This document shows, piece by piece, positions 1-64,000 of a stretch of 64,000 bases of DNA. Numbering within the stretch: position 1 is the stretch's first letter; the number at the start of each line of letters is the position of its first letter. Under the pieces are notes generated by a model. It ran no database searches. It worked only from the letters and a program-made list of their open reading frames with translations, and had not been told where the DNA came from. The translations under genes and the position numbers were made by a program. Origin of the DNA: Fischerella thermalis PCC 7521 (GTDB lineage: Bacteria > Cyanobacteriota > Cyanobacteriia > Cyanobacteriales > Nostocaceae); assembly GCF_000317225.1 (NCBI RefSeq), contig NZ_AJLL01000005.1, positions 186,001 through 250,000 on the forward strand, given 5' to 3'.

Positions 1-829
1 CTTTAGCAGCTTGTATTGAGCCTGCATTGGTATAATGCACCCAATTAATATCAACTCCATTCATTGCTGGTACATATTGGGGGGATATTTCTTGGCGATT
101 GATTCTAGCCGAATAATGCATTAGGTAAGCACGTTCTTTGGGACGATGGGTAGCAGTAACAATCACCTGACAGCCAGCATCAATCAATGCATTGTGAAAT
201 GCTTCTACTTTTTCACGAAAAGGAGAAGCTAAATCAGCAATTAACTTACTTGTGGGAAAATAATCAACCCAATGGGAACCACTCAACCGAAATCTTTGTG
301 TTTTTGCATAGGTATTAAATATATCCATTGCTTGGGTAAAGTTTGTCCCCAGTTTTTGTTTAGTGGTATCACTCAAAGCTTGTTCTAATTCACCACGTAG
401 ACGTACATCTCTTTTTTTATATGCTTCAGTTAATCCTTTGGTACTTGTATTACCAAAATCACCATCTACTGTTAATGGAGGATTGAGTTGTGCTACCTGA
501 TTTAAACACTTTTGTAAATCCTTAACTTCTGTCTCACTAAAACCTAAATAATTCAGCAATGTACTAGCTGAAAGGTTAGGAATTTTAGCGATAAAACCTT
601 GAGTAATGGCTTTACTATATGTGCCGTTACCAACAATTCCATCGGCTTCTAAGCCATTTCTTTGTTGATAAATTCGAGTAGCTTCGTCAGTGATTTTATC
701 AAAGTCACCATCAACAGTTTGAATCGGATATTCAGCTTCTTTTAAAAAACTTTGCCACGCACTCACATAAATTCCATTAGAACCAATTTTGAGAACTGGT
801 AATTTCAGTACAGAGATGTTAAAAGCCAT
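1..829 (-). CDS. Peptidoglycan-binding protein with M15-like peptidase domain (C-terminus cut by window edge)
   Basis: Read directly on the minus strand: an open frame runs from an ATG at 829 (preceded by AGGAG) to the window edge with no stop, so the C-terminus is missing. The N-terminus is a PG_binding_1-like domain (NGLEADGIVGNGTY). A second, weaker repeat of that type follows (VDGDFGNTSTKGL). The last ~90 residues contain THRPKERAYLMHYSARI and GVDINW, resembling the M15/VanY-like peptidoglycan peptidase fold found in phage-type endolysins. There is no signal peptide. The gene lies just downstream of an Amidase_3 gene on the same strand, so the two look like a cell-wall-lysis pair. The PG-binding call is firm; the peptidase call is an inference from motif shape. 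Confidence 0.75.
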   Translation of the reverse strand, partial: MAFNISVLKLPVLKIGSNGIYVSAWQSFLKEAEYPIQTVDGDFDKITDEATRIYQQRNGLEADGIVGNGTYSKAITQGFIAKIPNLSASTLLNYLGFSETEVKDLQKCLNQVAQLNPPLTVDGDFGNTSTKGLTEAYKKRDVRLRGELEQALSDTTKQKLGTNFTQAMDIFNTYAKTQRFRLSGSHWVDYFPTSKLIADLASPFREKVEAFHNALIDAGCQVIVTATHRPKERAYLMHYSARINRQEISPQYVPAMNGVDINWVHYTNAGSIQAAK

Positions 830-904
830 AAATTTCTCCTCAAGTGTTGTTTGTCGGTTGAAATAATCATCAACCAACAAACAACCAACAACAAAAGACA
901 TCTA

Positions 905-1846
905 TTAACCAATTAATTTCTGCCAAGTAATAGGTCCAACAATTCCATCAGCAGTTAAACCATTTTGTTGCTGAAATCTCTTCATTGCTGCTTCTGTTTG
1001 TGGTCCATAAACGCCGTCAATTTCCACACCCAAGCGGAATTGCAGGTATCTGACAACTATACCACCTGCATGATTTACTCTAATAACTCGTTTCGCTAAA
1101 ATTTGATTAATTGCATTCCAGGTAGTGTCTCCAGCAATTCCCGTTTGTTGAATACCAGTTATACTTTGAAATTTTTCTATTGCCGATTTGGTTGTAGCAC
1201 CATTAATGCCATCTTCTAACAGAGACCTACCATTTTTATCGGTAATTTTAAGTCGATTTAAAGCTTTTTGCAATCTCTGGATGGTTGTATCTGGATTGTC
1301 TTCTTCATCGGCAACGGGAGTTACAGCTGCGGTAGGTAATTTACCAGTTAAACCTTTGACGATCGCATTCGCCATTGCCTCTGGATTATACAGATTCATG
1401 TCTTTTTGCGAATCGATAAAGCAACATTCTATTAAAATCGCAACCATGTTTGTATTCTTAAGGACAAATAGATGACTACCATTCTTCACACCGCGATTAA
1501 AAAAGCCTAATTTCACAATTTCATCTAATACTGGTTTGGCAAATTTTCTACCTGTATCGCTAATTGCAAATACTTCTGTACCATTTGCTTGGCGGTTAAA
1601 GGCATTAAAATGAATGGATACAAAAAGTTCTACTTCACTAGCATTTGCTGTCGCGCATCTTTTCCTCAGCGACTCTCCTACTGTTGAGGCTCTGTCTGGC
1701 TTACAATCTACAACTTGATGCCCTAAAGCTCTTAGCTTAGATATAACTCTGTTGCCTACATCTAAGGTCAAATTATCCTCAATCTTAATTCCTCTTGCAC
1801 CAGTATCAGGTGGGCAATTATGCCCGATATCTATCCCAAATTTCAT
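905..1846 (-). CDS. N-acetylmuramoyl-L-alanine amidase (Amidase_3) with two PG-binding domains
   Basis: Predicted zinc amidase that cuts the lactyl-amide bond between N-acetylmuramic acid and the stem peptide. Residues 1-170 are Amidase_3: zinc ligands H9 (DIGHN), E23 and H79 (SIHFN), and catalytic E140 (LIECCF). Two PG_binding_1 repeats follow at about 190-250 and 255-313 (LTADGIVGPITWQKL). There is no signal peptide or membrane segment, unlike the usual AmiC-type septal amidases, so export would need another route or lysis, as for endolysins. AGGAG lies just before the start. It is followed 75 bases on by the PG-binding/M15-like gene on the same strand. All catalytic residues are present, so it should be active. 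Confidence 0.9.
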   Translation of the reverse strand: MKFGIDIGHNCPPDTGARGIKIEDNLTLDVGNRVISKLRALGHQVVDCKPDRASTVGESLRKRCATANASEVELFVSIHFNAFNRQANGTEVFAISDTGRKFAKPVLDEIVKLGFFNRGVKNGSHLFVLKNTNMVAILIECCFIDSQKDMNLYNPEAMANAIVKGLTGKLPTAAVTPVADEEDNPDTTIQRLQKALNRLKITDKNGRSLLEDGINGATTKSAIEKFQSITGIQQTGIAGDTTWNAINQILAKRVIRVNHAGGIVVRYLQFRLGVEIDGVYGPQTEAAMKRFQQQNGLTADGIVGPITWQKLIG

Positions 1847-2342
1847 TTGTTTCTCCTCTCATAAATTGTTTAATAATTCTGCTAGTATTTAATTTTGAAT
1901 AGGTTCATTACTAATTGCCGATATAGCAAACAAAATTTAAGTATCTTGGCTATTATAATGCGCTAGATAACTATATATAATGATACTGCCTACCAGCAGT
2001 TCATTGTAACAAAGAAAATTTTGAAAGATTTTTGCTCAAAAATTCGCAACAAACGTTGTCGTACATCTGGCTTTCAGCCGTGCTGTTATTTATGACTCAT
2101 GTGAATCAAAGCAGTGACGTTGTCAAAAAGCTTTATTTATCAACCGCCAAGACGCCAAGAATTCGTAGAGTCTGCGTAAGTTCTATAGAGTTGAGTTAAA
2201 AGCTTTGAAAATTATTTTTTGACGATTAAAAAATTAGGTGTAAGACATGACTTTTCCCACTCTCAAAAAATAAGATTTTCTCAGCACTATGTTAGGAATT
2301 TTTGTGAGAGCATGTTAAATACAGGGTTAAAAAAAGCACATT
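1847..2342. other. Intergenic region between divergent genes
   Basis: This is the divergent space between the amidase and the SGNH hydrolase. It holds two small stem-loops (CAAC/GTTG near 2048 and GGCT/AGCC near 2069). It also holds a copy of the CCGCCAAGACGCCAAG repeat at about 2143-2160, which recurs at 10434 and in inverted form near 36340. I see no coding frame worth calling. Confidence 0.5.
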
Positions 2343-3959
2343 ATGACTAATATTACTACTGCACAACTACAGAGCAACAATCAAATACCTGCGGATGTAC
2401 AAGTGCGGTCTGAAGCGCGAAAACCAATTACAGATCCAACTTTGGGTATTCCTGTGCATGTCAATAGACAAGGAACGCCTCAGCATCGGCTGGTGACTAT
2501 TGGTGATTCAATTACACATGGTTTTCAAAGTGGAGCAATTTTTAATACACGGCTATCCTATCCTGCAATTATCGCTAGGGAAATGGGTTGGAAACAGTTG
2601 CGTTATCCTAACTATGATTCACCAGGTGATGGATTGCCATTAAACTTAGAATCTCTGGCCCGTAATCTCCAGCAAAAGTTTGGTGACAACGTCAACTTTT
2701 TAGAATTTTTGCCAGCTTTACTATTTTTACGTAGATTCTTAGATAAAACTGAAGATTACTGGGAACGTGGCGAAGGTTCACTGCTAGTAAATCAACGCGA
2801 GATTAATCACAACTTAGCTGTTTACGGTTGGGATTTGCGGAATACTCTCTCACGCAATGCAGATATTTGCATTGACATCATTAATAATTACAAAACTCAA
2901 GATGATTTTTGGCAACAGACTGTTGCTTATCATAATGAACGGGCCACTATCCGGGTTTTGAACTCAGCCAGAGATGCAAATGGTAAAGCACTCACGCCAC
3001 TGCAAGCAGCCACAGCACTTGGTGCTGAAGGAACAGCACAAACAGAAGGAATTGAAACTTTGATTGTCTTTATTGGTGCAAATAATGCTCTAGGCAGTAT
3101 TCTCACATTTAATGTTGTATGGACTGATACTGGCTATGATGACATGAAAGTCAACGATCAATACACTGTCTGGCGTCCAATTCACTTCAAAGCAGAACTA
3201 GACCAGGTAGTGGCTGAAGTCAAGAAAATTCGCGCTCGGCATGTAATTTTTGGTACAGTACCTCATATTACCATTGTACCCTTCGCTAAGGGAGTAAGCG
3301 GTAAAGTTACACAGGGTTCACGTTACTTTCCTTACTATACTTTACCTTGGATTGCAGATGCAGATTTTAATCCCAAGAAACATCCACATCTTACTGAAGC
3401 AGAAGTCAGAGCAATCGATAGTGCTATTGACCAGTACAATGAATATATTACTGATGCAGTGCGACAAGCGAGAAGTGAAGGTAGAGATTGGTACTTACTG
3501 GAAACTTGTGGGTTACTTGATAGGTTAGCATTCCGCCGTTATTTAGAAGATAACACTGCTAGACCTTCTTGGTGGGAAGAAGTTGGTGGAGCCTACGAAC
3601 TACCACCAGCATTACAAGCACTCTCACCTGTTCCAGACTCTCGCTTTTTCATCTCTGGCTCCAATGGTCGTACTCAAGGCGGTTTGTTCTCTTTAGATGG
3701 AGTTCATCCTACCACAATAGGTTACGGCATTCTTGCTCAGGAAGTGATCAAGATTATGCAATCAGCAGGTGTGAAGTTTTACGAGAGTGATGGTCAAACC
3801 GAACGTAGGGGAGAAGTAAAAGTTGATTTTCAGCGATTAGTTAGTGAAGATACACTAATTTCTCAGCCACCACGAAACATTGCAGATATCCTCAAGATAA
3901 TTGGCGAACTGGATAAGAGATTTAATATTGTCAGTCAGCTGTTAAAGAGGAATTACTAG
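2343..3959 (+). CDS. SGNH/GDSL-family hydrolase, large form
   Basis: A 538-residue protein with the SGNH esterase blocks. Block I is IGDSITHG with nucleophile S56, block III is FIGANN near residue 244, and block V is LDGVHPTTIGYG, giving the Asp/His pair, near residue 455. It is much longer than a typical 200-250-residue SGNH domain. The extra sequence lies between blocks I and III and in a C-terminal tail of about 70 residues (RNIADILKIIGELDKRF). There is no signal peptide. The substrate cannot be read from sequence; esterase or lipase activity on a polysaccharide or lipid is an inference. It stands alone on this strand, and the bases before the ATG (TTAAAAAAAGCACATT) give no clear Shine-Dalgarno. 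Confidence 0.8.
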   Translation: MTNITTAQLQSNNQIPADVQVRSEARKPITDPTLGIPVHVNRQGTPQHRLVTIGDSITHGFQSGAIFNTRLSYPAIIAREMGWKQLRYPNYDSPGDGLPLNLESLARNLQQKFGDNVNFLEFLPALLFLRRFLDKTEDYWERGEGSLLVNQREINHNLAVYGWDLRNTLSRNADICIDIINNYKTQDDFWQQTVAYHNERATIRVLNSARDANGKALTPLQAATALGAEGTAQTEGIETLIVFIGANNALGSILTFNVVWTDTGYDDMKVNDQYTVWRPIHFKAELDQVVAEVKKIRARHVIFGTVPHITIVPFAKGVSGKVTQGSRYFPYYTLPWIADADFNPKKHPHLTEAEVRAIDSAIDQYNEYITDAVRQARSEGRDWYLLETCGLLDRLAFRRYLEDNTARPSWWEEVGGAYELPPALQALSPVPDSRFFISGSNGRTQGGLFSLDGVHPTTIGYGILAQEVIKIMQSAGVKFYESDGQTERRGEVKVDFQRLVSEDTLISQPPRNIADILKIIGELDKRFNIVSQLLKRNY

Positions 3960-4391
3960 CAAAATCAGGACTAGAAGTCAATAAAGATTTTTATCTCTCT
4001 TCGACTGTGCCCAGTTCTAACCATGTTGATTTCTGCGCTTGTGTGATACCTGTCACACCATAAATATTCATACCCTCATACAAGCGTTCTGCTCTCAAAG
4101 TCCTGATGCACTTTTTTGTTTGTACATCCAGTTCCATTGGCTTATAAGGCTAATGCCTGTGTTGGGATTTTACTGGTTTTTAGGGAGCATATAGAATTGC
4201 TTCTAATTTTATACAACTTAATACAACTTAACTCTTATCAATTCCGGCTAATCCTGGCATGATCATCAAATTAATTCACTCATCAACATGAACCACAAAG
4301 ACACAAAGCTTCGTGTTCTTTGTGCCTTTGTGGTGAGCCAATTTATATCAACTTCGGCTAATTACTACGAGATGCTCGGTCTTGATATTAT
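3960..4391. other. Convergent intergenic region with strong inverted repeat
   Basis: It separates the 3' ends of the SGNH hydrolase and dnaK. The only clear structure is a 17-bp perfect inverted repeat, ACCACAAAGACACAAAG at 4292-4308 with its complement at 4318-4334 and a 9-base loop. It could end transcription from either side, though no long T tract follows. I see no gene here. Confidence 0.55.
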
Positions 4392-6266
4392 TTATTTATT
4401 TTCTACAAAGTCGGCATCGATCACATCTTCACCGCCACCTTTGTCACTGGTGGAAGCACTACCTGCTTGGGAGTAAACAGCACTACCTATTTGCATCAAA
4501 GCTTGTTGAATATCGTTGGTGAGAGACTTCATGCGATCATAGTTTTCACGATCAATAGCCCCACGCAGGTCTTTAATCAAGCCTTCCAAACGAATTTTGT
4601 CGGCAGGAGGGACTTTGTCGCCCAAGTCCTTGAGTTGTTTTTCAGCTTGGTAGGCAACAGAATCTGCCGTGTTTTTGGTATCCACGCGATCGCGCCGTCT
4701 GCGGTCTTCTTCGGCATTACGTTCGGCTTCCTTCACCATCCGTTCGACTTCAGATTTATCTAGTGTGGATGCACCAGTAATCGTGATGGATTGTTGCTTG
4801 CCAGTGGCTTTTTCTTTTGCCGACACCGACAAAATACCATTGGCATCAATATCAAATGTCACCTCAATTTGCGGAATCCCACGAGGTGCAGGTGGAATGC
4901 CATCAAGCCGGAAGTTGCCTAGACTCTTGTTGTCGGCTGCCATTTCCCGTTCTCCTTGCAGGACGTGGATTTCCACATTGGTTTGCCCATCGGCAGCGGT
5001 GGAGAAGATTTCTGATTTTTTGACTGGAATAGTGGTGTTGCGGGGAATGATCTTGGTCATCACACCGCCCAAGGTTTCCACACCCAGTGATAGAGGAGTC
5101 ACATCCAACAACAAGATGTCTTTCACATCCCCTGCCAATACTCCAGCCTGAATTGCTGCACCGACAGCAACCACTTCATCGGGGTTCACACCTTGACACG
5201 GATCTTTACCTGTCATTTGCCGTACCAATTGCTGTACGGCAGGAATGCGCGTCGAACCACCAACCAATACAACTTCATCAATGTCAGCAGCCGTCAGTTT
5301 AGCATCACGCAGAGCCTGATTGACGGGAACCCGACAGCGATCGAGCAGGTCAGAACACATTTGCTCAAACTGCGCCCGTGTGAGGGTCATGTCTAGGTGT
5401 TTGGGGCCTTGTTGGGTTGCCGTAATAAAGGGCAGGTTAATGTTTGTTTGTGTTGCTCCTGAAAGTTCGATTTTGGCTTTTTCGGCAGCTTCCGTGAGGC
5501 GCTGCAAAGCTTGTTTATCTTTGCGTAGATCTACACCTTCGTTGCGTTGAAACTCCGTTGCTAGCCAATCGACAATTTTCTTGTCGAAGTCATCCCCACC
5601 TAAATGGGTATCACCACTGGTGGATTTTACCTCAAACACCCCATCACCCACTTCCAGAATCGAGACATCAAATGTACCACCACCCAAGTCAAACACCAAG
5701 ATGGTTTCGTTTGTTTTCTTGTCTAACCCGTAGGCGAGAGCTGCGGCAGTAGGTTCGTTGATAATCCGCAATACTTCAATCCCTGCGATGCGTCCGGCAT
5801 CTTTGGTAGCTTGCCGTTGAGAGTCATTGAAGTAAGCCGGAACTGTAATCACCGCCTGTTTGACGGGTTCTCCCAAATAGGTGCTGGCATCATCTACCAG
5901 TTTACGTAGTACCTGAGCCGAAATTTCTTCTGGTGCAAATTGTTTGTTTTGGATGGGACAATCTAGCTTGACATTGCCATTACTATCACGCAGAACCTTA
6001 TAGGAAACTTGTTTAGCCTCGCCGGTAATTTCGTCGTATTTGCGTCCGATGAATCGCTTCACTGAATAAAAAGTATTTTCAGGATTCATCACTGCTTGGC
6101 GTTTGGCAATTTGTCCAACCAATTTGTCGCCCGTTTTAGTGTAGGCAACCACTGACGGAGTGGTACGGCTGCCTTCTGCGTTGGCAATAACAACGGGTTG
6201 TCCGCCTTCCATCACAGCAACGCAGGAATTTGTAGTTCCTAAATCGATTCCAACAACTTTTGCCAT
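4392..6266 (-). CDS. dnaK: Hsp70 chaperone DnaK
   Basis: ATP-dependent Hsp70 chaperone, 624 residues from the chosen start. It has the nucleotide-binding domain with [10 protein letters not shown] at the N-terminus, [12 protein letters not shown] near residue 194, and [11 protein letters not shown] near residue 334. The substrate-binding domain ([16 protein letters not shown]) follows, then a helical lid and the end [15 protein letters not shown]. The start at 6266 is preferred over the longer frame at 6299 because GGAGGAGT precedes it at good spacing and the protein then begins [10 protein letters not shown] as in the family. Cyanobacteria usually have several DnaK paralogues; I cannot say which this is. 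Two small heat-shock genes follow nearby, consistent with a stress locus. Confidence 0.97.
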
Positions 6267-6639
6267 TGAACTCCTCCTTTCATCTGAGTTCAAGATCAAG
6301 TCGAATAGGTAAAAACAGTAGTTGGGAGATAAGTTGATGGTACTCCCATTAACCCATCAATCCATTCCATAAGACCTGTCTTGAAAATAGGGAACGGGGA
6401 TCAGGGATGGGGGATCGGGGATTAACTTAACAGCCAACCCATAATCCATCTGTGTGCATCGCCTTGCACTGTGTTCGTTAAATTTTCATCCCCTAGTTGT
6501 GGACAATTGCCCGTGAGGATCTATAAAGTGTAGGGGAAAAAATCTTGATCCCTCATTGTGAACTATTTTGCAAGAGTTGGGGAAAGGTTAAAGGGTAAAG
6601 TATTTTTCGATCCCTTTAAACCTTTCGCTTTAGCAAGGG
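6267..6639. other. Intergenic region dnaK-hsp20
   Basis: It contains a G-rich low-complexity repeat at about 6384-6423 (units like GGGGATCAGGGATGG) and AT-rich sequence that should hold the dnaK promoter. I did not find a CIRCE-type inverted repeat (TTAGCACTC-N9-GAGTGCTAA). Confidence 0.45.
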
Positions 6640-7077
6640 TCAGACAATATTCACTTTCACGACTTTATTTTTCTCTTCTTCTGCTTTTGGAAGTGTGAGT
6701 TGCAGAATACCGTTCTTATACTCTGCTTTCACATTGGTATTTTCAACTCGTGCAGGCAGAGGAATCACTCGCTGGAATTTACCGTAACGAAATTCGGTAC
6801 GAGTCATTCCTTTTTCTTCAGTTTTAGTTTCTTCTTTGCGTTCTCCGCTAATTGAAACTGCTTCAGCAGAAACTTGTACATCAATATCCTTGGCGTCCAT
6901 TCCTGGAATTTCCAGTTTTAAATGAATCGCATCTGATGTTTCTTGCATTTCTGCTGCGGGAATAAAGTTTGTACCGATTCTTTCACCGTCTCTTGTCATT
7001 AAGCGATCAAATAAACGGTTCATATCTTGTTGTAAATTTTCAATTTCTTGGAATGGTTGCCAACGAATTAGAGACAT
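6640..7077 (-). CDS. Small heat-shock protein, Hsp20/alpha-crystallin family
   Basis: A 145-residue ATP-independent holdase. After an N-terminal arm (MSLIRWQPFQEIENLQQDMN) comes the alpha-crystallin domain, about residues 40-140, with LEIPGMDAKDIDVQV and the family signature EYKNGILQLTLPKAE. The C-terminal NKVVKVNIV resembles the usual IXI/V oligomerisation tail. Length and order match cyanobacterial HspA/Hsp17. GGAGG lies 8 bases before the start. A second, diverged Hsp20 gene lies 0.7 kb away on the opposite strand, so the locus has a divergent sHsp pair. Confidence 0.93.
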   Translation of the reverse strand: MSLIRWQPFQEIENLQQDMNRLFDRLMTRDGERIGTNFIPAAEMQETSDAIHLKLEIPGMDAKDIDVQVSAEAVSISGERKEETKTEEKGMTRTEFRYGKFQRVIPLPARVENTNVKAEYKNGILQLTLPKAEEEKNKVVKVNIV

Positions 7078-7783
7078 AGGATTTACCTCCGATTTTGCTG
7101 TTCAATTATGTAATTTATTTAATTTGGTCTATCTAATTTCACATTAATAAGTGAGCCAAAAATTGTGGGTTCGGTTCTCTCGAAAAACTTGATTCATCCT
7201 TCCGAACAAAACCGTTTAAGACGGCTGTGGTCGTGAGGGAGTAAATTCTTGAACAAGACGATCGCCTTTACTTGCAGCTTGGCGTGATGTCGGCAGGAAA
7301 GAGGATGCGATCGCTCCACCGTAAAGCACAATGTAAAAATGTAAATTAGCCAAAATTTAACATTCAGCTTGAGACACCACAAAAAGATCCAGATATAAGC
7401 GCTGGGAAAAAGCATCCCTACGGCTGTGCCTGATCAAGGCGCGCTCGCAACTCCTCGCCTTCCAAAATCTCTTTGTGCAACAGGGTTTGTGCTGTGAACT
7501 CTGAACCCAAAATACTGAAGAATCGCTCGCGACACCTTAATTAATTACAAAATTCCTCGAAGCTATTGGGTGGGAGAACCGCCATATCCTCCGTTCGGGA
7601 AACACTACTTCAAGCAAACTCAGAGTTTCAAAATTGTTTGCTATCTATATTGAGTAGAGCAGCTACAACAAGAATCTAGTCTGCATTCCAAGATAGAAGT
7701 TAGATGCCTTGTGCTGCTCAATCTATATTGAAATATATAAACTCTACAGACCTTAAAAATTGATTAAAGAGGAGGCTAACCTT
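7078..7783. other. Divergent sHsp control region holding a gene remnant
   Basis: About 700 bases separate the two divergent Hsp20 genes. They hold an ftsH-like C-terminal remnant (7418-7535, listed separately). They also hold an inverted pair GAGCAGC/GCTGCTC near 7656 and 7712, next to two copies of CTATATTGA. Promoters for both heat-shock genes must lie here, but no consensus was clear enough to place one. Confidence 0.4.
7418..7535 (-). pseudogene. Remnant resembling the C-terminus of an FtsH-type protease
   Basis: In one frame the minus strand reads RERFFSILGSEFTAQTLL then HKEILEGEELRARLDQAQP and a TAG stop at 7418-7420. This looks like the last helix of FtsH family proteases, where a 'LL.KE.L.GEELR' pattern precedes the end. 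A stop lies just upstream in the same frame and no ATPase or zinc motif exists nearby, so it can only be the tail of a lost gene. The family call rests on a short stretch and is tentative. Its place beside dnaK and two Hsp20 genes fits a former proteostasis cluster. Confidence 0.4.
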
Positions 7784-8317
7784 ATGAGAATAATGCGTTG
7801 GCAACCTTTTGATCTGAATTGGCAACCGTTTGAGCGAATGGAATCCCTGCGTCGTCAGCTTGATCAAATTTTTGACGAGGTTACGGGTACATCTACAGAG
7901 CGTGAAGTTAGCTGGTATCCTGCCATTGAGTTAATGGATACCTCTGATAACCTGGTGTTGCGTGTCCAACTTCCTGGTATCGATCGCAACCATCTTAATA
8001 TCCAAGCGACGCGAGATGCCGTACTGATTGAGGGTGAGCATCCTTATCCACAGCAATCTGAAGACAGTCAGTGGCTCCGCTCAGAATTTGCCTATGGTAA
8101 ATTCCGCCGGCTGATTGCCTTACCTGTTGCGATCGAACCTGATCGCGTACGCGCTGAGTATCACGATGGTATTCTTACCCTAACCCTACTTAAAACTGAA
8201 CAAGAACGTCGCCGGGTTGTGAAGGTGAACTTAGGCGAGTTGTCAGGTTCAGCCTCTACCGCTACCCTGGAAGCCGCCAGCGAAACGGTCCCGAACGGAA
8301 ATAATCACAGCAGCTAA
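7784..8317 (+). CDS. Small heat-shock protein, Hsp20 family (second copy)
   Basis: Alpha-crystallin-type chaperone of 177 residues from the ATG at 7784, which follows GAGGAGG by 8 bases. The frame opens earlier at 7760 but without a good site. The domain spans about residues 40-145 (VQLPGIDRNHLNIQA, EYHDGILTLTLLKTEQ, VVKVNLG). A 30-residue polar C-terminal tail (SASTATLEAASETV) is absent from the 6640-7077 copy. N-terminal arms share the RWQPF motif. A strong hairpin terminator follows within 15 bases, so it is probably a single-gene transcript. Confidence 0.92.
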   Translation: MRIMRWQPFDLNWQPFERMESLRRQLDQIFDEVTGTSTEREVSWYPAIELMDTSDNLVLRVQLPGIDRNHLNIQATRDAVLIEGEHPYPQQSEDSQWLRSEFAYGKFRRLIALPVAIEPDRVRAEYHDGILTLTLLKTEQERRRVVKVNLGELSGSASTATLEAASETVPNGNNHSS

Positions 8318-8329
8318 GTAAACCCTGAA

Positions 8330-8358
8330 GGCTCCTCCCTAACCCTGAGGAGCCTTTT
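8330..8358 (+). terminator. Intrinsic terminator after hsp20
   Basis: Perfect 8-bp stem GGCTCCTC (8330-8337) with GAGGAGCC (8347-8354), a 9-base loop and TTTT directly after. It lies 13 bases past the Hsp20 stop, in the right sense for that gene. Confidence 0.85.
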
Positions 8359-8576
8359 CACCCCATATATTTACTTAACTTAGCATCTAACGCCTTGATC
8401 TTTACTGGTGTAAAGCGAGTGGAACAGACACACTGAAAACATAAGCAGTTCATAAAACTTATATCCTAGATGGGCAATATCTCAGAAGTCCAGAACGACA
8501 GGTGTCATCCCAGGAAATGACTCAAGCAACAGGCTTGACAATACTTGGTGACTTTGTGCCTTGGTGTTAAAAAACT

Positions 8577-9083
8577 TGGCGTTGCATAATTAAGATTTTC
8601 TGTACAATTGCGATCGCAGATGAACACAGATCGTTTCTGGATAAAGTCATGGTCAGAGGTGGGCTAGCTGATCCTTATGATGCTAGAGATTTGACTGAAG
8701 TTGTATTTCGTGTTATGCGCGATTTAATGACCACAGAAACCGCCGATCATGTCGAAGCGGAATTACATGAACCAGCGTACACCACAGAAGAAAAAGAACT
8801 CCAAAAGCTGGAAATAGCCGAACTCTGGCGAGATACTAATCCGATTGTGGGCTTTTTGAGCCGGGTACGTCCACCTTGGCAAGGCCCTGGTATCTTCAAA
8901 ATTGATAGCGATCGCTTCCTCTTCCGAGTTGCTAACGAAGGAGGATTACCACCATCCCTTGACCGAGAACGCGTTGTCAAAGCAGTATTTTCTGCTACCA
9001 AAGAAGAGCTTTCCGAAAAGTGCATTCAAGAAATTGCTAGCTGGCTTCCTGGTCATGTCCGTGAACTTTGGGAACAGGCGTAG
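8577..9083 (+). CDS. DUF2267-family protein
   Basis: Helical DUF2267 protein of unknown function. From the ATG at 8649 it has 144 residues, but the frame is open upstream to 8571 and the extra residues read ADEHRSFLDKVMVRGGL. That resembles the usual DUF2267 opening helix ('FL..V..RGGL'), so translation probably begins earlier, for example at TTG 8577. The family repeat is visible as DARDLTEVVFRVMRDLM, and the end LPGHVRELWEQA is typical. RVMRDLMTTETADHVEAELHEP forms one repeat unit and RVVKAVFSATKEELSEKCIQ another. The chosen start is uncertain. The gene stands alone between intergenic repeats. Confidence 0.7.
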   Translation, partial: WRCIIKIFCTIAIADEHRSFLDKVMVRGGLADPYDARDLTEVVFRVMRDLMTTETADHVEAELHEPAYTTEEKELQKLEIAELWRDTNPIVGFLSRVRPPWQGPGIFKIDSDRFLFRVANEGGLPPSLDRERVVKAVFSATKEELSEKCIQEIASWLPGHVRELWEQA

Positions 9084-9084
9084 T

Positions 9085-9175
9085 TAGGGATCGGGGATAA
9101 GGGATTAGGGACACGGGGGGACACGGGGGACAAGGGAGAACATCTTCACTCCCCACACTCCCCAATCCCTCGATT
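9085..9175. repeat. G-rich then C-rich low-complexity repeat
   Basis: Short degenerate units such as GGGATCGGGGATAAGGGATT, then GGGGGACACGGGGGACAAGGG, then the complementary sense ACTCCCCACACTCCCCAATC. The same kind of sequence occurs at 6384, 28361, 33040 and, in frame, inside ppc, recO and the debranching-enzyme gene. Confidence 0.7.
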
Positions 9176-9275
9176 TCCCATGAATGAAACAGTACTATTG
9201 TTCTATTATGTGCAAGTCAACGCTAGTATTATTAAGGACTGTTTCGTGCTGCCCCATATTCATTAGCCTGTTGAT

Positions 9276-12188
9276 ATGTCAGAAACTCAGTTTGCTGCAT
9301 CCTTAAATGGACACCCTTCCCACCCCAACTCCACCAGCCTGAATCAGATTAGAATTCGGGGTGCTAGGCAGCATAACCTGAAAAATATTGATTTAGAATT
9401 ACCACGCGATCGCCTAATTGTCTTCACAGGTGTTTCTGGTTCTGGCAAGTCTTCTTTAGCATTCGATACCATCTTTGCTGAAGGACAGCGCCGCTATGTA
9501 GAATCTCTCAGCGCCTACGCTAGGCAATTTTTAGGTCAGATGGACAAACCAGACGTGGAGTCAATAGAAGGGTTGAGTCCGGCGATTTCAATTGATCAAA
9601 AGTCCACTTCCCATAACCCCCGTTCGACAGTGGGAACGGTGACGGAGATTTACGATTATCTGCGGTTATTATTTGGACGGGCTGGAGAACCCCATTGTCC
9701 GATTTGCGATCGCTGTATTGCGCCTCAAACCATTGATGAGATGGTAGATCGAATTATGGAGTTGAGCGATCGCACCCGCTTTCAAATTCTCGCGCCTGTA
9801 GTCCGGGGTAAAAAAGGCACTCATAAAAAGCTGTTATCTAGTCTCGCTTCTCAAGGTTTTGTGCGTGTGCGTATTGATGGGGAAGTGCGAGAACTTTCTG
9901 ATGCCATTGAGTTAGATAAAAATTTTACACACACTATAGAAGTAGTAATCGACCGCTTGGTGAAAAAAGACGGTATTCAAGAGCGTTTGGTCGATTCCCT
10001 ATCTACGTGTTTAAAACTGTCGGAAGGAATAGCGGTAATCCTTTTTACTCCTTCTTCCGACGCCCAATCAACTACCAACGATCAACAAACAACAAACGAC
10101 CAAGAATTAGTCTTTTCCGAAAACTTTGCCTGTCCAGAACACGGTGCGGTGATGGAGGAATTATCGCCGCGTTTGTTCTCGTTTAATTCGCCCTATGGTG
10201 CTTGTCCTCATTGTCATGGTATCGGCAGTTTAAGAACATTTTCACCGGAGTTGGTTGTTCCTGATCCGGAAGCACCTGTGTATGCTGCGATCGCCCCTTG
10301 GTCGGAAAAGGATAATTCTTATTATTTGGAGTTATTGTATGGTTTGGGGCAAGCTTACGGGTTTGAGTTACAGACACAGTGGCAGAAGTTGACGGAGGAA
10401 CAGCGGCAGATTATTTTACATGGAGAAGAAACCGCCAAGACGCCAAGGACGCCAAGGAAAGACTTTAGAGGGGTGATTCCGATATTGCAGAGGCAATATG
10501 AGGGAGGTACGGAGTTAATTAAGCAAAAATTGGAACAGTATTTGATTGATCAAGTCTGTCCGGTGTGTGAGGGAAAGCGTTTGAAGCCGGAAGCTTTGGC
10601 GGTACGGTTAGGGCAGTACCGAGTGTTGGATTTGACGGGGGTGTCGATTCGCGAGTGTCGGGAAAGAGTTGATCAATTAAAGTTGAGCGATCGCCAAATG
10701 CAGATTGCTGATTTGGTGTTGCGCGAAATTCGTGCCAGGTTACAGTTTTTGTTGGATGTGGGGTTGGATTATTTAACTTTAGATCGTCCGGCGATGACGC
10801 TTTCGGGTGGGGAGGCGCAGCGTATTCGTTTGGCGACTCAGATTGGTTCTGGGTTGACTGGGGTGTTATATGTTTTAGATGAACCGAGTATAGGTTTGCA
10901 TCAACGGGATAATGGAAGGTTATTGCGGACTTTAACTAAGTTGCGCGATTTGGGAAATACGTTAATTGTAGTGGAGCATGACGAGGAAACGATTCGGGCT
11001 GCTGACCATATTGTTGATATTGGGCCAGGTGCAGGTATTCACGGCGGTAATATTGTTGCTGAAGGTAATTTACAGGCGTTATTAGAGGCGGAAAATTCCC
11101 TGACGGGCGCTTATTTGTCGGGAAGGCGAGTGATTCAAACTCCTGGGAAGAGAAGAGAAGGGAATGGGGTAAGTTTAGTGATCAAAAATGCCCGTCGTAA
11201 TAACCTGAAAAATATAGATGTGGAGATACCACTGGGTAAACTTGTTGCTGTGACTGGTGTTTCTGGTTCTGGGAAGTCTACTTTAATTAATGAATTACTT
11301 TACCCAGCATTGCAACATCACCTTTTGCGTAAAGTTCCTTTCCCGAAAGAAATTGATGGAATTAAGGGATTGAATGCAATTGATAAAGCGATCGTCATTG
11401 ATCAATCACCTATTGGTAGGACTCCTCGTTCAAACCCAGCGACTTACACAGGTATTTTTGATGTCATTCGAGATACCTTTTCAGCCACTATTGAAGCGAA
11501 AGCTAGAGGTTATAAACCGGGACAATTTTCTTTCAATGTCAAAGGCGGACGTTGCGAAGCTTGTAGCGGACAAGGTGTGAATGTTATTGAGATGAATTTT
11601 TTGCCGGATGTATATGTGCAGTGTGAAGTCTGCAAAGGTGCAAGATACAACCGCGAAACATTGCAAGTTAAATACAAAGACAAATCGATTGCTGATGTTT
11701 TGCATATGACTGTTGAGGAAGCTTTGGAGTTTTTCCAAAATATTCCCAAAGCTGTGAATCGTTTGCAAACTTTAGTAGATGTTGGCTTGGGTTACATTCA
11801 ATTGGGACAACCTGCAACAACTTTATCTGGTGGGGAAGCACAGCGAGTCAAGTTAGCCACGGAATTATCACGCCGCGCCACAGGTAAAACTCTTTATTTA
11901 ATTGATGAACCAACCACAGGTTTATCTTTTTATGATGTGCATAAGTTATTGGATGTGTTGCAGAGATTAGTAGATAAAGGTAATTCGATTTTGGTGATTG
12001 AGCACAACTTAGATGTGATTCGTTGTGCTGATTGGGTGATTGATTTGGGACCAGAAGGTGGCGATAAAGGCGGAGAAGTCATAGCTAAGGGTACACCAGA
12101 AGAAGTTGCAGAAAATCCTAAATCGTATACTGGAAAGTATTTAAAGCAGGTGTTGCAGCAGTATCCACCAATGGTTTTGACAAATTAG
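9276..12188 (+). CDS. uvrA: UvrABC excinuclease subunit A
   Basis: DNA-damage recognition ATPase of nucleotide excision repair, 970 residues. First Walker A is [14 protein letters not shown] near residue 52, second is [13 protein letters not shown] near residue 663. Both ABC signatures are present ([14 protein letters not shown] and [14 protein letters not shown]). Zinc-binding Cys pairs are visible (CPICDRC, CPHCHG, CPVCEG, CEACSG, CEVCKG). Two in-frame low-complexity segments interrupt normal sequence: about residues 262-281, made of TTNDQ repeats, and about 385-396 ([12 protein letters not shown]), encoded by a CGCCAAG repeat. All catalytic motifs are intact, so the protein should work. 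A GTG/TTG start is not needed; ATG at 9276 fits. Confidence 0.97.
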
Positions 12189-12233
12189 ATAAGTAGCCGT
12201 CATGAACTATGTACACCAATAAAGAATGAAAAA

Positions 12234-12266
12234 CCTCACCCCGTCAAGAGAGGGGCAAGGGTGAGG
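12234..12266. repeat. Hairpin repeat CCTCACCC / GGGTGAGG
   Basis: Perfect 8-bp inverted repeat, CCTCACCC (12234-12241) and GGGTGAGG (12259-12266), 46 bases after the uvrA stop. A relative (ACCTCACCCCGTC) lies at about 51408 without the second arm. It may help end uvrA transcription, but there is no T tract. Confidence 0.65.
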
Positions 12267-12280
12267 TGTATTCTAATTAA

Positions 12281-12492
12281 ATGCAAAACGCTATATTTCC
12301 ACACATTTTAGCTGATTACAACTCTGCCCTCAAAATTAATCCCTACTTAGCCCAAGCCTACTACAACCGAGGGCAGACAAGCAAGGAGCGATCGCTGATT
12401 TGCAGAAAGCTGCTGACCTGTTTCTACAACAAGGAAACACACAGTTGTACCAAAATGCGCTGGATTTGATTAGAGAGTATCAGCCGCAATAA
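12281..12492 (+). pseudogene. Frameshifted TPR-protein remnant
   Basis: The first frame reads DYNSALKINPYLAQAYYNRG, a TPR helix pair, then runs out of homology. A second frame continues correctly with GAIADLQKAADLFLQQGN and QLYQNALDLIREYQPQ followed by TAA at 12490. The switch happens near 12374-12390, so an indel has split one TPR unit. No upstream TPR repeats remain. It is the 3' end of a lost tetratricopeptide-repeat gene. Confidence 0.7.
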
Positions 12493-12630
12493 ATAGGTAG
12501 GGACAAGGGGGAAAGAAATATTAGGTAGACATGCAGTGAGTGGCTTGTCGTCAGACATCGCTTATTGGTGATTCTCTACAATTGTGCGATCCGGCTTGGA
12601 AGGGAGCATCACAAATGTTCAAAAACCCGC

Positions 12631-12678
12631 CTGCGATTCAAATCGCAGTCTCATAGCTAAAGTCTGCTTCAGCAGACT
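12631..12678. repeat. Double-hairpin (REP-like) repeat
   Basis: Two perfect hairpins: CTGCGATTCAAATCGCAG at 12631-12648 and AGTCTGCTTCAGCAGACT at 12661-12678, joined by TCTCATAGCTAA. The inverted copy at 19315-19362 has the same order, spacing and linker (CTAATAGCTAA) with different stem bases. The whole unit lies between two ~34-base direct repeats at 12557-12590 and 12699-12732. Confidence 0.8.
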
Positions 12679-12732
12679 GTTTGATTTGTTTTGGTGCGAT
12701 CGCTTGTTGGTGATTCTCTATGATTGGGCGAT

Positions 12733-13258
12733 GTCTGTTGACAAGCCGTTGCGCGTCTACATTAGTTTTCGCGACTATCCGATTGGAAGTATTTCTGTTA
12801 GCGGCCACAAGTTTATCGGTTCTCCGGTCACTTACGGAATTGTTCTCACCCGTCAACCCTATGTCAAAAAAATTGAGACAAGTGTTGAATATATTGGCAG
12901 TAAAGATATGACTATTTTAGGTTCACGTAGCGGACTCGCTGCTTTATTTTTGTGGTATGCTATCCAGACGAGAAGTCAGCACTTCCATAAGGAGGTTGCT
13001 AACTGCTTGCAAAATGCGCGCTATTTACGCGATCGCCTCCTAGAACTAGATTACCATCCTTTACTTAATGACTTTTCAACCACAGTTGTTTTTGACAAAC
13101 CTGCTATCGAGTTGTGTCGCAAGTGGCAATTAGCCACACAGGGAAATATTGCTCACATCGTCGTTATGCAGCACATTTCTACCCAAAAAATTGACCAGTT
13201 TATAGACAATTTATTAGTTAAGAATAAACTTTCTTGTTTCTCAACCTCTTGCTTGTAA
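12733..13258 (+). pseudogene. C-terminal remnant of a PLP-dependent histidine-decarboxylase-like enzyme
   Basis: The frame contains SISVSGHKFIGSP with the PLP-binding lysine, then VEYIGSKDMTILGSRSG, LFLWYAI, CLQNARYLRDRLLELDY and IAHIVVMQHISTQKIDQF. This is the C-terminal half of group II PLP decarboxylases of the histidine decarboxylase type. Known members are about 380 residues; here about 170 survive, and the substrate- and cofactor-binding N-terminal half is gone. The frame opens at 12584 but its first ~50 codons are repeat sequence. It is therefore unlikely to be active. Confidence 0.72.
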
Positions 13259-13529
13259 ATTCCAACTTGATTTACAAAATTCTTAAATTTTACCTGAGTT
13301 CGGGATAACCCCAAACCATGATTCTATCGTTGACTGAAACTCCTAAGACTTACGCAAAATACCTCTCAAACTCTCATTCCTCTGTGATATCTGTGCCTCT
13401 GTGGTTCGATTTTTTAGAACTGGTGCTTAAGTTCAACAGCAAAATCTTCTTAACCAGAACTGAGGTTAATTCATATCTTGCACCAACTTTTTGTGCCACC
13501 AAGAAATAAATTTCTTGGCTTATAGCAAA

Positions 13530-13608
13530 AGTCAGATAAATCTGACTAGGAAAGTCTTTGAGTCCGTTTAAACGGAATTGTGCTATCAGCGTTGAGAATT
13601 TATTCTCA
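13530..13608. repeat. Triple-hairpin repeat in ureC 3' flank
   Basis: Three perfect hairpins in a row: AGTCAGATAAATCTGACT (13530-13547), TCCGTTTAAACGGA (13563-13576) and TGAGAATTTATTCTCA (13593-13608). They belong to the same structural class as the double hairpins at 12631 and 19315. They lie about 45-120 bases past the ureC stop, so they may also end or stabilise the urease transcript. The rest of 13259-13651 holds no convincing gene. Confidence 0.75.
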
Positions 13609-13651
13609 CACCGGGATATAGGGAATGTATTTCTTGAAAGTTAATATCCGA

Positions 13652-15382
13652 TCAAAACAAAAAATAACGCTGCGCCATTGGCAAAACCGTTGCTGGTTCA
13701 CAAGTCAACAACTCTCCATCAGCCCTAACTTCATAGGTTTCTGCGTCTACTTCCATACGCGGTAATGCATCATTCAGCTTCATATCCTGTTTAGTTAACT
13801 GGCGTATCCCGGAAACTGCAACTGCTTGCTTATTTAAGCCTAATTGATTAGGGATTTCCCTTTCTAAGGCTGCTTGGGAAATAAAAGTCAACGATGTTGC
13901 ATGACGCGCACCTGCAAAACTGCCAAACATTGGACGCATATGCACAGGTTGGGGTGTAGGAATGCTGGCGTTAGCATCTCCCATTTGCGACCATGCAATC
14001 ATTCCACCTTTAATGACTATCTCTGGTTTCACACCAAAAAATGCCGGACGCCACAAACACAAATCTGCAAGTTTACCCTCTTCCACTGAACCCACATACT
14101 GAGCAATACCGTGGGTAATTGCTGGATTAATAGTATATTTTGCAACATAACGTTTTGCTCTGAAGTTATCATTCTGAACCCCCCCTGTTTCCCCCCCTTG
14201 GTAAGGGGGGGGCAAAAATCCGCGTTGCACTTTCATTTTATGTGCAGTCTGCCAAGTACGAATTATGACCTCCCCTACTCTGCCCATTGCTTGGGAGTCA
14301 GAAGAAATCATGCTAAACGCACCCAAATCATGCAAAATGTCTTCCGCAGCAATCGTTTCCCGACGGATACGGGACTCAGCAAATGCCACATCCTCGGCAA
14401 TTCCTGGATCGAGGTGATGGCAAACCATCAACATATCCAAGTGTTCATCAAGGGTGTTAACAGTGTAAGGACGGGTGGGGTTGGTGGAGGATGGTAGGAC
14501 ATTCGCCTCACCGCAGACTTTGATAATGTCCGGTGCATGTCCACCGCCTGCGCCTTCGGTGTGGTAGGTATGGATGACACGATTTTTAAAAGCAGCGATC
14601 GTATCTTCTACAAATCCTGCTTCGTTGAGGGTGTCGGTGTGAATTGCTACCTGTACGTCATAATCATCGGCAACACTGAGGCAAGTATCAATTGTTGCTG
14701 GGGTTGTTCCCCAATCTTCATGGAGTTTTAGCCCCATTGCACCAGCTAAAATTTGTTCTACAAGTCCTTGTGGTTGACTAGTGTTACCTTTGCCTAAAAA
14801 TCCCAAGTTCACGGGGAAGGCATCGGCAGCTTGTAGCATTCGGTAAATATTCCAAGGACCTGGTGTGCAGGTAGTAGCATTTGTGCCAGTAGCTGGCCCA
14901 GTACCGCCACCAATCATTGTAGTAATACCGGAAGCGATCGCCACTTCGATTTGTTGGGGACAAATAAAATGAATATGGGCGTCAATTCCTCCAGCAGTCA
15001 GAATCATGCCTTCACCAGCGACGGCTTCTGTCCCAGGGCCGATAATAATATCTATATTGTCTTGAATGTAGGGATTGCCAGCTTTACCAATTTTGAATAT
15101 TTTGCCATCTTTAATGCCAATGTCTGCTTTGACAATACCCCACCAATCGAGAATCAAAGCGTTGGTAATCACCATGTCTACAGCACCATCAGCGTTGGAG
15201 ATGGGTGATTGTCCCATTCCATCACGAATGACTTTACCACCACCGAATTTAACTTCATCACCGTAGGTGGTGAAGTCTTGCTCGACTTCGATAAACAATT
15301 CTGTATCAGCTAGGCGGATGCGATCGCCTACTGTGGGGCCATAGGTTTCCGCATAAGCGCGGCGATCCATTCTGTAACTCAT
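13652..15382 (-). CDS. ureC: Urease alpha subunit
   Basis: Catalytic subunit of nickel urease (urea to ammonia and carbamate). The nickel-site residues are visible: HIH at 136-138, the carbamylated lysine K219 in [10 protein letters not shown]248 and H274 regions ([24 protein letters not shown]), the flap histidines CHHLDPGI at 321-328, and SDSQAMG near 361. Residues 389-403 ([15 protein letters not shown]) replace a short conserved loop between KMKVQRG and NDNFRAKRY and are encoded by a C/G hairpin repeat. GGAG precedes the ATG. It is last in the ureD-A-B-C run; the accessory genes ureE, ureF and ureG are not in this window. Confidence 0.97.
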
Positions 15383-15427
15383 GTTTACTCCTGGAAAATT
15401 TGGAAACGCACAGGAACGCGGAAGGTT

Positions 15428-15736
15428 TTAGAGTTGTCCGTTAATTCTGCCGTTGAATCCGTATACTTGGCGTGTACCAGCAAGGGGAACTAGGGTGACT
15501 TCTTTTTCATCACCTGGTTCAAATCTAACTGCTGTTCCCGCGGGAATATCGAGGCGCATTCCTCGCGCTTGTTCTCGATCAAAATTTAAGGCGGTGTTGA
15601 CTTCAAAAAAGTGGAAGTGAGAACCGACTTGGATGGGGCGATCGCCTGTATTTGACACTTGTAATTTTACCGTCGGACGCCCTGGGTTAAGTTCTATTTC
15701 GCCTTGTGGTGTAATTATTTCTCCGGGAATCATCAT
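15428..15736 (-). CDS. ureB: Urease beta subunit
   Basis: Small structural subunit of bacterial urease, about 102 residues. It opens [20 protein letters not shown] and contains [17 protein letters not shown] and [17 protein letters not shown], all diagnostic. The frame starts at a TTG (15742), but ATG at 15736 or 15733 gives the usual N-terminus, and the family normally begins MIPGE. It lies 45 bases before ureC and follows ureA closely, so the three structural genes are almost certainly cotranscribed. Confidence 0.95.
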
Positions 15737-15760
15737 ACTCAATCCAAAATCTAAAATTCT

Positions 15761-16063
15761 TCACCTGATGGGATTATGCACTGTCACTAACTTTGTCCCA
15801 TCAGGGAAAGTTGCTTCTACTTGCACTTCATGAATCATCTCTGGTACTCCTTCCATGACTTCATCTCGTGTCAACAAGGTAGTACCATAACTCATCAACT
15901 CTGCAACCGTCCTCCCATCTCTTGCACCTTCCAAAATTGCAGCAGAAATATAGGCGACAGCTTCTGGATAATTCAACTTCAAACCCCTGTCCTTACGTCT
16001 TTCTGCTACTAAAGCAGCAGTAAAAATCAATAACTTGTCTTTTTCCTGCGGCGTCAGTTGCAC
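15761..16063 (-). CDS. ureA: Urease gamma subunit
   Basis: A 100-residue subunit with [29 protein letters not shown] and [13 protein letters not shown], all family hallmarks, and the usual length. The start codon is GTG at 16063, supported by GGGAGG about 8 bases upstream. It follows ureD by 35 bases and precedes ureB by about 25. Confidence 0.96.
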
Positions 16064-16098
16064 TTTTTACCTCCCTTGTTGGCGTCTTAACTGTTGGC

Positions 16099-16965
16099 TC
16101 ATATCTGCCAAACTCTTGGTACACAGCTACTACGATTTAAAAAAGACATACGTAATAACTGCCAAACACCGATAAACCAGTTTCTCACCTCAGCAGTTGA
16201 AGATCCACGGTATCTACACAAAAGTCCATGTTCTAAACGAGTGACACCAATTTGGGGATGGGTAATTGGCAATTGCCAAAGATTTCGGGCTTTTTCGACT
16301 ATTTCTGGTGATATTTCTCGTCCAATGTAGACTAGACTACCTACGATTGGTTGTCCTGCCAAACCGTGGAAACTATGAAATACTTCTTCCCTACCTGGTA
16401 GCCATTGTCTATCTATCCATAGAGGTTTACCTTGTTGCCAAATTTCGGTGTGCGATCGCCACTCTCCTTGTAAAAATTTCTCCCCCCTTGCACTCCGTCC
16501 AAACCTAGTAATTTCCCAGCCCAAATAATGAGAATTCGTAGCTAATTTTACTATATTTTCTTGTCTGTATAATGCACCGTCAAAAACAATTGTTTCTTGG
16601 GGTAACCATTCTAAATAAGCATGATCGTCAACTTTGATCTCAATAGTTTGTTTGGCGATTGTGCCATTACTACGGTAGATTTTGCCAGCGGTTGCGGTAG
16701 TAATTAATGCTTGAGCATGGGGTTGGAGGTGGAAGTTGTAAGATAGGCGATCGCCTCCCACAACACCCCCAGCTGTATGTAAAATCACACTATGACAAAC
16801 TTCTTGTCCTTCTGGATAAAATGGGCGTTGCACTTTTAGCGGTGCTTGATTTTGATTGAAAATCAGCTGAGTTTGGTTTTGGCGATAGGCATACACTAGG
16901 TGTAAATTTCCATGCCAAAAATCCTTGCTTGATGTTGTGATTGGATAATGAGAATACTGGTTCAC
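16099..16965 (-). CDS. ureD: Urease accessory protein UreD
   Basis: Chaperone that binds the urease apoprotein with UreF and UreG during nickel insertion. Family features: NLHLVYAYRQNQTQLIF, PFYPEG, HTAGGVVGGDRLSY, TTATAGKIYRS, WLPQETIVFDGA and a C-terminal PRVW. Length, 288 residues, is normal. The start codon is GTG at 16965. The stop of the upstream methyltransferase gene is only 15 bases away on the same strand, leaving no room for a conventional promoter. Either ureD reads through from that gene or its promoter lies inside it. Confidence 0.94.
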   Translation of the reverse strand: MNQYSHYPITTSSKDFWHGNLHLVYAYRQNQTQLIFNQNQAPLKVQRPFYPEGQEVCHSVILHTAGGVVGGDRLSYNFHLQPHAQALITTATAGKIYRSNGTIAKQTIEIKVDDHAYLEWLPQETIVFDGALYRQENIVKLATNSHYLGWEITRFGRSARGEKFLQGEWRSHTEIWQQGKPLWIDRQWLPGREEVFHSFHGLAGQPIVGSLVYIGREISPEIVEKARNLWQLPITHPQIGVTRLEHGLLCRYRGSSTAEVRNWFIGVWQLLRMSFLNRSSCVPRVWQI

Positions 16966-16980
16966 AAATACTCAGAAATT

Positions 16981-18288
16981 TTATTTTTTTGCTATGATTA
17001 TATAATCATCTAATTTATAGTTAGAATTGTGTCTTTGATCAAAATATTTTTGGATTAGAGAAGTCATATAAAGTTGTTTAGGCAATTTCTCATCAGCAAA
17101 CTTTGCAAATTCAATTGCAGAACAAGGTCTTCTTGAATCTCTAGATGTTAAATATCTATACCAGACTAACTCTAAATCCAGGTCTGAAACAAACTGATTA
17201 ACTATATACTGTTCTTGAGATATATCTTCTGTGCGAGGCATATCATAAGATTTAAATAATTTTTTATCTTGTATAATTAGTATTACATAACCATTTTTTC
17301 TAATACTTGTATTAATAATTTTCTGATATATAGAATTCGCTCGCTGCTTTTTCTGACTCTCCAAAAAGAAACAGTGAGAAATGATAATAAAATCAAAAAA
17401 ATCTTCTGGAAGATTACTTAATTGAGAATTAAAGTTAAATATGTCATCAGTGACAAATCTGAAGTAAGCATTGATCAAAGTTTTTCGAGACTCGATATAT
17501 CGCCGCCAAAACTGAAGTCCTCGATACTGAAACGCATCTTGTTTTTCTAGAGAGTAGTAAGATATATGCATCTGTGGAATCTGCAAGAAACCAATACTAC
17601 TTTGTAGAAACAAAGCTAGACCATAGACAACTGTTCCTGGCCCTGCTGCAATATCAAGAATATTAACATTTTTCGGAAGCAAACCAGCTTCGTAAATAAG
17701 AAACCAAGCTAAATAAAGACAATATACATTTTCTAAAAAATATTTCATGAAATAGACATGGGGAGTAAGACTAAAAGCATAGCTAGGATCTCGCCCAATT
17801 TTTAGGTTATTAATATCCTCCAAGGCATCTTCTAGCTTCAGTTTCAACTGCTTTTGTGGAATTTTACTCAACTCATCTTGTAGATAGGCGATTAAATTTT
17901 CTTCTAAATCATTAAATATATCTTGGTTAATACCAGTACATTGCAATTTTGTTTGGTCATGATATTTCAGATTAAAATTTTTATATACAGACTCAATAAA
18001 TTCTTGTTCTGGAACTAATACCTGGCTATTTTGTTCTTGAGTATTTATATTTTCTAATTCTTGTAATGCGTCGTTGAGTTTATTTTTTAGACTTTTTACC
18101 TCTTGCTTATATTGCTGTGAATAAATTTCTAATTGCAGCTTATCTCTAAACAGTTTTTCTAACCAAGATAATCTTGCCCCTGATTTTTGTATTTCTTGCA
18201 ATAGCTGCATAGCCTGTCGAGTGTTACCTCGACTGATTGCTAACTTAAACTGCTGACTACGCCACCAGTTAGCGATAAATTTATTCAT
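16981..18288 (-). CDS. Putative SAM-dependent methyltransferase with N-terminal coiled coil
   Basis: A 435-residue protein from the ATG at 18288. Residues ~1-85 are helical and charged, with a coiled-coil stretch (EVKSLKNKLNDALQELENI). A class I methyltransferase core begins near 209 with NILDIAAGPGTVVYGL, the SAM-binding glycine motif. It continues with DDIFNFNSQLSNL and FDFIIISHCF as the likely motifs III-IV. The substrate is unknown; a distant likeness to Rsm22-type rRNA methyltransferases is possible. Its start overlaps the stop of the radical SAM gene by 8 bases, implying translational coupling. The gene is visibly richer in A/T codons than the urease genes after it, hinting at separate origin. 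Confidence 0.65.
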   Translation of the reverse strand: MNKFIANWWRSQQFKLAISRGNTRQAMQLLQEIQKSGARLSWLEKLFRDKLQLEIYSQQYKQEVKSLKNKLNDALQELENINTQEQNSQVLVPEQEFIESVYKNFNLKYHDQTKLQCTGINQDIFNDLEENLIAYLQDELSKIPQKQLKLKLEDALEDINNLKIGRDPSYAFSLTPHVYFMKYFLENVYCLYLAWFLIYEAGLLPKNVNILDIAAGPGTVVYGLALFLQSSIGFLQIPQMHISYYSLEKQDAFQYRGLQFWRRYIESRKTLINAYFRFVTDDIFNFNSQLSNLPEDFFDFIIISHCFFLESQKKQRANSIYQKIINTSIRKNGYVILIIQDKKLFKSYDMPRTEDISQEQYIVNQFVSDLDLELVWYRYLTSRDSRRPCSAIEFAKFADEKLPKQLYMTSLIQKYFDQRHNSNYKLDDYIIIAKK

Positions 18289-19207
18289 AACCAAATCCGT
18301 CTTTACCTTCCTTGATTTCTTGTTCTGGAAGTCGAGAAACTAACTTCTGCTTGAATGTTATATAGCTTACTTTCTCATTCTCATACCACCAAGCGTATTT
18401 ACGCTTAATTTCTTCAGCTTCTTGCCTAGTTGATGCCACTAAAGAATTATTTTGACTAGGGTGAAAGTCCTGGATGACAATTCTGTCTGCAAATCTTAAT
18501 TGCTCAATAAAAATATCTTCTTCATCTGGTAAAGTTGGCAATAAAGGAGTGATGGTTACAGAAATTTTAGGAATAAAACCTTTGAATTGATCAATATTTT
18601 GCTTGATTTTTTTGAGTGCATTGAACCTAGCTTTGATACTGGGCGATCGCGGTTCAAAATCTCTCCTCACCAATTCACTTCCAGTAGGAATACTCATATT
18701 GATACGCAACCGTTGAAATCGTTGTAAATAATCAATATCTCTAGTGATAATTGGGCTGCGAGTTTGAATTACTAAAGTAGGAGTTGGATAAAAATCAAGC
18801 ATCACCCCTAGTAAATTACGAGTCAACTGATATTTAGATTCAAGAGGCTGATAAGGATCTGTAACGCTGCTCATGTAAATTTTAGGAGATTGTTTAGGAT
18901 TTTTTCGATACCAACTTTCTAATTCTTTTTCTAAGATTAGTGAGGCATTTTCTTTAAAAATTACCCATTTTCCCCAATCTAAACGCATTTTTGTATTAGG
19001 ACTAAATGCAGCAGCATAGCAATAACTACATCCATATTGACAGCCTCGGTAAGGATTTAAAGTAAAGTCATAGGCAGCAATAAAACCAGTGGCTTTTGTT
19101 AGCAGAGATTTAGAATTTTGAGCATAGATATTGATATCTCCAAATTTTTCTTGGACTAATTTTGTAGGAGTAAGCTCACAATATCCTTGATATTGGGATT
19201 TTGCCAT
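18281..19207 (-). CDS. SplB-like radical SAM protein
   Basis: A 308-residue radical SAM enzyme. The 4Fe-4S cluster motif is C56, C60, C63 in NPYRGCQYGCSYCYAA (CX3CX2C). It is followed by MSSVTDPYQPLESKYQLTR and LVIQTRSPIITRDID, as in the COG1533 (spore photoproduct lyase-related) family. True spore photoproduct lyase activity is not implied; cyanobacteria do not sporulate that way. The coupled methyltransferase gene begins before its stop, so the pair may act on one substrate. ATG at 19207 is the only reasonable start. No target is evident. Confidence 0.82.
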   Translation of the reverse strand: MAKSQYQGYCELTPTKLVQEKFGDINIYAQNSKSLLTKATGFIAAYDFTLNPYRGCQYGCSYCYAAAFSPNTKMRLDWGKWVIFKENASLILEKELESWYRKNPKQSPKIYMSSVTDPYQPLESKYQLTRNLLGVMLDFYPTPTLVIQTRSPIITRDIDYLQRFQRLRINMSIPTGSELVRRDFEPRSPSIKARFNALKKIKQNIDQFKGFIPKISVTITPLLPTLPDEEDIFIEQLRFADRIVIQDFHPSQNNSLVASTRQEAEEIKRKYAWWYENEKVSYITFKQKLVSRLPEQEIKEGKDGFGYE

Positions 19208-19564
19208 GTTTAAATTTGATATTATGTCCGATTAATTACTTACGATATAAAGCTTGAGCATTGAGCATAGTGAAAAATAACCAATGCTCACCAATTACCG
19301 ACCCCACAGTTTTTAGTACGTTTCAACGTACTTTAGCTATTAGCCCGCAATTTATTGCAGGGCGGGATAATGGGCAATAGTAAGTGATTTTATCAATCAA
19401 CAAATTATCGCAATGCCCGATAATTTCTCAATTGTACAAGTCCCCAGATTAATGTGTGGAACTAATCCAAAATCCAAAATCTAAAATCTAAAATCGGATC
19501 GTAGTCATTGCTTTATGCCTCTGCACAAATTGGTATGCTGTTGATAACTGATAATTGAACTGTA
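19208..19564. other. Intergenic region between psbA and radical SAM gene
   Basis: It contains the double-hairpin repeat at 19315-19362 and a short TCCAAAATCTAAAATCTAAAATC tandem (19470-19492) typical of cyanobacterial spacers. The radical SAM promoter should lie at its left end, near 19208-19250. No gene is seen. Confidence 0.5.
19315..19362. repeat. Double-hairpin (REP-like) repeat, inverted copy
   Basis: AGTACGTTTCAACGTACT (19315-19332) is a perfect hairpin. After a linker containing TTAGCTATTAG comes CCCGCAATTTATTGCAGGG (19344-19362). On the minus strand this matches the architecture at 12631-12678: CCCGC, hairpin, ATAGCTAA linker, AGT...ACT hairpin. Stem bases differ but pair in both, so the structure, not the sequence, is conserved. 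Confidence 0.8.
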
Positions 19565-19595
19565 AAAAAGCGCCCTCATTGAGAGAGCGCTTTTT
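19565..19595 (-). terminator. Terminator of psbA (first copy)
   Basis: AAAAAGCGC (19565-19573) pairs perfectly with GCGCTTTTT (19587-19595). The stem is flanked by A and T runs, so it can work in both directions. It lies 25 bases beyond the psbA stop. Confidence 0.88.
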
Positions 19596-19619
19596 ATCAT
19601 TTACAAGCAGCTAACTTAA

Positions 19620-20702
19620 CTATCCATGAATTGCAGGAGCGTTCATCGCTACAGGTACAGCTTCACCACTTGCCAAGTCTAATGGGAAGTTGTGAGCATT
19701 ACGCTCGTGCATCACTTCCATACCCAGGTTAGCACGGTTGAGTATATCTGCCCAGGTGTTAACTATGCGACCGTGAGAGTCAAGAATTGATTGGTTAAAG
19801 TTGAACCCATTCAAGTTAAACGCCATTGTGCTGATACCCAAAGCCGTGAACCAAATACAAACTACGGGCCAAGCTGCTAAGAAAAAGTGCAAAGAACGAG
19901 AGTTGTTAAAGCTGGCGTATTGCCAAATTAAGCGTCCGAAGTAACCATGAGCAGCCACGATATTGTAGGTTTCCTGCTCTTGTCCAAATTTATATCCATA
20001 GTTAACGGATTCATTCTCTGTGGTTTCCCTTACCAAGGAGGAAGTCACCAAAGAGCCGTGCATCGCACAGAAAAGCGAACCACCAAACACCCCAGCCACA
20101 CCAAGTTGATGGAAGGGATGCATGAGAATGTTATGTTCCGCTTGGAACACAAGCATGAAATTAAATGTACCACTTATGCCTAGAGGCATTCCGTCAGAGA
20201 AACTGCCTTGCCCAATTGGATAAATCAAAAAGACAGAGGTAGCAGCAGCTACAGGAGCAGAATAAGCAACGCAGATCCAAGGACGCATACCCAAGCGATA
20301 GCTCAGTTCCCATTGTCGTCCCATCCAGCAGAAAATACCGATGAGGAAATGGAAAACAATTAGCTCGTAGGGACCACCGTTATAGAGCCATTCATCAAGA
20401 GAAGATGCTTCCCAAATAGGGTAAAAGTGCAAGCCAATCGCATTAGATGTAGGTACAATGGCACCAGAAATTATGTTGTTGCCATATAACAAAGAACCAG
20501 AAACAGGTTCACGAATACCGTCAATATCGACTGGTGGTGCGGCAATGAAGGCAATAATAAAACAGATAGTTGCTGTCAACAGCGTTGGAATCATTAAAAC
20601 GCCGAACCAGCCAATGTAAAGTCTATTATTGGTGCTGGTAATCCACTCACAGAACCTATCCCAGAGACTACCACTTTCGCCTCTTGTTAAAGTTGTGGTC
20701 AT
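19620..20702 (-). CDS. psbA: Photosystem II D1 protein (divergent isoform)
   Basis: A 360-residue D1 reaction-centre protein from MTTTL at 20702; the longer frame to 20753 adds 17 non-family residues. Tyr161, D170, E189, H332, E333, D342 and the processing site A344 are all present, so oxygen evolution chemistry should be intact. Position 130 is Gln. Compared with the neighbouring copy it has W126 for Tyr, W260 for Phe and C282 for Gly, plus many N-terminal changes. It keeps G80, C144, F158 and T286, so it is not the microaerobic D1' type. A leader hairpin and a strong terminator flank it. It is probably a condition-specific isoform. Confidence 0.95.
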
Positions 20703-20741
20703 GGCTGTATTTATTTCAAAATTCAATGAACGTACAGATGA

Positions 20742-20774
20742 CAAATTTCTCATTTTTTGAGATTGAGAAATTTG
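20742..20774 (-). promoter_or_regulatory. Hairpin in psbA leader (first copy)
   Basis: An 11-bp perfect inverted repeat, CAAATTTCTCA (20742-20752) with TGAGAAATTTG (20764-20774), lies 40-72 bases before the psbA start. A second pair, TGGGTGAT (20791-20798) and ATCACCCA (20841-20848), sits further upstream. The first may act as an mRNA-stability or light-control hairpin; this is inferred from place and shape only. Confidence 0.55.
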
Positions 20775-22334
20775 CGATTTTTACCAGGATTGGGTGATTG
20801 TCAGCGCTTTTTCTTTAAAGGTATATGGATAACACAGCACATCACCCAGTAACAGTAATTGGTAATAGGTAATAGGAAATAACTTGTTTTAAATTTTCCA
20901 ATTACCAATTACCGGACAATCCCCGCTATCAGTCCATTGGGCGAATCACCCTATATTTATCTCAGGGAGTGTCCCTCAAGGTTGTTTACTAAAGTTTTTC
21001 TCCTGAATAATCTGGAATTCCCTAATTCAAGATTCAAATATGTATTTGATAGCAGTTTACATTTTTATGAAACACAATTTTTTAGCAACAAACAAATGTG
21101 ATGAACCAAAATAATTGGATTCCAGTCAAATGCAAACTGCCCTAATTTTCTCACACTGTAAGTTAATACTAAGAATCTCTACTTAGGGAGACACCCAGAT
21201 CAGAGGAGAAAATTTTCCTGGTCTTACGATCTGGTTGTACATTAATTTTTTATATTTATCAATCTATTTTTGTTAATTTTTATAACTCTTTTGTAGTGTT
21301 CAGAAAGTTTAATATTGAAATTAAAAAAAGTTAAAGAAAAATGGGAGTGACGCTCTATTTTTAGAGAAAAATATCTAAATACTCAAGTTATTTTTGTACG
21401 ATTAAATATATTTCAAATTTAATCAAAATCAAGCGATCGCACATCTAAATATGGAAAATATTCTAATATTCTCTTTTAATTTATTTCGTTCTCAGTTGGG
21501 GTTAACAATTATTACTTTTAGCTAAAACTACTGTCTGGCTAAATCTATTCATCAGGTTGGATGGGGGATGTTTTGTACCATGCTGAAATATAAGGCAGAA
21601 ACAGAGATACCCCATCAGTCTTGTGGCGCACCTCCCCCCAAACTCTCAATTGGATTTACCCCCCTCAATCCCCCGAATATCGGGGGGAAACAAAAGATCC
21701 AGTTCCCTCCCCTTTACAAGGGGAGGGTTAGGGTGGGGTAAAACCAGGATTCATAAGTTATTTCAGACTTGTGTGTACACCGTAGCCAAACTCTCGGGGA
21801 GGATTAGGGAAGGGTGTTACTCTACTTGGATGAAAAGGCTGTAGTTGAGATTTTTAGCTTCAGATGCAGTGTTTGCACTTGCGGCAATTTTTAGCTCAGC
21901 GCCTGGACTATTTTCAGCTAGTTGATGAGTAGTAGGTAGAGGAAAAACTCACCCACTCTACACCGTGTCTCAAGGGACAAACTCACTGCGTAAGTCTGAG
22001 TAATGCTAAGCTTTACCCTTCTGTTTTCTCGTGACTTCTGCCAAAATGCCAGATGATGCTCAACTACTCCTGTTAGTCTTACTGCTTTTTGTAGAAGGAA
22101 TTAATAGGTAAATTAGAGGGTATTTTATGAAGTTTGCAAGTGATGATCGTGGTAGCGGCAGGTAAACATAAGAAAATATATATGCAAAAAAGTCTATAGT
22201 TATTTTCTTACTGTTAATTAAAAATAAAAATACATTTTCATAGACAGATATTTTTAGCTAGTTCTCTTGATCTGGAGTTGTCTGGGTTAGACAGCCTCAA
22301 CTCATACAACTAGCTTTTTTGAAGCGATCGCAAT
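20775..22334. other. Long AT-rich spacer between the psbA genes
   Basis: About 1.6 kb with no convincing gene. It holds the upstream control region of the first psbA and a GGTAATAGGTAATAGG-type repeat at 20860-20920. It also holds C/G hairpin repeats at 21670-21727 and further AT-rich DNA. A 73-codon frame at 21623-21844 is made almost entirely of repeat sequence. An unannotated small RNA is possible, but I cannot identify one. Confidence 0.5.
21670..21727. repeat. Pair of C/G hairpin repeats
   Basis: CCCCCGA (21670-21676) with TCGGGGG (21680-21686), then CCCTCCCC (21705-21712) with GGGGAGGG (21720-21727). Both are perfect stems of the C-run/G-run type also found inside ureC at 14191-14211. 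Confidence 0.8.
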
Positions 22335-22367
22335 AAAAAAGCGCTCACCTTGGGTTAGCGCTTTTTT
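22335..22367 (-). terminator. Terminator of psbA (second copy)
   Basis: AAAAAAGCGCTCACC pairs with GGTTAGCGCTTTTTT around a TTG loop, with one mismatch. It works in both directions and lies 45 bases past the psbA stop. It closely resembles the 19565-19595 terminator, as expected for duplicated genes. Confidence 0.88.
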
Positions 22368-22411
22368 TATTTATTTAGAGACGCAAGGAGCTGCGCCTCA
22401 GCTATTAAAGA

Positions 22412-23494
22412 TTAACCGTTGATCGCAGGAGCAGTCAATGCAACAGGAGCAACATCGCCACTAGCTAAGTCGAGGGGGAAGTTGTGAGCATTACGCTCGT
22501 GCATCACTTCCATACCCAAGTTAGCGCGGTTGATGATGTCTGCCCAAGTGTTGATCACGCGACCCTGAGAGTCAATCACTGACTGGTTGAAGTTGAAACC
22601 ATTCAGGTTGAACGCCATGGTGCTGATTCCCAGGGCGGTGAACCAGATACCTACTACAGGCCAAGCAGCCAAGAAGAAGTGCAAGCTGCGAGAGTTGTTG
22701 AAGGAAGCGTATTGGAAGATTAAGCGACCGAAGTAACCGTGGGCTGCAACGATGTTGTAGGTTTCTTCTTCTTGACCGAACTTGTAACCGTAGTTCTGAG
22801 ATTCGGTTTCGGTTGTTTCGCGAACCAAGGAAGAAGTTACCAAAGAACCGTGCATTGCGCAGAACAAGCTGCCACCGAACACACCTGCTACACCTAGCTG
22901 GTGGAAGGGGTGCATCAAGATGTTGTGCTCTGCTTGGAACACGATCATGAAGTTGAAGGTTCCAGAGATTCCCAAGGGCATTCCATCAGAGAAGGAACCT
23001 TGACCCAAGGGGTAAATCAAGAATACTGCGGTAGCAGATGCCAAAGGAGCAGAATAAGCTACGCAGATCCAAGGACGCATTCCTAAGCGGTAGGACAATT
23101 CCCACTGACGGCCCATGTAGCAGAAGCAGCCAATCAGGAAGTGGAAAATTACCAACTGGTAAGGACCACCGTTGTACAACCACTCATCTAAGGAAGCAGC
23201 TTCCCAGATGGGGTAGAAGTGTAAACCAATGGCATTAGATGAAGGTACAACAGCACCGGAGATGATGTTGTTTCCGTAGAGTAAGGAACCTGCTACTGGT
23301 TCACGGATACCATCGATGTCTACGGGGGGTGCGGCGATGAAGGCGATGATGAAGCAGGTGGTTGCAGCCAACAGTGTTGGAATCATCAATACGCCGAACC
23401 AACCGATGTATAGGCGGTTTTCGGTGCTTGTGACCCAATCGCAGAACCGTTCCCATACGTTGCCGCTTGCGCGTCTTTGTAAGGTTGTAGTCAT
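22412..23494 (-). CDS. psbA: Photosystem II D1 protein (standard isoform)
   Basis: A 360-residue D1 protein beginning [20 protein letters not shown] and ending [23 protein letters not shown]126, Q130, Y161, D170, E189, F260, S264, H272, G282, H332, E333, D342 and A344 are present. It matches the common cyanobacterial D1 more closely than its neighbour does. Q130 is the form often linked with lower-light D1 variants. Codons are highly biased to C-ending forms in NNY sets, typical of highly expressed genes, whereas the other copy is less biased. It is probably the main housekeeping psbA of the pair. Confidence 0.97.
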
Positions 23495-23536
23495 TGCTCT
23501 TATGAGTGCGATGAATGAATTTTTGGAGAATGTATT

Positions 23537-23559
23537 CAGGCAAACATTTAAGTTGCCTG
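23537..23559 (-). promoter_or_regulatory. Hairpin in psbA leader (second copy)
   Basis: Perfect 7-bp inverted repeat, CAGGCAA (23537-23543) and TTGCCTG (23553-23559), 43-65 bases before the start. The other psbA has an unrelated hairpin at the same distance. The rest of 23495-23815 is AT-rich and should carry the promoter; I could not place -35 and -10 boxes with confidence. Confidence 0.5.
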
Positions 23560-23815
23560 TATTAATAAACTTTACACAAAAATTTATTTATTACAAGCGG
23601 TTATCCACTCATTTTTTGTTAATTTTTTTATCTTAATATTGCTTAATATATTGTATTTTAAATTAATTAAAATTTGTAAATACTTAGTTCAATAAATCAC
23701 TGTTATTCAATTTATTCAAAAATTAATAATTAACTCAAAAGATAGAATAATACCTGCTTTGTTTAGTTCTATACTTTTTCCCTCCTACACCCTTTTTCCC
23801 AAGAACTCAAAACCT

Positions 23816-25315
23816 TTAAAAATCAAAGTAAATATATGGCAAACTACCTTCTGGAGCTAGTATCCAGACAGCGTAGAAGCAGGGAAGTACGAACAAGAGT
23901 TTGACAGGCCAGTTGAACTGTAACTTTAATTGACGATGGAAAAAATAAGCTAAAGTCATACAGGTAGCAATTACGCCTAAGAGTATTGCTAATTGATATT
24001 GACTAATATTGAGTGCTTCCACATAAACTTTTTGAGCAAATTGAGCATCAGCAGGATAACCCCAAAGGTGTTTAAATACTGAAGAAGAATCTTGGAGATT
24101 TGGTAGACGAAACCAAATCCAAGAGATGAAAACCATTAGTTGTGTAAATAACCAAGCTACCAGTTTACCGAAGGGATTGTGCCAAAAATGTTCTAACTCC
24201 TCAAAGCGATCGCTAAGAGCATTAGTTAATCTGTGGATAACTAATGCTAGACCGTGAAACGCACCCCAAATTACAAAACCTAATGCTGCACCATGCCAAA
24301 TACCCGCAATTACCATCACAATCATTAAATTGAAGCAGGTGCGAATTAAACCCTGACGAGACCCTCCCAAAGGAAAATAAATGTAATTACGCAACCAATC
24401 TCCTAGTGTTATGTGCCAGCGTCGCCAAAAATCAGCAATACTGGTACTGAAATAAGGAAAGTCAAAATTTTCTGGTAGAACTAAACCGAAAAGTAAAGCA
24501 GTGCCACGGGCAATATCTACATAACCACTAAAATCTAAATACAACTGAAAACCATAGGCAAATATTGCCAACCATAAATCAGTACTACCCGCCCGTTGCA
24601 AATTGCCGAAACACAAATCAACATAAATTCCCAAGTGATCAGCTAGAATACCTTTTTTGACAGTTCCTTGGGCAATTAACCAAATACCTTCCGCAAAAAG
24701 ATTGGGAGTAGGAAAGCGCAAGTGATTGAATTGATGAGTGAGGTTGTGGAAGCGAGTAATGGGGCCAGAAATCAATTTAGCAAAGAATAATTTGTATGAT
24801 GCAAATTGAATAAATTGATTACTAGCAGGTGCGCCACGGTAGACATCGACTAAATAGGAAATACACTCAAATGTAAAAAATGAAATTCCTAGAGGCGCAA
24901 TTAATTTAAAAGAATCAAATACTGAACTTATAGAAGTATGATAGGTAAAGTTATATAAAGGTGGTATATATTTAAAACCCAAAAGTAGCAACACATTTAT
25001 GCTGACACCCAACCATAATAGTTTTAAACGCTGACTATTCCAATCGGCTTGAGATAACTGCGATTCTTCATCAAAAGATCGCAGTTCTAAAGAATTTTGA
25101 TTTGGTGAATTATGTTTACCTAGAGCTATTCCTATGCGGAAATTACAATAAGTTAGTGCTAGTAAAAGCGGGATATAATAAATTTGCAAAGATGCGTAAA
25201 AGCCAATACTAGCAATCAATAGCGTCCACATTCGTAGTTTTTGTTGCGCTATTAACCAGTAAATCAAAAGCACACTCAATAAAAATATTCCGTATAAAAT
25301 TGATATGAAGTTCAT
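23816..25315 (-). CDS. MBOAT-family O-acyltransferase (AlgI/DltB-like)
   Basis: Polytopic membrane protein of about 499 residues from MNFISILYG at 25315; the frame to 25366 is spacer repeat. Family core: FFTFECISYLVDVYRG, GPITRF, LDFSGYVDIARGTALLFG, FWRRWHITLGDWLRNYIYFPLGG and the catalytic histidine in GIWHGAALGF. Such proteins move acetyl (or other acyl) groups across the membrane to an extracellular partner that modifies polysaccharide. The gene directly upstream on the same strand encodes a membrane-anchored SGNH-like protein, the expected partner. The spacer is 83 bases. It is therefore probably an exopolysaccharide O-acetylation system; the polymer is unknown. Confidence 0.9.
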   Translation of the reverse strand: MNFISILYGIFLLSVLLIYWLIAQQKLRMWTLLIASIGFYASLQIYYIPLLLALTYCNFRIGIALGKHNSPNQNSLELRSFDEESQLSQADWNSQRLKLLWLGVSINVLLLLGFKYIPPLYNFTYHTSISSVFDSFKLIAPLGISFFTFECISYLVDVYRGAPASNQFIQFASYKLFFAKLISGPITRFHNLTHQFNHLRFPTPNLFAEGIWLIAQGTVKKGILADHLGIYVDLCFGNLQRAGSTDLWLAIFAYGFQLYLDFSGYVDIARGTALLFGLVLPENFDFPYFSTSIADFWRRWHITLGDWLRNYIYFPLGGSRQGLIRTCFNLMIVMVIAGIWHGAALGFVIWGAFHGLALVIHRLTNALSDRFEELEHFWHNPFGKLVAWLFTQLMVFISWIWFRLPNLQDSSSVFKHLWGYPADAQFAQKVYVEALNISQYQLAILLGVIATCMTLAYFFHRQLKLQFNWPVKLLFVLPCFYAVWILAPEGSLPYIYFDF

Positions 25316-25398
25316 GCAAATAGTCAATTGGTAATGGGTAACTGGTAATTGGTTATGATTTACCACTAACTACTATTCACTAGCCAATATCCAATAAC

Positions 25399-28356
25399 CT
25401 ATTTGGTCGGCCAAGGAATCATTGGATCAATAGCAAGTTTTTTGGAAACTTTTTCTGCACCATAAAGATTTAGATGGCTGGGGTCAGAAAAGTTTTCGTT
25501 GGCTTGGGGCCAAATTAAGCTCAAATCCCGATAGATTAAATTGGAATTTTCAGCTAAGCGTAACATATATTGCTGAAAATCTTGTTCGTATTTTTTTCGT
25601 ACTGCATCAAGATATTCTGCACTCAAGGGCATATTCACAAATACTATAGTAATTTTTGTGGATGCACAAAATTGCAATACTGCTTGGAGAGCAGCGTCTT
25701 GCTCACCCCCTAATTGGAAAGATTTATAGTCATTGTCATAGCTACCATTAACCTTGGGGTGTTTTTGATAGTATGTAGCTGGATTAAAACGGATAGGTAT
25801 TGCTAAAAATCCGTCAAAATCAACTGCTTGTTCAAAAACATCCTGTTCTGGGTCTGCTGATGTAATTTTTTGATTAACTGCTGATTTACCTCTGAGTAAA
25901 GGTAAAGACTTCAGTGTTTTGTTGAGTAAACTCTTAAGTTGATTTCGTTGATTATAGGTAGTAGAAATAGTTGCGAGAGCTTGGTTTAACCTTGCATCTA
26001 ATGCTTGAGAATTATTATCTGTATGAGTTGTGTTTTTAAAGCTTTGCTCCCGTTTTATCGATGCTGAGGTGGTGTTTGAATTCTGAGAATTTTCGTTGGC
26101 TGGTGCTTTTTGTAATACTTGTTGATAACCAGGAGATGCTGCGATCGCTTTAAAGGTGACATCCTCTCTACCATTGTTAAAAGCACGCGCACCATCAGCC
26201 CAAATAATCAATTTTGGTAGTTCTGATGGTTGTAGCACTCGACGCAGGATAAAATCGACAACTTGTGCTGTCGCTCCATTAATCCCAAAATTAAACACAT
26301 CGATATCTGAGTAACCCTGAGTTGCCAAAGCTTGAGAAAGTGTGGTGGGATCTATTCCTCTCAAAGCGCGAGAAGAACCAATAATTAATACATCTGGTGG
26401 TTTACCGTTTTTCGCAAGACGTTGTTTGTAGAGTGCTAGTTGCTCATCTAATTGACGAGCGTTGAAACTTGGCATTGGCGATCGCGCTGCCAATAAAATA
26501 GCAGTTGCAGTTGCTTTTCCCCTAGTGATGGATTCTTCTTTTTGGGTGAATCCAGAAGCATTAAACACCTGATTTTTAGATGCAGGCGATGTATTGGTAA
26601 AAAAAACAGTTCTTTCCAACCTTTGATTTTGTTCTTCAGCTGAAGATAATTGAGGTCGGGTACTAGCAATCTTTGGTGTTTCTGGGATGGAGTGAGAAGT
26701 TATATAGCCCAAAATCCAGTCTGATTGCAGAGTCAGCAAAAACCCCAACAAGCCCCAAACTAAAGCCACCCGCCAGCCATTTTCTTCTACCTGTTGTTCT
26801 TGTGACTGTTCCTTTTCAGCAAACAGCTGCGTTGCTAAAAGCCATCTTCTGATTCTTGCACCCCAGTCCTGAGCCACTTCTACAAAAATACTCTGTACAT
26901 CTTGGCTGGTTAAATCGGGACGTAGTACAGGCTCGTTAGCTTCAGGTGTTAAAAGTTCACCAACATAAGCAGCAGTGGCGGCAAATTCAGGAGTCGGTTC
27001 TGGTACTAGACGTTGACGATTGATAAAATCGACCCCGTAGTGCCAAAAAGGTTCCTTGTTACCCGCACGGCGACCATAGACTCGTACGCCTGCAATTCCT
27101 ACTATTTTTAACTGTCTGACAAACTGAGTAACTTTACTTGCTACCTGTTTGCGTGAAGGACACACAAGTGCTTCGCACATGATGTGTAATAGATCGCCTT
27201 TACGTAACAAGAGGACGCGAGTTCCACCTGTTTTGAGGCGAGTATCTATGTCGGGGTTGAGCAAGCGCTCAAGTAAGAAAATGATAGCAGGTTCATCTCC
27301 AGCTGAGGATAATTCTAACGCTGATACTGCTAAATCTGGGTGTTCTGTTGCAGGTAATGATTGCCAATCAATCCAAGCGGGTTCGTGATCGATTGTTTGG
27401 TGTCCGTAAACTGTGGCGGCGAGAATACCTTGGGGAGCAAGGGCTTGAAGTTGGGGCATAATTGCCTGTAAGCACTGAGTTTTATCGGGAATTTGCTCAG
27501 TTGCCTTGGGGTCAGCAGCACTGCAAAATATATGTAGTGTAGATTCTTTGAGAGTTGCTGTGACTTTGATTGCCAGATCAGACAGTCTTTCATTTAAAAT
27601 CCTGGCGATCGCTTGTAAATCTCCCCAACGCGCCCATTCTTTCAGCATGATTTCTGGAGGCGTCAGATCCACTCTTAGCATCCAGTCAAAATCTGTTTCG
27701 CCATCCACTTGTGTGGCGATCACTGCATCTTGATAACCAGAAAGCTTGAGACTGCGTAACTTCTGAGCTACTGGTTCTGCAATTAATGAAGGATCGGGAG
27801 TATAGCTAGACTGACAGTAAATCAACAAGCGATTTTGATTGCTGGGATTTTCGAGAGTCGGTTGTTGCTTTTTGGCTTTGACTTCCACCCCTATCCCAAA
27901 GGTACTAAGACTTTCACTCAAATAGCGAGCGATCGCATTTGGATCGCCTTTACGTGCCAAACTTTCATTAGAAAGAATTAGCGCCCCACCCGTGCGACTG
28001 GATTTTTCCGCATCTGCGATCAAGGCTTGCTCCACCTGTTGTAGGTGCAAATCCAACTGGTTTAAGAAAACCTGATGACACCACTGCGGGCGATTTTCCC
28101 CCTTTTTCCGACCGTAGACGAAAACTTGGTAGATTGAAGGTTGTTCATTTTTGGTCAGAGCGTCCAAGTCAGTGTGCTGTAGCGCGTGCAGCAAATCCAC
28201 AAGAGTACGCCAACGTTGGGGACACTCTGGACTTTCGCAAAGAATGTGCAGATCATTTCCCCGCAATCGGACTTTCACACCTAAAGAGCTGATTCCTGTT
28301 GCTTGGCTTACCCATTGTATTAAGGACTTTTGACTAACTGGTAATGCTATTTTCAT
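25399..28356 (-). CDS. DUF1574 protein: four N-terminal repeats, membrane segment, SGNH-like domain
   Basis: A 985-residue protein from MKIALPVSQKSL at 28356; the frame to 28434 adds only repeat-coded residues. Residues ~1-510 hold four diverged copies of one ~120-residue unit. Each has a 'LHI.CE/CQ' strand and a 'VYGR..G...P.W' strand (VFVYGRKKGENRPQWCHQ, ATVYGHQTIDHEPAWIDW, VRVYGRRAGNKEPFWHYG). A transmembrane helix follows near 550 (WRVALVWGLLGFLLTLQ). The C-terminal third is SGNH-like: IIGSSRALRGIDP, IIWADGARAFNNG and DPSHLNLYG. It resembles AlgX/AlgJ-type acetyltransferase partners and lies just before the MBOAT gene. The role of the repeats is unknown. Confidence 0.85.
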   Translation of the reverse strand: MKIALPVSQKSLIQWVSQATGISSLGVKVRLRGNDLHILCESPECPQRWRTLVDLLHALQHTDLDALTKNEQPSIYQVFVYGRKKGENRPQWCHQVFLNQLDLHLQQVEQALIADAEKSSRTGGALILSNESLARKGDPNAIARYLSESLSTFGIGVEVKAKKQQPTLENPSNQNRLLIYCQSSYTPDPSLIAEPVAQKLRSLKLSGYQDAVIATQVDGETDFDWMLRVDLTPPEIMLKEWARWGDLQAIARILNERLSDLAIKVTATLKESTLHIFCSAADPKATEQIPDKTQCLQAIMPQLQALAPQGILAATVYGHQTIDHEPAWIDWQSLPATEHPDLAVSALELSSAGDEPAIIFLLERLLNPDIDTRLKTGGTRVLLLRKGDLLHIMCEALVCPSRKQVASKVTQFVRQLKIVGIAGVRVYGRRAGNKEPFWHYGVDFINRQRLVPEPTPEFAATAAYVGELLTPEANEPVLRPDLTSQDVQSIFVEVAQDWGARIRRWLLATQLFAEKEQSQEQQVEENGWRVALVWGLLGFLLTLQSDWILGYITSHSIPETPKIASTRPQLSSAEEQNQRLERTVFFTNTSPASKNQVFNASGFTQKEESITRGKATATAILLAARSPMPSFNARQLDEQLALYKQRLAKNGKPPDVLIIGSSRALRGIDPTTLSQALATQGYSDIDVFNFGINGATAQVVDFILRRVLQPSELPKLIIWADGARAFNNGREDVTFKAIAASPGYQQVLQKAPANENSQNSNTTSASIKREQSFKNTTHTDNNSQALDARLNQALATISTTYNQRNQLKSLLNKTLKSLPLLRGKSAVNQKITSADPEQDVFEQAVDFDGFLAIPIRFNPATYYQKHPKVNGSYDNDYKSFQLGGEQDAALQAVLQFCASTKITIVFVNMPLSAEYLDAVRKKYEQDFQQYMLRLAENSNLIYRDLSLIWPQANENFSDPSHLNLYGAEKVSKKLAIDPMIPWPTK

Positions 28357-28360
28357 GGAA

Positions 28361-28540
28361 AGGTGAGATTGGGGATTGGGAATTGGAACTGGGGAGTAGG
28401 AATTGGGGAGTGGGGAGTGGGGAGTAGGGAGCAAGGATCAGGGAGCAGGGGTTTAATGTTTTATTTATCCTTTCCCTTCCCTTGTCTTCCTTGTCCCTTA
28501 TTCCGATCCCCAATCCCCTATCCCCGTTCCCCTAATCACT
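28361..28540. repeat. G-rich/C-rich low-complexity repeat
   Basis: About 85 bases of GGGGA-type units (TTGGGGAGTGGGGAGTGGGG), then about 90 bases of the complementary sense (CCTTCCCTTGTCTTCCTTG, CCCCAATCCCC). It belongs to the same class as 9085-9175. Beyond it, up to 28704, the sequence is AT-rich and holds the start region of the small gene at 28705. Confidence 0.7.
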
Positions 28541-28704
28541 TGTAAACTAGAACCGTAGAATTATCCACCATGAATTTTTTAACGCTTTTGTTAACTTGTT
28601 AATTTACACTCATCAGTAAAAATAATTATTTAAGCTCGCTAAATCTGAGCTTTGTTTAATTTTGCTGTCTTTGATCGATTTCCTCCAGTTCACGAGAATT
28701 ACTT

Positions 28705-28935
28705 ATGCAAGCTGCTAATTCCAAATCTTCAGCTAACTCAGGACTTAATTTGGGTTTATTTACCATTCCCCAATCTTTCCTTTTGCAAATGGGTACAGCA
28801 TCGGTGATCATCTTGCTGTTAGCAGAGAAAGCCACCGGAGAAACACTACAAGCTCTTGGGGAAGCCAGCGAAGAATTATTTCGTGGCGATCGCCTTCCCA
28901 TCCTTGAGTTTCCAGAACAGAATCCAGAAAATTAG
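28705..28935 (+). CDS. Small conserved-looking hypothetical protein
   Basis: A 76-residue protein from ATG at 28705. A polar N-terminus is followed by a hydrophobic stretch, FLLQMGTASVIILLLAEK, which could be a weak membrane helix, then an acidic tail (EELFRGDRLPILEFPEQN). I recognise no domain. It sits 109 bases before ppc on the same strand and could be cotranscribed with it. Codon use looks normal for the window. Support comes from clean frame and placement only. Confidence 0.6.
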   Translation: MQAANSKSSANSGLNLGLFTIPQSFLLQMGTASVIILLLAEKATGETLQALGEASEELFRGDRLPILEFPEQNPEN

Positions 28936-29044
28936 CGTCAAATATTATACTATTTTTTCTCAAAATTATTGTGGCAAATTCCATGACGGTCAAGAGCAAA
29001 ACCTGAAATCATAAAAAGTAATAGGCTTTACTAGAACAAAAAAT

Positions 29045-32000
29045 ATGAGTTCTCTTTTATACTTTTTCGCTCAGGAAGTGAACATCTACCCCGCCTCAGA
29101 TTTATTTTTGCGCCATCGACTACAAATAGTAGAAGAATTGTGGGAGTCCGTGCTGCGGCAAGAATGCGGTCAAAAAATGGTCGATCTTTTACGGCAGTTA
29201 CGTGATTTATGCTCACCAGAAGGACAAGCGACTCTTGACCAAGCTTCCTCCGTATTTAAATTAATAGAGCAATTAAATATCAACGAAGCTATTCGTGCGG
29301 CTCGTGCTTTTGCATTGTACTTCCAGCTGATCAACATCATCGAGCAGGACTACGAACAACGGCAGCAAATGACTCGCTATGAGGCGTCAGGTGAACCAGG
29401 AACCCAGGAAATAGCAAACACATCCTCGACAAATTCTGAAGCCAGCAGCGGATTAGGGGCAGAATTGCTCAGCAAAAGTTGGCAAGCCAATCCCCATCGC
29501 AAACGCCAAGACACTTTCGCAGCCCTATTTCCCCAGTTATACCAGCTAAATGTACCACCCCAGCAAATTCAACGCCTTATTTCCCAATTGGATGTGCAAT
29601 TAGTCTTCACTGCTCATCCCACAGAAATTGTTCGTCATACCATCCGCGATAAACAGCGACGAGTAGTAAAACTACTGCAACAACTTGATGTTGCAGAAAA
29701 ACGTGTAGAAAATCCTGATTATGCTTGGGAAGTGGCAGAACTACGGGAACAATTAATCCAAGAAATTCGCCTCTGGTGGCGTACCGATGAATTGCACCAG
29801 TTCAAACCTTCTGTACTTGATGAAGTAGACTATGCTCTGCATTACTTCCAAGAAGTGTTATTTGATGCTATCCCCCAACTTTACAAACGCTTCAAATATG
29901 CTTTAGCTAATACTTTTCCCTGGTTAGAACCACCAAGTAAGAACTTTTGTAAGTTTGGCTCTTGGGTAGGTGCAGACAGGGATGGAAACCCATCAGTCAC
30001 CCCAGAAATCACCTGGCAGACTGCCTGTTATCAGCGCAAAATAGTTTTAGAAAGATACATTCAGTCAGTGAAGCGGCTAATTAATTTGTTGAGTGTGTCG
30101 CTGCATTGGAGTGATGTCTTACCAGACTTACTAGAATCATTAGAAATAGACCAGTCCCAGTTGAGTGAAGTCTACGACGAATTAGCTTTACGTTATCGTC
30201 AAGAACCCTATCGGCTCAAAATGTCCTATGTGCTGAAGCGACTGGAAAATACACGCGATCGCAACTTGGCTTTATACAATCGCGAAACACCAAAAACTGA
30301 AGTTCCTATTTATCGCTCTGGAGAAGAATTTTTAGCTGAACTACGGTTAATTGAACGTAACTTAGCAGAAACAGGATTAAATTGCCAGGAACTGGAAAAT
30401 CTGATCTGCCAAGTCGAAATTTTTGGCTTTAATTTGACTTGTTTAGATATCCGACAAGAATCAAGCCGTCACTCGGATGCTTTAAATGAGATTTTGGAAT
30501 ACTTTGGAATTTTAAAGTGTTCCTACAATGAACTAACAGAAGCAGAAAAAGTTGCTTGGTTAGTAGGAGAATTGCAAACTCGCCGCCCGTTAATTCCCGC
30601 CGAACTACCTTTTTCACCAAAAACCAATGATATTATCGAAACTATGCGGGTAGTGCGATCGCTACAACGAGAATTTGGTAATAATATTTGCAAAACTTAC
30701 ATTATCAGTATGTGTCGCCAAGTCAGCGACGTACTAGAAGTATTGCTATTTGCTAAAGAAGCAGGACTTTACGATCCTGGTACAGCAGTAGGTACGATCC
30801 AAGTAGTTCCCCTATTTGAAACAGTGGAAGACTTGCAACGCTCTAAGAGTGTGATGCAACAGCTGTTTGAATTGCCTTTGTATCGCGCCTTGTTGGCTGG
30901 AGGCTACGCTGCAATTCAAGGAGACAGACAGGGGACTGGCGATAGGGAAAATGTCTCCCCTCCTCCAACTTCCTCCACCTCTTTTTCTTATCCCCTGACT
31001 CCCAACCTCCAAGAAGTTATGTTGGGGTACTCTGACAGTAATAAAGACTCTGGCTTTTTAAGCAGCAACTGGGAGATTCACAAAGCTCAAAAAACTTTAC
31101 AGCGAATAGCTGAAGAACATGGGGTGACTTTGCGGATTTTCCACGGGCGTGGCGGTTCTGTTGGACGTGGTGGTGGCCCGGCTTATGAGGCAATTTTGGC
31201 ACAGCCTGGTCACAGTATCAATGGGCGCATCAAAATTACTGAACAAGGGGAAGTCTTAGCTTCTAAGTATTCCTTGCGTGATTTAGCACTGTACCATTTG
31301 GAAACAATGACTACAGCTGTCATTCAAGCCAGCTTATTGAAAACAGGGTTTGATGATATTGAACCTTGGAATGAAATCATGGAAGAATTAGCAGTGCGAT
31401 CGCGTACTCATTATCGTTCCCTGATCTACGAACAACCAGATTTTATCGACTTCTTCCACCAAGTTACACCGATTGAGGAAATTAGCCTCTTACAAATTAG
31501 TTCTCGTCCAGCCCGTCGTCCTTCTGGTAAAAAAGATTTAAGCAGTTTGCGAGCGATTCCTTGGGTATTTAGCTGGACACAAACACGGTTCTTGCTCCCT
31601 TCTTGGTACGGTGTTGGCACAGCTTTGCAAGAGTTTTTAAATGAAGAACCAGAAGAAAATTTGCAATTACTGCGCTATTTCTATATGAAATGGCCCTTCT
31701 TCAAGATGGTAATTTCCAAAGCAGAAATGACTTTGGCAAAAGTAGACTTGCAAATGGCGCGGCGCTATGTTGAAGAGTTGTCTAATCCTGAGGATAAACC
31801 CCGTTTTGAGAAACTATTTGCACAAATCGCCAGCGAATACTATCTCACACGGGAATTAGTACTCAAAATTACTGAACACCAACGGCTTTTAGATGGCGAT
31901 CCTGTCTTGCAGCGATCAGTACAGTTACGCAATGGTACAATTGTACCCTTGGGCTTTATTCAGGTTTCCCTGCTGAAGCGCCTACGCCAGTCGAAGAATA

Positions 32001-32107
32001 TAGCCACATCTGGAGTGATTCACTCACGATATAGTAAAGGCGAACTGCTGCGCGGCGCACTGTTAACAATTAATGGTATTGCTGCTGGTATGAGAAATAC
32101 GGGTTGA
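29045..32107 (+). CDS. ppc: Phosphoenolpyruvate carboxylase
   Basis: Fixes bicarbonate onto phosphoenolpyruvate to give oxaloacetate, the main anaplerotic step in cyanobacteria. 1020 residues. Active-site motifs are present: [51 protein letters not shown] and a C-terminal [10 protein letters not shown]. About 28 residues (630-657, [20 protein letters not shown] and following) lie just before the conserved [18 protein letters not shown]. They are coded by a G-rich/C-rich repeat like those between genes. The insert is in frame and close to the catalytic region, yet all motifs survive. Confidence 0.97.
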
Positions 32108-32776
32108 TGTGTTAGTTAGTGGTTGGTGGTTGCTAGTTGCTGGTTGGTGGTTAATAAACAACTACTAATTACTTTACGGGCGCAAAGCTTTGCTAATTAA
32201 GTACAGCTTTGCGTAAAGTTGTAGCGCTCTTAAACACAAAGGAATGCAGAGTGAGTGCAAAGGGATGCAGAGTCTTTCTATAGGGCGTTACTAAATTTGG
32301 TCATGACAAGGAGGACAAGGAGGACAAGGAAGACAAGGGAGAGAATTTGTATCAAAAATTTTGTGAAATGGTATGAATTATGTTTACATACATTTTTGTA
32401 GTTCGATGCCAAATTTTGTAGAGACGTAGCATTGCTACGTCTCTACAAACCTGTGAATTGTAAATTCATATCTTGATTCAGTAACACCTTCCATAGAGAA
32501 TTCGCTACAAGTTAATCAAATGTTGTACTAAGTAGGAGGGCATAAATAATTAAAGGTTTGTAGTGAGAACTTTAGTCCTTAAAAAAGGGATAGAGATACT
32601 TACTACGAGTTGATTACAGTAATTTTAGGTTACTTTATATAACGTGAATTTGACAAAGTATTTAGGTTTGCCACAATATCACCCGCAACTTAAGCAATAA
32701 CTAACTACTAATGCACAGACACGAGGAACATCGCGTCTCTACAACAACCAACAATCAACAATTACCAAATTAAACA
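32108..32776. other. Repeat-rich spacer
   Basis: No gene is evident. It contains GGTTGGTGGTTGCTAGTTGC-type repeats at 32113-32150, GGAGGACAAGGAGGACAAGG at 32309-32328, and the 29-base palindrome at 32418-32446. A loose copy of the palindrome's arm (CGCGTCTCTACAAC) occurs near 32734. Such spacers are usual in large filamentous cyanobacterial genomes. Confidence 0.6.
32418..32446. repeat. Palindromic repeat GTAGAGACGTAGCA-T-mirror
   Basis: A 14-base arm, GTAGAGACGTAGCA, then T, then its perfect complement TGCTACGTCTCTAC. A second copy lies at 50453-50479 with identical 13-base arms. It forms one long hairpin in DNA or RNA. Confidence 0.9.
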
Positions 32777-33028
32777 ATGGCTAAAAACCGAATTCTAATT
32801 TGCACCTTTTTTGCTTTACTATCTGGCTTTGTGAGTGGTTACATTGGTGGACAAATTAGCTTGAGTATTCATAGCCAAAGATGTCAAAATCAAGCCTGGG
32901 GTTTCAAGCAGGCGTGTCATGCTTTGGTAGCACCAGGAGCAATCTGGCAAGGTAGTACGACCGGATTATGGACTGGCACGATTTTGGGGGCGTTTTTTGG
33001 TGGTTTGGTGACGCGCCCCCAGAGGTGA
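32777..33028 (+). CDS. Small membrane protein of unknown function
   Basis: An 83-residue protein. Two membrane helices are visible, ILICTFFALLSGFVSGYIGG and GSTTGLWTGTILGAFFGGLV, separated by a short loop with two cysteines (C36 and C46: QRCQNQAWGFKQACHAL) that might pair. Glycine-rich helices suggest tight packing. No family is recognised. It starts at ATG 32777 with weak upstream signal and ends beside a G-rich repeat. Confidence 0.6.
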   Translation: MAKNRILICTFFALLSGFVSGYIGGQISLSIHSQRCQNQAWGFKQACHALVAPGAIWQGSTTGLWTGTILGAFFGGLVTRPQR

Positions 33029-33114
33029 AAAGTTAGGGAAGTGTGGGGAGATGGGGAGGGATAGGGTGATGGGGAGAAATTAAGAATGTTCCTTCTGCCT
33101 TTTGCCTTGATGAT

Positions 33115-33501
33115 CTACCCTTCTGCCTCCTGTCTCCTGCTTTTTGCCTTCTGTAAGTCAGTCCAAGCATTGATGCTGGTGTCAAAGCAGCGCCACTTTC
33201 CCTCTTTATTTTCTTGGTAGCAAAACAAGCTGCGATCGCTAGCATTGAAGTCATCTGTTAAATAATATACCATCCCTCGAAAAGGGTAGGTTTTCCGGCT
33301 CAACCGCTTGGCTACGGCTTGATTAGGACATTCCACCATAAACACAGGTTGTCCATCGAAGTGAGCCAAGGAGAAGATGCACATCCGCAAAATCGCTCTT
33401 AGCCAGCTTTCTGAGTTTTCAAAATAATCATCAATAATTTTGTTGGTCAGAGCTTTTTCTAGGGTACGGTCTTTGCTTTGAGGAGTATGAGGGTCAGACA
33501 T
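33115..33501 (-). CDS. Conserved-looking hypothetical protein
   Basis: About 128 residues from MSDPHTPQSKDR at 33501; the longer frame to 33552 adds a repeat-like N-terminus. The centre (WLRAILRMCIFSLAHFDGQP, VECPNQAVAKRLSRKTYPFR) looks like a folded domain, but I recognise none. The last ~12 residues (AKSRRQEAEG) come from a TTCTGCCTCCTGTCTCCTGC repeat, so the native stop was probably lost and the protein extended into the spacer. Confidence 0.6.
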   Translation of the reverse strand: MSDPHTPQSKDRTLEKALTNKIIDDYFENSESWLRAILRMCIFSLAHFDGQPVFMVECPNQAVAKRLSRKTYPFRGMVYYLTDDFNASDRSLFCYQENKEGKWRCFDTSINAWTDLQKAKSRRQEAEG

Positions 33502-33819
33502 TGCACCACCTATGACCAAAACAATTGTGAAACCGGAATTCGGAATTTGCAAATAATTTCAGCAATTCCGAATATTCAATTTTAAATTAGATTGAATATA
33601 CCGTTGGTTAGAGATTAAACCAAAAATTTTATATATACAAGCGTATACGAAAATATACGGCATTTCTTTAGATATAATCATTTAGTAATTGTTTATTCTG
33701 CTGGGTCAAATCAGCTTGGGAAAAGGCTTTGCCAGAAATTAGGAATATAGGAAAAGTATTTACTACTGAGTGTCCTTATACTTGGTAAAATTCAAATGTA
33801 AGTATGAAGTAATATTGCC

Positions 33820-34125
33820 ATGACTACCGAAACCAACGAAATCCAGTCAACTACAAAGGGTGCTGATGCTGTTGATGAAGCGATCGCCCAGGGAATTGAT
33901 TTTGACGGTACTCCCATTCCCAGCGCCAAGCTGGAACTTTATCATCAAGTCATGGCACTAGAGGCAAATAGACAGCGTAGTGGCGTTAGTAATACTATGC
34001 GATCGCGCATAGTCCGGATTGGTGCCAAACATATTACCCAAGATGAACTGAATCAAAAGCTTATCGATGCTGGTTTTGCACCTCTCAAAGAAAAAGAAAT
34101 TGCCTTTTTTTACGGTGGTAAATAA
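33820..34125 (+). CDS. Conserved-looking hypothetical protein
   Basis: A 101-residue soluble protein. It is mainly helical and polar (AKLELYHQVMALEANRQRSG), with IRIGAKHITQDELNQKLIDAG, and ends IAFFYGGK. No cysteine, membrane or signal segment. I recognise no domain. ATG at 33820 follows an AT-rich region with repeated GTATACG/CGTATAC elements at 33641-33660, which may be its control site. It lies just upstream of the tRNA-Arg promoter. Confidence 0.6.
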   Translation: MTTETNEIQSTTKGADAVDEAIAQGIDFDGTPIPSAKLELYHQVMALEANRQRSGVSNTMRSRIVRIGAKHITQDELNQKLIDAGFAPLKEKEIAFFYGGK

Positions 34126-34132
34126 ATTTAGC

Positions 34133-34161
34133 TTGCATTATGATCACAAGACATATATAAT
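34133..34161 (+). promoter_or_regulatory. Sigma-70-type promoter for tRNA-Arg
   Basis: TTGCAT (34133-34138), 17-base spacer, TATAAT (34156-34161). Both boxes are near-consensus and spacing is ideal. Transcription should begin about 34168, just before the hairpin at 34171 and 30 bases before the tRNA. Confidence 0.75.
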
Positions 34162-34170
34162 AGATAAGCT

Positions 34171-34192
34171 GGCTTTAACTAAAGCCTTTTTT
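34171..34192 (+). terminator. Terminator-like hairpin between promoter and tRNA-Arg
   Basis: GGCTTT (34171-34176), loop AACT, AAAGCC (34181-34186), then six T. By sequence it is an intrinsic terminator. It ends only 5 bases before the tRNA and lies downstream of the promoter above, so it might also end the 33820-34125 transcript. Confidence 0.65.
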
Positions 34193-34197
34193 GACAT

Positions 34198-34270
34198 GGG
34201 CGCGTAGCTCAGTGGATAGAGCAATTGCCTTCTAAGCAATCGGCCGCAGGTTCGAGTCCTGCCGCGCTCG
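34198..34270 (+). tRNA. tRNA-Arg (UCU anticodon)
   Basis: A 73-base cloverleaf: 7-bp acceptor stem GGGCGCG/CGCGCTC, D arm GCTC...GAGC, anticodon arm ATTGC-CTTCTAA-GCAAT with anticodon TCT, T arm GCAGG-TTCGAGT-CCTGC, discriminator G. No intron interrupts it and CCA is not encoded. Confidence 0.96.
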
Positions 34271-34312
34271 TTTTAACTAAATACGAACCCCTAAGCACTG
34301 TGAAGTGATATT

Positions 34313-34849
34313 ATGATTACCTCATTTGAGGGTTCGTTTTTGTTACATCACACTAAAAACAAGGGTGATATTGCTGCTACAAAAGCAATAGCAGACTTAA
34401 CCTTGAACAGAGTAGTAAACAGAACTATTTGGGTAGACAAAAAAGGTATTCACCAGAAAAAGTACCAAGTAGGTGACTTTGATTATTATGCTGTTTATTT
34501 ACCTGACATAGACAAAGTAGTGTATCCCTCAGTTAATTTTAGTGGTTGCTACATAACTACCAAAGTACCTAATTCTGCAACACCTTTTTACTGGTGGGAA
34601 GACTTTATAGATTTTACAGAAGATGCGCCAAAGCGAACTTACAAAGAATTTGGAGTTGATTTAACAACTAGAAAAGTTAACCTAGACTCAAGAATTCACA
34701 CCAGAAAAGTAGAAAGACCATCAAAAGCAGAACTGCAAGAATTGGTGTGGGAAAAACCAACAACACAAATAGCCAAAGACTTTGGTGTGTCTGATAAGGC
34801 GGTAGAAAAATGGTGTAAGGTTTATGCATTAATAATCACTAACCACTAA
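34313..34849 (+). CDS. Group-I-intron-type PD-(D/E)XK endonuclease, probably inactive
   Basis: A 178-residue protein. The start (HHTKNKGDIAATKAIADLTL), the middle (DFDYYAVYLPDIDKVVYPSV, NSATPFYWWEDFIDF) and the C-terminal helix-turn-helix (TTQIAKDFGVSDKAVEKWCK) match the cyanobacterial PDDEXK homing-endonuclease family related to I-Ssp6803I. Between LTLN (near 30) and RVVNRTIWVDK (near 37) there is almost no sequence. The family usually has about 30-40 residues there, including the catalytic Asp and a QXK motif. I see neither. It sits 42 bases after an intact tRNA-Arg, a common site for mobile endonucleases. It is probably a decayed copy kept as an open frame. Confidence 0.75.
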   Translation: MITSFEGSFLLHHTKNKGDIAATKAIADLTLNRVVNRTIWVDKKGIHQKKYQVGDFDYYAVYLPDIDKVVYPSVNFSGCYITTKVPNSATPFYWWEDFIDFTEDAPKRTYKEFGVDLTTRKVNLDSRIHTRKVERPSKAELQELVWEKPTTQIAKDFGVSDKAVEKWCKVYALIITNH

Positions 34850-34933
34850 ATAATCCTTAATTTCCCTGCCCTTGTCTTGGGTAGGAAGATTTTTTATGCT
34901 TTCATATAAATAGGTGAAGTTTTGTAAAGAACA

Positions 34934-35641
34934 TTGACTGCTACTTTTACACCGACAAACAACTTAACATTGCCGACGGGGTGGCATCGTCTCACTCCGA
35001 TATGGCAAGGTGGGGAGGAAGTGATTCAACAAGGTTTGCCACACGCCCAACTAGCACCGGCTTGGCAACTGTTACTTTTAGGTGATGGCTCCCCGACCAG
35101 ACACTTACAATTACTCACAGGCGAACCAACAGAAGTGGATGTCATTGACATGTCATTGGTTGGTATGGATTTAGACGGTGCTCCTGACTTAATCAAGGCT
35201 GTACCGGGGCCAAGACTACGACGGCAGGTATGGCTACGTACTGCCTCAGGGCAAAGGTTAGCATATGCCACTTCATGGTGGGAAGCCTCTCATGTGGATG
35301 AGTACTTACAAAATCGTTCATTACCCATTTGGGCAAGTTTAGCTCGTCTCCGCACAGAGTTGTATCGAGATGTGCAGGGGATTTACTATGGTTACTCAGA
35401 TGGACTGGAATCTGGCTTTGATGAGGAGGGGCCTTTTTGGGGACGTCATTACTTGTTTTGGCATCACGGGCAACCTTTAACCCTAATTTATGAAGTCTTC
35501 TCGCCTTATCTAACAAAATACTTGGGAGCGATGCAACTATTGCAACAAGGTGGAGAAAAACAGGTAGAAGGAGAAGCTAATAATTTAGAATCGCCAGAAG
35601 CAAGTAAAAATCAAGAGGTCTTTAATTTTAATGAACCCTGA
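34934..35641 (+). CDS. Chorismate lyase (cyanobacterial type)
   Basis: A 235-residue protein resembling cyanobacterial chorismate lyase, which makes 4-hydroxybenzoate for plastoquinone from chorismate and releases pyruvate. Supporting motifs: GSPTRHLQLLTGEPTEVDVI, RRQVWLRTASGQRLAYATSWW, FWGRHYLFWHHGQPLTLIYEVFSP. The only possible start is TTG at 34934; the next ATG lies far inside the domain. The last ~25 residues (QVEGEANNLESPEASKNQEV) are polar and not part of the fold. The final codons overlap the beginning of a methyltransferase pseudogene. Confidence 0.88.
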   Translation: MTATFTPTNNLTLPTGWHRLTPIWQGGEEVIQQGLPHAQLAPAWQLLLLGDGSPTRHLQLLTGEPTEVDVIDMSLVGMDLDGAPDLIKAVPGPRLRRQVWLRTASGQRLAYATSWWEASHVDEYLQNRSLPIWASLARLRTELYRDVQGIYYGYSDGLESGFDEEGPFWGRHYLFWHHGQPLTLIYEVFSPYLTKYLGAMQLLQQGGEKQVEGEANNLESPEASKNQEVFNFNEP

Positions 35642-35982
35642 CATTCTCAGAGAGCAAGTCGAGTACTACCGTCAATGTGCTTGAGAATACGACGAGGGCT
35701 TTTTGCCAGATGTTTAAGCAGGCGCTAAAGCCTGATAGTTGTGTCTTTTTTGTAGATAGCGGTAATAGGTAATGGGAAAAACCAATGACCAACACCGAAG
35801 CATTATATTGTAAGCAATTAGCCGAACTTGATATTACTTAACCTAAATACTCTGGAAATTTATTTCTTGGTGGACGAAAAAGTAGGTGCAAGGTCTAAGT
35901 AGAGAAGGCTTTGCAAAAATTGGATTGGTCTGGTAGCATTTACCGGACAGCAAACTACTTTCTTTACGGTTTGGTTTATTGA
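35631..35982 (+). pseudogene. Degraded class I SAM-dependent methyltransferase
   Basis: Starts at ATG 35631: MNPDILREQVEYYRQCA, TGA stop, then EYDEGFLPDV, TAA stop. This is the usual N-terminus 'MNPDILREQVEYYRARA.EYDE'. In a second frame come QALKPDSCVFFVDSG, the post-motif strand, and near the end QKLDWSGSIYRTANYFLYGL and TGA at 35980-35982. About half of a normal ~200-residue gene is missing, including the SAM-binding glycine motif. Stops, frameshifts and a large deletion make it non-functional. Confidence 0.8.
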
Positions 35983-36600
35983 ATGATCGCAGTTGAGTCA
36001 AATTGTCAGACTGTGTAAGAAATCAAATATTCTTTTACTCTCAATATCACAATAAACTACAAAAGTGACTATGGTTGATGCAACTGCATTTGTAACCGTA
36101 CCATTATTTTTAAATAAAATAATCAAAAAAATTATATTTTATTAACTACACAATTTTTGATATTTAAGCAATTACAGTTGCGGTAATTAGTGGCCAGATT
36201 GTCAATTTTGCTACTTACTTATAGAAGATTAATTTAATTTCCAATCAATAAAACAAAAAATCATCAATCATTCGTGAGAGACAACATCATCTGACTTCCT
36301 AAACAGTAGAACTTACGCATAACTTACGAATCCTTGGCGTTCTTGGCGTCTTGGTGGTTAGCTTCATTAAACTTTTTGGCTGAAATATTGTGATTCTCAC
36401 AAATTAGATAGGATTGCTATACAATGCACAAACTATAATGGCAATTTTGGAAAAAAATGGTAACTTATTACCGAAGTATATTTCAGACTCTAAAGCCAAA
36501 AAATAAATGTAATTAACATCTTCAATGCTGAGAAAACCTTTTGGTTTACTTTGCCAACAAAGCAAGTAAAGAGCTCCCTAATAATGAGGTATTTGGTTCA
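35983..36600. other. AT-rich spacer
   Basis: No gene seen. It holds an inverted copy of the CGCCAAG repeat at about 36330-36360 (CCTTGGCGTTCTTGGCGTC). The promoter of the DUF3352 gene should lie near its right end. The 20 codons before 36601 are open but lack homology to anything I recognise. Confidence 0.5.
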
Positions 36601-38328
36601 ATGGCGCTGCCTGTTGTGTCTGTTTCGATGAAAAAAAAGAAACCATCTCTAGTACTAACACTCTCATCTGCTGGAATATTAATTGCTGGTGGTATGACAG
36701 CATACTGGCTGTTAACCCAAGGACAATTATTGTCTCGAGATTTACCAGTAGGTGCAAATATCATTCCCCAGGATGCACTGTTTGCAGTTTCTCTGAGTAC
36801 AGATCGCGCTCAATGGCAGAAATTAAGAGAGTTTGGCACAAAAGAAACTCAAATCGAACTGGATAAAAATTTAGTGCAGTTGCGCGATCGCTTCCTCACC
36901 AATAACGGTTACGATTTTCAAAAAGATATTAGTCCTTGGGTTGGCGAACAAGTAACAATAGCAATTCTATCCCCAGAAGCAATTAAACCTGCATCTAAGC
37001 CTGTGGCAACCGATGGTAATACTACTGTCAATCAAAGGTCTACAGTGGTAGTACTACCAATTAAAAATCCCGAGCAAGCGAAAAAAGTTTTAGCACAACC
37101 TAAAAATCCAAAAGCAGGCCAATGGATTGATCGTACCTATGAAGGAATTGCCATCAAAGAAACTAACTCCGCATCGGGAGAAAATTTATCAGCAGCAGTC
37201 ATAGATCAGCAGTTCTTGGTAATTACAGATAACCCTAAAACCACAGAACGTGCGATTCAAGCATATAAAAATAAAACATCCCTGGCGACAACTGCGGGTT
37301 TTACGGATAACTTTCCTAAAATTGCTACCTCTCAAGCTTTTGCTCAATTCTATGTAAATATACCTGTCTCTGCTAAAATCGCTGCTGCATCTGGTAATCA
37401 TCATTTGCCTGCTCAAGTTCTAGCACAATTACAAAATAACCAAGGTTTAGCTGGAAGCATTTCCTTAGAGTCACAAGGAATACGGATTAAAGGTATTTCC
37501 TGGCTTAATCCCAACAGTCAACGTACACTCAGGGTAGAAAACAAAGCCGGAAAGATGCCAAACCTTGTCCCACCAGAAACTTTGATGATGCTTTCTGGCG
37601 GTAATTTAAGGCAATTGTGGTCAGACTATGTTTCTACATCCCAGGGAAACCCACTCTCACCTATTCCACCAGAACAGCTAAAAGCAGGTTTCAAATCTTT
37701 CACTAATCTTGATTTCGAGCAAGATTTACTGAGTTGGATGGGTAATGAATTTTCAGTCTCAGTCATTCCCAGTAGACCCCGGGACAGTTTATCAGATAAT
37801 TTCCGTGCCTCTTTAGTATTCATGGTACAGGCGAGCGATCGCACCCGTGCGGAAACATCTCTCAAAAAACTTGATGAAGTGATGAAAACTCAATACCAAT
37901 TCCAGATTCAACAGACATCAGTAGCAGGTAAACCTGTTGTCAATTGGTTTGGACCTTTGGGAACTCTAACCGCTACCCATGGTTGGTTAGATGCAGATGT
38001 GGCTTTCTTTGCACTTGGCGCTCCTGTCAGCGATAAGATAATTCCTAAACTCAACAATACCCTAGCAAATACTCCACTATTTCAACAAACAGTCCCTTCA
38101 GAACCCAATCCTACCAATGGCCAGTTTTTCTTAGATGTGGAACGCACAGTTCAAAACTTTCCTCTACCGACTTTACTACCAAATCAAAAAACGTTCTTAG
38201 CAGCCACACGCTCAATTGGTATCACATCTGCGGTTAATGATAGTCGTAGTAATCGCTATGACATTTTTCTCGCACTTAAAAAAGTTGAAGATGCAACCTC
38301 TTCATCTAGTCAGGAGAATAGGAAATAA
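36601..38328 (+). CDS. DUF3352 membrane-anchored protein
   Basis: About 575 residues from ATG 36601; 36628 is an alternative and the frame is open to 36541. An N-terminal anchor, LVLTLSSAGILIAGGMTAYW, puts the rest outside the plasma membrane. The body carries the DUF3352 features: NIIPQDALFAVSLSTDRAQW near the start, FLTNNGYDFQKDISPWVGEQ, repeated 'NPEQAKKVLAQ'-like units, and LPNQKTFLAATRSIGITSAV near the end. Function is unknown. Such proteins are common and usually single-gene in cyanobacteria. GAGG lies about 11 bases before 36601. Confidence 0.82.
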   Translation: MALPVVSVSMKKKKPSLVLTLSSAGILIAGGMTAYWLLTQGQLLSRDLPVGANIIPQDALFAVSLSTDRAQWQKLREFGTKETQIELDKNLVQLRDRFLTNNGYDFQKDISPWVGEQVTIAILSPEAIKPASKPVATDGNTTVNQRSTVVVLPIKNPEQAKKVLAQPKNPKAGQWIDRTYEGIAIKETNSASGENLSAAVIDQQFLVITDNPKTTERAIQAYKNKTSLATTAGFTDNFPKIATSQAFAQFYVNIPVSAKIAAASGNHHLPAQVLAQLQNNQGLAGSISLESQGIRIKGISWLNPNSQRTLRVENKAGKMPNLVPPETLMMLSGGNLRQLWSDYVSTSQGNPLSPIPPEQLKAGFKSFTNLDFEQDLLSWMGNEFSVSVIPSRPRDSLSDNFRASLVFMVQASDRTRAETSLKKLDEVMKTQYQFQIQQTSVAGKPVVNWFGPLGTLTATHGWLDADVAFFALGAPVSDKIIPKLNNTLANTPLFQQTVPSEPNPTNGQFFLDVERTVQNFPLPTLLPNQKTFLAATRSIGITSAVNDSRSNRYDIFLALKKVEDATSSSSQENRK

Positions 38329-38481
38329 GGAAATGAGGAGGTAACTACCGATCATGAACTATTTTTCTTATGATATGTTTAAAAATTGTAATGAAAACTA
38401 AGACTAGTAACTAAGAATTTGAGCAAATTCTTTGCCGAGTCCGAGTCCCCGATCCCTTATAATCTTGAATTGGAGGTGGAG

Positions 38482-39390
38482 ATGATTCAGTCTGAGTCCC
38501 AATCAGGGATTGAAATTGCTGCAATTAGGCAACTTACAGAATCTACCTCCGTGACTCTGGCTCAAAGTATAAAACAAATTGCGATCGCTACTCCCTTAAG
38601 TACTCAACCAATTGTCACAACTTATGTGCAAAAGGGTAATAGTGGGACGCCGTTACTATTAATTCATGGCTTTGACAGTTCCGTCCTAGAATATCGCCGT
38701 TTGCTGCCATTAGTGGCAGAAAAGCATCAAACTTGGGCAATAGATTTGTTAGGCTTTGGGTTTACAAATCGCCCGACAGGAATAAGGTTTAGTACAGCAG
38801 AAATTAAAACCCATCTTTATCATTTTTGGAAAACCTTGATTAATCAACCGATGATTTTAGTCGGTGCTTCAATGGGGGGGGCGGCGGCGATTGATTTTAC
38901 ACTCACCTATCCAGAAATAGTTAAAAAATTAGTATTAATTGATAGTGCTGGTTTGATAGGTAGTTCGCCGTTAGCTAAATATATGTTTCCGCCGTTTGAT
39001 TATTTAGCGGCTCAATTTTTGCGTAATCCTAGAGTACGTCAAAGTATTAGTCGTGCTGCATATAAAAATAAAAGCTTAGCGACGATAGATGCTCAGCTGT
39101 GTGCAGCTTTGCATTTAGAATGTCCTAATTGGCAACAAGCTTTAATTGCCTTTACTAAAAGTGGTGGTTACACAGCCTTTAGATTTAAAAAATTGGGAGA
39201 AATTCAGCAACCAACACTGATTTTATGGGGTGATTCTGATCGGATTTTAGGTACTAAAGATGCTAAAAGATTTAATAGAGCGATTCCTAATAGTCAGTTA
39301 ATTTGGATTCAAGATTGTGGACATATCCCTCATTTAGAGCAACCGCAAATTACGGCACAGCATATTTTGGAATTTAGTGAAAAAGATTGA
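38482..39390 (+). CDS. Alpha/beta-hydrolase fold protein
   Basis: About 302 residues from ATG 38482, chosen because GGAGGTGGAG precedes it; the frame is open to 38419. Fold motifs: LLLIHGFDSSVLEYRR (oxyanion hole), nucleophile elbow VGASMGGAAA, acid in LILWGDSDRILG, and histidine in DCGHIPHLEQP. The catalytic triad is complete. Substrate unknown. Long runs of GGGGGG occur at 38874-38880 around the elbow, a potential slippage site but in frame here. It ends 50 bases before an inverted-repeat element. Confidence 0.85.
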   Translation: MIQSESQSGIEIAAIRQLTESTSVTLAQSIKQIAIATPLSTQPIVTTYVQKGNSGTPLLLIHGFDSSVLEYRRLLPLVAEKHQTWAIDLLGFGFTNRPTGIRFSTAEIKTHLYHFWKTLINQPMILVGASMGGAAAIDFTLTYPEIVKKLVLIDSAGLIGSSPLAKYMFPPFDYLAAQFLRNPRVRQSISRAAYKNKSLATIDAQLCAALHLECPNWQQALIAFTKSGGYTAFRFKKLGEIQQPTLILWGDSDRILGTKDAKRFNRAIPNSQLIWIQDCGHIPHLEQPQITAQHILEFSEKD

Positions 39391-39440
39391 TATTTGAGAG
39401 GAGAAATATTTATTTAAGTTAGTACCTAGCCTTGGCAATT

Positions 39441-39542
39441 ATAAATCACAGCTATACCAAATAAATCTGCCGAAGCAGATTAACTCAAAATCAAGGATTT
39501 TAAAACCACTTCGTAGATTTTGTTTGTGTAGCTGTGATTTAT
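39441..39542. mobile_element. Small inverted-repeat element, MITE-like
   Basis: ATAAATCACAGCTA at 39441-39454 and its perfect complement TAGCTGTGATTTAT at 39529-39542 bound a 102-base unit. Pairing continues imperfectly inward (TACCAAA/TTTGTG). Inside is a smaller hairpin TCTGC-CGAA-GCAGA (39476-39489). It lies between two convergent genes and encodes nothing. No target duplication was clear. Confidence 0.65.
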
Positions 39543-39568
39543 ATTACAAGAGAGCAAGATAGAGTTGA

Positions 39569-40480
39569 TTATATAGAAATTGGATATACCCAATCACGAT
39601 AATCAGGGTCTCTATTCTCTGTAATTGCTGTTAGTTTTTCTCTCAGTTTTTCAGCGATGGGTCGATGTTCTGGTAAGTAATAATTTTCAATTCTGTTGAC
39701 TGGTACAACCTTAGCTGCTGTACCGCATAGAAATACTTCATCAGCAATTAAAAGTTCAGATTTATCTACAGGACGTTCCACCACTGGGATACCAAAGTCT
39801 TGAGCTATTTTGATCACACTATCGCGGGTAATTCCCTCTAAAATATCCTGTTCAAATCCAGGGGTAATTATTTTTCCGTTTCTCACAATAAAAATGTTCA
39901 TACCAGAGGCTTCACTCACTTTCCCCTGGGAATTCATTAAGATTGCTTCATCAAACCCAGATTCAACAGCTTCTGTTTTAGCAAGGGAAGAAGTAATATA
40001 GGCGGCGCTAATTTTTCCTCGCAATGGAAAGCTAATGTCTTCTTGTCTGCACCACGAACTAATGCGACAACTGACTCCTTCGGGAGATAAATAATCTCCT
40101 AGTTCTAATCCATAAATAGCAAAACTTTTATCTATATTATGCAGCCTGGGGGCAATGCCTAAATCAGAAGTGAAGACAAAGGGGCGAATATAGAAAGAAG
40201 TAGTGGGTTGATTTTTTTTTACAAATTCGATTATGGCTGTTTTGATTTTTTCAGCTGAGATATCGTAGTGTATGAACTTTCCACTTTGACTTAACCTTTG
40301 GCAGTGACGGTCTAATCTAAATAATAAAACTTGTGTAGGGTCTTGGGGATCAGGAATACCTCGCATTCCACCAAAAGCGAGAGTTCCATAATGTAATGCG
40401 TGAGTAGCAATGGAAATTGTTGCTTCTTGAAAAGGTACGATTTTATCCTGGAAGTAAGCAAAAGGTAAGAAATTGTACAT
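39569..40480 (-). CDS. ilvE: Branched-chain amino acid aminotransferase
   Basis: PLP-dependent class IV aminotransferase of 303 residues, final step of Val, Leu and Ile synthesis. It starts FAYFQDKIVPFQEATISIATHA. The catalytic lysine is probably in RGKISAAYITSS, followed by EAILMNSQGKVSEASGMNIF and EGITRDSVIKIA, then ADEVFLCGTAAKVVPV, all typical. D-amino-acid transaminase and ADC lyase share this fold, but the full set of motifs favours IlvE. ATG at 40480 is good. Confidence 0.92.
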   Translation of the reverse strand: MYNFLPFAYFQDKIVPFQEATISIATHALHYGTLAFGGMRGIPDPQDPTQVLLFRLDRHCQRLSQSGKFIHYDISAEKIKTAIIEFVKKNQPTTSFYIRPFVFTSDLGIAPRLHNIDKSFAIYGLELGDYLSPEGVSCRISSWCRQEDISFPLRGKISAAYITSSLAKTEAVESGFDEAILMNSQGKVSEASGMNIFIVRNGKIITPGFEQDILEGITRDSVIKIAQDFGIPVVERPVDKSELLIADEVFLCGTAAKVVPVNRIENYYLPEHRPIAEKLREKLTAITENRDPDYRDWVYPISI

Positions 40481-40558
40481 GAGAGATCTGACAAAATATC
40501 TATTGAACTATGGATTTTAGATTTGAGATCTATATTAGCTATCTCAAATCTCAATTTT

Positions 40559-41191
40559 TTAATCAAGCAACCACATTTGATTAGAATTATCTGCGGGTTC
40601 GGTGGGTGTTTGAGGTGGTAGTTTTTCTGGTGTAGGTGTGCGGTATGATTTTCTGTAAGTTAATGCTTTGGGAATTGCTTTTTCCTTTTTAGGATTATTC
40701 AAATTATTAATCTCTTCTGTAAGCTGAGAATTTGCCTGTGCCAGTTGTACAGCAGCTTGCTTGGCTTCGTCAAGTTCTGTTGTTAAGCGTTCGACTAATT
40801 TATCTTTTTCAGATAAGACCGATTGTAACTCACTAATTCGGGATTGGAGATTTTTTTGATTTTGCTGTGTTTCTGCAACAGAAGCCTGTAATTGCTTTAT
40901 GAGTGTATTTTTTTCAGATAAGGATGACTGTAAATTACTAAGTTGCTGTCGGAGGTTTGCTTCGTTTTGACGTGTTTGTTCTAGGGATGTTTGCAACTGA
41001 TTGATAGTAATTTCTAAATCAGCTTTAGTTGGATTTGTACGTTTATTTTTAGCAGTTGATTCTTCTGTAGTTGGGGTGGTTTCCTCTGTTACTTCCTCAG
41101 CAGCAACATCAATAATAGATTCTACTTCTGGTGATGATATTTTATGTGCTTCTTCTTGTAATACATCGGCAACCCGTTTTCTAGTAGCCAT
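40559..41191 (-). CDS. Coiled-coil protein next to parA
   Basis: A 210-residue protein. N-terminus MATRKRVADVLQEEAHK is basic. About residues 60-165 form a long coiled coil with repeated 'LQ.SL.EKN.LI..LQ' units (NQLQTSLEQTRQNEANLRQQ, LQSVLSEKDKLVERL). A Pro/Thr-rich tail ends NSNQMWLLD. It follows the broken parA by only 5 bases, so it was probably its operon partner, in the place usually held by a ParB-like gene. I see no ParB nuclease or HTH domain. A role as DNA or cargo adaptor is an inference. Confidence 0.75.
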   Translation of the reverse strand: MATRKRVADVLQEEAHKISSPEVESIIDVAAEEVTEETTPTTEESTAKNKRTNPTKADLEITINQLQTSLEQTRQNEANLRQQLSNLQSSLSEKNTLIKQLQASVAETQQNQKNLQSRISELQSVLSEKDKLVERLTTELDEAKQAAVQLAQANSQLTEEINNLNNPKKEKAIPKALTYRKSYRTPTPEKLPPQTPTEPADNSNQMWLLD

Positions 41192-41196
41192 GATTT

Positions 41197-41829
41197 CTAT
41201 TTTCTCCAGTCACGTTGTAATTCTTCTGCTACGCGGCGGTAGTCTGATTCTGCTTCTTTGGCATTTTTGCCTCGCCATTGAGTAATTGCTACACCCTCTA
41301 GTGCTGCTCGTTCGTGAGCTTTGTAAGTACGGATAAAAGCATTACAAACTGGAATACCCAATTTTATCAGTGTATTTTGTGCTTCTAATGTTTCCCCTAA
41401 ACTACGTGTATCTACTTTAGTTAAAAGCACCCGATGGGCAATTTACAAAGGAGTGACTGCTTGACTAACTGTATCAATTAGAACAGCTAAGTCCATCGGT
41501 GCTGGCGGTGTGGGCAAAACTAAATAGTCTGCGATCGCTACTACCGCTTTCAAGCTTGTAGAGTGTAACGCTGGAGGCGTATCGACTACCACTAAATCGT
41601 ATCCTTCTATCTTACGCAAACCACCTAAATATTTGGGATCTGTCACTTGAGATAGATCAAATCCCATGCTGTTTTGACTACGCCTATACCACCAACTAGC
41701 AGAACCTTGAACATCTGCATCTACCAGAAGAACTTTTTGTGCTTCTGCAAAAGTCGCAGCCAGGTTAACTGCGGTAGTGGTTTTCCCAACTCCCCCTTTA
41801 CCGTTGAGGATAGCAATAATTCTCGGCAC
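41197..41829 (-). pseudogene. parA: ParA-family ATPase interrupted by one in-frame stop
   Basis: The frame reads [20 protein letters not shown] (deviant Walker A), [29 protein letters not shown], then [11 protein letters not shown] at 41443-41445, and goes on in the same frame with IAHRVLLTKVDTRSLGETL to RRVAEELQRDWRK. Total 211 codons, normal for a small ParA. A single base change from CAA or AAA would explain the TAA. Everything else is intact, so the loss is recent, or the stop is read through, or two fragments are made (the second from GTG at 41430). The coiled-coil gene follows at once. Confidence 0.88.
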
Positions 41830-42150
41830 AGATTAATTTACGATGCTCTCTCTCTTCACCTGAATATACCGCGTTGTGTGACACCCAGAGTAGAACTGTC
41901 TTGAAAATGGGTATGGGGGTGAACAAATTTTCATTGCCAACCTCGGTTATGGAGTGTGTAGACGCACCTTCTTCGGCTTAAGGTAAGGGTGGGGTGTGTA
42001 GACAAGCGGTGGACTCTTTTCCCGGTATCAAGAAAGAGCCGTGCGCTCATAGGCTTTGCGTAAGAGTGGAGTAGTAAACTACCACTAACTACTAACCACT
42101 AACTTTTGATCTATTCTGGAGTAGAAATAATCCAAAAAGCGCGGTGAATC
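41830..42150. other. Intergenic repeat region
   Basis: Divergent space between parA and the GTPase gene. It contains two copies of GTGTGTAGAC (41955 and 41994), part of a common cyanobacterial repeat, and a TAACTACTAACCACTAAC stretch. No gene seen; both promoters should be here. Confidence 0.45.
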
Positions 42151-43614
42151 ATGGTTGTGAAGTTGCAGCGACCAATACTAGTAGGAGGACTTGGACTATC
42201 GTTCTCCCTCTGGATTTTACAAAGTTGGCACGATTCGATCATCCAACTAGGAGAATATAGTGTTCTAAGTCTTTTATTGGTTGGTGGTGGTTTGTTGTTT
42301 TTAAAGCAAAATCGCACTAAACAGGATTCCCATGTACTTGATAGTTTACCTGTGGATCGAGAAACTGTAGAAAGTGCGATCGCCAAAGCTGAAACTGTAA
42401 TAAATCATTTAGCAGGGGAAGCTGAAAATCATCATGCCTTAGCAGCATTAAGAGAAAAAATTCCCCAGTTGTACTCTGAGTTAGACAGGGAAGAAATTCA
42501 CCTAGCTGTGACTGGTGGTAAGTCGGTGGGTAAAACCACCTTAATAGAAGTACTAAAATCTCACTGGTGTCCACAACTACAAAAAACAGTCTGTTTACAA
42601 GAAACACCGTCTTTATTTGCAGACGCTGGTGAAAAATCAGATGCAGCTGCATTAACACAAGCAAAAGCAACTGATTTTATTCTGTTCCTGACAAACGGTG
42701 ATTTGACAGATACAGAATTTCAAACCATCCAGCAACTACAAGCAGAAAAACACCACCTGATGCTGGTTTTCAATAAACAAGATCAGTATTTGGTAGATGA
42801 ACGTGCCAGTATATTGCTGTCTTTAAAACAGCGAATGCAGTCTCATGTTGTAGCAACCTCAGCCTCTCCCCTACCTGTGAAAGTGCGCAAGCACAACGAT
42901 GATGGTTCTGTGCAAGAGTGGATGGAACAACCAGCGCCAGAAATTCAGCAACTGACGCAGCAACTAGGTGAGACTTTAGCACAGCAAGGGCAACAATTGG
43001 TATGGGCAACTACGATGAGAAAAGCACTGTTGCTCAAAGCTGAAGCGAAAAATTACTTAAATGGGGTAAGATGCGATCGCGCTCACCCAGTGATTGAACA
43101 ATATCAGTGGATAGCTGCGGCGGCTGCTTTTGCTAACCCAGTTCCCGCCTTAGATATTTTGGCAACTACGGCAATCAATGTCCAAATGATCGTAGATTTG
43201 GGTAATATCTATCAGCAGAAATTCTCCCTCGAACAGGCAAAAACTATAGCCGGAGAAATGGGAAGCTTGATGCTAAAACTAGGCTTAGTTGAACTTTCTA
43301 GTAAAGTGATTGGTACTGTTCTCAAGAGTCACGCTATCACCTACGTTGCTGGTGGTGCAGTGCAGGGTGTAAGTGCAGCTTATCTCACGCGGTTGGCTGG
43401 ACTTAGCTTGATAGAATATTTCCAACAGCAAGAAGTAGCAGTAAATTCTGCCACTGGGTTTAATGTTGAGAAACTGGGGCAAACTTTGCAAAAGGTATTT
43501 CAACAGAACCAACAAGTGGTATTTTGGCAGGGGTTTGTGAAGCAAGGCGTGAAGCGTTTGTTACCAGAAGTTGCTGAGGGTGAACTTGTTGGTGCTGAGA
43601 AAGCGGTGGGTTAA
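42151..43614 (+). CDS. Membrane-associated P-loop GTPase with DUF697-like domain
   Basis: A 487-residue protein. Two N-terminal membrane helices (PILVGGLGLSFSLWILQ; YSVLSLLLVGGGLLFL) are followed by helical sequence. Then comes a P-loop GTPase domain with Walker A GGKSVGKTTL near 122, the strand FILFLTNGDLTD, and the guanine-specificity motif FNKQDQY (NKxD). The C-terminal part is DUF697-like (AFANPVPALDILATTAINVQM, VGGAVQ-type glycine-rich helices). Similar proteins occur widely in cyanobacteria with unknown function, perhaps in membrane remodelling. ATG at 42151 is supported by length. Confidence 0.78.
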   Translation: MVVKLQRPILVGGLGLSFSLWILQSWHDSIIQLGEYSVLSLLLVGGGLLFLKQNRTKQDSHVLDSLPVDRETVESAIAKAETVINHLAGEAENHHALAALREKIPQLYSELDREEIHLAVTGGKSVGKTTLIEVLKSHWCPQLQKTVCLQETPSLFADAGEKSDAAALTQAKATDFILFLTNGDLTDTEFQTIQQLQAEKHHLMLVFNKQDQYLVDERASILLSLKQRMQSHVVATSASPLPVKVRKHNDDGSVQEWMEQPAPEIQQLTQQLGETLAQQGQQLVWATTMRKALLLKAEAKNYLNGVRCDRAHPVIEQYQWIAAAAAFANPVPALDILATTAINVQMIVDLGNIYQQKFSLEQAKTIAGEMGSLMLKLGLVELSSKVIGTVLKSHAITYVAGGAVQGVSAAYLTRLAGLSLIEYFQQQEVAVNSATGFNVEKLGQTLQKVFQQNQQVVFWQGFVKQGVKRLLPEVAEGELVGAEKAVG

Positions 43615-43638
43615 TTTCACCAGAAGTTAATAACTTGA

Positions 43639-43845
43639 TTAGAAACCATCCATACCAATTTCAGAGTCAGCGACTACCAATTCAGGAGTAGTCGCTGCTT
43701 GTTTATCAATCAGTTCCATTAAGGCATTATTGCAAAGTTCTGCAATCTCTGGATCTTTATTGGCATACCATTCGAGTGATGTCACAATAGTAAGGATCAC
43801 TGATGTCAATGAATTATATCTTTCAACTAATTTCTAATTCATTAC
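43639..43845 (-). pseudogene. Short open remnant of unknown family
   Basis: On the minus strand a frame reads SVILTIVTSLEWYANKDPEI, then AELCNNALMELIDKQAATTP and a TAA at 43639-43641. It looks like real protein C-terminus (amphipathic helices, normal codons). No start codon exists in frame, since a stop lies near 43873 and the only ATG is late. I do not recognise it. It faces the cytosine methyltransferase remnant tail to tail. Confidence 0.4.
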
Positions 43846-44184
43846 CTGAGTATTGATGAAGGCGACGATTCTAAAAAATCTTATAAACGTCTACACAGAT
43901 GGCGTTATTCTCCTACTGCTTGCTATGGCAATAATGAAGTACATTTACATCCTTATAAAGTCCGGCGAATTTCTGTAGCAGAAGCTTTAGCAATACAATC
44001 TTTACCTGCTAGCTTTATACTTCCAGAAAATATGTCATTAACTAATATGTTTAAAACTATTGGCAATGGCGCGCCTTATTTAGCATCAAAAGCTTTAGCT
44101 CAAACTATTCTGGAGTTTTTCGCCTACATAAAACAAGTACGATTGTCAACAGTAGAGATAGAATTAGCTGTGTCTGTTATATAG
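43831..44184 (+). pseudogene. C-terminal remnant of a DNA cytosine-C5 methyltransferase
   Basis: Open frame without a proper start: RLHRWRYSPTACYGNNEVHL, HPYKVRRISVAEALAIQSLP, then LTNMFKTIGNGAPYLASKAL. The last matches motif X of C5 methyltransferases ('IGNAVP...A'), and the block before it matches motif IX (R(R)LTVRE...LQ.FP). Motifs I-VIII with the catalytic Cys are missing. About 110 of ~350 residues survive. It is the tail of a former restriction-modification or orphan methylase. Confidence 0.8.
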
Positions 44185-44297
44185 TTAACGCAAAACTGTA
44201 CTAGTTTTTCTATAAAGTAATAAGAATTGTAGACTTATTTATTAAAATAGTATTAAAGTTTTATAAATTTTTATAATCAATCATTGGTAAACAAGCG

Positions 44298-44987
44298 ATG
44301 GCAGCAGAATATCCAGACAACGATATTGATATTGCGCCATATATAGACCACACTCTGCTAATACCAACAGCGACTCCGGATCTTATTGAGCAATGGTGTG
44401 AAGAAGCTCAAAGGTTTCACTTTGCAGGGGTTTGTGTCAATCCCAGCTATGTACGCCTTGCGGCCGAATTACTGCATAATAAGATGCCGAAAATCTGTAC
44501 AGTCATAGGTTTTCCTACTGGGGCGACGACTTCAGCCGTGAAATTGTACGAAGCTCAAGAGGCAGTGGAAAATGGTGCTAATGAATTAGATGTAGTAATT
44601 AATTTGGGTTGGTTGAAAGCTGGTAAAACTGATGAGGTGCATCGAGAAATTGCTGAGATTTGCGAAGAAACAGGGCAAATAGTTAAGGTAATAATAGAAA
44701 CCAACCTACTGACGGATGCCGAGAAAAGGCTAGCTACGGAAATATGTATGGATGCGGGGGCTGCTTTCATTAAAACCTGTACAGGTTGGAATGGAGGTGC
44801 AACAGTAGCCGATGTGCGACTTCTCAAGGAGGTTGCACGGGAAAGAGTTGGAATTAAAGCTTCGGGGGGAATTCGCACAATTGACCAAGCCCTAGATTTA
44901 ATTCTGGCGGGCGCTACTAGATTAGGAACATCTTATAGTGTCGATTTACTAAGACAGCGCGATACGCTGGAAAAGAGTAGTCATTAG
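44298..44987 (+). CDS. deoC: Deoxyribose-phosphate aldolase
   Basis: Class I aldolase cleaving 2-deoxyribose-5-phosphate to glyceraldehyde-3-phosphate and acetaldehyde; 229 residues, normal length. Motifs: [67 protein letters not shown] with the Schiff-base lysine, and [17 protein letters not shown]. It starts the deoC-recO-MFS run. Between deoC and recO lies a TAGTCATTAGTCATTGG tandem repeat. Confidence 0.96.
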
Positions 44988-45045
44988 TCATTAGGTCATT
45001 AGTCATTAGTCATTGGTTATTAGTCAATGGTCATTGATTAATAAT
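44984..45045. repeat. TTAGTCA tandem repeat
   Basis: Repeated units of about 7 bases (TAGTCAT, TAGGTCAT, TTAGTCAATGG) fill most of the deoC-recO gap, a heptamer-type repeat common in heterocystous cyanobacteria. Confidence 0.75.
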
Positions 45046-45110
45046 TACTAGTTGTGGCAAATGACAAGAGACAAAGGACAAATGGCAAAAGACATAATGA
45101 CAAAGGACAA

Positions 45111-46079
45111 ATGAGTAGAACTTATAAGGCTACTGGTATTAATCTTAAAGCTCAGGCTTTTGGCGAATCAGACCGCCTCGTGACCGTTTTGACACAAGAA
45201 TTTGGTCTAATTCGTGTAATTGCCCCTGGTTCTCGCAAACACAACTCCAGCTTGGGTGGTAGGAGTGGAATGTTTGTTGTAAATGAATTGTTGATTGCCA
45301 AGGGGCGATCGCTAGATAAAATTACACAAGCTCAAACTGTAAAATCTTACCCAGGTCTGGCTCAGGACTTGGTAAAGCTAGTTGCTAGCCAATACTTAGC
45401 GGAAATCGCACTATGTCAGGCTTTAAGCGAACACCCCCAACCAGAATTATATGAGTTACTAAATGAACATCTAGAACGACTCGAAAATTTACCTAGCACA
45501 GCATCCAGCGTTGTAGCTCATCTGACACATGGACTATTTCAGCTTTTGGCTTTGGCTGGATTGACACCACAAGTACAAATTTGTTGTTTAACTGGACGCA
45601 CCTTGAAACCAGATTTTCAAGATCCCCACTGGCGAGTTGGATTCAGCGTCAGTGCTGGTGGAACTGTTTGTTTAGCAGCTTGGGAACGCTTGAAGAAGCA
45701 GGGGGAAGTGGAGAAGGCGCGATGGGGAGACGGGCAAAAAGATTTCACCCTACCACCCCATCATCCCACCACCCCTAATCCCCACTCCCGCAACGCAGTG
45801 GACGTCCCGAGTCACCCATCACAGAAGAACCAAGCCTACGAAACCATCAACCATCACCAAGAAATACCAGCACTTTCTAAGCGCTTGGATGCTGAAGAAT
45901 TGTCTATACTCCAGCAGCTGTCGCAATCAGAGATAATGCTAGATGCAGCTGAAAAAAATAGCTGGTTATCTGTTGAGCAAATTTTACGTCAGTATGCTCA
46001 GTATCATTTTGGTCGTCCTATTCGTTCTGCTGCCTTGATTGATTCTTATTTTGCTGCTAACCATGATGCAATCGTCTGA
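45111..46079 (+). CDS. recO: DNA repair protein RecO
   Basis: Mediator of RecA loading in the RecFOR pathway. The true start is ATG 45111 ([20 protein letters not shown]); the frame to 45054 is repeat. OB-fold features: [35 protein letters not shown]. The middle has the family helices and C-terminal region ([16 protein letters not shown]). From about residue 199 to 243 there is a foreign-looking segment ([20 protein letters not shown] and following) coded by repeats. It falls where the zinc-finger-like region usually lies; only scattered Cys ([10 protein letters not shown]) are seen. Confidence 0.92.
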
Positions 46080-47661
46080 TTTGAATACAAGAATCCTGCT
46101 AATATCGCCAAGCCATGTCAAAAAACACAATAGAACATCAACCCCAAAATTACTAAATCACCTGAGTGCGGTTCGCGATACTACATCCAACCAAATTCAT
46201 TATCAAGAAATGTCTGCAAAAGACGTTTCTCAAGACGATCAAAATTGTACATCGGCAGCACCCCTAACCGATGTGTCAACGGAAACTAACTCCAATGAAC
46301 CAAATGCATCTGTATCAGAAAAGTCAGATGCAGAAAAAAAACCTGTAGACACACAAGCAATTGCAAATAATGCCCAGGAATACGGATTTTGGCCAGTATT
46401 GAAAAACCCTAATTTTTTAGCTCTTTGGGGTGGTCAAGTTTTCTGTCAACTGGCAGATAAAGTATATTTGGTGCTGATGATTGCCTTGATCAATACTCAT
46501 TTTCAGACAGGCGCACAAACTATTAGTGCTTGGGTGTCAGCACTGATGATAACTTTTACTATACCAGCTGTATTGTTTGGTTCCCTAGCAGGTGCATTTG
46601 TAGACCGTTGGTCGAAAAAGATGGTACTGGTTGGAACAAATATTTGGCGCGGTATCCTAGTTTTGATCATTCCCTCACTACTTTGGTTAACTCAGGATTG
46701 GCAACCGATCGCAATGTTACCTGTGGGTTTTGTGATCATTTTAGGCATAACTTTTTTGGTCTCGACACTGACGCAGTTTTTTGCACCAGCCGAACAAGCA
46801 GCAATTCCCTTAGTTGTAAAAGAAAAGGATTTACTCTCAGCTAATTCTCTTTACACCACCACCATGATGGCGTCGGTGATTATTGGGTTCGCCATTGGTG
46901 AACCACTGTTAGCAGCAGCCGATCGCTTGTGGTTACTCCTTGGTGGTAGCGACGGACTTGGAAAAGAAATAGTTGTGGGTGGTAGTTATGCGATCGCTGG
47001 ATTAATTTTGTTATTACTAATAACTAACGAAAAACCCCACCCACCCACAAAGGAATCTCCACACGTTTTTGCCGATCTGCGGGATGGTCTGCGTTATTTG
47101 GGGAAAAATCACCGCCTCCGCAACGCTCTGATTCAATTAATTATCTTATTTTCTGTATTTGCAGCTTTAACAGTTCTTGCTGTCCGCATGGCAGAAGTAA
47201 TTCCTAACTTAAAACCAGAACAATTCGGCTTTTTATTAGCATCCGGTGGTGTTGGAATTGCGCTGGGAGCAGTAATGCTAGGTCAATTTGGGCAACGCTT
47301 CTCCTATACTCAGTTAAGTCTTATTGGCTGTGTTGGTATGGTTGCATCCCTAATTGGTCTATCAGTATTTACACAACAGTTATGGGCAGTTTTGCCATTA
47401 GTAATGTCTTTAGGTATTTTTGGGGCATTAGTAGGTATACCCATGCAAACGGCTATTCAAACAGAAACACCCATAGAAATGCGGGGAAAAGTTTTTGGCT
47501 TACAGAATAATGTCATTAATATTGCCCTAACTTTACCCTTGGCATTAGCAGGCGTAGCAGAAACCTTCGTTGGGTTACAAGTAGTATTCTTTGGATTGGC
47601 AGCGATCGTTTTCTTAGGTGGTTTATTAAACTGGTATATTTCCTTTTCTAGTAGAGATTAA
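46066..47661 (+). CDS. MFS transporter
   Basis: About 531 residues. A polar N-terminal extension of ~110 residues ([38 protein letters not shown]) precedes 12 predicted membrane helices. Typical features are [20 protein letters not shown] (MFS motif between helices 2 and 3), [11 protein letters not shown] and [14 protein letters not shown]. It belongs to the MFS_3/EntS-like branch. The start may be 46066, overlapping the recO stop by 14 bases, or [10 protein letters not shown] at 46210. It follows deoC and recO on the same strand and is probably cotranscribed. Substrate unknown. Confidence 0.85.
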
Positions 47662-47977
47662 TACTTTTGTGTTAAGCTTATATGCATAATAAAATCTTGG
47701 ATACCAGTAGCTAGGGATCAAGTCTACATAAGCTAGGCGCAACTTTGGCGTCTAGTTGGTCTGTATTGATTTTGTCCTAAAAGAGCGACTTATAAATAAA
47801 ACAAATAAATATAATCATATTTAAATAAAAAACATAAAATTTTGTATGTTAAGTGGGTACTGGCTGTGATTTATGATTAATCAACAAGCCAAAAACAGTA
47901 AAAACCAAAAAACATCAGAATAATGGTAAAAAGCTGATAAATTAAACCCGCTTTCCTAATAAATAATAAATTAAAGA
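47662..47977. other. AT-rich intergenic region
   Basis: About 315 bases, AT-rich, with no gene, hairpin or repeat I can support. The glycosyltransferase promoter should lie near its right end. Confidence 0.5.
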
Positions 47978-49126
47978 ATGCGTATAGCTTGGATTGGAAA
48001 AAAATCGCCCTTTTGTGGCAATGTTACCTACAGTCGAGAGATCACAAATGCTTTACTAGAGCAGGGACACCAAGTTAGTTTCCTGCATTTTGCTCAAGAA
48101 CAATCCAAACTTGACAATTGGCCAAATTGTCAAGAGGTACCTTTACCTTTCATTTATAAGTCGCAGGTTTATACTATTCCCACCTTTAGAGCGACTAAGG
48201 TCCTGACTCAATCGCTGAAGCGAATTAAACCAGATATAGTTCATGCTTCCCTCACCTTATCTCCCCTAGACTTTGTTTTGCCGGAAATTTGTGAGGAGTT
48301 AAACTTACCACTAGTTGCTACTTTCCACACACCGTTTGCAGGTAAAGGAGCCAAGCTGGTTTCAGGAACCCAACTTTTGGCCTATCAACTCTACGCGCCT
48401 TTTTTGGGCAATTACCATCGCGTGATTGTATTTTCCCAAATACAGCGCGAATTATTAGCACGTATGGGTGTACCGTCAGAAAATATTGCCGTTATTCCCA
48501 ATGGCGTGGATGTTAATAAATATTCTCCTGGTATTTCTCAAGTTAAAGCAGAATTTGATGCCGATCGCTTGTTTGTCTACCAGGGAAGGTTAGCTCCAGA
48601 AAAAAACGTTGAAGCTCTGCTGCGCGCTTGGAAGCAAGCAGAAATGGCCCCAGGAAGCAAGTTACTGATCGTCGGTGATGGTCCCCTCAAGTCTTCTTTG
48701 GAACCTTTTTATAACTCTGATAATGGCATTCACTGGTTAGGTTTTGTCGCTGATGAAAATCGACGCATAGAGATTCTACGGAGTGCAGATGTATATATTT
48801 TACCTTCCTTAGTAGAGGGTTTATCTTTGTCATTATTAGAAGCTATGGCTTGTGGAGTCGCTTGTTTAGCCACTGATGTTGGAGCCGATGGAGAAGTGCT
48901 AGAAAAGGGAGCAGGTGTAATTCTTAATCCTAAATCAGTACGACCCCAACTGAGAACCTTGCTACCATTATTCCAAGACCACCCTGAGTTAACAGCTTTA
49001 CTGGGGCAAAAAGCTAGAAAGCGAGTATTAGAACGCTACACTCTTAGCACTAATATTGCTCAGTTAGAACTGTTATATGAAGAAGTGGTGCAACAACAAA
49101 GTCTACAGCTAACTCGAGGAGCTTGA
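47978..49126 (+). CDS. GT4-family glycosyltransferase
   Basis: Retaining glycosyltransferase of 382 residues with GT-B fold. N-terminal domain: MRIAWIGKKSPFCGNVTYSR with the acceptor-binding loop, ATFHTPFAGKGAKL. C-terminal domain: FVYQGRLAPEKNVEALLRAW, LIVGDGPLKSSLE, and the EX7E signature in PSLVEGLSLSLLEAMACG. It probably uses a nucleotide-sugar donor on a lipid or polysaccharide acceptor; the exact sugar is not readable. It stands alone and converges on recR through a 13-bp inverted-repeat terminator. Confidence 0.92.
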   Translation: MRIAWIGKKSPFCGNVTYSREITNALLEQGHQVSFLHFAQEQSKLDNWPNCQEVPLPFIYKSQVYTIPTFRATKVLTQSLKRIKPDIVHASLTLSPLDFVLPEICEELNLPLVATFHTPFAGKGAKLVSGTQLLAYQLYAPFLGNYHRVIVFSQIQRELLARMGVPSENIAVIPNGVDVNKYSPGISQVKAEFDADRLFVYQGRLAPEKNVEALLRAWKQAEMAPGSKLLIVGDGPLKSSLEPFYNSDNGIHWLGFVADENRRIEILRSADVYILPSLVEGLSLSLLEAMACGVACLATDVGADGEVLEKGAGVILNPKSVRPQLRTLLPLFQDHPELTALLGQKARKRVLERYTLSTNIAQLELLYEEVVQQQSLQLTRGA

Positions 49127-49130
49127 GCAA

Positions 49131-49168
49131 ATCAGTTATCAGTGAATATTATCAAACTGATAACTGAT
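49131..49168. terminator. Bidirectional inverted repeat between glycosyltransferase and recR
   Basis: ATCAGTTATCAGT (49131-49143) pairs perfectly with ACTGATAACTGAT (49156-49168). It lies exactly between convergent genes. There is no strong T run, so termination may be partial. A looser relative (TTATCAATAACTGATAACTC) lies at about 53564. Confidence 0.65.
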
Positions 49169-49172
49169 AAAC

Positions 49173-49772
49173 CTAATCTAACTCTCGCCGCCCTTCCAAG
49201 GCCCGCGCTAGCGTCACCTCGTCAGCATACTCTAAATCGCCACCCACAGGTAAACCAAAAGCAATGCGCGTCACCTTGGTAAATGGCTTGAGTAACTGAC
49301 CGACGTACAGTGTCGTTGTCTCTCCTTCTACACTCGGACTAATTGCCAATATTACTTCTTTGGGTTTTTGTTGACTGACACGCCGCACTAAAGGTTGGAC
49401 TGTCAATTGTTCTGGTCCAATACCATCAATTGGGGAAATTACTCCACCTAAAACATGATACTTACCTTTGTACTCTCTAGTTTTTTCTAAAGCAATTACA
49501 TCGCGGGAGTCTGCCACTATACAAATAGTACTGTTGTCACGACTGGGGTTGCGACAAATTTCACAAACAGGTTCAGCCGAAAGATGAAAGCATTCTTTAC
49601 ACAAACCAATTTGCTTTTTGGCTTCGATTAAAGCTTGTGCTAAAGCTTCAACTTCTGCTTCCGGACGCTTCAAAATGTGCAACGCAAGCCTTTGGGCAGT
49701 TTTTGGGCCTACTCCCGGTAAGCGTTGTAATTGTTCAATTAGCCGTGCTAAAGGACGTGCGTAAACCGTGAT
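49173..49772 (-). CDS. recR: Recombination protein RecR, without a standard start codon
   Basis: The first ATG-like start gives 169 residues ([10 protein letters not shown]). Homology clearly continues upstream: [33 protein letters not shown], the N-terminal helix-hairpin-helix every RecR needs. The reading frame there has no ATG, GTG or TTG. GGAG lies 6 bases before an ATC at 49772, followed by ACG GTT TAC, so an ATG-to-ATC change is likely. From 49772 the protein is 199 residues, the normal RecR length. Zinc-finger ([16 protein letters not shown]) and Toprim ([14 protein letters not shown]) regions are intact. Zinc-coordinating RecR acts with RecO, whose gene is 3 kb away. Confidence 0.88.
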
Positions 49773-49916
49773 TTTATCTCCAGTATGTTAGTACCATAAC
49801 TATAATGGCATTTTTAAAGAATTTTGAGTAAATCTAAATCCGAATTAGGAAATCTCCCAGATGAGCGTGTAGCTTTACGACAAGCACGCAGAGATAACTA
49901 ACAGAGGAGATTAATT

Positions 49917-50384
49917 ATGACAGCTCAGGTTTGTGAGAGAATTAACTTCTATGGCGAAATAATACCAATGTCGTTTTGTATTCCATTGCCTGAGCAAAAT
50001 CCAGTGATGAAGTTAAATGAGCAAGATATAAATATAGGTAACGATCATCCCTTGGTATTCTCAACTGCTTACTGGCGGCTACCTATCGGGACTTGGAAAA
50101 TCAACAAAGGTCAATTATATCTTGTAGATATATTTGGTCTTTACAAAATGCTTGGCAAAACTCCCACTCGTGCTAAATGGTTCAGTGGGGTGATCAAAAT
50201 TCCTCAAGGGAAACTTCTTCATCATCGTGGCGTGGGCTTTGGTTCTCTATACGAGCAAGAGATTTATGTAAAAATTAAAAAGGGAAAAGTTATTCACTCA
50301 GGTGTTATTGATAACCCGCGACTCCCTTACAATAGCCCTACTGAAAGTGAAAACTTATACGATGATGGCGATAATGGATGGTAA
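49917..50384 (+). CDS. Hypothetical protein
   Basis: A 155-residue protein from ATG at 49917 with GAGGAG 8 bases before it. Residues 55-105 look folded (LVFSTAYWRLPIGTWKINKG, LYKMLGKTPTRAKWFSGVIK), the end is acidic (YDDGDNGW). No membrane segment or signal. I recognise no family. The gene has normal codon use and a clean ribosome site, so it is likely real. Confidence 0.65.
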   Translation: MTAQVCERINFYGEIIPMSFCIPLPEQNPVMKLNEQDINIGNDHPLVFSTAYWRLPIGTWKINKGQLYLVDIFGLYKMLGKTPTRAKWFSGVIKIPQGKLLHHRGVGFGSLYEQEIYVKIKKGKVIHSGVIDNPRLPYNSPTESENLYDDGDNGW

Positions 50385-50452
50385 TTAGTTCGCCTATTTA
50401 TGACTGGAATCTACACTGATTTTACACAGTGCAGATTTCAATATTCACACGA

Positions 50453-50479
50453 TAGAGACGTAGCATTGCTACGTCTCTA
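50453..50479. repeat. Palindromic repeat, second copy
   Basis: TAGAGACGTAGCA (50453-50465), central T, TGCTACGTCTCTA (50467-50479). It is identical in arm sequence to 32418-32446, 18 kb away, and again sits in a short intergenic space. Confidence 0.9.
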
Positions 50480-50574
50480 CAAAATGTAGACAAACACAAT
50501 TCATGACCAAATTCAGCAACGCCTGAAAATTTGATGTGCGATCGCACATTTTAATTACTAGTTTCAACAGACAC

Positions 50575-50973
50575 TTAGCGTCGCACTTGTTTAGCAGCCT
50601 CTTTACCTGCGTCTACGGCGCTATTTTTTGCTTGCTCACCAATTTTCTTCGCACCTTCTACATAACCAGAACCAAAATCTCTAAAGGCTTCTGCTGAATC
50701 TTCCCCAATTCTTTTGATTCTTTCAACAGGATTACCTTTGACTTCCTCAGCTTCTTTCTGCCACTCGCCTACTGTTCTTGGTCTTTGGGTATCATTCAAG
50801 TGGGCGCGATCGCGAACTTCTTTACCTAAAGCCTTGTTATCACCAGGAGTAACATAGGTATTGGTGGTTAAGAGGAGAACACCAAGCATCACAACAGCCA
50901 AAAAACGCTTGACCTGGAGTCCCTTCAACAAAGAACTGACACGAGCGAGCGTATTAGAAATCAAATTGATCAT
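50575..50973 (-). CDS. Hypothetical protein with N-terminal membrane segment
   Basis: A 132-residue protein. Basic start, then FLAVVMLGVLLLTTNTYV, which is either a signal peptide or an anchor. The remainder is a charged amphipathic helical tail (AEAFRDFGSGYVEGAKKIGE, KNSAVDAGKEAAKQVRR) resembling stress-linked CsbD/YtxH-like tails, but I can name no family. It is probably periplasmic or membrane-bound. Confidence 0.65.
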   Translation of the reverse strand: MINLISNTLARVSSLLKGLQVKRFLAVVMLGVLLLTTNTYVTPGDNKALGKEVRDRAHLNDTQRPRTVGEWQKEAEEVKGNPVERIKRIGEDSAEAFRDFGSGYVEGAKKIGEQAKNSAVDAGKEAAKQVRR

Positions 50974-51073
50974 GAGTATACCCCGTGAGTTAATTTTTCA
51001 TAGTTTTGAGATAGCTATCATTGGCTCACTCCAAAATAGACTAACCTCTTTGGAAACCGAACTTAGTTTCTAA

Positions 51074-51563
51074 GTACAATTAGCCTCATAGATTAAAGTT
51101 ATAGGTTAGTAGAGAAATTCGATAAAAACCAACCTAATTTCTGAACCAAGACAGTTTTTTGAACACAAATACAAGACTAACTGTAAAAAAACAATTATCC
51201 CTCTAACGAAAGTCAGAGCTTGATTCTGAAAAATGATGGCTATTCTAATTCTGAATGAATATTTACTTTGTCCCAATCTCTGCAAACATATCATCCAGAG
51301 TTTGAATTTTTATATCTTTTAGGTAAAATTTGCGCTTTTTACTGGAGATAGAAATAGCAACCATCCAGTCCCAATGAAAAAATTCACGAACCTTGCCATG
51401 ATAAAACCTCACCCCGTCCTCTCCGCCAGTTCACCAGAGGGACTGGAGGTACAGCAGATTTCATCTGAGTAAGGTACAGGAGAACCCCTCCCTAACCCTC
51501 CCCGAAAATGGAGAAGATTAGGGAGAGTGTACTCCATCTACATGTCAATTGGGGAAGTTCAGA
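51074..51563. other. Repeat-bearing spacer
   Basis: AT-rich, with no supported gene. It has a copy of the ACCTCACCCCGTC repeat near 51408 and a CCCTCCCTAACCCTCCCC tract near 51485. They are followed by the double hairpin at 51564-51618. These are the usual cyanobacterial spacer elements. Confidence 0.55.
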
Positions 51564-51618
51564 TTTAACCCACTTCAGCGGGTTAAAAAATTTATAATAG
51601 TCAGCTAAAGGCTGACTA
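51564..51618. repeat. Double-hairpin (REP-like) repeat
   Basis: TTTAACCC (51564-51571) with GGGTTAAA (51580-51587), inner CT-TC-AG, then TAGTCAGC (51598-51605) with GCTGACTA (51611-51618). It has the same two-hairpin layout as 12631 and 19315. It lies 18 bases before the end of the 51636 gene and may serve as its terminator. Confidence 0.7.
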
Positions 51619-51635
51619 AAGATTAAGCTCCAACT

Positions 51636-52556
51636 TTAGTTAAGGGCGCTATAATCAGTGAATACAGAATCCTGTAACCACTGCACAATCTGGGAATTCA
51701 CCACATCAGGCACTTCATCGTGGGGACAATGCCCAGCACCAGGTATGGGAACAATTTTGATATCTTTACCATTATCCCGCGCTTGCTCGTAAATTTTCGC
51801 ACCAGTAATTGGTGTCCAAGGATCGTCAGCACCCCAAATTACTAGCAGAGGATGTTGGACTTTCGGCAATAATTCCGCCGGAGTCGGACCAGGAGGTGCT
51901 GTGAGGATGGAAGCAAAGACTTTTTGCGCTCCTGGATCGCAAGATGGTGTATAAAGCATATCTACTAATTCATCCGTAACAGCTTGGCGATCGCGATAAA
52001 CTTGGTAGAGAGTCCGGCGAATTTGATGTTTTTGCCGAATGCGATTAAATACGAAACTCCCGGTAATTGGATGACCAACTAATTTATTAAAAACAGACAT
52101 CACAACTCGTAGCGGTGGGTTCAATTCGTGGGGACGATGACTCAAACCCCCCGCAGAGTTAATCAACACCCCACCTGCAACAATTTCTGGATGTTCGGCT
52201 AATACCATCAAGCTTAAGAGTGCGCCGATAGAGTTACCAATAAATACAGCGGGTTGGTTAATATGGGCTATCCAAAAATCTTTAAGTAGTTCTACCCAGA
52301 CTTCCACTGTGTAATCAATAGGCGCTTTCTCTGAACCACCAAAGCCCAATAAATCAAGGGCAAATACTTGGTAGCCAGCATCGGCTAAAACTGGGATATT
52401 TTTTCGCCAGTGGCCAATACAAGCACCAAAGCCGTGTACTAAAACCAAGGGCTTGCCTGTACCCAGGACAGTATACTGAATTTTGTAACCTTGCCAAGTC
52501 CAAAGGTGTTTTTCAAAAGTAGCTGTGGTTGGTAGCTGCTGTGTGTTTACAGTCAT
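51636..52556 (-). CDS. Alpha/beta-hydrolase fold protein
   Basis: A 306-residue serine hydrolase. Oxyanion region LVLVHGFGACIGHWRKNIP, then FALDLLGFGGSEKAP, nucleophile elbow IGNSIGALLSL, catalytic acid in VIWGADDPWTP and histidine in PGAGHCPHDEVPD. The sequence resembles the plant pheophytinase/cyanobacterial hydrolase group, so chlorophyll-derived or lipid esters are possible substrates; this is an inference. ATG at 52556 gives the usual short N-terminus. It is not related in detail to the 38482 hydrolase. Confidence 0.88.
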   Translation of the reverse strand: MTVNTQQLPTTATFEKHLWTWQGYKIQYTVLGTGKPLVLVHGFGACIGHWRKNIPVLADAGYQVFALDLLGFGGSEKAPIDYTVEVWVELLKDFWIAHINQPAVFIGNSIGALLSLMVLAEHPEIVAGGVLINSAGGLSHRPHELNPPLRVVMSVFNKLVGHPITGSFVFNRIRQKHQIRRTLYQVYRDRQAVTDELVDMLYTPSCDPGAQKVFASILTAPPGPTPAELLPKVQHPLLVIWGADDPWTPITGAKIYEQARDNGKDIKIVPIPGAGHCPHDEVPDVVNSQIVQWLQDSVFTDYSALN

Positions 52557-52800
52557 TATGAAGATTCGTAAAGCATTCTCTTTATATAGTAATTTTCTCA
52601 GACTTCACAGATTTAAGGAAAACAAAGCGATCGCCTCTTGACCTGAAGCAAGAGTTAAGAGTGCTTTTTATATCTTAAATTAAGACGTGATTTTACTTAA
52701 AGAAAAATTTTCAACTGTTAGTTTTATTTGTAGCTTGGGATAAATACGCAAAGGTTTATATAACCCATAAATTTTTACCCTATAAAACGGTGTGAGATGA

Positions 52801-52963
52801 GATACAAACATTGCTGAGTTAGCAGCGTTAGAAATGATCGAAGGTTTTCCCGATGGTACTTTTCGTGCCGATGAACAACTGACTCACGCCCAATTTGCAG
52901 CGATGATTAATCAAGCCTTTAACAAAGTAAAAGTTCGCAGCGCAACTGCATTTAACTCTTTCG
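52801..52963 (+). pseudogene. S-layer-homology domain fragment
   Basis: A frame reads IAELAALEMIEGFPDGTFRA then LTHAQFAAMINQAFNKV, an SLH module, with no start beyond it (stop at 52798-52800). After residue ~50 it loses homology exactly where histone-deacetylase-like sequence begins in another frame. SLH modules bind proteins to the cell wall and are normally tripled near an N-terminus, so this is a stray piece. Confidence 0.75.
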
Positions 52964-53545
52964 CGTCCTCCACAGAAATTAATAGAGTTAGTCCATACAC
53001 CAGAATATGTTCAAGCTTACTATGAAGGAACCTTGGATTTAAAAGCTCAACGGCGTATTGGTTTACCTTGGAGTCCAGCGCTAGTAAATCGTACCTGTGT
53101 AGCGGTAGGTGGTACGATCTTGACTGCCAAGTTAGCACTTAGTCACGGTTTAGCTTGCAATACTGCTGGTGGTACTCATCATGCTTTTCCCAGTTATGGT
53201 TCTGGCTTTTGCATTTTCAATGATTTAGCGATCGCCTCTCGTGTCTTGCAAAAGCTAGGACTAGTCCAAAAAATTTTGATAGTAGATTTGGATGTGCATC
53301 AAGGGGATGGAACAGCATTTATTTTTCAAGATGATCGCACTGTTTTTACTTTTTCGATGCACTGCGAAGTCAATTTTCCTGGTACAAAACAAAAGAGTGA
53401 TTTGGATGTCCCGCTTCCCATTTGTATGGAAGATGATGCCTATCTACAAACTTTAGCCGCATATTTGCCAGATTTGTTGTCTGAGGTAAAGCCAGACTTG
53501 ATTTTCTATGATGCAGGTGTCGATCCTCATGTCGGCGATCGCTGA
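52964..53545 (+). pseudogene. Histone-deacetylase-family fragment, truncated at both ends
   Basis: Frame: QKLIELVHTPEYVQAYYEGT, GGTHHAFPSYGSGFCIFND, ILIVDLDVHQGDGTAFIFQD, DLIFYDAGVDPHVGDR, then TGA. These are the AcuC/class II HDAC-like motifs (zinc Asp/His and DxH). The first ~60 residues are missing, replaced by the SLH fragment in another frame. The last ~110 residues with the GGGY catalytic Tyr motif are lost. ATG in frame exists only internally. It is unlikely to fold. The junctions are sharp, pointing to deletion rather than slow decay. Confidence 0.82.
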
Positions 53546-53695
53546 GGAGTGTAGTTCATTTATTCAGTTATCAATAACTGATAACTCATAACTGTTCACT
53601 GATTCCTAACCACTAACTCCTCCTACGGAGGCGATGCAAAAAAGCGTCTCATTGGATACAATTTAAGAGTAAGGAGAGCCGAGGAGAAAAATAAG

Positions 53696-54832
53696 GTGCT
53701 ATTAAAAGGCTTTGAGATAGAAATGTACACAGGTACACCTGATGGTGAAATCGTCGGTCTCTCTGACAAGATTACTACGTCTTTGGATGGATATGTACGA
53801 GAGCCTGATAGCAGGAATGTAGAGTATATTACTGTACCTAGTCGTAATTATGACCAATTATTGTGTGCCATCCTACGTCCCCGCCTGAAGTTGCGCGAGT
53901 ACCTTCAGCAATTGGGCAATTATACCCTTATTCCTGGTAGCACGTTGTCTTTAGGTGGTAGCGATCGCTTTGTTCGTTCTGATCCCACAAATCCCTATCA
54001 CACTTATATCGAGCAAACCTATGGCGCAAAAGTAGTTACGGCTAGTGTGCATATTAATATCGGCATTGATGACCCGGAACTGCTGATGCGGGCTTGTCGC
54101 CTCATCCGGGTAGAAGCACCGTTATTTCTTGCTTTGAGCGCTTCTTCTCCTTTTTTAGATGGCAAAGCCACAGGTTTTCATTCTACCCGCTGGCGTGTAT
54201 TCCCACAAACCCCTGCCCATGTGCCGTTATTTACCAGCCATGCTGATCATATTCAATGGGTAGAACAACAGCTAGCCGCAGGAACAATGCAAAATGTTCG
54301 GCATTTGTGGGTATCGGTAAGACCAAATGGCGATCACCGTCCTTATGATTTAAATCGGCTGGAATTGCGAATTTGCGATTTAGTGACAGATCCCATATCT
54401 TTATTAGCAATTACTGCTTTACTAGAAGCACGTCTGTTACAGCTCATTGAAAATCCCCATCTTGATCCTTTAACTCTAAGTACTTTTTCTCCTGAAGAAC
54501 TCATCTCCTTGACTGCTAACAACGAAATAGCTGCGGCTACTTCTAGCCTTGATGCCCAACTGTTGCATTGGCAAGATGGCAGAAAAATCACTGCTAGAGA
54601 TTGGATTGCTGAACTTTATCAGGAAGTTTGGTCGCTTGCTAAGCAAAACGGCTTCAGTTGTTTCCTTTCACCTCTACAGAAAATTCTCCGTGAAGGTAAT
54701 GAAGCCCAACAATGGTTACAGCTATATGCTGTTGGTTTCAGCGCTCAAAGCACAATTATTCAGGCTATTCGTGCTGTACGAGAACGTGAAGTAGAACTAG
54801 AAGATAAATTATGTGCCTCCCTTGCTGCTTGA
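53696..54832 (+). CDS. gshA: Glutamate-cysteine ligase (cyanobacterial type)
   Basis: First step of glutathione synthesis (L-glutamate plus L-cysteine, using ATP). 378 residues. Start codon GTG at 53696, with GAGGAGAA upstream. It opens MLLKGFEIEMYTGTPDGEIV and contains DSRNVEYITVPSRNYDQLL, STLSLGGSDRFVRSDPTNPY, RWRVFPQTPAHVPLF and RPYDLNRLELRICDLVTDP, diagnostic for the cyanobacterial branch. A glutathione S-transferase gene lies 8 kb downstream, so the window carries both supply and use of glutathione. It may have shared a promoter with the lost deacetylase. Confidence 0.94.
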   Translation: MLLKGFEIEMYTGTPDGEIVGLSDKITTSLDGYVREPDSRNVEYITVPSRNYDQLLCAILRPRLKLREYLQQLGNYTLIPGSTLSLGGSDRFVRSDPTNPYHTYIEQTYGAKVVTASVHINIGIDDPELLMRACRLIRVEAPLFLALSASSPFLDGKATGFHSTRWRVFPQTPAHVPLFTSHADHIQWVEQQLAAGTMQNVRHLWVSVRPNGDHRPYDLNRLELRICDLVTDPISLLAITALLEARLLQLIENPHLDPLTLSTFSPEELISLTANNEIAAATSSLDAQLLHWQDGRKITARDWIAELYQEVWSLAKQNGFSCFLSPLQKILREGNEAQQWLQLYAVGFSAQSTIIQAIRAVREREVELEDKLCASLAA

Positions 54833-55285
54833 GCAATCAGCTTTAGCAGAAAATAGAGAATAGACAACAGGCGATAGAGACATGCCGATAATTAAAATTG
54901 GGGGATTTGAACAGGATGTTTCAAATTTTTCTCTTTCACCTGGATCAATTAAAGTAAAAGGCTTGTACCCTCGTCTTTGAGGGGCTGATTCTTACTCCTA
55001 TTACCCATTTTCCCTTCCCCTTTAATTCCACTAGGGGAGTTGACGCCCCATCCTCTATCTGTAGGAAATGGCATCTGTCTTTGGGAATAAAATTCATTCT
55101 CTCAAAAATAACCCCATACTTACTCTCAGAACAGATTTTGGGAGTATCCTTTGCTTTGTTTTAAATTTCTAATCAATTGTGGTAGGTTGAAAAATATTAA
55201 CAAAAGCTATAAGTCGCGTCTATCAATAGGTAGATCTAAACTTTTTGATACTTTACTTTTAAAGATACTGTAAAGCCACCCGAAA
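54833..55285. other. Intergenic region
   Basis: About 450 bases. It holds one small hairpin (CCCTC/GAGGG near 54970), a C/T-rich stretch at 55000-55025, and AT-rich sequence that should include the trmL promoter. No gene was found. Confidence 0.45.
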
Positions 55286-55747
55286 ATGCCTCAGGTAGTT
55301 CTAGTTAATCCCCTCATACCACCCAATACAGGTAATATTGCTCGTACTTGTGCTGCAACAGGTACAGAACTACACTTGGTTGGTCCCTTAGGATTTGAAA
55401 TTAGCGATCGCTATCTTAAAAGAGCCGGTCTAGATTACTGGCCCTATGTCAAACTGCATTATCACGAATCTCTAGAAGCATTTAAAACCTTACATGAGCA
55501 ACGAGGAGGAAGACGGCTAGGCTTCAGTGTACGCGGTAATTATAACTATGCTAGCTTTCAATATCGAGTTGATGATTGGCTCTTGTTTGGCAGTGAGACT
55601 ACAGGTTTGCCGCCAGAAGTTATTAGCAGTTGTGATGCCACTGTTTACATTCCCATGAGCCAACCCAAAGTTCGCAGTTTGAATCTTTCTGTGAGTGTGG
55701 CAGTAGCTTTATTTGAAGCGCATCGTCAGTTGGGTTATTTAGAATGA
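55286..55747 (+). CDS. trmL: tRNA (cytidine/uridine-34 2'-O)-methyltransferase
   Basis: SPOUT (trefoil-knot) methyltransferase of 153 residues, matching the usual length of TrmL, which methylates the wobble ribose of tRNA-Leu. Motifs: VVLVNPLIPPNTGNIARTCA (motif 1), LFGSETTGLPPEV (motif 2), YIPMSQPKVRSLNLSVSVAV (motif 3, knot). No accessory domain is present, as expected. ATG at 55286 is good. Confidence 0.94.
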   Translation: MPQVVLVNPLIPPNTGNIARTCAATGTELHLVGPLGFEISDRYLKRAGLDYWPYVKLHYHESLEAFKTLHEQRGGRRLGFSVRGNYNYASFQYRVDDWLLFGSETTGLPPEVISSCDATVYIPMSQPKVRSLNLSVSVAVALFEAHRQLGYLE

Positions 55748-56499
55748 ATCACAGAATACACAATGTATAAAAGTTTACTTTTTGAGTAAAAATACTTGAA
55801 AATTAACAAAAAATTAATCTTTAGTTCATAAATTTTTAGAGAAAACCCTATAGCTACCTTTGTAAAAAAGTCAAATCCTATACTAATTTCTTGAAAACTC
55901 GGCAAACTCACAGTAATAATACTTAGAAAAAGCTACAATCATCTATAAGAAATTTGTATATAGCAGAAGAGAGATTTGCTGAATCTAACGATAGATTTTC
56001 GTGAATTTGACTTTTTTAATTTGAGGAACTAAAAAACTGAAAGGATGTCATATCAACCATTTGAGCGACTACATAACCGTTAAATTGGTTTTAGGAGCGT
56101 AAACATGCCTGAGAGTTAGTACGGTTGTGTTTTAGGGAATAATCAGCGTAAAGTCTCCTGTTGTGACGACGGATTAGGTGAAAAACCTTTGAAGATAAAA
56201 GTTATCTACAGCGGTTGTTCGCTCTTCCAATCAGTCCCAATAGTAAGTTTTGAGACAGCTATTAAAGAGCAAGACATTGTAAGTTATGAACAGTGAACAG
56301 ACAAGTCGCAGAAAAATTAATTTTTTACTAAATTTTCAAAATGTGAACTTGTCTAAATTAAAGAAGCAAGTTAATCTTGCCTAAGTATCTCTGTTCAATG
56401 TGATCTTGATCTACTGTTTAATGTGATCCAAATCATTGACTAGTACTCGACTTTAATCATCGAGGTCAGTTAAGCGCTAGTGTTCATAGGAGGTCGTCT
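55748..56499. other. Long leader/intergenic region before the M23 gene
   Basis: About 750 bases without a gene. The right half (56040-56290) has the look of a structured leader: GC-richer than its surroundings, with GGATTAGGTGAAAAACC near 56170 and short possible stems. c-di-AMP (ydaO) riboswitches control some cyanobacterial wall peptidases, but I could not match the full ydaO consensus. It ends with AGGAGGT 8-10 bases before the TTG start of the next gene. Confidence 0.4.
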
Positions 56500-58806
56500 T
56501 TGAAACGAGCATTGAAAAAAAGAGAGAAGGCTGTGTTAGAAAACACCCAAAGCGAGGAAGTACCGGTGGAACAGCAAAACCCAGTTAATTCACGAATCCA
56601 CCGCCTGGTACCAACAAAAGCCGCCATGATTGGCTTGGCAATCTCAATGGGGGCGACTAGCCTTTTGGTGACTCGACAAAGCGATCAAGCCCTTGCTGCA
56701 GAACCAGTAGGTAATCAAAATACAGCCTCAACACTTCCTGCGACTGCTGATGCCGAATTAAAAATAGCTCGTACAAATCATTTAGAGTCCGAGACCGAAT
56801 CGTCAGTAAGTCAGCCTGAAAATCCTGTTTTAGTTGAACCAACAGCAATTTCACAGATGCCTGGGCTTGGGGCAAAATGGCAGATTGTCACCAATGGAGT
56901 AACTGTGCCAACTCATGGGCCAGTTGTAGTACCAACTAAAGCTCCAATCGCAAACAGGGTGGGTGTTCCTAATGACAACAGCAATACACAAACACCCATA
57001 CAAACACTATCTAATAGTTATGAAGTAACCAGCAATCAAACCACATCCTTTGCTGCTCAACCGCAGACAGTGGTAGAAGATAAGACAGTGAGCAGCGAAG
57101 TAAATGCCCAACTGAAAGCGCAGCAAGAATTTGCACTCTACCGCTTACAGGAAAAATCAGACCGTTTAAGAGCCAGCCTGGCACAACTGCGATCTCAAAG
57201 AACTACAGAATTACCCAAAGTTGTCACAAATCAAGCTCAACCAGCATCAGAAGTTGCTAATCCAACTTCACAGGCAAACACAAGCAGCACTTTTACAGTA
57301 CAGTCACAAACAACTAGCGATGCCAGCCAAGCTAGCCTTGTATCTAGATTAAAGCAAAAAAATGTAGTGAATGTACCCACAACAGCTGCAACACCAACAG
57401 TTAACACCCCAGTTATTACATCAACAGTAGCAACAGCAAAAGTCGTCACCTCATCAGCTAGTGCTACCTATGAAGTCAAACCAGGGGATACGTTAGCAGC
57501 GATCGCACGCGCTTATGGTACATCAGTCTCAGAATTAGCTAAGGCAAATCATCTTAGTAACCCCAATCAACTAAAAATCAATCAAAAGCTGAATATTCCC
57601 ACTACAAAGGTAGACAAAGCAGCCACCACAGCACCAGTAGCAGTTAAGCCCAGTACTTTTGAATTGAGCCGTAATCCCAAAGTTACCAATCCTAGCCCTA
57701 ATTCAGTTATTGCTGATACCAGCACCCCTGGAATTGGCTCATCACCCTTAAACAACCAAATTCAAGCCAATACAGTTAACACAGAATATTATTCCACTGA
57801 TTCAACAACAAATACTAATAAAACAGCAACTGTTCCTGCCACAGAAAACGCCTATGGCATGGGTGGTGATACCCCCATTCCAACAGCAATTACCGAAATG
57901 CAGCTGGCTAGGAAACAAGATGCAACCAAATCAAAGAATGCTAAAAACACAAATCCACGCCTAAACAGCTTAAAAGCGGAAATTGAAAGATTACGAGCAA
58001 AATACCGCGCTCAACAGTCTGGTAATACAACTGTGGTAGAGGAAGTTAGCAATAACACTGCTGCTGTACAAATTCCAGTTGCCCAACCTAACAATGTCGC
58101 GATCCCAATTCCGGTTTCTAGACCCAGTAGCAACGTAGTAGTACCAACCTCAGTTAACAAACCTAATCCAGTAGCAGTATCAATCCCCGTTCCTAGACCA
58201 AGGGTATTAACCTACACTACCACAAGACAGAATAAAGAACCGATTAATCCAGAATTTGCTAGCAATCAAACTCAGAAAGTAGCAACACCTAGTATGGGTG
58301 GTGATGTATCTCAGTCTTTTAATGCTAAGCGAGGAACTCAAGTTTCTCCAGAATTACCACCATTGGCCGCAGTAGATACATATCTGCCTAAGCCAATTGA
58401 AGAAATCACACCTACAGCTACAGGCTATATTTGGCCAGCCAAAGGAGTCCTCACCTCTGGCTATGGTTGGCGTTGGGGAAGGATGCATAGAGGAATTGAT
58501 ATTGCTAACGGTGTTGGTACACCGATTTATGCTTCCTCTGGTGGTATAGTAGAAAAAGCTGGTTGGAACAATGGTGGCTACGGTAATCTTGTGGATATCC
58601 GGCATCCTGATGGTAGTTTGACTCGTTATGGTCACAACAGCAAGGTTTTAGTACGTGTCGGTCAACGGGTAGAGCAAGGTGACACAATTGCTTTAATGGG
58701 TAGTACTGGCTTCAGCACCGGACCCCACAGCCACTTTGAAATCCATCCAACTGGCAAGGGCGCAGTCAATCCTATGGCTTTCTTGCCGCCACAACAACGC
58801 ATATAG
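56500..58806 (+). CDS. LysM and M23-peptidase envelope protein
   Basis: A 768-residue predicted peptidoglycan endopeptidase or wall-organising factor. The start is TTG at 56500 with a strong AGGAGGT. An N-terminal helix (KAAMIGLAISMGATSLLV) near 45 acts as signal/anchor. A long Thr/Asn/Val-rich linker has coiled segments (EFALYRLQEKSDRLRASLAQ). LysM sits at ~323-366 (YEVKPGDTLAAIARAYGTSV). M23/LytM sits at ~655-765, with HRGIDIANGVGTPIYA and GPHSHFEIH; the first zinc His and the HxH are present, so it should be active. Such proteins are linked to septum and cell-wall work in filamentous cyanobacteria. Confidence 0.9.
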   Translation: MKRALKKREKAVLENTQSEEVPVEQQNPVNSRIHRLVPTKAAMIGLAISMGATSLLVTRQSDQALAAEPVGNQNTASTLPATADAELKIARTNHLESETESSVSQPENPVLVEPTAISQMPGLGAKWQIVTNGVTVPTHGPVVVPTKAPIANRVGVPNDNSNTQTPIQTLSNSYEVTSNQTTSFAAQPQTVVEDKTVSSEVNAQLKAQQEFALYRLQEKSDRLRASLAQLRSQRTTELPKVVTNQAQPASEVANPTSQANTSSTFTVQSQTTSDASQASLVSRLKQKNVVNVPTTAATPTVNTPVITSTVATAKVVTSSASATYEVKPGDTLAAIARAYGTSVSELAKANHLSNPNQLKINQKLNIPTTKVDKAATTAPVAVKPSTFELSRNPKVTNPSPNSVIADTSTPGIGSSPLNNQIQANTVNTEYYSTDSTTNTNKTATVPATENAYGMGGDTPIPTAITEMQLARKQDATKSKNAKNTNPRLNSLKAEIERLRAKYRAQQSGNTTVVEEVSNNTAAVQIPVAQPNNVAIPIPVSRPSSNVVVPTSVNKPNPVAVSIPVPRPRVLTYTTTRQNKEPINPEFASNQTQKVATPSMGGDVSQSFNAKRGTQVSPELPPLAAVDTYLPKPIEEITPTATGYIWPAKGVLTSGYGWRWGRMHRGIDIANGVGTPIYASSGGIVEKAGWNNGGYGNLVDIRHPDGSLTRYGHNSKVLVRVGQRVEQGDTIALMGSTGFSTGPHSHFEIHPTGKGAVNPMAFLPPQQRI

Positions 58807-58880
58807 TTTTTGGTGGTAGTTGTTTGTTGTTCGTTGTTTGGTAATTTAACACTCAACTACCAACACAATAACTTTAGGAT

Positions 58881-58930
58881 AAAGGGGAAAGGGGAAAAGG
58901 GTAAATTCAAACCTTTCCCCTTTCCCTTTT
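58881..58930. terminator. Large inverted repeat after the M23 gene
   Basis: AAAGGGGAAAGGGGAAAAGG (58881-58900) pairs with CCTTTCCCCTTTCCCTTTT (58912-58930) with few mismatches. It lies about 75 bases past the stop and probably ends the transcript. Confidence 0.65.
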
Positions 58931-59074
58931 CTTAGTCCACAAGCCAGATAAAGAATGCTAATCCGAAAAGTATTGATTACTAAATAAACAGCAATATTTT
59001 CAAAATTTCTAAGTATGTAGGACTAGCCATGACAAAACTAGTATGCTATATTTAGAAATCGGTGAGAAAAGTTT

Positions 59075-59148
59075 GGCTCAGTAGCTCAGTAGGTTAGAGC
59101 GGGGGACTCATAAGCCCTAGGTCGTGTGTTCGAATCACACCTGAGCCA
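59075..59148 (+). tRNA. tRNA-Met (CAU anticodon), probably elongator
   Basis: A 74-base cloverleaf: acceptor GGCTCAG/CTGAGCC, D arm GCTC...GAGC, anticodon loop CTCATAA with CAT, T arm GTGTG-TTCGAAT-CACAC, discriminator A. The first acceptor pair is normal, so it is not the initiator (which has an unpaired 1-72). The last anticodon-stem pair (A31/G39) is mismatched. A tRNA-Ile lysidine type cannot be fully excluded. Confidence 0.88.
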
Positions 59149-59175
59149 TTAAAAATTAAAATCCACTTTAAATTT

Positions 59176-61266
59176 TCAATTCTCAAGCTGGCGCAGTACC
59201 TCAGCAACGGACCACGCTTGAGCGATCGCACCTTTGGGTGTGTGCGGCTCATCACCATCAAAAATTTCCGAAATTGAGCCAAGGCAACCGTCAGCCAGAA
59301 AGTGTTCTAGCAGAGGTTGCCAGTCAAAAGGCAAAGGTTCTGTAGTACAGAAACGTTTCCAAGCTCGGATAAAAGGGCCAATTAGCCAACACCAAACAGT
59401 ACCTTGATGGTAAGAGCGATCGCGCCGTTGTGGATGACCCATATATTTGCCGATGTATTCGGGATCACCCGGGTCAAGGGTACGAAGACCATAGGGTGTG
59501 AGTAAGCGTTTAGTAGCTAACTGTAATATCTGACGCCCCTGTTCAATAGAAAAGGCGCAGTGGGCAAGGGAAAGCGCAATCACGGCATTTGGACGAACCT
59601 GAGAGTTACGATGATCGTCTGGCTCTATAGTGTCATATAAGTAGCCTAGCTGGGAATTCCAGAACTGTTGGAGTGAGTCTTTGACTTGTTGGGCTTGCTG
59701 GCTGTAACGTCGAGCCTGCTTGGCGAAACGACTTGGTTCGGCGACAGTTTCTTGCTCACTCAAGATTTCTGCCCACCGAGAAGCCCAGCACAAAGCTGAG
59801 TACCATAGAGCGTTAATTTCGACTGGCTTCCCACGGCGGGGTGTTACTGGTTGTCCATCAACTACTGCATCCATCCAAGTTAAGGCAACACCACGAGCAT
59901 CCCAACCAATTAAACCATCCGTAGAATCTACTTGAATGTTGTAGCGTGTACCACCAATGAAGGCTTTATAAATTTGCTGTATTACTGAGTATTGTTCTGC
60001 TAAAAACAGCCAATCTTGTGTCGCTTCTAGGTATAGCCCCAAGGTTTCAATCCACCACAGAGCCGTATCAATGCTATTGTAAACAGGTTCATTTTCTAAA
60101 CTAGGAAATATATTGGGGATCAAACCGTGGCGACAGTGACGTCCAAGACTCTGTAAAAGTCCTTTTGCCAAATCAAAACGCTGAGTCCGCAACGCTAAAC
60201 CTGGTAAAGCAATCAAGGTATCACGTCCCCTGTCATTAAACCAATGATAACCAGCTATTACAGTAGGTTCAGCACCACAGAAGCGGGAAACAACAAACTG
60301 ATCGCTGGCCTTTAGTAATTGCTGCCAAATTGGGAAAGATGATGGAGTGCTTTTTTCTCCCCACCTCCGGTTCTCCCAATCTCCCAATCTCCCCACTTCT
60401 TCCTGTTCCCATCCAAATACTAAAGAGAGTCGGTCTTGTTCTGCCTCAACAACTTCTGCAAAGGTATCGTCAGTGAGGGGGCTTTGTAAGAGGTCGGGAA
60501 AACCCACCTTGGCTTCTAGAGTGACTACATCTCCTGGTAAAAGCGTAACTGTTAAATAACCAGGACTGTAGAGATCTTCGCGATCGCTTAATCCTCGCCG
60601 TGTCTCTTCTGGTAAATGGTAATTCCAATACCAAAATCCGTCTGGTTGATAATTGCCTCGTGTCCAGCGCAAGTGCCAGGGTGTACCAAACACTCCTGAG
60701 TTGATCCCTTGCAAACAGACTTGTCCCTGACCTAGTAATTGTGAGAACTGTAACTGTGGAGTGGCTTTTTGCTGGTCGTGAAAATCGCGATCGGCGATCA
60801 ACAGTCGCAACCTCAAAATGCCCTCATCCTTTCCTTCATAACGATATTGAATTAAAAGGCGATTACAAGAAGATGGGGTGAAGTTTTTCTCCTCACCGCC
60901 CCATCTCCCCACCTCCCTCTCTCCTCTACAAAAGTGGGGCATTACCAACTGTCTTGTTAGCTGCCAGTCGTCTTCACCCCACACCCATTTAGGAACCGGA
61001 TTAATATTAAAATGACGTAGCAGTTCGTAACCTGCCGGATCAATCTGACCACTACCCCAAAAATTAGTCCCCAATGCTATAACTTGCTTTGGTAGTTCCA
61101 GGCTAGCTTCCAGATGCGAAAACAGTAGGGTGCGTCTAGAAGGCAAGTTCGTCGCAGCAAATAACCAACCGTGATAAGTACGAGTGCGGACATCAGAAAC
61201 CGTACCACTGGCAAAACTTCCCAAGCCATTCGTGAGCAACCATTCTCTTGTATCTAAATCGGCCAT
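59176..61266 (-). CDS. Amylo-alpha-1,6-glucosidase-type glycogen debranching enzyme
   Basis: A 696-residue protein with the GDE_N domain at the front (REWLLTNGLGSFASGTVSDV, RTRTYHGWLFAATN) and the (alpha/alpha)6 GDE_C domain behind (HWFNDRGRDTLIALPGLAL, DTALWWIETLGLYL, GWDARGVALTWMDAVVDG, RDRSYHQGTVWCWLIGPFI). It releases the glucose stub at alpha-1,6 branch points. Two repeat-coded inserts are visible: about residues 118-131 (REVGRWGGEEKNFTPSS) and 282-305 (EEVGRLGDWENRRWGEKSTP), both in frame. ATG at 61266. It is divergent from the peroxiredoxin gene across a palindromic site. Confidence 0.9.
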   Translation of the reverse strand: MADLDTREWLLTNGLGSFASGTVSDVRTRTYHGWLFAATNLPSRRTLLFSHLEASLELPKQVIALGTNFWGSGQIDPAGYELLRHFNINPVPKWVWGEDDWQLTRQLVMPHFCRGEREVGRWGGEEKNFTPSSCNRLLIQYRYEGKDEGILRLRLLIADRDFHDQQKATPQLQFSQLLGQGQVCLQGINSGVFGTPWHLRWTRGNYQPDGFWYWNYHLPEETRRGLSDREDLYSPGYLTVTLLPGDVVTLEAKVGFPDLLQSPLTDDTFAEVVEAEQDRLSLVFGWEQEEVGRLGDWENRRWGEKSTPSSFPIWQQLLKASDQFVVSRFCGAEPTVIAGYHWFNDRGRDTLIALPGLALRTQRFDLAKGLLQSLGRHCRHGLIPNIFPSLENEPVYNSIDTALWWIETLGLYLEATQDWLFLAEQYSVIQQIYKAFIGGTRYNIQVDSTDGLIGWDARGVALTWMDAVVDGQPVTPRRGKPVEINALWYSALCWASRWAEILSEQETVAEPSRFAKQARRYSQQAQQVKDSLQQFWNSQLGYLYDTIEPDDHRNSQVRPNAVIALSLAHCAFSIEQGRQILQLATKRLLTPYGLRTLDPGDPEYIGKYMGHPQRRDRSYHQGTVWCWLIGPFIRAWKRFCTTEPLPFDWQPLLEHFLADGCLGSISEIFDGDEPHTPKGAIAQAWSVAEVLRQLEN

Positions 61267-61334
61267 TTGCTACTCAAAATCGTTATGAGTATGATATAGT
61301 TGTAACAGTTCGTAATTAAGCTGTCAGGGCGTAG

Positions 61335-61353
61335 ACAGGTAAGTATTACCTGT
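61335..61353. promoter_or_regulatory. 19-base palindrome between divergent genes
   Basis: ACAGGTAA (61335-61342), GTA, TTACCTGT (61346-61353): perfect dyad symmetry with a 3-base centre, as for a homodimeric repressor or activator site. It lies 69 bases before the debranching-enzyme start and 175 before the peroxiredoxin start. The bound protein is unknown. Confidence 0.5.
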
Positions 61354-61527
61354 ACACCTAAGATGAGCGGGCAGCTAGTACTTAGCCAACCCAAAATTCA
61401 GGGTATTGGTCGGGTAAAGGCTAAAGGTTAGAGGATAAAAATCCTCACTACCGATGTTATTTTCCCACTCCCCAAAGAAACTTTGGTGGACTACTAGACG
61501 AAAATAATTTCCAAGGAGAATTAGTAT

Positions 61528-62127
61528 ATGTCTACAGAAGGATGCCTCCGTGTTGGTCAATCAGCTCCCGACTTTACAGCAACTGCTGTGGTAGATCAAG
61601 AATTCAAAACAATTAAACTTTCCGACTATCGCGGTAAGTATGTTGTTTTGTTTTTCTATCCCCTAGACTTTACCTTTGTTTGTCCAACAGAAATCACAGC
61701 TTTTAGCGATCGCTACGAAGAATTTAAAAAGATTAACACAGAAATCCTCGGTGTGTCCGTTGATAGCGAATTTTCACACCTAGCATGGATTCAGACCGAT
61801 CGCAAGTCTGGAGGAGTTGGTGATCTTAACTATCCCCTTGTGTCCGATATTAAGAAAGAGATTAGCACTGCTTACAACGTCCTTGATCCAGCAGCTGGCA
61901 TAGCTTTGCGTGGTCTGTTCATCATTGACAAAGATGGTGTCATCCAACACGCGACTATCAACAACCTCGCCTTTGGTCGTAACGTAGATGAAACACTGCG
62001 GACACTACAAGCTATTCAGTACGTCCAATCTCACCCTGATGAAGTATGTCCTGCTGGTTGGAAGCCTGGTGATCAGACAATGATTCCCGACCCGGTAAAG
62101 TCTAAAGTTTACTTTGCTGCTGTGTAG
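61528..62127 (+). CDS. 2-Cys peroxiredoxin
   Basis: Typical 2-Cys peroxiredoxin (AhpC/TSA family) of 199 residues. It reduces hydrogen peroxide and organic peroxides. The peroxidatic Cys is C52 in [10 protein letters not shown]; the resolving Cys is C174 in [11 protein letters not shown]. The [20 protein letters not shown] and [14 protein letters not shown] motifs are complete. AAGGAGAATTAG lies before the ATG. It begins a thiol-redox cluster with the next two genes. It would be reduced by thioredoxin. Confidence 0.95.
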
Positions 62128-62160
62128 GTCACGGGATTTCCCAGATCAACAATTTGACCT

Positions 62161-62213
62161 TCGGAATGTTTATTCCGACCTGGATTGGTGTTAGGCTTCT
62201 GGCCTACCCAATC
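62161..62213. repeat. Tandem hairpins in the peroxiredoxin intergenic region
   Basis: TCGGAAT-GTTT-ATTCCGA (62161-62178), then GATTGG (62183-62188) paired with CCAATC (62208-62213) around an inner AGGC/GCCT stem. It has two consecutive stems, again like the double-hairpin family. It may weaken transcription between the two peroxiredoxin genes. Confidence 0.7.
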
Positions 62214-62366
62214 TATCCGATGCAAGATTTCAGATCAGTCAGATAAGTTAAGGTGACCACAGATATACACGATATGCACACGGATATAAATTAATCGGTG
62301 TCATTTTGTCAGTTATCTGTGGTTTGTTTATGTAATAGTTTTGATATTTTTATTGGGGAGAAAATC

Positions 62367-62918
62367 ATGTTAATTTCAACTGATTTTAGCGGTTTATTTA
62401 ATGAGCGCTTTTTCCGAAATTTTTTACCGATTCCTGCTGCCAATCAAATACCACTAGGATTTTTAACGCCAGATTTTCAACTGCCAGATATAACCAATAA
62501 TACTTTAATAAAATTATCAAATTACAGAAATAAACAACCAGTATTACTTGCTTTTACGCGAATTTTTACAGAAAAACAATATTGTCCCTTTTGCTACCCA
62601 CACATCAAATCCTTAAACGAAAACTATGAACAATTTCAAAATCGGGGCATAGAAGTTTTAATGGTTACTTGTACTGATGAACGGCAAAGTCAAATAGTTG
62701 TAAGAGATTTAGGCTTAAAGATGCCATTACTGAGTGACCCCACCTGCCGAGTGTTTCGCACCTATAATGTTGGGCAAGCTTTGGGAGCGCCTTTACCAGC
62801 ACAATTCGTTTTAGATCAAGAAGGTAGACTGCGTTATAAGCACTTGTTTTCTTTCCTAGACCACAATGCTAGTGTAGAAAAATTGCTAGAGCAATATAAT
62901 GCAATAGTTAAAAGCTAA
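62367..62918 (+). CDS. Peroxiredoxin-like protein (AhpC/TSA)
   Basis: A 183-residue protein from ATG 62367, selected because GGGGAGAA precedes it; the frame is open to 62298. Thioredoxin fold with FLTPDFQLPDITNNTLIKLS, LLAFTRIFTEKQYCPFCYPH, VLMVTCTDERQSQIV and the final strand AQFVLDQEGRLRY. The active site is CPFC (a CXXC in the peroxidatic position), as in PrxQ-like and thiol-disulfide proteins, so two chemistries are possible. It follows the 2-Cys peroxiredoxin by about 240 bases. Confidence 0.82.
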   Translation: MLISTDFSGLFNERFFRNFLPIPAANQIPLGFLTPDFQLPDITNNTLIKLSNYRNKQPVLLAFTRIFTEKQYCPFCYPHIKSLNENYEQFQNRGIEVLMVTCTDERQSQIVVRDLGLKMPLLSDPTCRVFRTYNVGQALGAPLPAQFVLDQEGRLRYKHLFSFLDHNASVEKLLEQYNAIVKS

Positions 62919-62936
62919 TAGCAAAAATAATTTTCT

Positions 62937-63611
62937 ATGCTCAAACTGTATCACCAACCACTTTCGGCAAATTCTCGTCGTGTTTGGATAGCACTTTTAG
63001 AGAAACAACTTGAGTTTGAATTAGTAGAATTAAGATTAGATGGTGATCAGTTACAACCGGAATTTTTAGCACTAAATCCATTCCACCACATTCCAGTTTT
63101 GCTAGATGATGACTTTACGGTGGTGGAATCACTGGCAATTTTAGATTATTTAGAAGCAAAATACCCCACCCCAGCAATGTTACCCAAAGATCCCAAAGCT
63201 TTGACTAAGGTACGTATGGTGGAAATGGTAACAGTTAATGAACTAATGCCGGCAATGACACCTTTAATCAATCAGATGATGGGTTTTGCTGGTGGTGATG
63301 ACTCACAAAAAATAGAAGCGGCAAACCAGAAAATAGCTACAGTACTGAAATTTTTTGAAAGCTTGTTAGGTCATCATCCTTATTTTAGTGGTGAACTATT
63401 GACTCTAGCAGACATTGTTGCCAGCTGTGCAGTGACTATTTTGCCGATATTGGGTTTTTCTCTCAGTGACAACCCCAAATTAAGGGCATGGGTAAAAAGC
63501 TTAATGCAGCGTCCGGCTTGGCAAACTACCCATCCTACCCCAGAAGCGATTGAAGCATTTAAATCTCGTATGCAAGCTTTAATGGCACAGTATCAGCCTG
63601 AGAGGAGTTAA
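62937..63611 (+). CDS. Glutathione S-transferase
   Basis: A 224-residue GST. The N-terminal thioredoxin domain begins MLKLYHQPLSANSRRVWIAL, with Ser in the usual position for glutathione activation and LNPFHHIPVLLDDDF plus TVVESLAILDYLE (the cis-Pro and Glu-Ser glutathione site). The C-terminal helical domain has LADIVASCAVTILPILGFS. It lies 19 bases after the peroxiredoxin-like gene on the same strand, so one transcript is likely. The substrate is not evident. Confidence 0.93.
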   Translation: MLKLYHQPLSANSRRVWIALLEKQLEFELVELRLDGDQLQPEFLALNPFHHIPVLLDDDFTVVESLAILDYLEAKYPTPAMLPKDPKALTKVRMVEMVTVNELMPAMTPLINQMMGFAGGDDSQKIEAANQKIATVLKFFESLLGHHPYFSGELLTLADIVASCAVTILPILGFSLSDNPKLRAWVKSLMQRPAWQTTHPTPEAIEAFKSRMQALMAQYQPERS

Positions 63612-63689
63612 TGGTTGATGCTTGTTGGTTGTTAATTGTTGTTTGTTATTTGAACTACCAACCACCAACAACCAACCACCAACAATATA
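63612..63689. repeat. GTTGGTTGTT-type inverted repeat
   Basis: Units such as TTGTTGGTTGTTAATTGTTG and, in reverse sense, ACCACCAACAACCAACC fold back on each other between convergent genes. They are of the same class as 860-900, 10070-10105 (in uvrA), 32113 and 58815. Confidence 0.7.
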
Positions 63690-64000
63690 TTACAGCCTAA
63701 TATTCTGTAAATGACTGCGGGGGTTATAGGTACGAATAGCGCGGATTTTTTCATAATACTCCCGCTCTTGTTGACTGATGTCTCTGGGAGTGGCGATCGC
63801 AATTTTCACTAACTGATCACCACGTCCACTCTTAGGTTGGGGCCAGCCTTTACCACGTAAACGCAGGGATTGACCAGAACGCACTCCAGCAGGTAGCTTG
63901 ACATTTACGCTACCATCAGGAGTGGGTACTTCTATTGAAGCGCCCAAAACCGCTTCATCTGGTGTAATTGGTACTTCGCACACCAAGTTATCACCCTCAA
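63690..64000 (-). CDS. DnaJ-type co-chaperone, C-terminal part (cut by window edge)
   Basis: The frame runs to the window edge, so the N-terminus with the J domain lies outside. What is visible is the C-terminal substrate-binding domain: VCEVPITPDEAVLGASIEVP, GSVNVKLPAGVRSGQSLRLR and GKGWPQPKSGRGDQLVKIAI. Known DnaJ/CbpA C-terminal domains end shortly after this. It would work with the DnaK group; a dnaK gene lies at 4.4 kb. Whether it is DnaJ (with zinc fingers) or CbpA-type cannot be decided from this part. Confidence 0.88.
   Translation of the reverse strand, partial: EGDNLVCEVPITPDEAVLGASIEVPTPDGSVNVKLPAGVRSGQSLRLRGKGWPQPKSGRGDQLVKIAIATPRDISQQEREYYEKIRAIRTYNPRSHLQNIRL

Follow-up and report, generated by a model that had tools for sequence, protein, structure and literature searches.

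A cyanobacterial MBOAT–SGNH gene pair, probably an envelope acyltransferase, with a four-module array ahead of its SGNH domain

Among the described systems closest to our locus is the peptidoglycan O-acetyltransferase PatA/PatB, in which, according to excerpts of PMC12148441, an MBOAT protein with an invariant histidine and a C-terminal shuttle tyrosine motif works with an SGNH protein whose Ser-Asp-His residues lie beyond a membrane anchor and a linker that is disordered, a layout that our pair would share. The same excerpts give FXYXXF as the acyl-shuttle motif of MBOATs, state that MBOATs using acyl-CoA carry their own C-terminal shuttle motif, and describe no N-terminal array on PatB comparable to the four modules reported here. 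Alginate O-acetylation by AlgI, AlgJ and AlgX divides the labour between MBOAT and SGNH proteins as our pair would; AlgJ and AlgX are, however, circularly permuted, with block order H-S-G-N (PMC9487903, excerpt), unlike the SGNH domain described below. DUF1574 (PF07611), the family of that domain, had no known activity or structure according to the excerpt of the same 2022 review (PMC9487903).

The two genes lie next to each other in the window (the whole 64,000-nucleotide stretch of DNA that was analysed, to which all coordinates refer), and we consider it fairly probable that they encode a cyanobacterial MBOAT–SGNH envelope acyltransferase whose module array, on the cytosolic side, would serve docking or control:

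25399..28356, minus strand: P0001, 985 residues, laid out as four modules, a membrane helix and an SGNH (DUF1574) domain
23816..25366, minus strand: MBOAT partner, 516 residues from GTG, PF03062 match of 106 bits
24293..24295, minus strand: MBOAT His358 (GIWHG), invariant in 84 of 84 rows
23819..23836, minus strand: MBOAT C-terminus YIYFDF, which closely resembles the acyl-shuttle motif FXYXXF
29045..32107, plus strand: presumably ppc (PEP carboxylase), named from its sequence rather than from a family search; a divergent neighbour in conserved position, which we do not count among the components of the system

P0001 was initially annotated as the SGNH partner of an MBOAT, and this stands: the adjoining gene is a clear MBOAT, and of 386 genomes the same 84 contain, adjacent or not, both an SGNH match (E ≤ 1e-10) and an orthologous MBOAT (E ≤ 1e-100), the lists being compared by eye. 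The MBOAT lies just downstream on the same strand in 61 of the 76 rows with room for it; for the 14 loci without an adjacent MBOAT, 13 genomes were searched and all 13 carry it elsewhere (53–65% identity). In the family of the source organism the pair is present in all 43 genomes among those listed, while the 20 unmatched genomes among those listed (282 more lie beyond the listing) all belong to other families. The neighbourhood of the pair yielded no gene for an acceptor polymer, and a scan for promoters (9 against 12.5 in shuffles) and terminators (5 against 4.2) gave no signal. P0001 is read from an ATG, which is the alignment start for most relatives (residue 11–12 for a few); a TTG start would lengthen the gene to 28434. 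Homologues of the MBOAT mostly align from residue 16–18, which points to the ATG at 25315 (residue 18) as its probable start.

Of 83 rows, 80 have an MBOAT ending in IYFDF (the exceptions being IYFDY, IYFEF and one truncated copy), Tyr513 is kept in 83 of 84, and the first position of the shuttle motif in the MBOATs is usually Tyr, not Phe. By analogy with PatA/PatB, the MBOAT would take up an acyl group at the cytosolic side, most likely acetyl from acetyl-CoA, and via His358 would load the tyrosine of the YIYFDF peptide at the periplasmic face, where the SGNH serine would accept the group and pass it on to a polymer at the cell surface, probably exopolysaccharide. The four modules would remain in the cytosol, across one membrane helix from the SGNH domain. 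The catalytic half of this proposal is well supported by the anatomy of the two proteins as read from their sequences, to which the following elements of P0001 contribute:

25411..26472, minus strand: SGNH/DUF1574 domain, residues 629–982, from the DUF1574 match, structure model and fold matches
26365..26379, minus strand: SGNH block I, GSSRA, residues 660–664, with GSSR (660–663) invariant in 81 of 81 rows
25474..25485, minus strand: catalytic Asp958-x-x-His961 (DPSH), in 80 of 81 rows, with a gap in the remaining one

These row counts come from a residue-conservation alignment of 81 of 110 rows, from which L063–L091 were left out because their 3′ ends are cut off and one or more of them duplicate a named genome; here as elsewhere, alignment rows are sequences and not independent events. 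The DUF1574 C-terminus that had been proposed is borne out by a Pfam match at residues 637–962 (36.3 bits, curated cut-off 29.1), the only one in the source genome, and the four-module array lies wholly outside it. The accompanying claim of an AlgX/AlgJ-like C-terminus fails on the order of the blocks, which is canonical in P0001, with serine (661/662) first and D958-x-x-H961 last, so that membership of the permuted AlgX/AlgJ group is ruled out and the domain resembles DltD and PatB instead. As the nucleophile we take Ser662, assuming analogy with the GDS(L) motif. In fold comparisons DltD (7dxm) gave Z 13.0 over 238 residues, the longest aligned stretch among the structures listed, and PatB (7trr) Z 12.0 over 178. 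The short paralog L155 matches ALGX weakly, below cut-off (21.7 bits against 26.5).

The likeness to DltD raises the question of whether the acyl group could be D-alanine or another carrier-borne group, handled in Dlt fashion. The DltB model matches the MBOAT at 156 bits, the only sequence matches of this MBOAT in the PDB are DltB-type chains, and L149, a two-module relative, passes the Pfam DltD model (PF04914, 28.9 bits, cut-off 22.7). However, the 156 bits lie below the Dlt equivalog cut-off, P0001 itself scores 12.8 of the 150 bits needed for TIGR04092 and 14.2 of the 22.7 for PF04914, and the one source genome gave no dltC match, in a search that did detect the gene in the controls B. subtilis and L. 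lactis, nor any DltA match above cut-off. Membership of P0001 in the Dlt system was therefore rejected on the missed cut-offs and the absent DltC, L149 notwithstanding. The absence of dltC favours an acyl-CoA donor, and the MBOAT, unlike DltB, ends in a shuttle motif of its own, a feature that the excerpts of PMC12148441 ascribe to acyl-CoA users. We regard a Dlt-like chemistry as very improbable.

It is also conceivable, though in our opinion unlikely, that the SGNH domain is a deacylating esterase, opposing the MBOAT or acting on another substrate. Many of its fold matches are esterases, and Gly691 and Gly694 are both invariant; the latter, provisionally assigned to block II, would be as in hydrolases, while PatB and OatA are said to have Ser or Asn at this position. 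Against deacylation speaks the co-occurrence of the domain with an MBOAT bearing a shuttle motif and the content of the source genome, which has one MBOAT and one DUF1574 protein and hence no other DUF1574 acceptor. We return to the acyltransferase for the catalytic half, and turn to what precedes it in P0001:

28045..28335, minus strand: module M1, residues 8–104
27655..27957, minus strand: module M2, residues 134–234
27331..27633, minus strand: module M3, residues 242–342
27013..27309, minus strand: module M4, residues 350–448

All four were delimited by profile–profile comparison, structure prediction (more than one for M3) and matches to an outside profile. The initial annotation of four diverged copies of one module is confirmed: profiles of 35–59 sequences each, taken from 110 rows, match each other at 95.1–98.7% probability in all six pairs, and a profile built on 20 module copies, all from proteins other than P0001, finds P0001 at four places with 28.9, 30.2, 59.7 and 47.6 bits, the maximum in 1000 shuffles and the reversed sequence being 7.6. 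The four units also have a common predicted fold, helix-strand-strand-helix-strand-strand in each, and M3 predicted alone gave pLDDT 82.5 and pTM 0.74. Of the signature proposed for the module the relatedness holds, while VYGR is absent from M2. Alignment A1 was built from 42 of the 61 rows available. Of 60 computed module references, 55 went into alignment A2; the five omitted for long inserts or uneven cutting were M2 and M3 from both L053 and L057, and M1 from L058.

Mean pairwise identity is 0.61–0.68 in the modules and 0.69–0.76 in the SGNH core, compared with 0.35–0.58 in the linkers and insert. YGRRxG in M4 is nearly invariant, and so are several module cysteines. The second strand ends at C40, C181 and C278 in the modules concerned, while C45 of M1 and C399 of M4 are matching CP sites; of these, C181, C278 and C399 are retained in 79–80 of 81 rows. 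The full array is not essential everywhere, as reduced forms exist: M1 is absent in relatives L096 and L111, only M1 and M4 are present in L129 (from G155, an assembly of 1110 contigs), one or two modules remain in G193, G282 and G346, and a search of G039 for the array found none. Apparent five-module forms were rejected, the ten rows with five matches being split matches (of M2 in nine and of M3 in L109).

The extra N-terminal part had been put at about 510 residues; it is indeed long, at about 525 residues ahead of the helix, and this helix is the least secure element of the layout:

26713..26769, minus strand: probable single membrane helix, residues 530–548, with a marginal hydropathy (KD19) of 1.54

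A segment in the SGNH core reaches a similar 1.56, 50 of the 110 rows have no segment over 1.6, and the structure model is poor here (pLDDT 37–44). The Lys/Arg counts beside the helix run in the wrong direction for a cytosolic array, with means of 1.72 before and 2.0 after; per row (n = 50) there are more before in 14, equal numbers in 10 and more after in 26. One may therefore ask if the whole of P0001 is extracytoplasmic or peripheral, with the predicted helix not crossing the membrane. We find this improbable, since no leader was seen ahead of M1 on reading P0001, the modules are rich in cysteine (a mean of 7.9 per protein before the helix, 0.27 after) and the module is found in proteins that lack any hydrophobic peak (L183, L185 and L187). 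Additionally, six of seven short SGNH paralogs start, before the SGNH part, either with a lipobox-like cysteine (L151, L152, L153 and L157) or with a strongly hydrophobic N-terminus (L154 and L155), although no 19-residue segment exceeds 1.5 in L151 or L153, and cysteines are retained in the presumed outside part of several short paralogs. The annotated placement of the array on the cytoplasmic side of one helix thus remains the most likely one, on indirect and partly contrary evidence; the SGNH domain would be extracytoplasmic, which the paralog N-termini favour and the weak helix and the Lys/Arg counts oppose.

What would such an array do? The modules, non-catalytic as read, are domains of a cyanobacterial family, and the array would most likely dock or control the complex through partner-protein binding, oligomerisation or regulatory input. 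Some of the cysteines at matching module positions are highly kept, so thiol redox, and hence the photosynthetic light state, is a possible input; that the module is a cytosolic control domain and the array gates acyl export to the cell surface from inside is nevertheless a speculative reading to which we give little weight. To our knowledge the characterised MBOAT–SGNH pairs lack control from inside the cell over a modification outside it, which regulation of acylation by the array, the signal control suggested initially, would provide if true. Another possibility, less likely than docking or control but a serious one, is an ordinary MBOAT–SGNH acyltransferase whose array is only structural, for anchoring or oligomerisation. 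The module occurs in many unrelated architectures, reading it revealed no catalytic site, and its model resembles common alpha-beta-beta-alpha-beta arrangements, including the ring-forming domain RBM2 of FliF (Z 6.4, 76 residues, 3.2 Å, tied with unrelated folds). Yet the nearly invariant motifs exceed the needs of a passive spacer, and Z values below 8 may reflect a common arrangement only. The order of helices and strands resembles that of ring-building motif and KH-like domains, membership of which is not evidenced: the best fold match in the PDB is Z 7.4 (4hlb, 85 residues), with a best Foldseek E of 0.12 and, for PDB sequences, a best E of 0.093, so that there is no clear match, which does not make the fold new.

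The modules had been called unknown domains, and it is correct that no Pfam or NCBIfam model matches them over cut-off and that PHROGs has no match; they are not unique to P0001, however, as 98 of 386 cyanobacterial genomes carry the module, in other proteins fused to a PrsW-type protease, PGA_cap, TPR and further parts. This spread makes a dedicated sensor less plausible than a docking or control domain of general use, and a ligand would inform all the membrane and cytosolic proteins in which cyanobacteria place this unnamed domain. A few sub-cut-off database matches that overlap a module, among them PCuAC on L114 (18.3 bits, cut-off 29.4) and ARMC9_ARM on L124 (14.8 bits, cut-off 27.3), are read as chance. 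The literature, judged by titles and abstract openings, yielded no description of array or module.

For the catalytic pair there is a plausible task. Cyanobacterial exopolysaccharides bear ester-linked acetyl groups, and the excerpts of a 2015 survey (PMC4594306) name no enzyme that adds them, find an AlgF domain in none of the strains and leave AlgI aside because Synechocystis 6803 had none. With a single MBOAT in the source genome and the pair in every listed genome of the family, the MBOAT–SGNH pair is a good candidate for this acetylation. Beyond the cyanobacterial genomes, plasmids were searched with one module copy, and two of 72,556 records matched, both cyanobacterial. A second module protein is encoded within about 1–4 kb of the MBOAT in six genomes, five from a single genus and the sixth from elsewhere in its family, cases chosen because they were listed close.

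The four modules that fill the N-terminal part of the SGNH-array protein (P0001), ahead of its probable membrane helix and SGNH (DUF1574) domain, are encoded by the first of two consecutive genes, which we will call the pair:

28356-25399, minus strand, SGNH-array gene, 985 aa in its ATG form
25366-23816, minus strand, MBOAT gene, next after the SGNH-array gene

A TTG-started form would have 26 extra residues; residue 1 of the ATG form is where the alignment starts for most relatives, and the nearest named ones, from Fischerella, Pelatocladus and Westiellopsis, are 85–95% identical. That four copies of one module are present here, as the initial annotation had claimed, is borne out by profile comparisons and by the predicted fold. 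With a 110-sequence family alignment cut into four module profiles (35–59 sequences each), all six pairs match each other at 95.1–98.7% probability in profile-profile comparison. In a non-circular test, a profile of 20 copies, all from proteins other than P0001, matches modules M1 to M4 at 28.9, 30.2, 59.7 and 47.6 bits, against at most 7.6 bits for 1000 shuffles and the reversed sequence of P0001. The AlphaFold model of P0001 (42 sequences; mean pLDDT 63.2, pTM 0.39, ten-residue blocks inside the modules 53–89) predicts H-E-E-H-E-E for all four modules alike, and M3 modelled alone (55 sequences; pLDDT 82.5, pTM 0.74) gives it too, so the absence of a common fold, which would have spoken against the claim, was not found.

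The observation is right, and more general than the sequence alone could reveal. No Pfam or NCBIfam model scores over its cut-off on the module and PHROGs gave no match. Of the 386 cyanobacterial genomes searched, 98 have it by a profile of 24 copies (four from P0001; E ≤ 1e-5), the richest with at least 13 matches each, as no more than 13 candidates were scored per genome. The window's own assembly (140 contigs, 5.4 Mb) encodes two more module proteins, in frames of 203 aa (C35) and 362 aa (C89). Among partner proteins taken from the match lists, a non-random sample, the family scan shows the module fused to a PrsW-type protease (L116), PGA_cap (L121) and TPRs (L112), joined to an EcsC-like protein (L113), and in L125 accompanied by Ig-like domains as well as a below-cut-off AAA_16/NB-ARC stretch; by reading, it also lies beside WD40-like (L184) and pentapeptide-like (L186) repeats. 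The module is mostly N-terminal in the proteins examined and C-terminal in L183 and L187, from which the hydrophobic peak is absent.

The catalytic parts co-occur. MBOAT (E ≤ 1e-100) and the SGNH domain (E ≤ 1e-10) are each found in 84 of the 386 genomes, and the two sets, compared by eye, are identical. The N-terminal half matches 88 genomes, nine of these matches being weak or partial, and does so strongly (E ≤ 1e-50) in 79 of the 84 pair genomes. Of the other five, one in 1110 contigs (G155) has the array reduced to M1 and M4, three (G193, G282, G346) have one module detected and a second visible by eye, and G039 has a short SGNH protein only, where an assembly gap is possible; M1 is absent from L096 and L111, too. 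Among the 76 rows that reach far enough downstream, 61 have MBOAT adjoining the SGNH-array gene; 14 loci have no adjacent MBOAT, and in all 13 of their genomes searched it is encoded elsewhere. The window's genome has one MBOAT. His358 of MBOAT is conserved in 84 of 84 rows and the IYFDF end in 80 of 83, the others being IYFDY, IYFEF and a copy cut short. PatA is described as bearing the acetyl group on the Tyr of an FXYXXF motif (PMC12148441), whereas the first motif position in this MBOAT family is usually Tyr, not Phe.

A 2022 review (PMC9487903) lists DUF1574 as an SGNH family for which neither an activity nor a structure is known. GSSR is invariant in all 81 rows of the SGNH alignment, and the Asp and His of DPSH are kept in 80, the remaining row being a gap. 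SGNH structures match the P0001 model at Z 11.1–13.4, including DltD (7dxm; 238 residues, Z 13.0, 4.2 Å) and PatB (7trr; 178 residues, Z 12.0, 3.5 Å); as Z values that differ by no more than 1 count as ties, such matches give the SGNH fold and not the family. P0001 is below the DltD cut-offs; a two-module relative, L149, is over that of Pfam DltD (28.9 vs 22.7 bits). In the window's genome there is no DltC match and no DltA over cut-off. The machine is best read as one of the MBOAT-SGNH kind, new in carrying an array of an unnamed domain.

On which side of the membrane does the array lie? The initial annotation placed it in the cytosol, and the indirect evidence leans that way. P0001 has no leader ahead of M1. 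Among seven short SGNH paralogs (434–547-aa frames), a lipobox-like cysteine can be read at the start of four (L151, L152, L153, L157), a strongly hydrophobic segment opens two more (L154, L155), and L156 is unclear. Cysteines average 7.9 before the helix against 0.27 after it, with none after it in 63 of 81 rows. On the other hand, the helix of P0001 is marginal, and the Lys/Arg counts on its two sides point the opposite way, 26 of 50 rows having fewer ahead of it than behind it and 14 having more. In L151 and L153 the hydropathy of no 19-residue stretch exceeds 1.5, and several short paralogs retain Cys in the part expected outside. The array is probably cytosolic. A further point for this placement is the helical domain found directly after the membrane helix in module proteins: its profile, built from eight sequences, also matches just before SGNH in six of the seven short paralogs (47–68 bits), linking module, helix and SGNH as parts of a single architecture. 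This helical domain is unnamed and spans ~70 residues (L151 90-162, L152 95-165 and others).

What is the role of the array then? M1 to M4 come close to the SGNH core in conservation, and the linkers do not. Cys181, Cys278 and Cys399 are kept in 79–80 of 81 rows, Cys40 in 76, Cys45 in 72, and Cys394 in only 58; among 21 divergent rows, 2 retain Cys394. Five genomes that belong to one genus (G039, G099, G203, G336, G354) encode a module-helix-helical-domain protein ~1–2 kb or less from MBOAT, and in G320, of the same family, a module-helix protein ~3.6 kb away; these six loci are related and were chosen as listed close, and so possibly represent one event. Judged from sequence, the array would most likely dock or control, and the signal-controlled polysaccharide O-acetylation suggested initially is a hypothesis.

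In the genus with five such genomes, the surroundings of MBOAT at the one locus scanned for families (L172 1895-8769) comprise a HATPase/SpoIIE protein, a kinase with HATPase and HisKA, a rhodanese and the module protein; L173–L176 show similar frame sizes around MBOAT. In Richelia intracellularis (L046 5995-8940) the SGNH-array gene is split over three frames and is broken or misassembled. The window also holds genes that look psbA-type and ppc-type, which mark the DNA as cyanobacterial. Two genes of photosynthetic reaction-centre type follow the pair on the minus strand, one at 19620-20753, confirmed as Photo_RC by family scan, the other at 22412-23494, assigned by reading only. Upstream of the SGNH-array gene, a ppc-like gene (29045-32107, plus strand) is divergent, and of the 78 family rows that extend 2 kb in this direction, 71 keep the neighbour; counted by locus the figure is 69 of 76, since the rows include three fragments of L046. 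It keeps its place even where MBOAT sits elsewhere.
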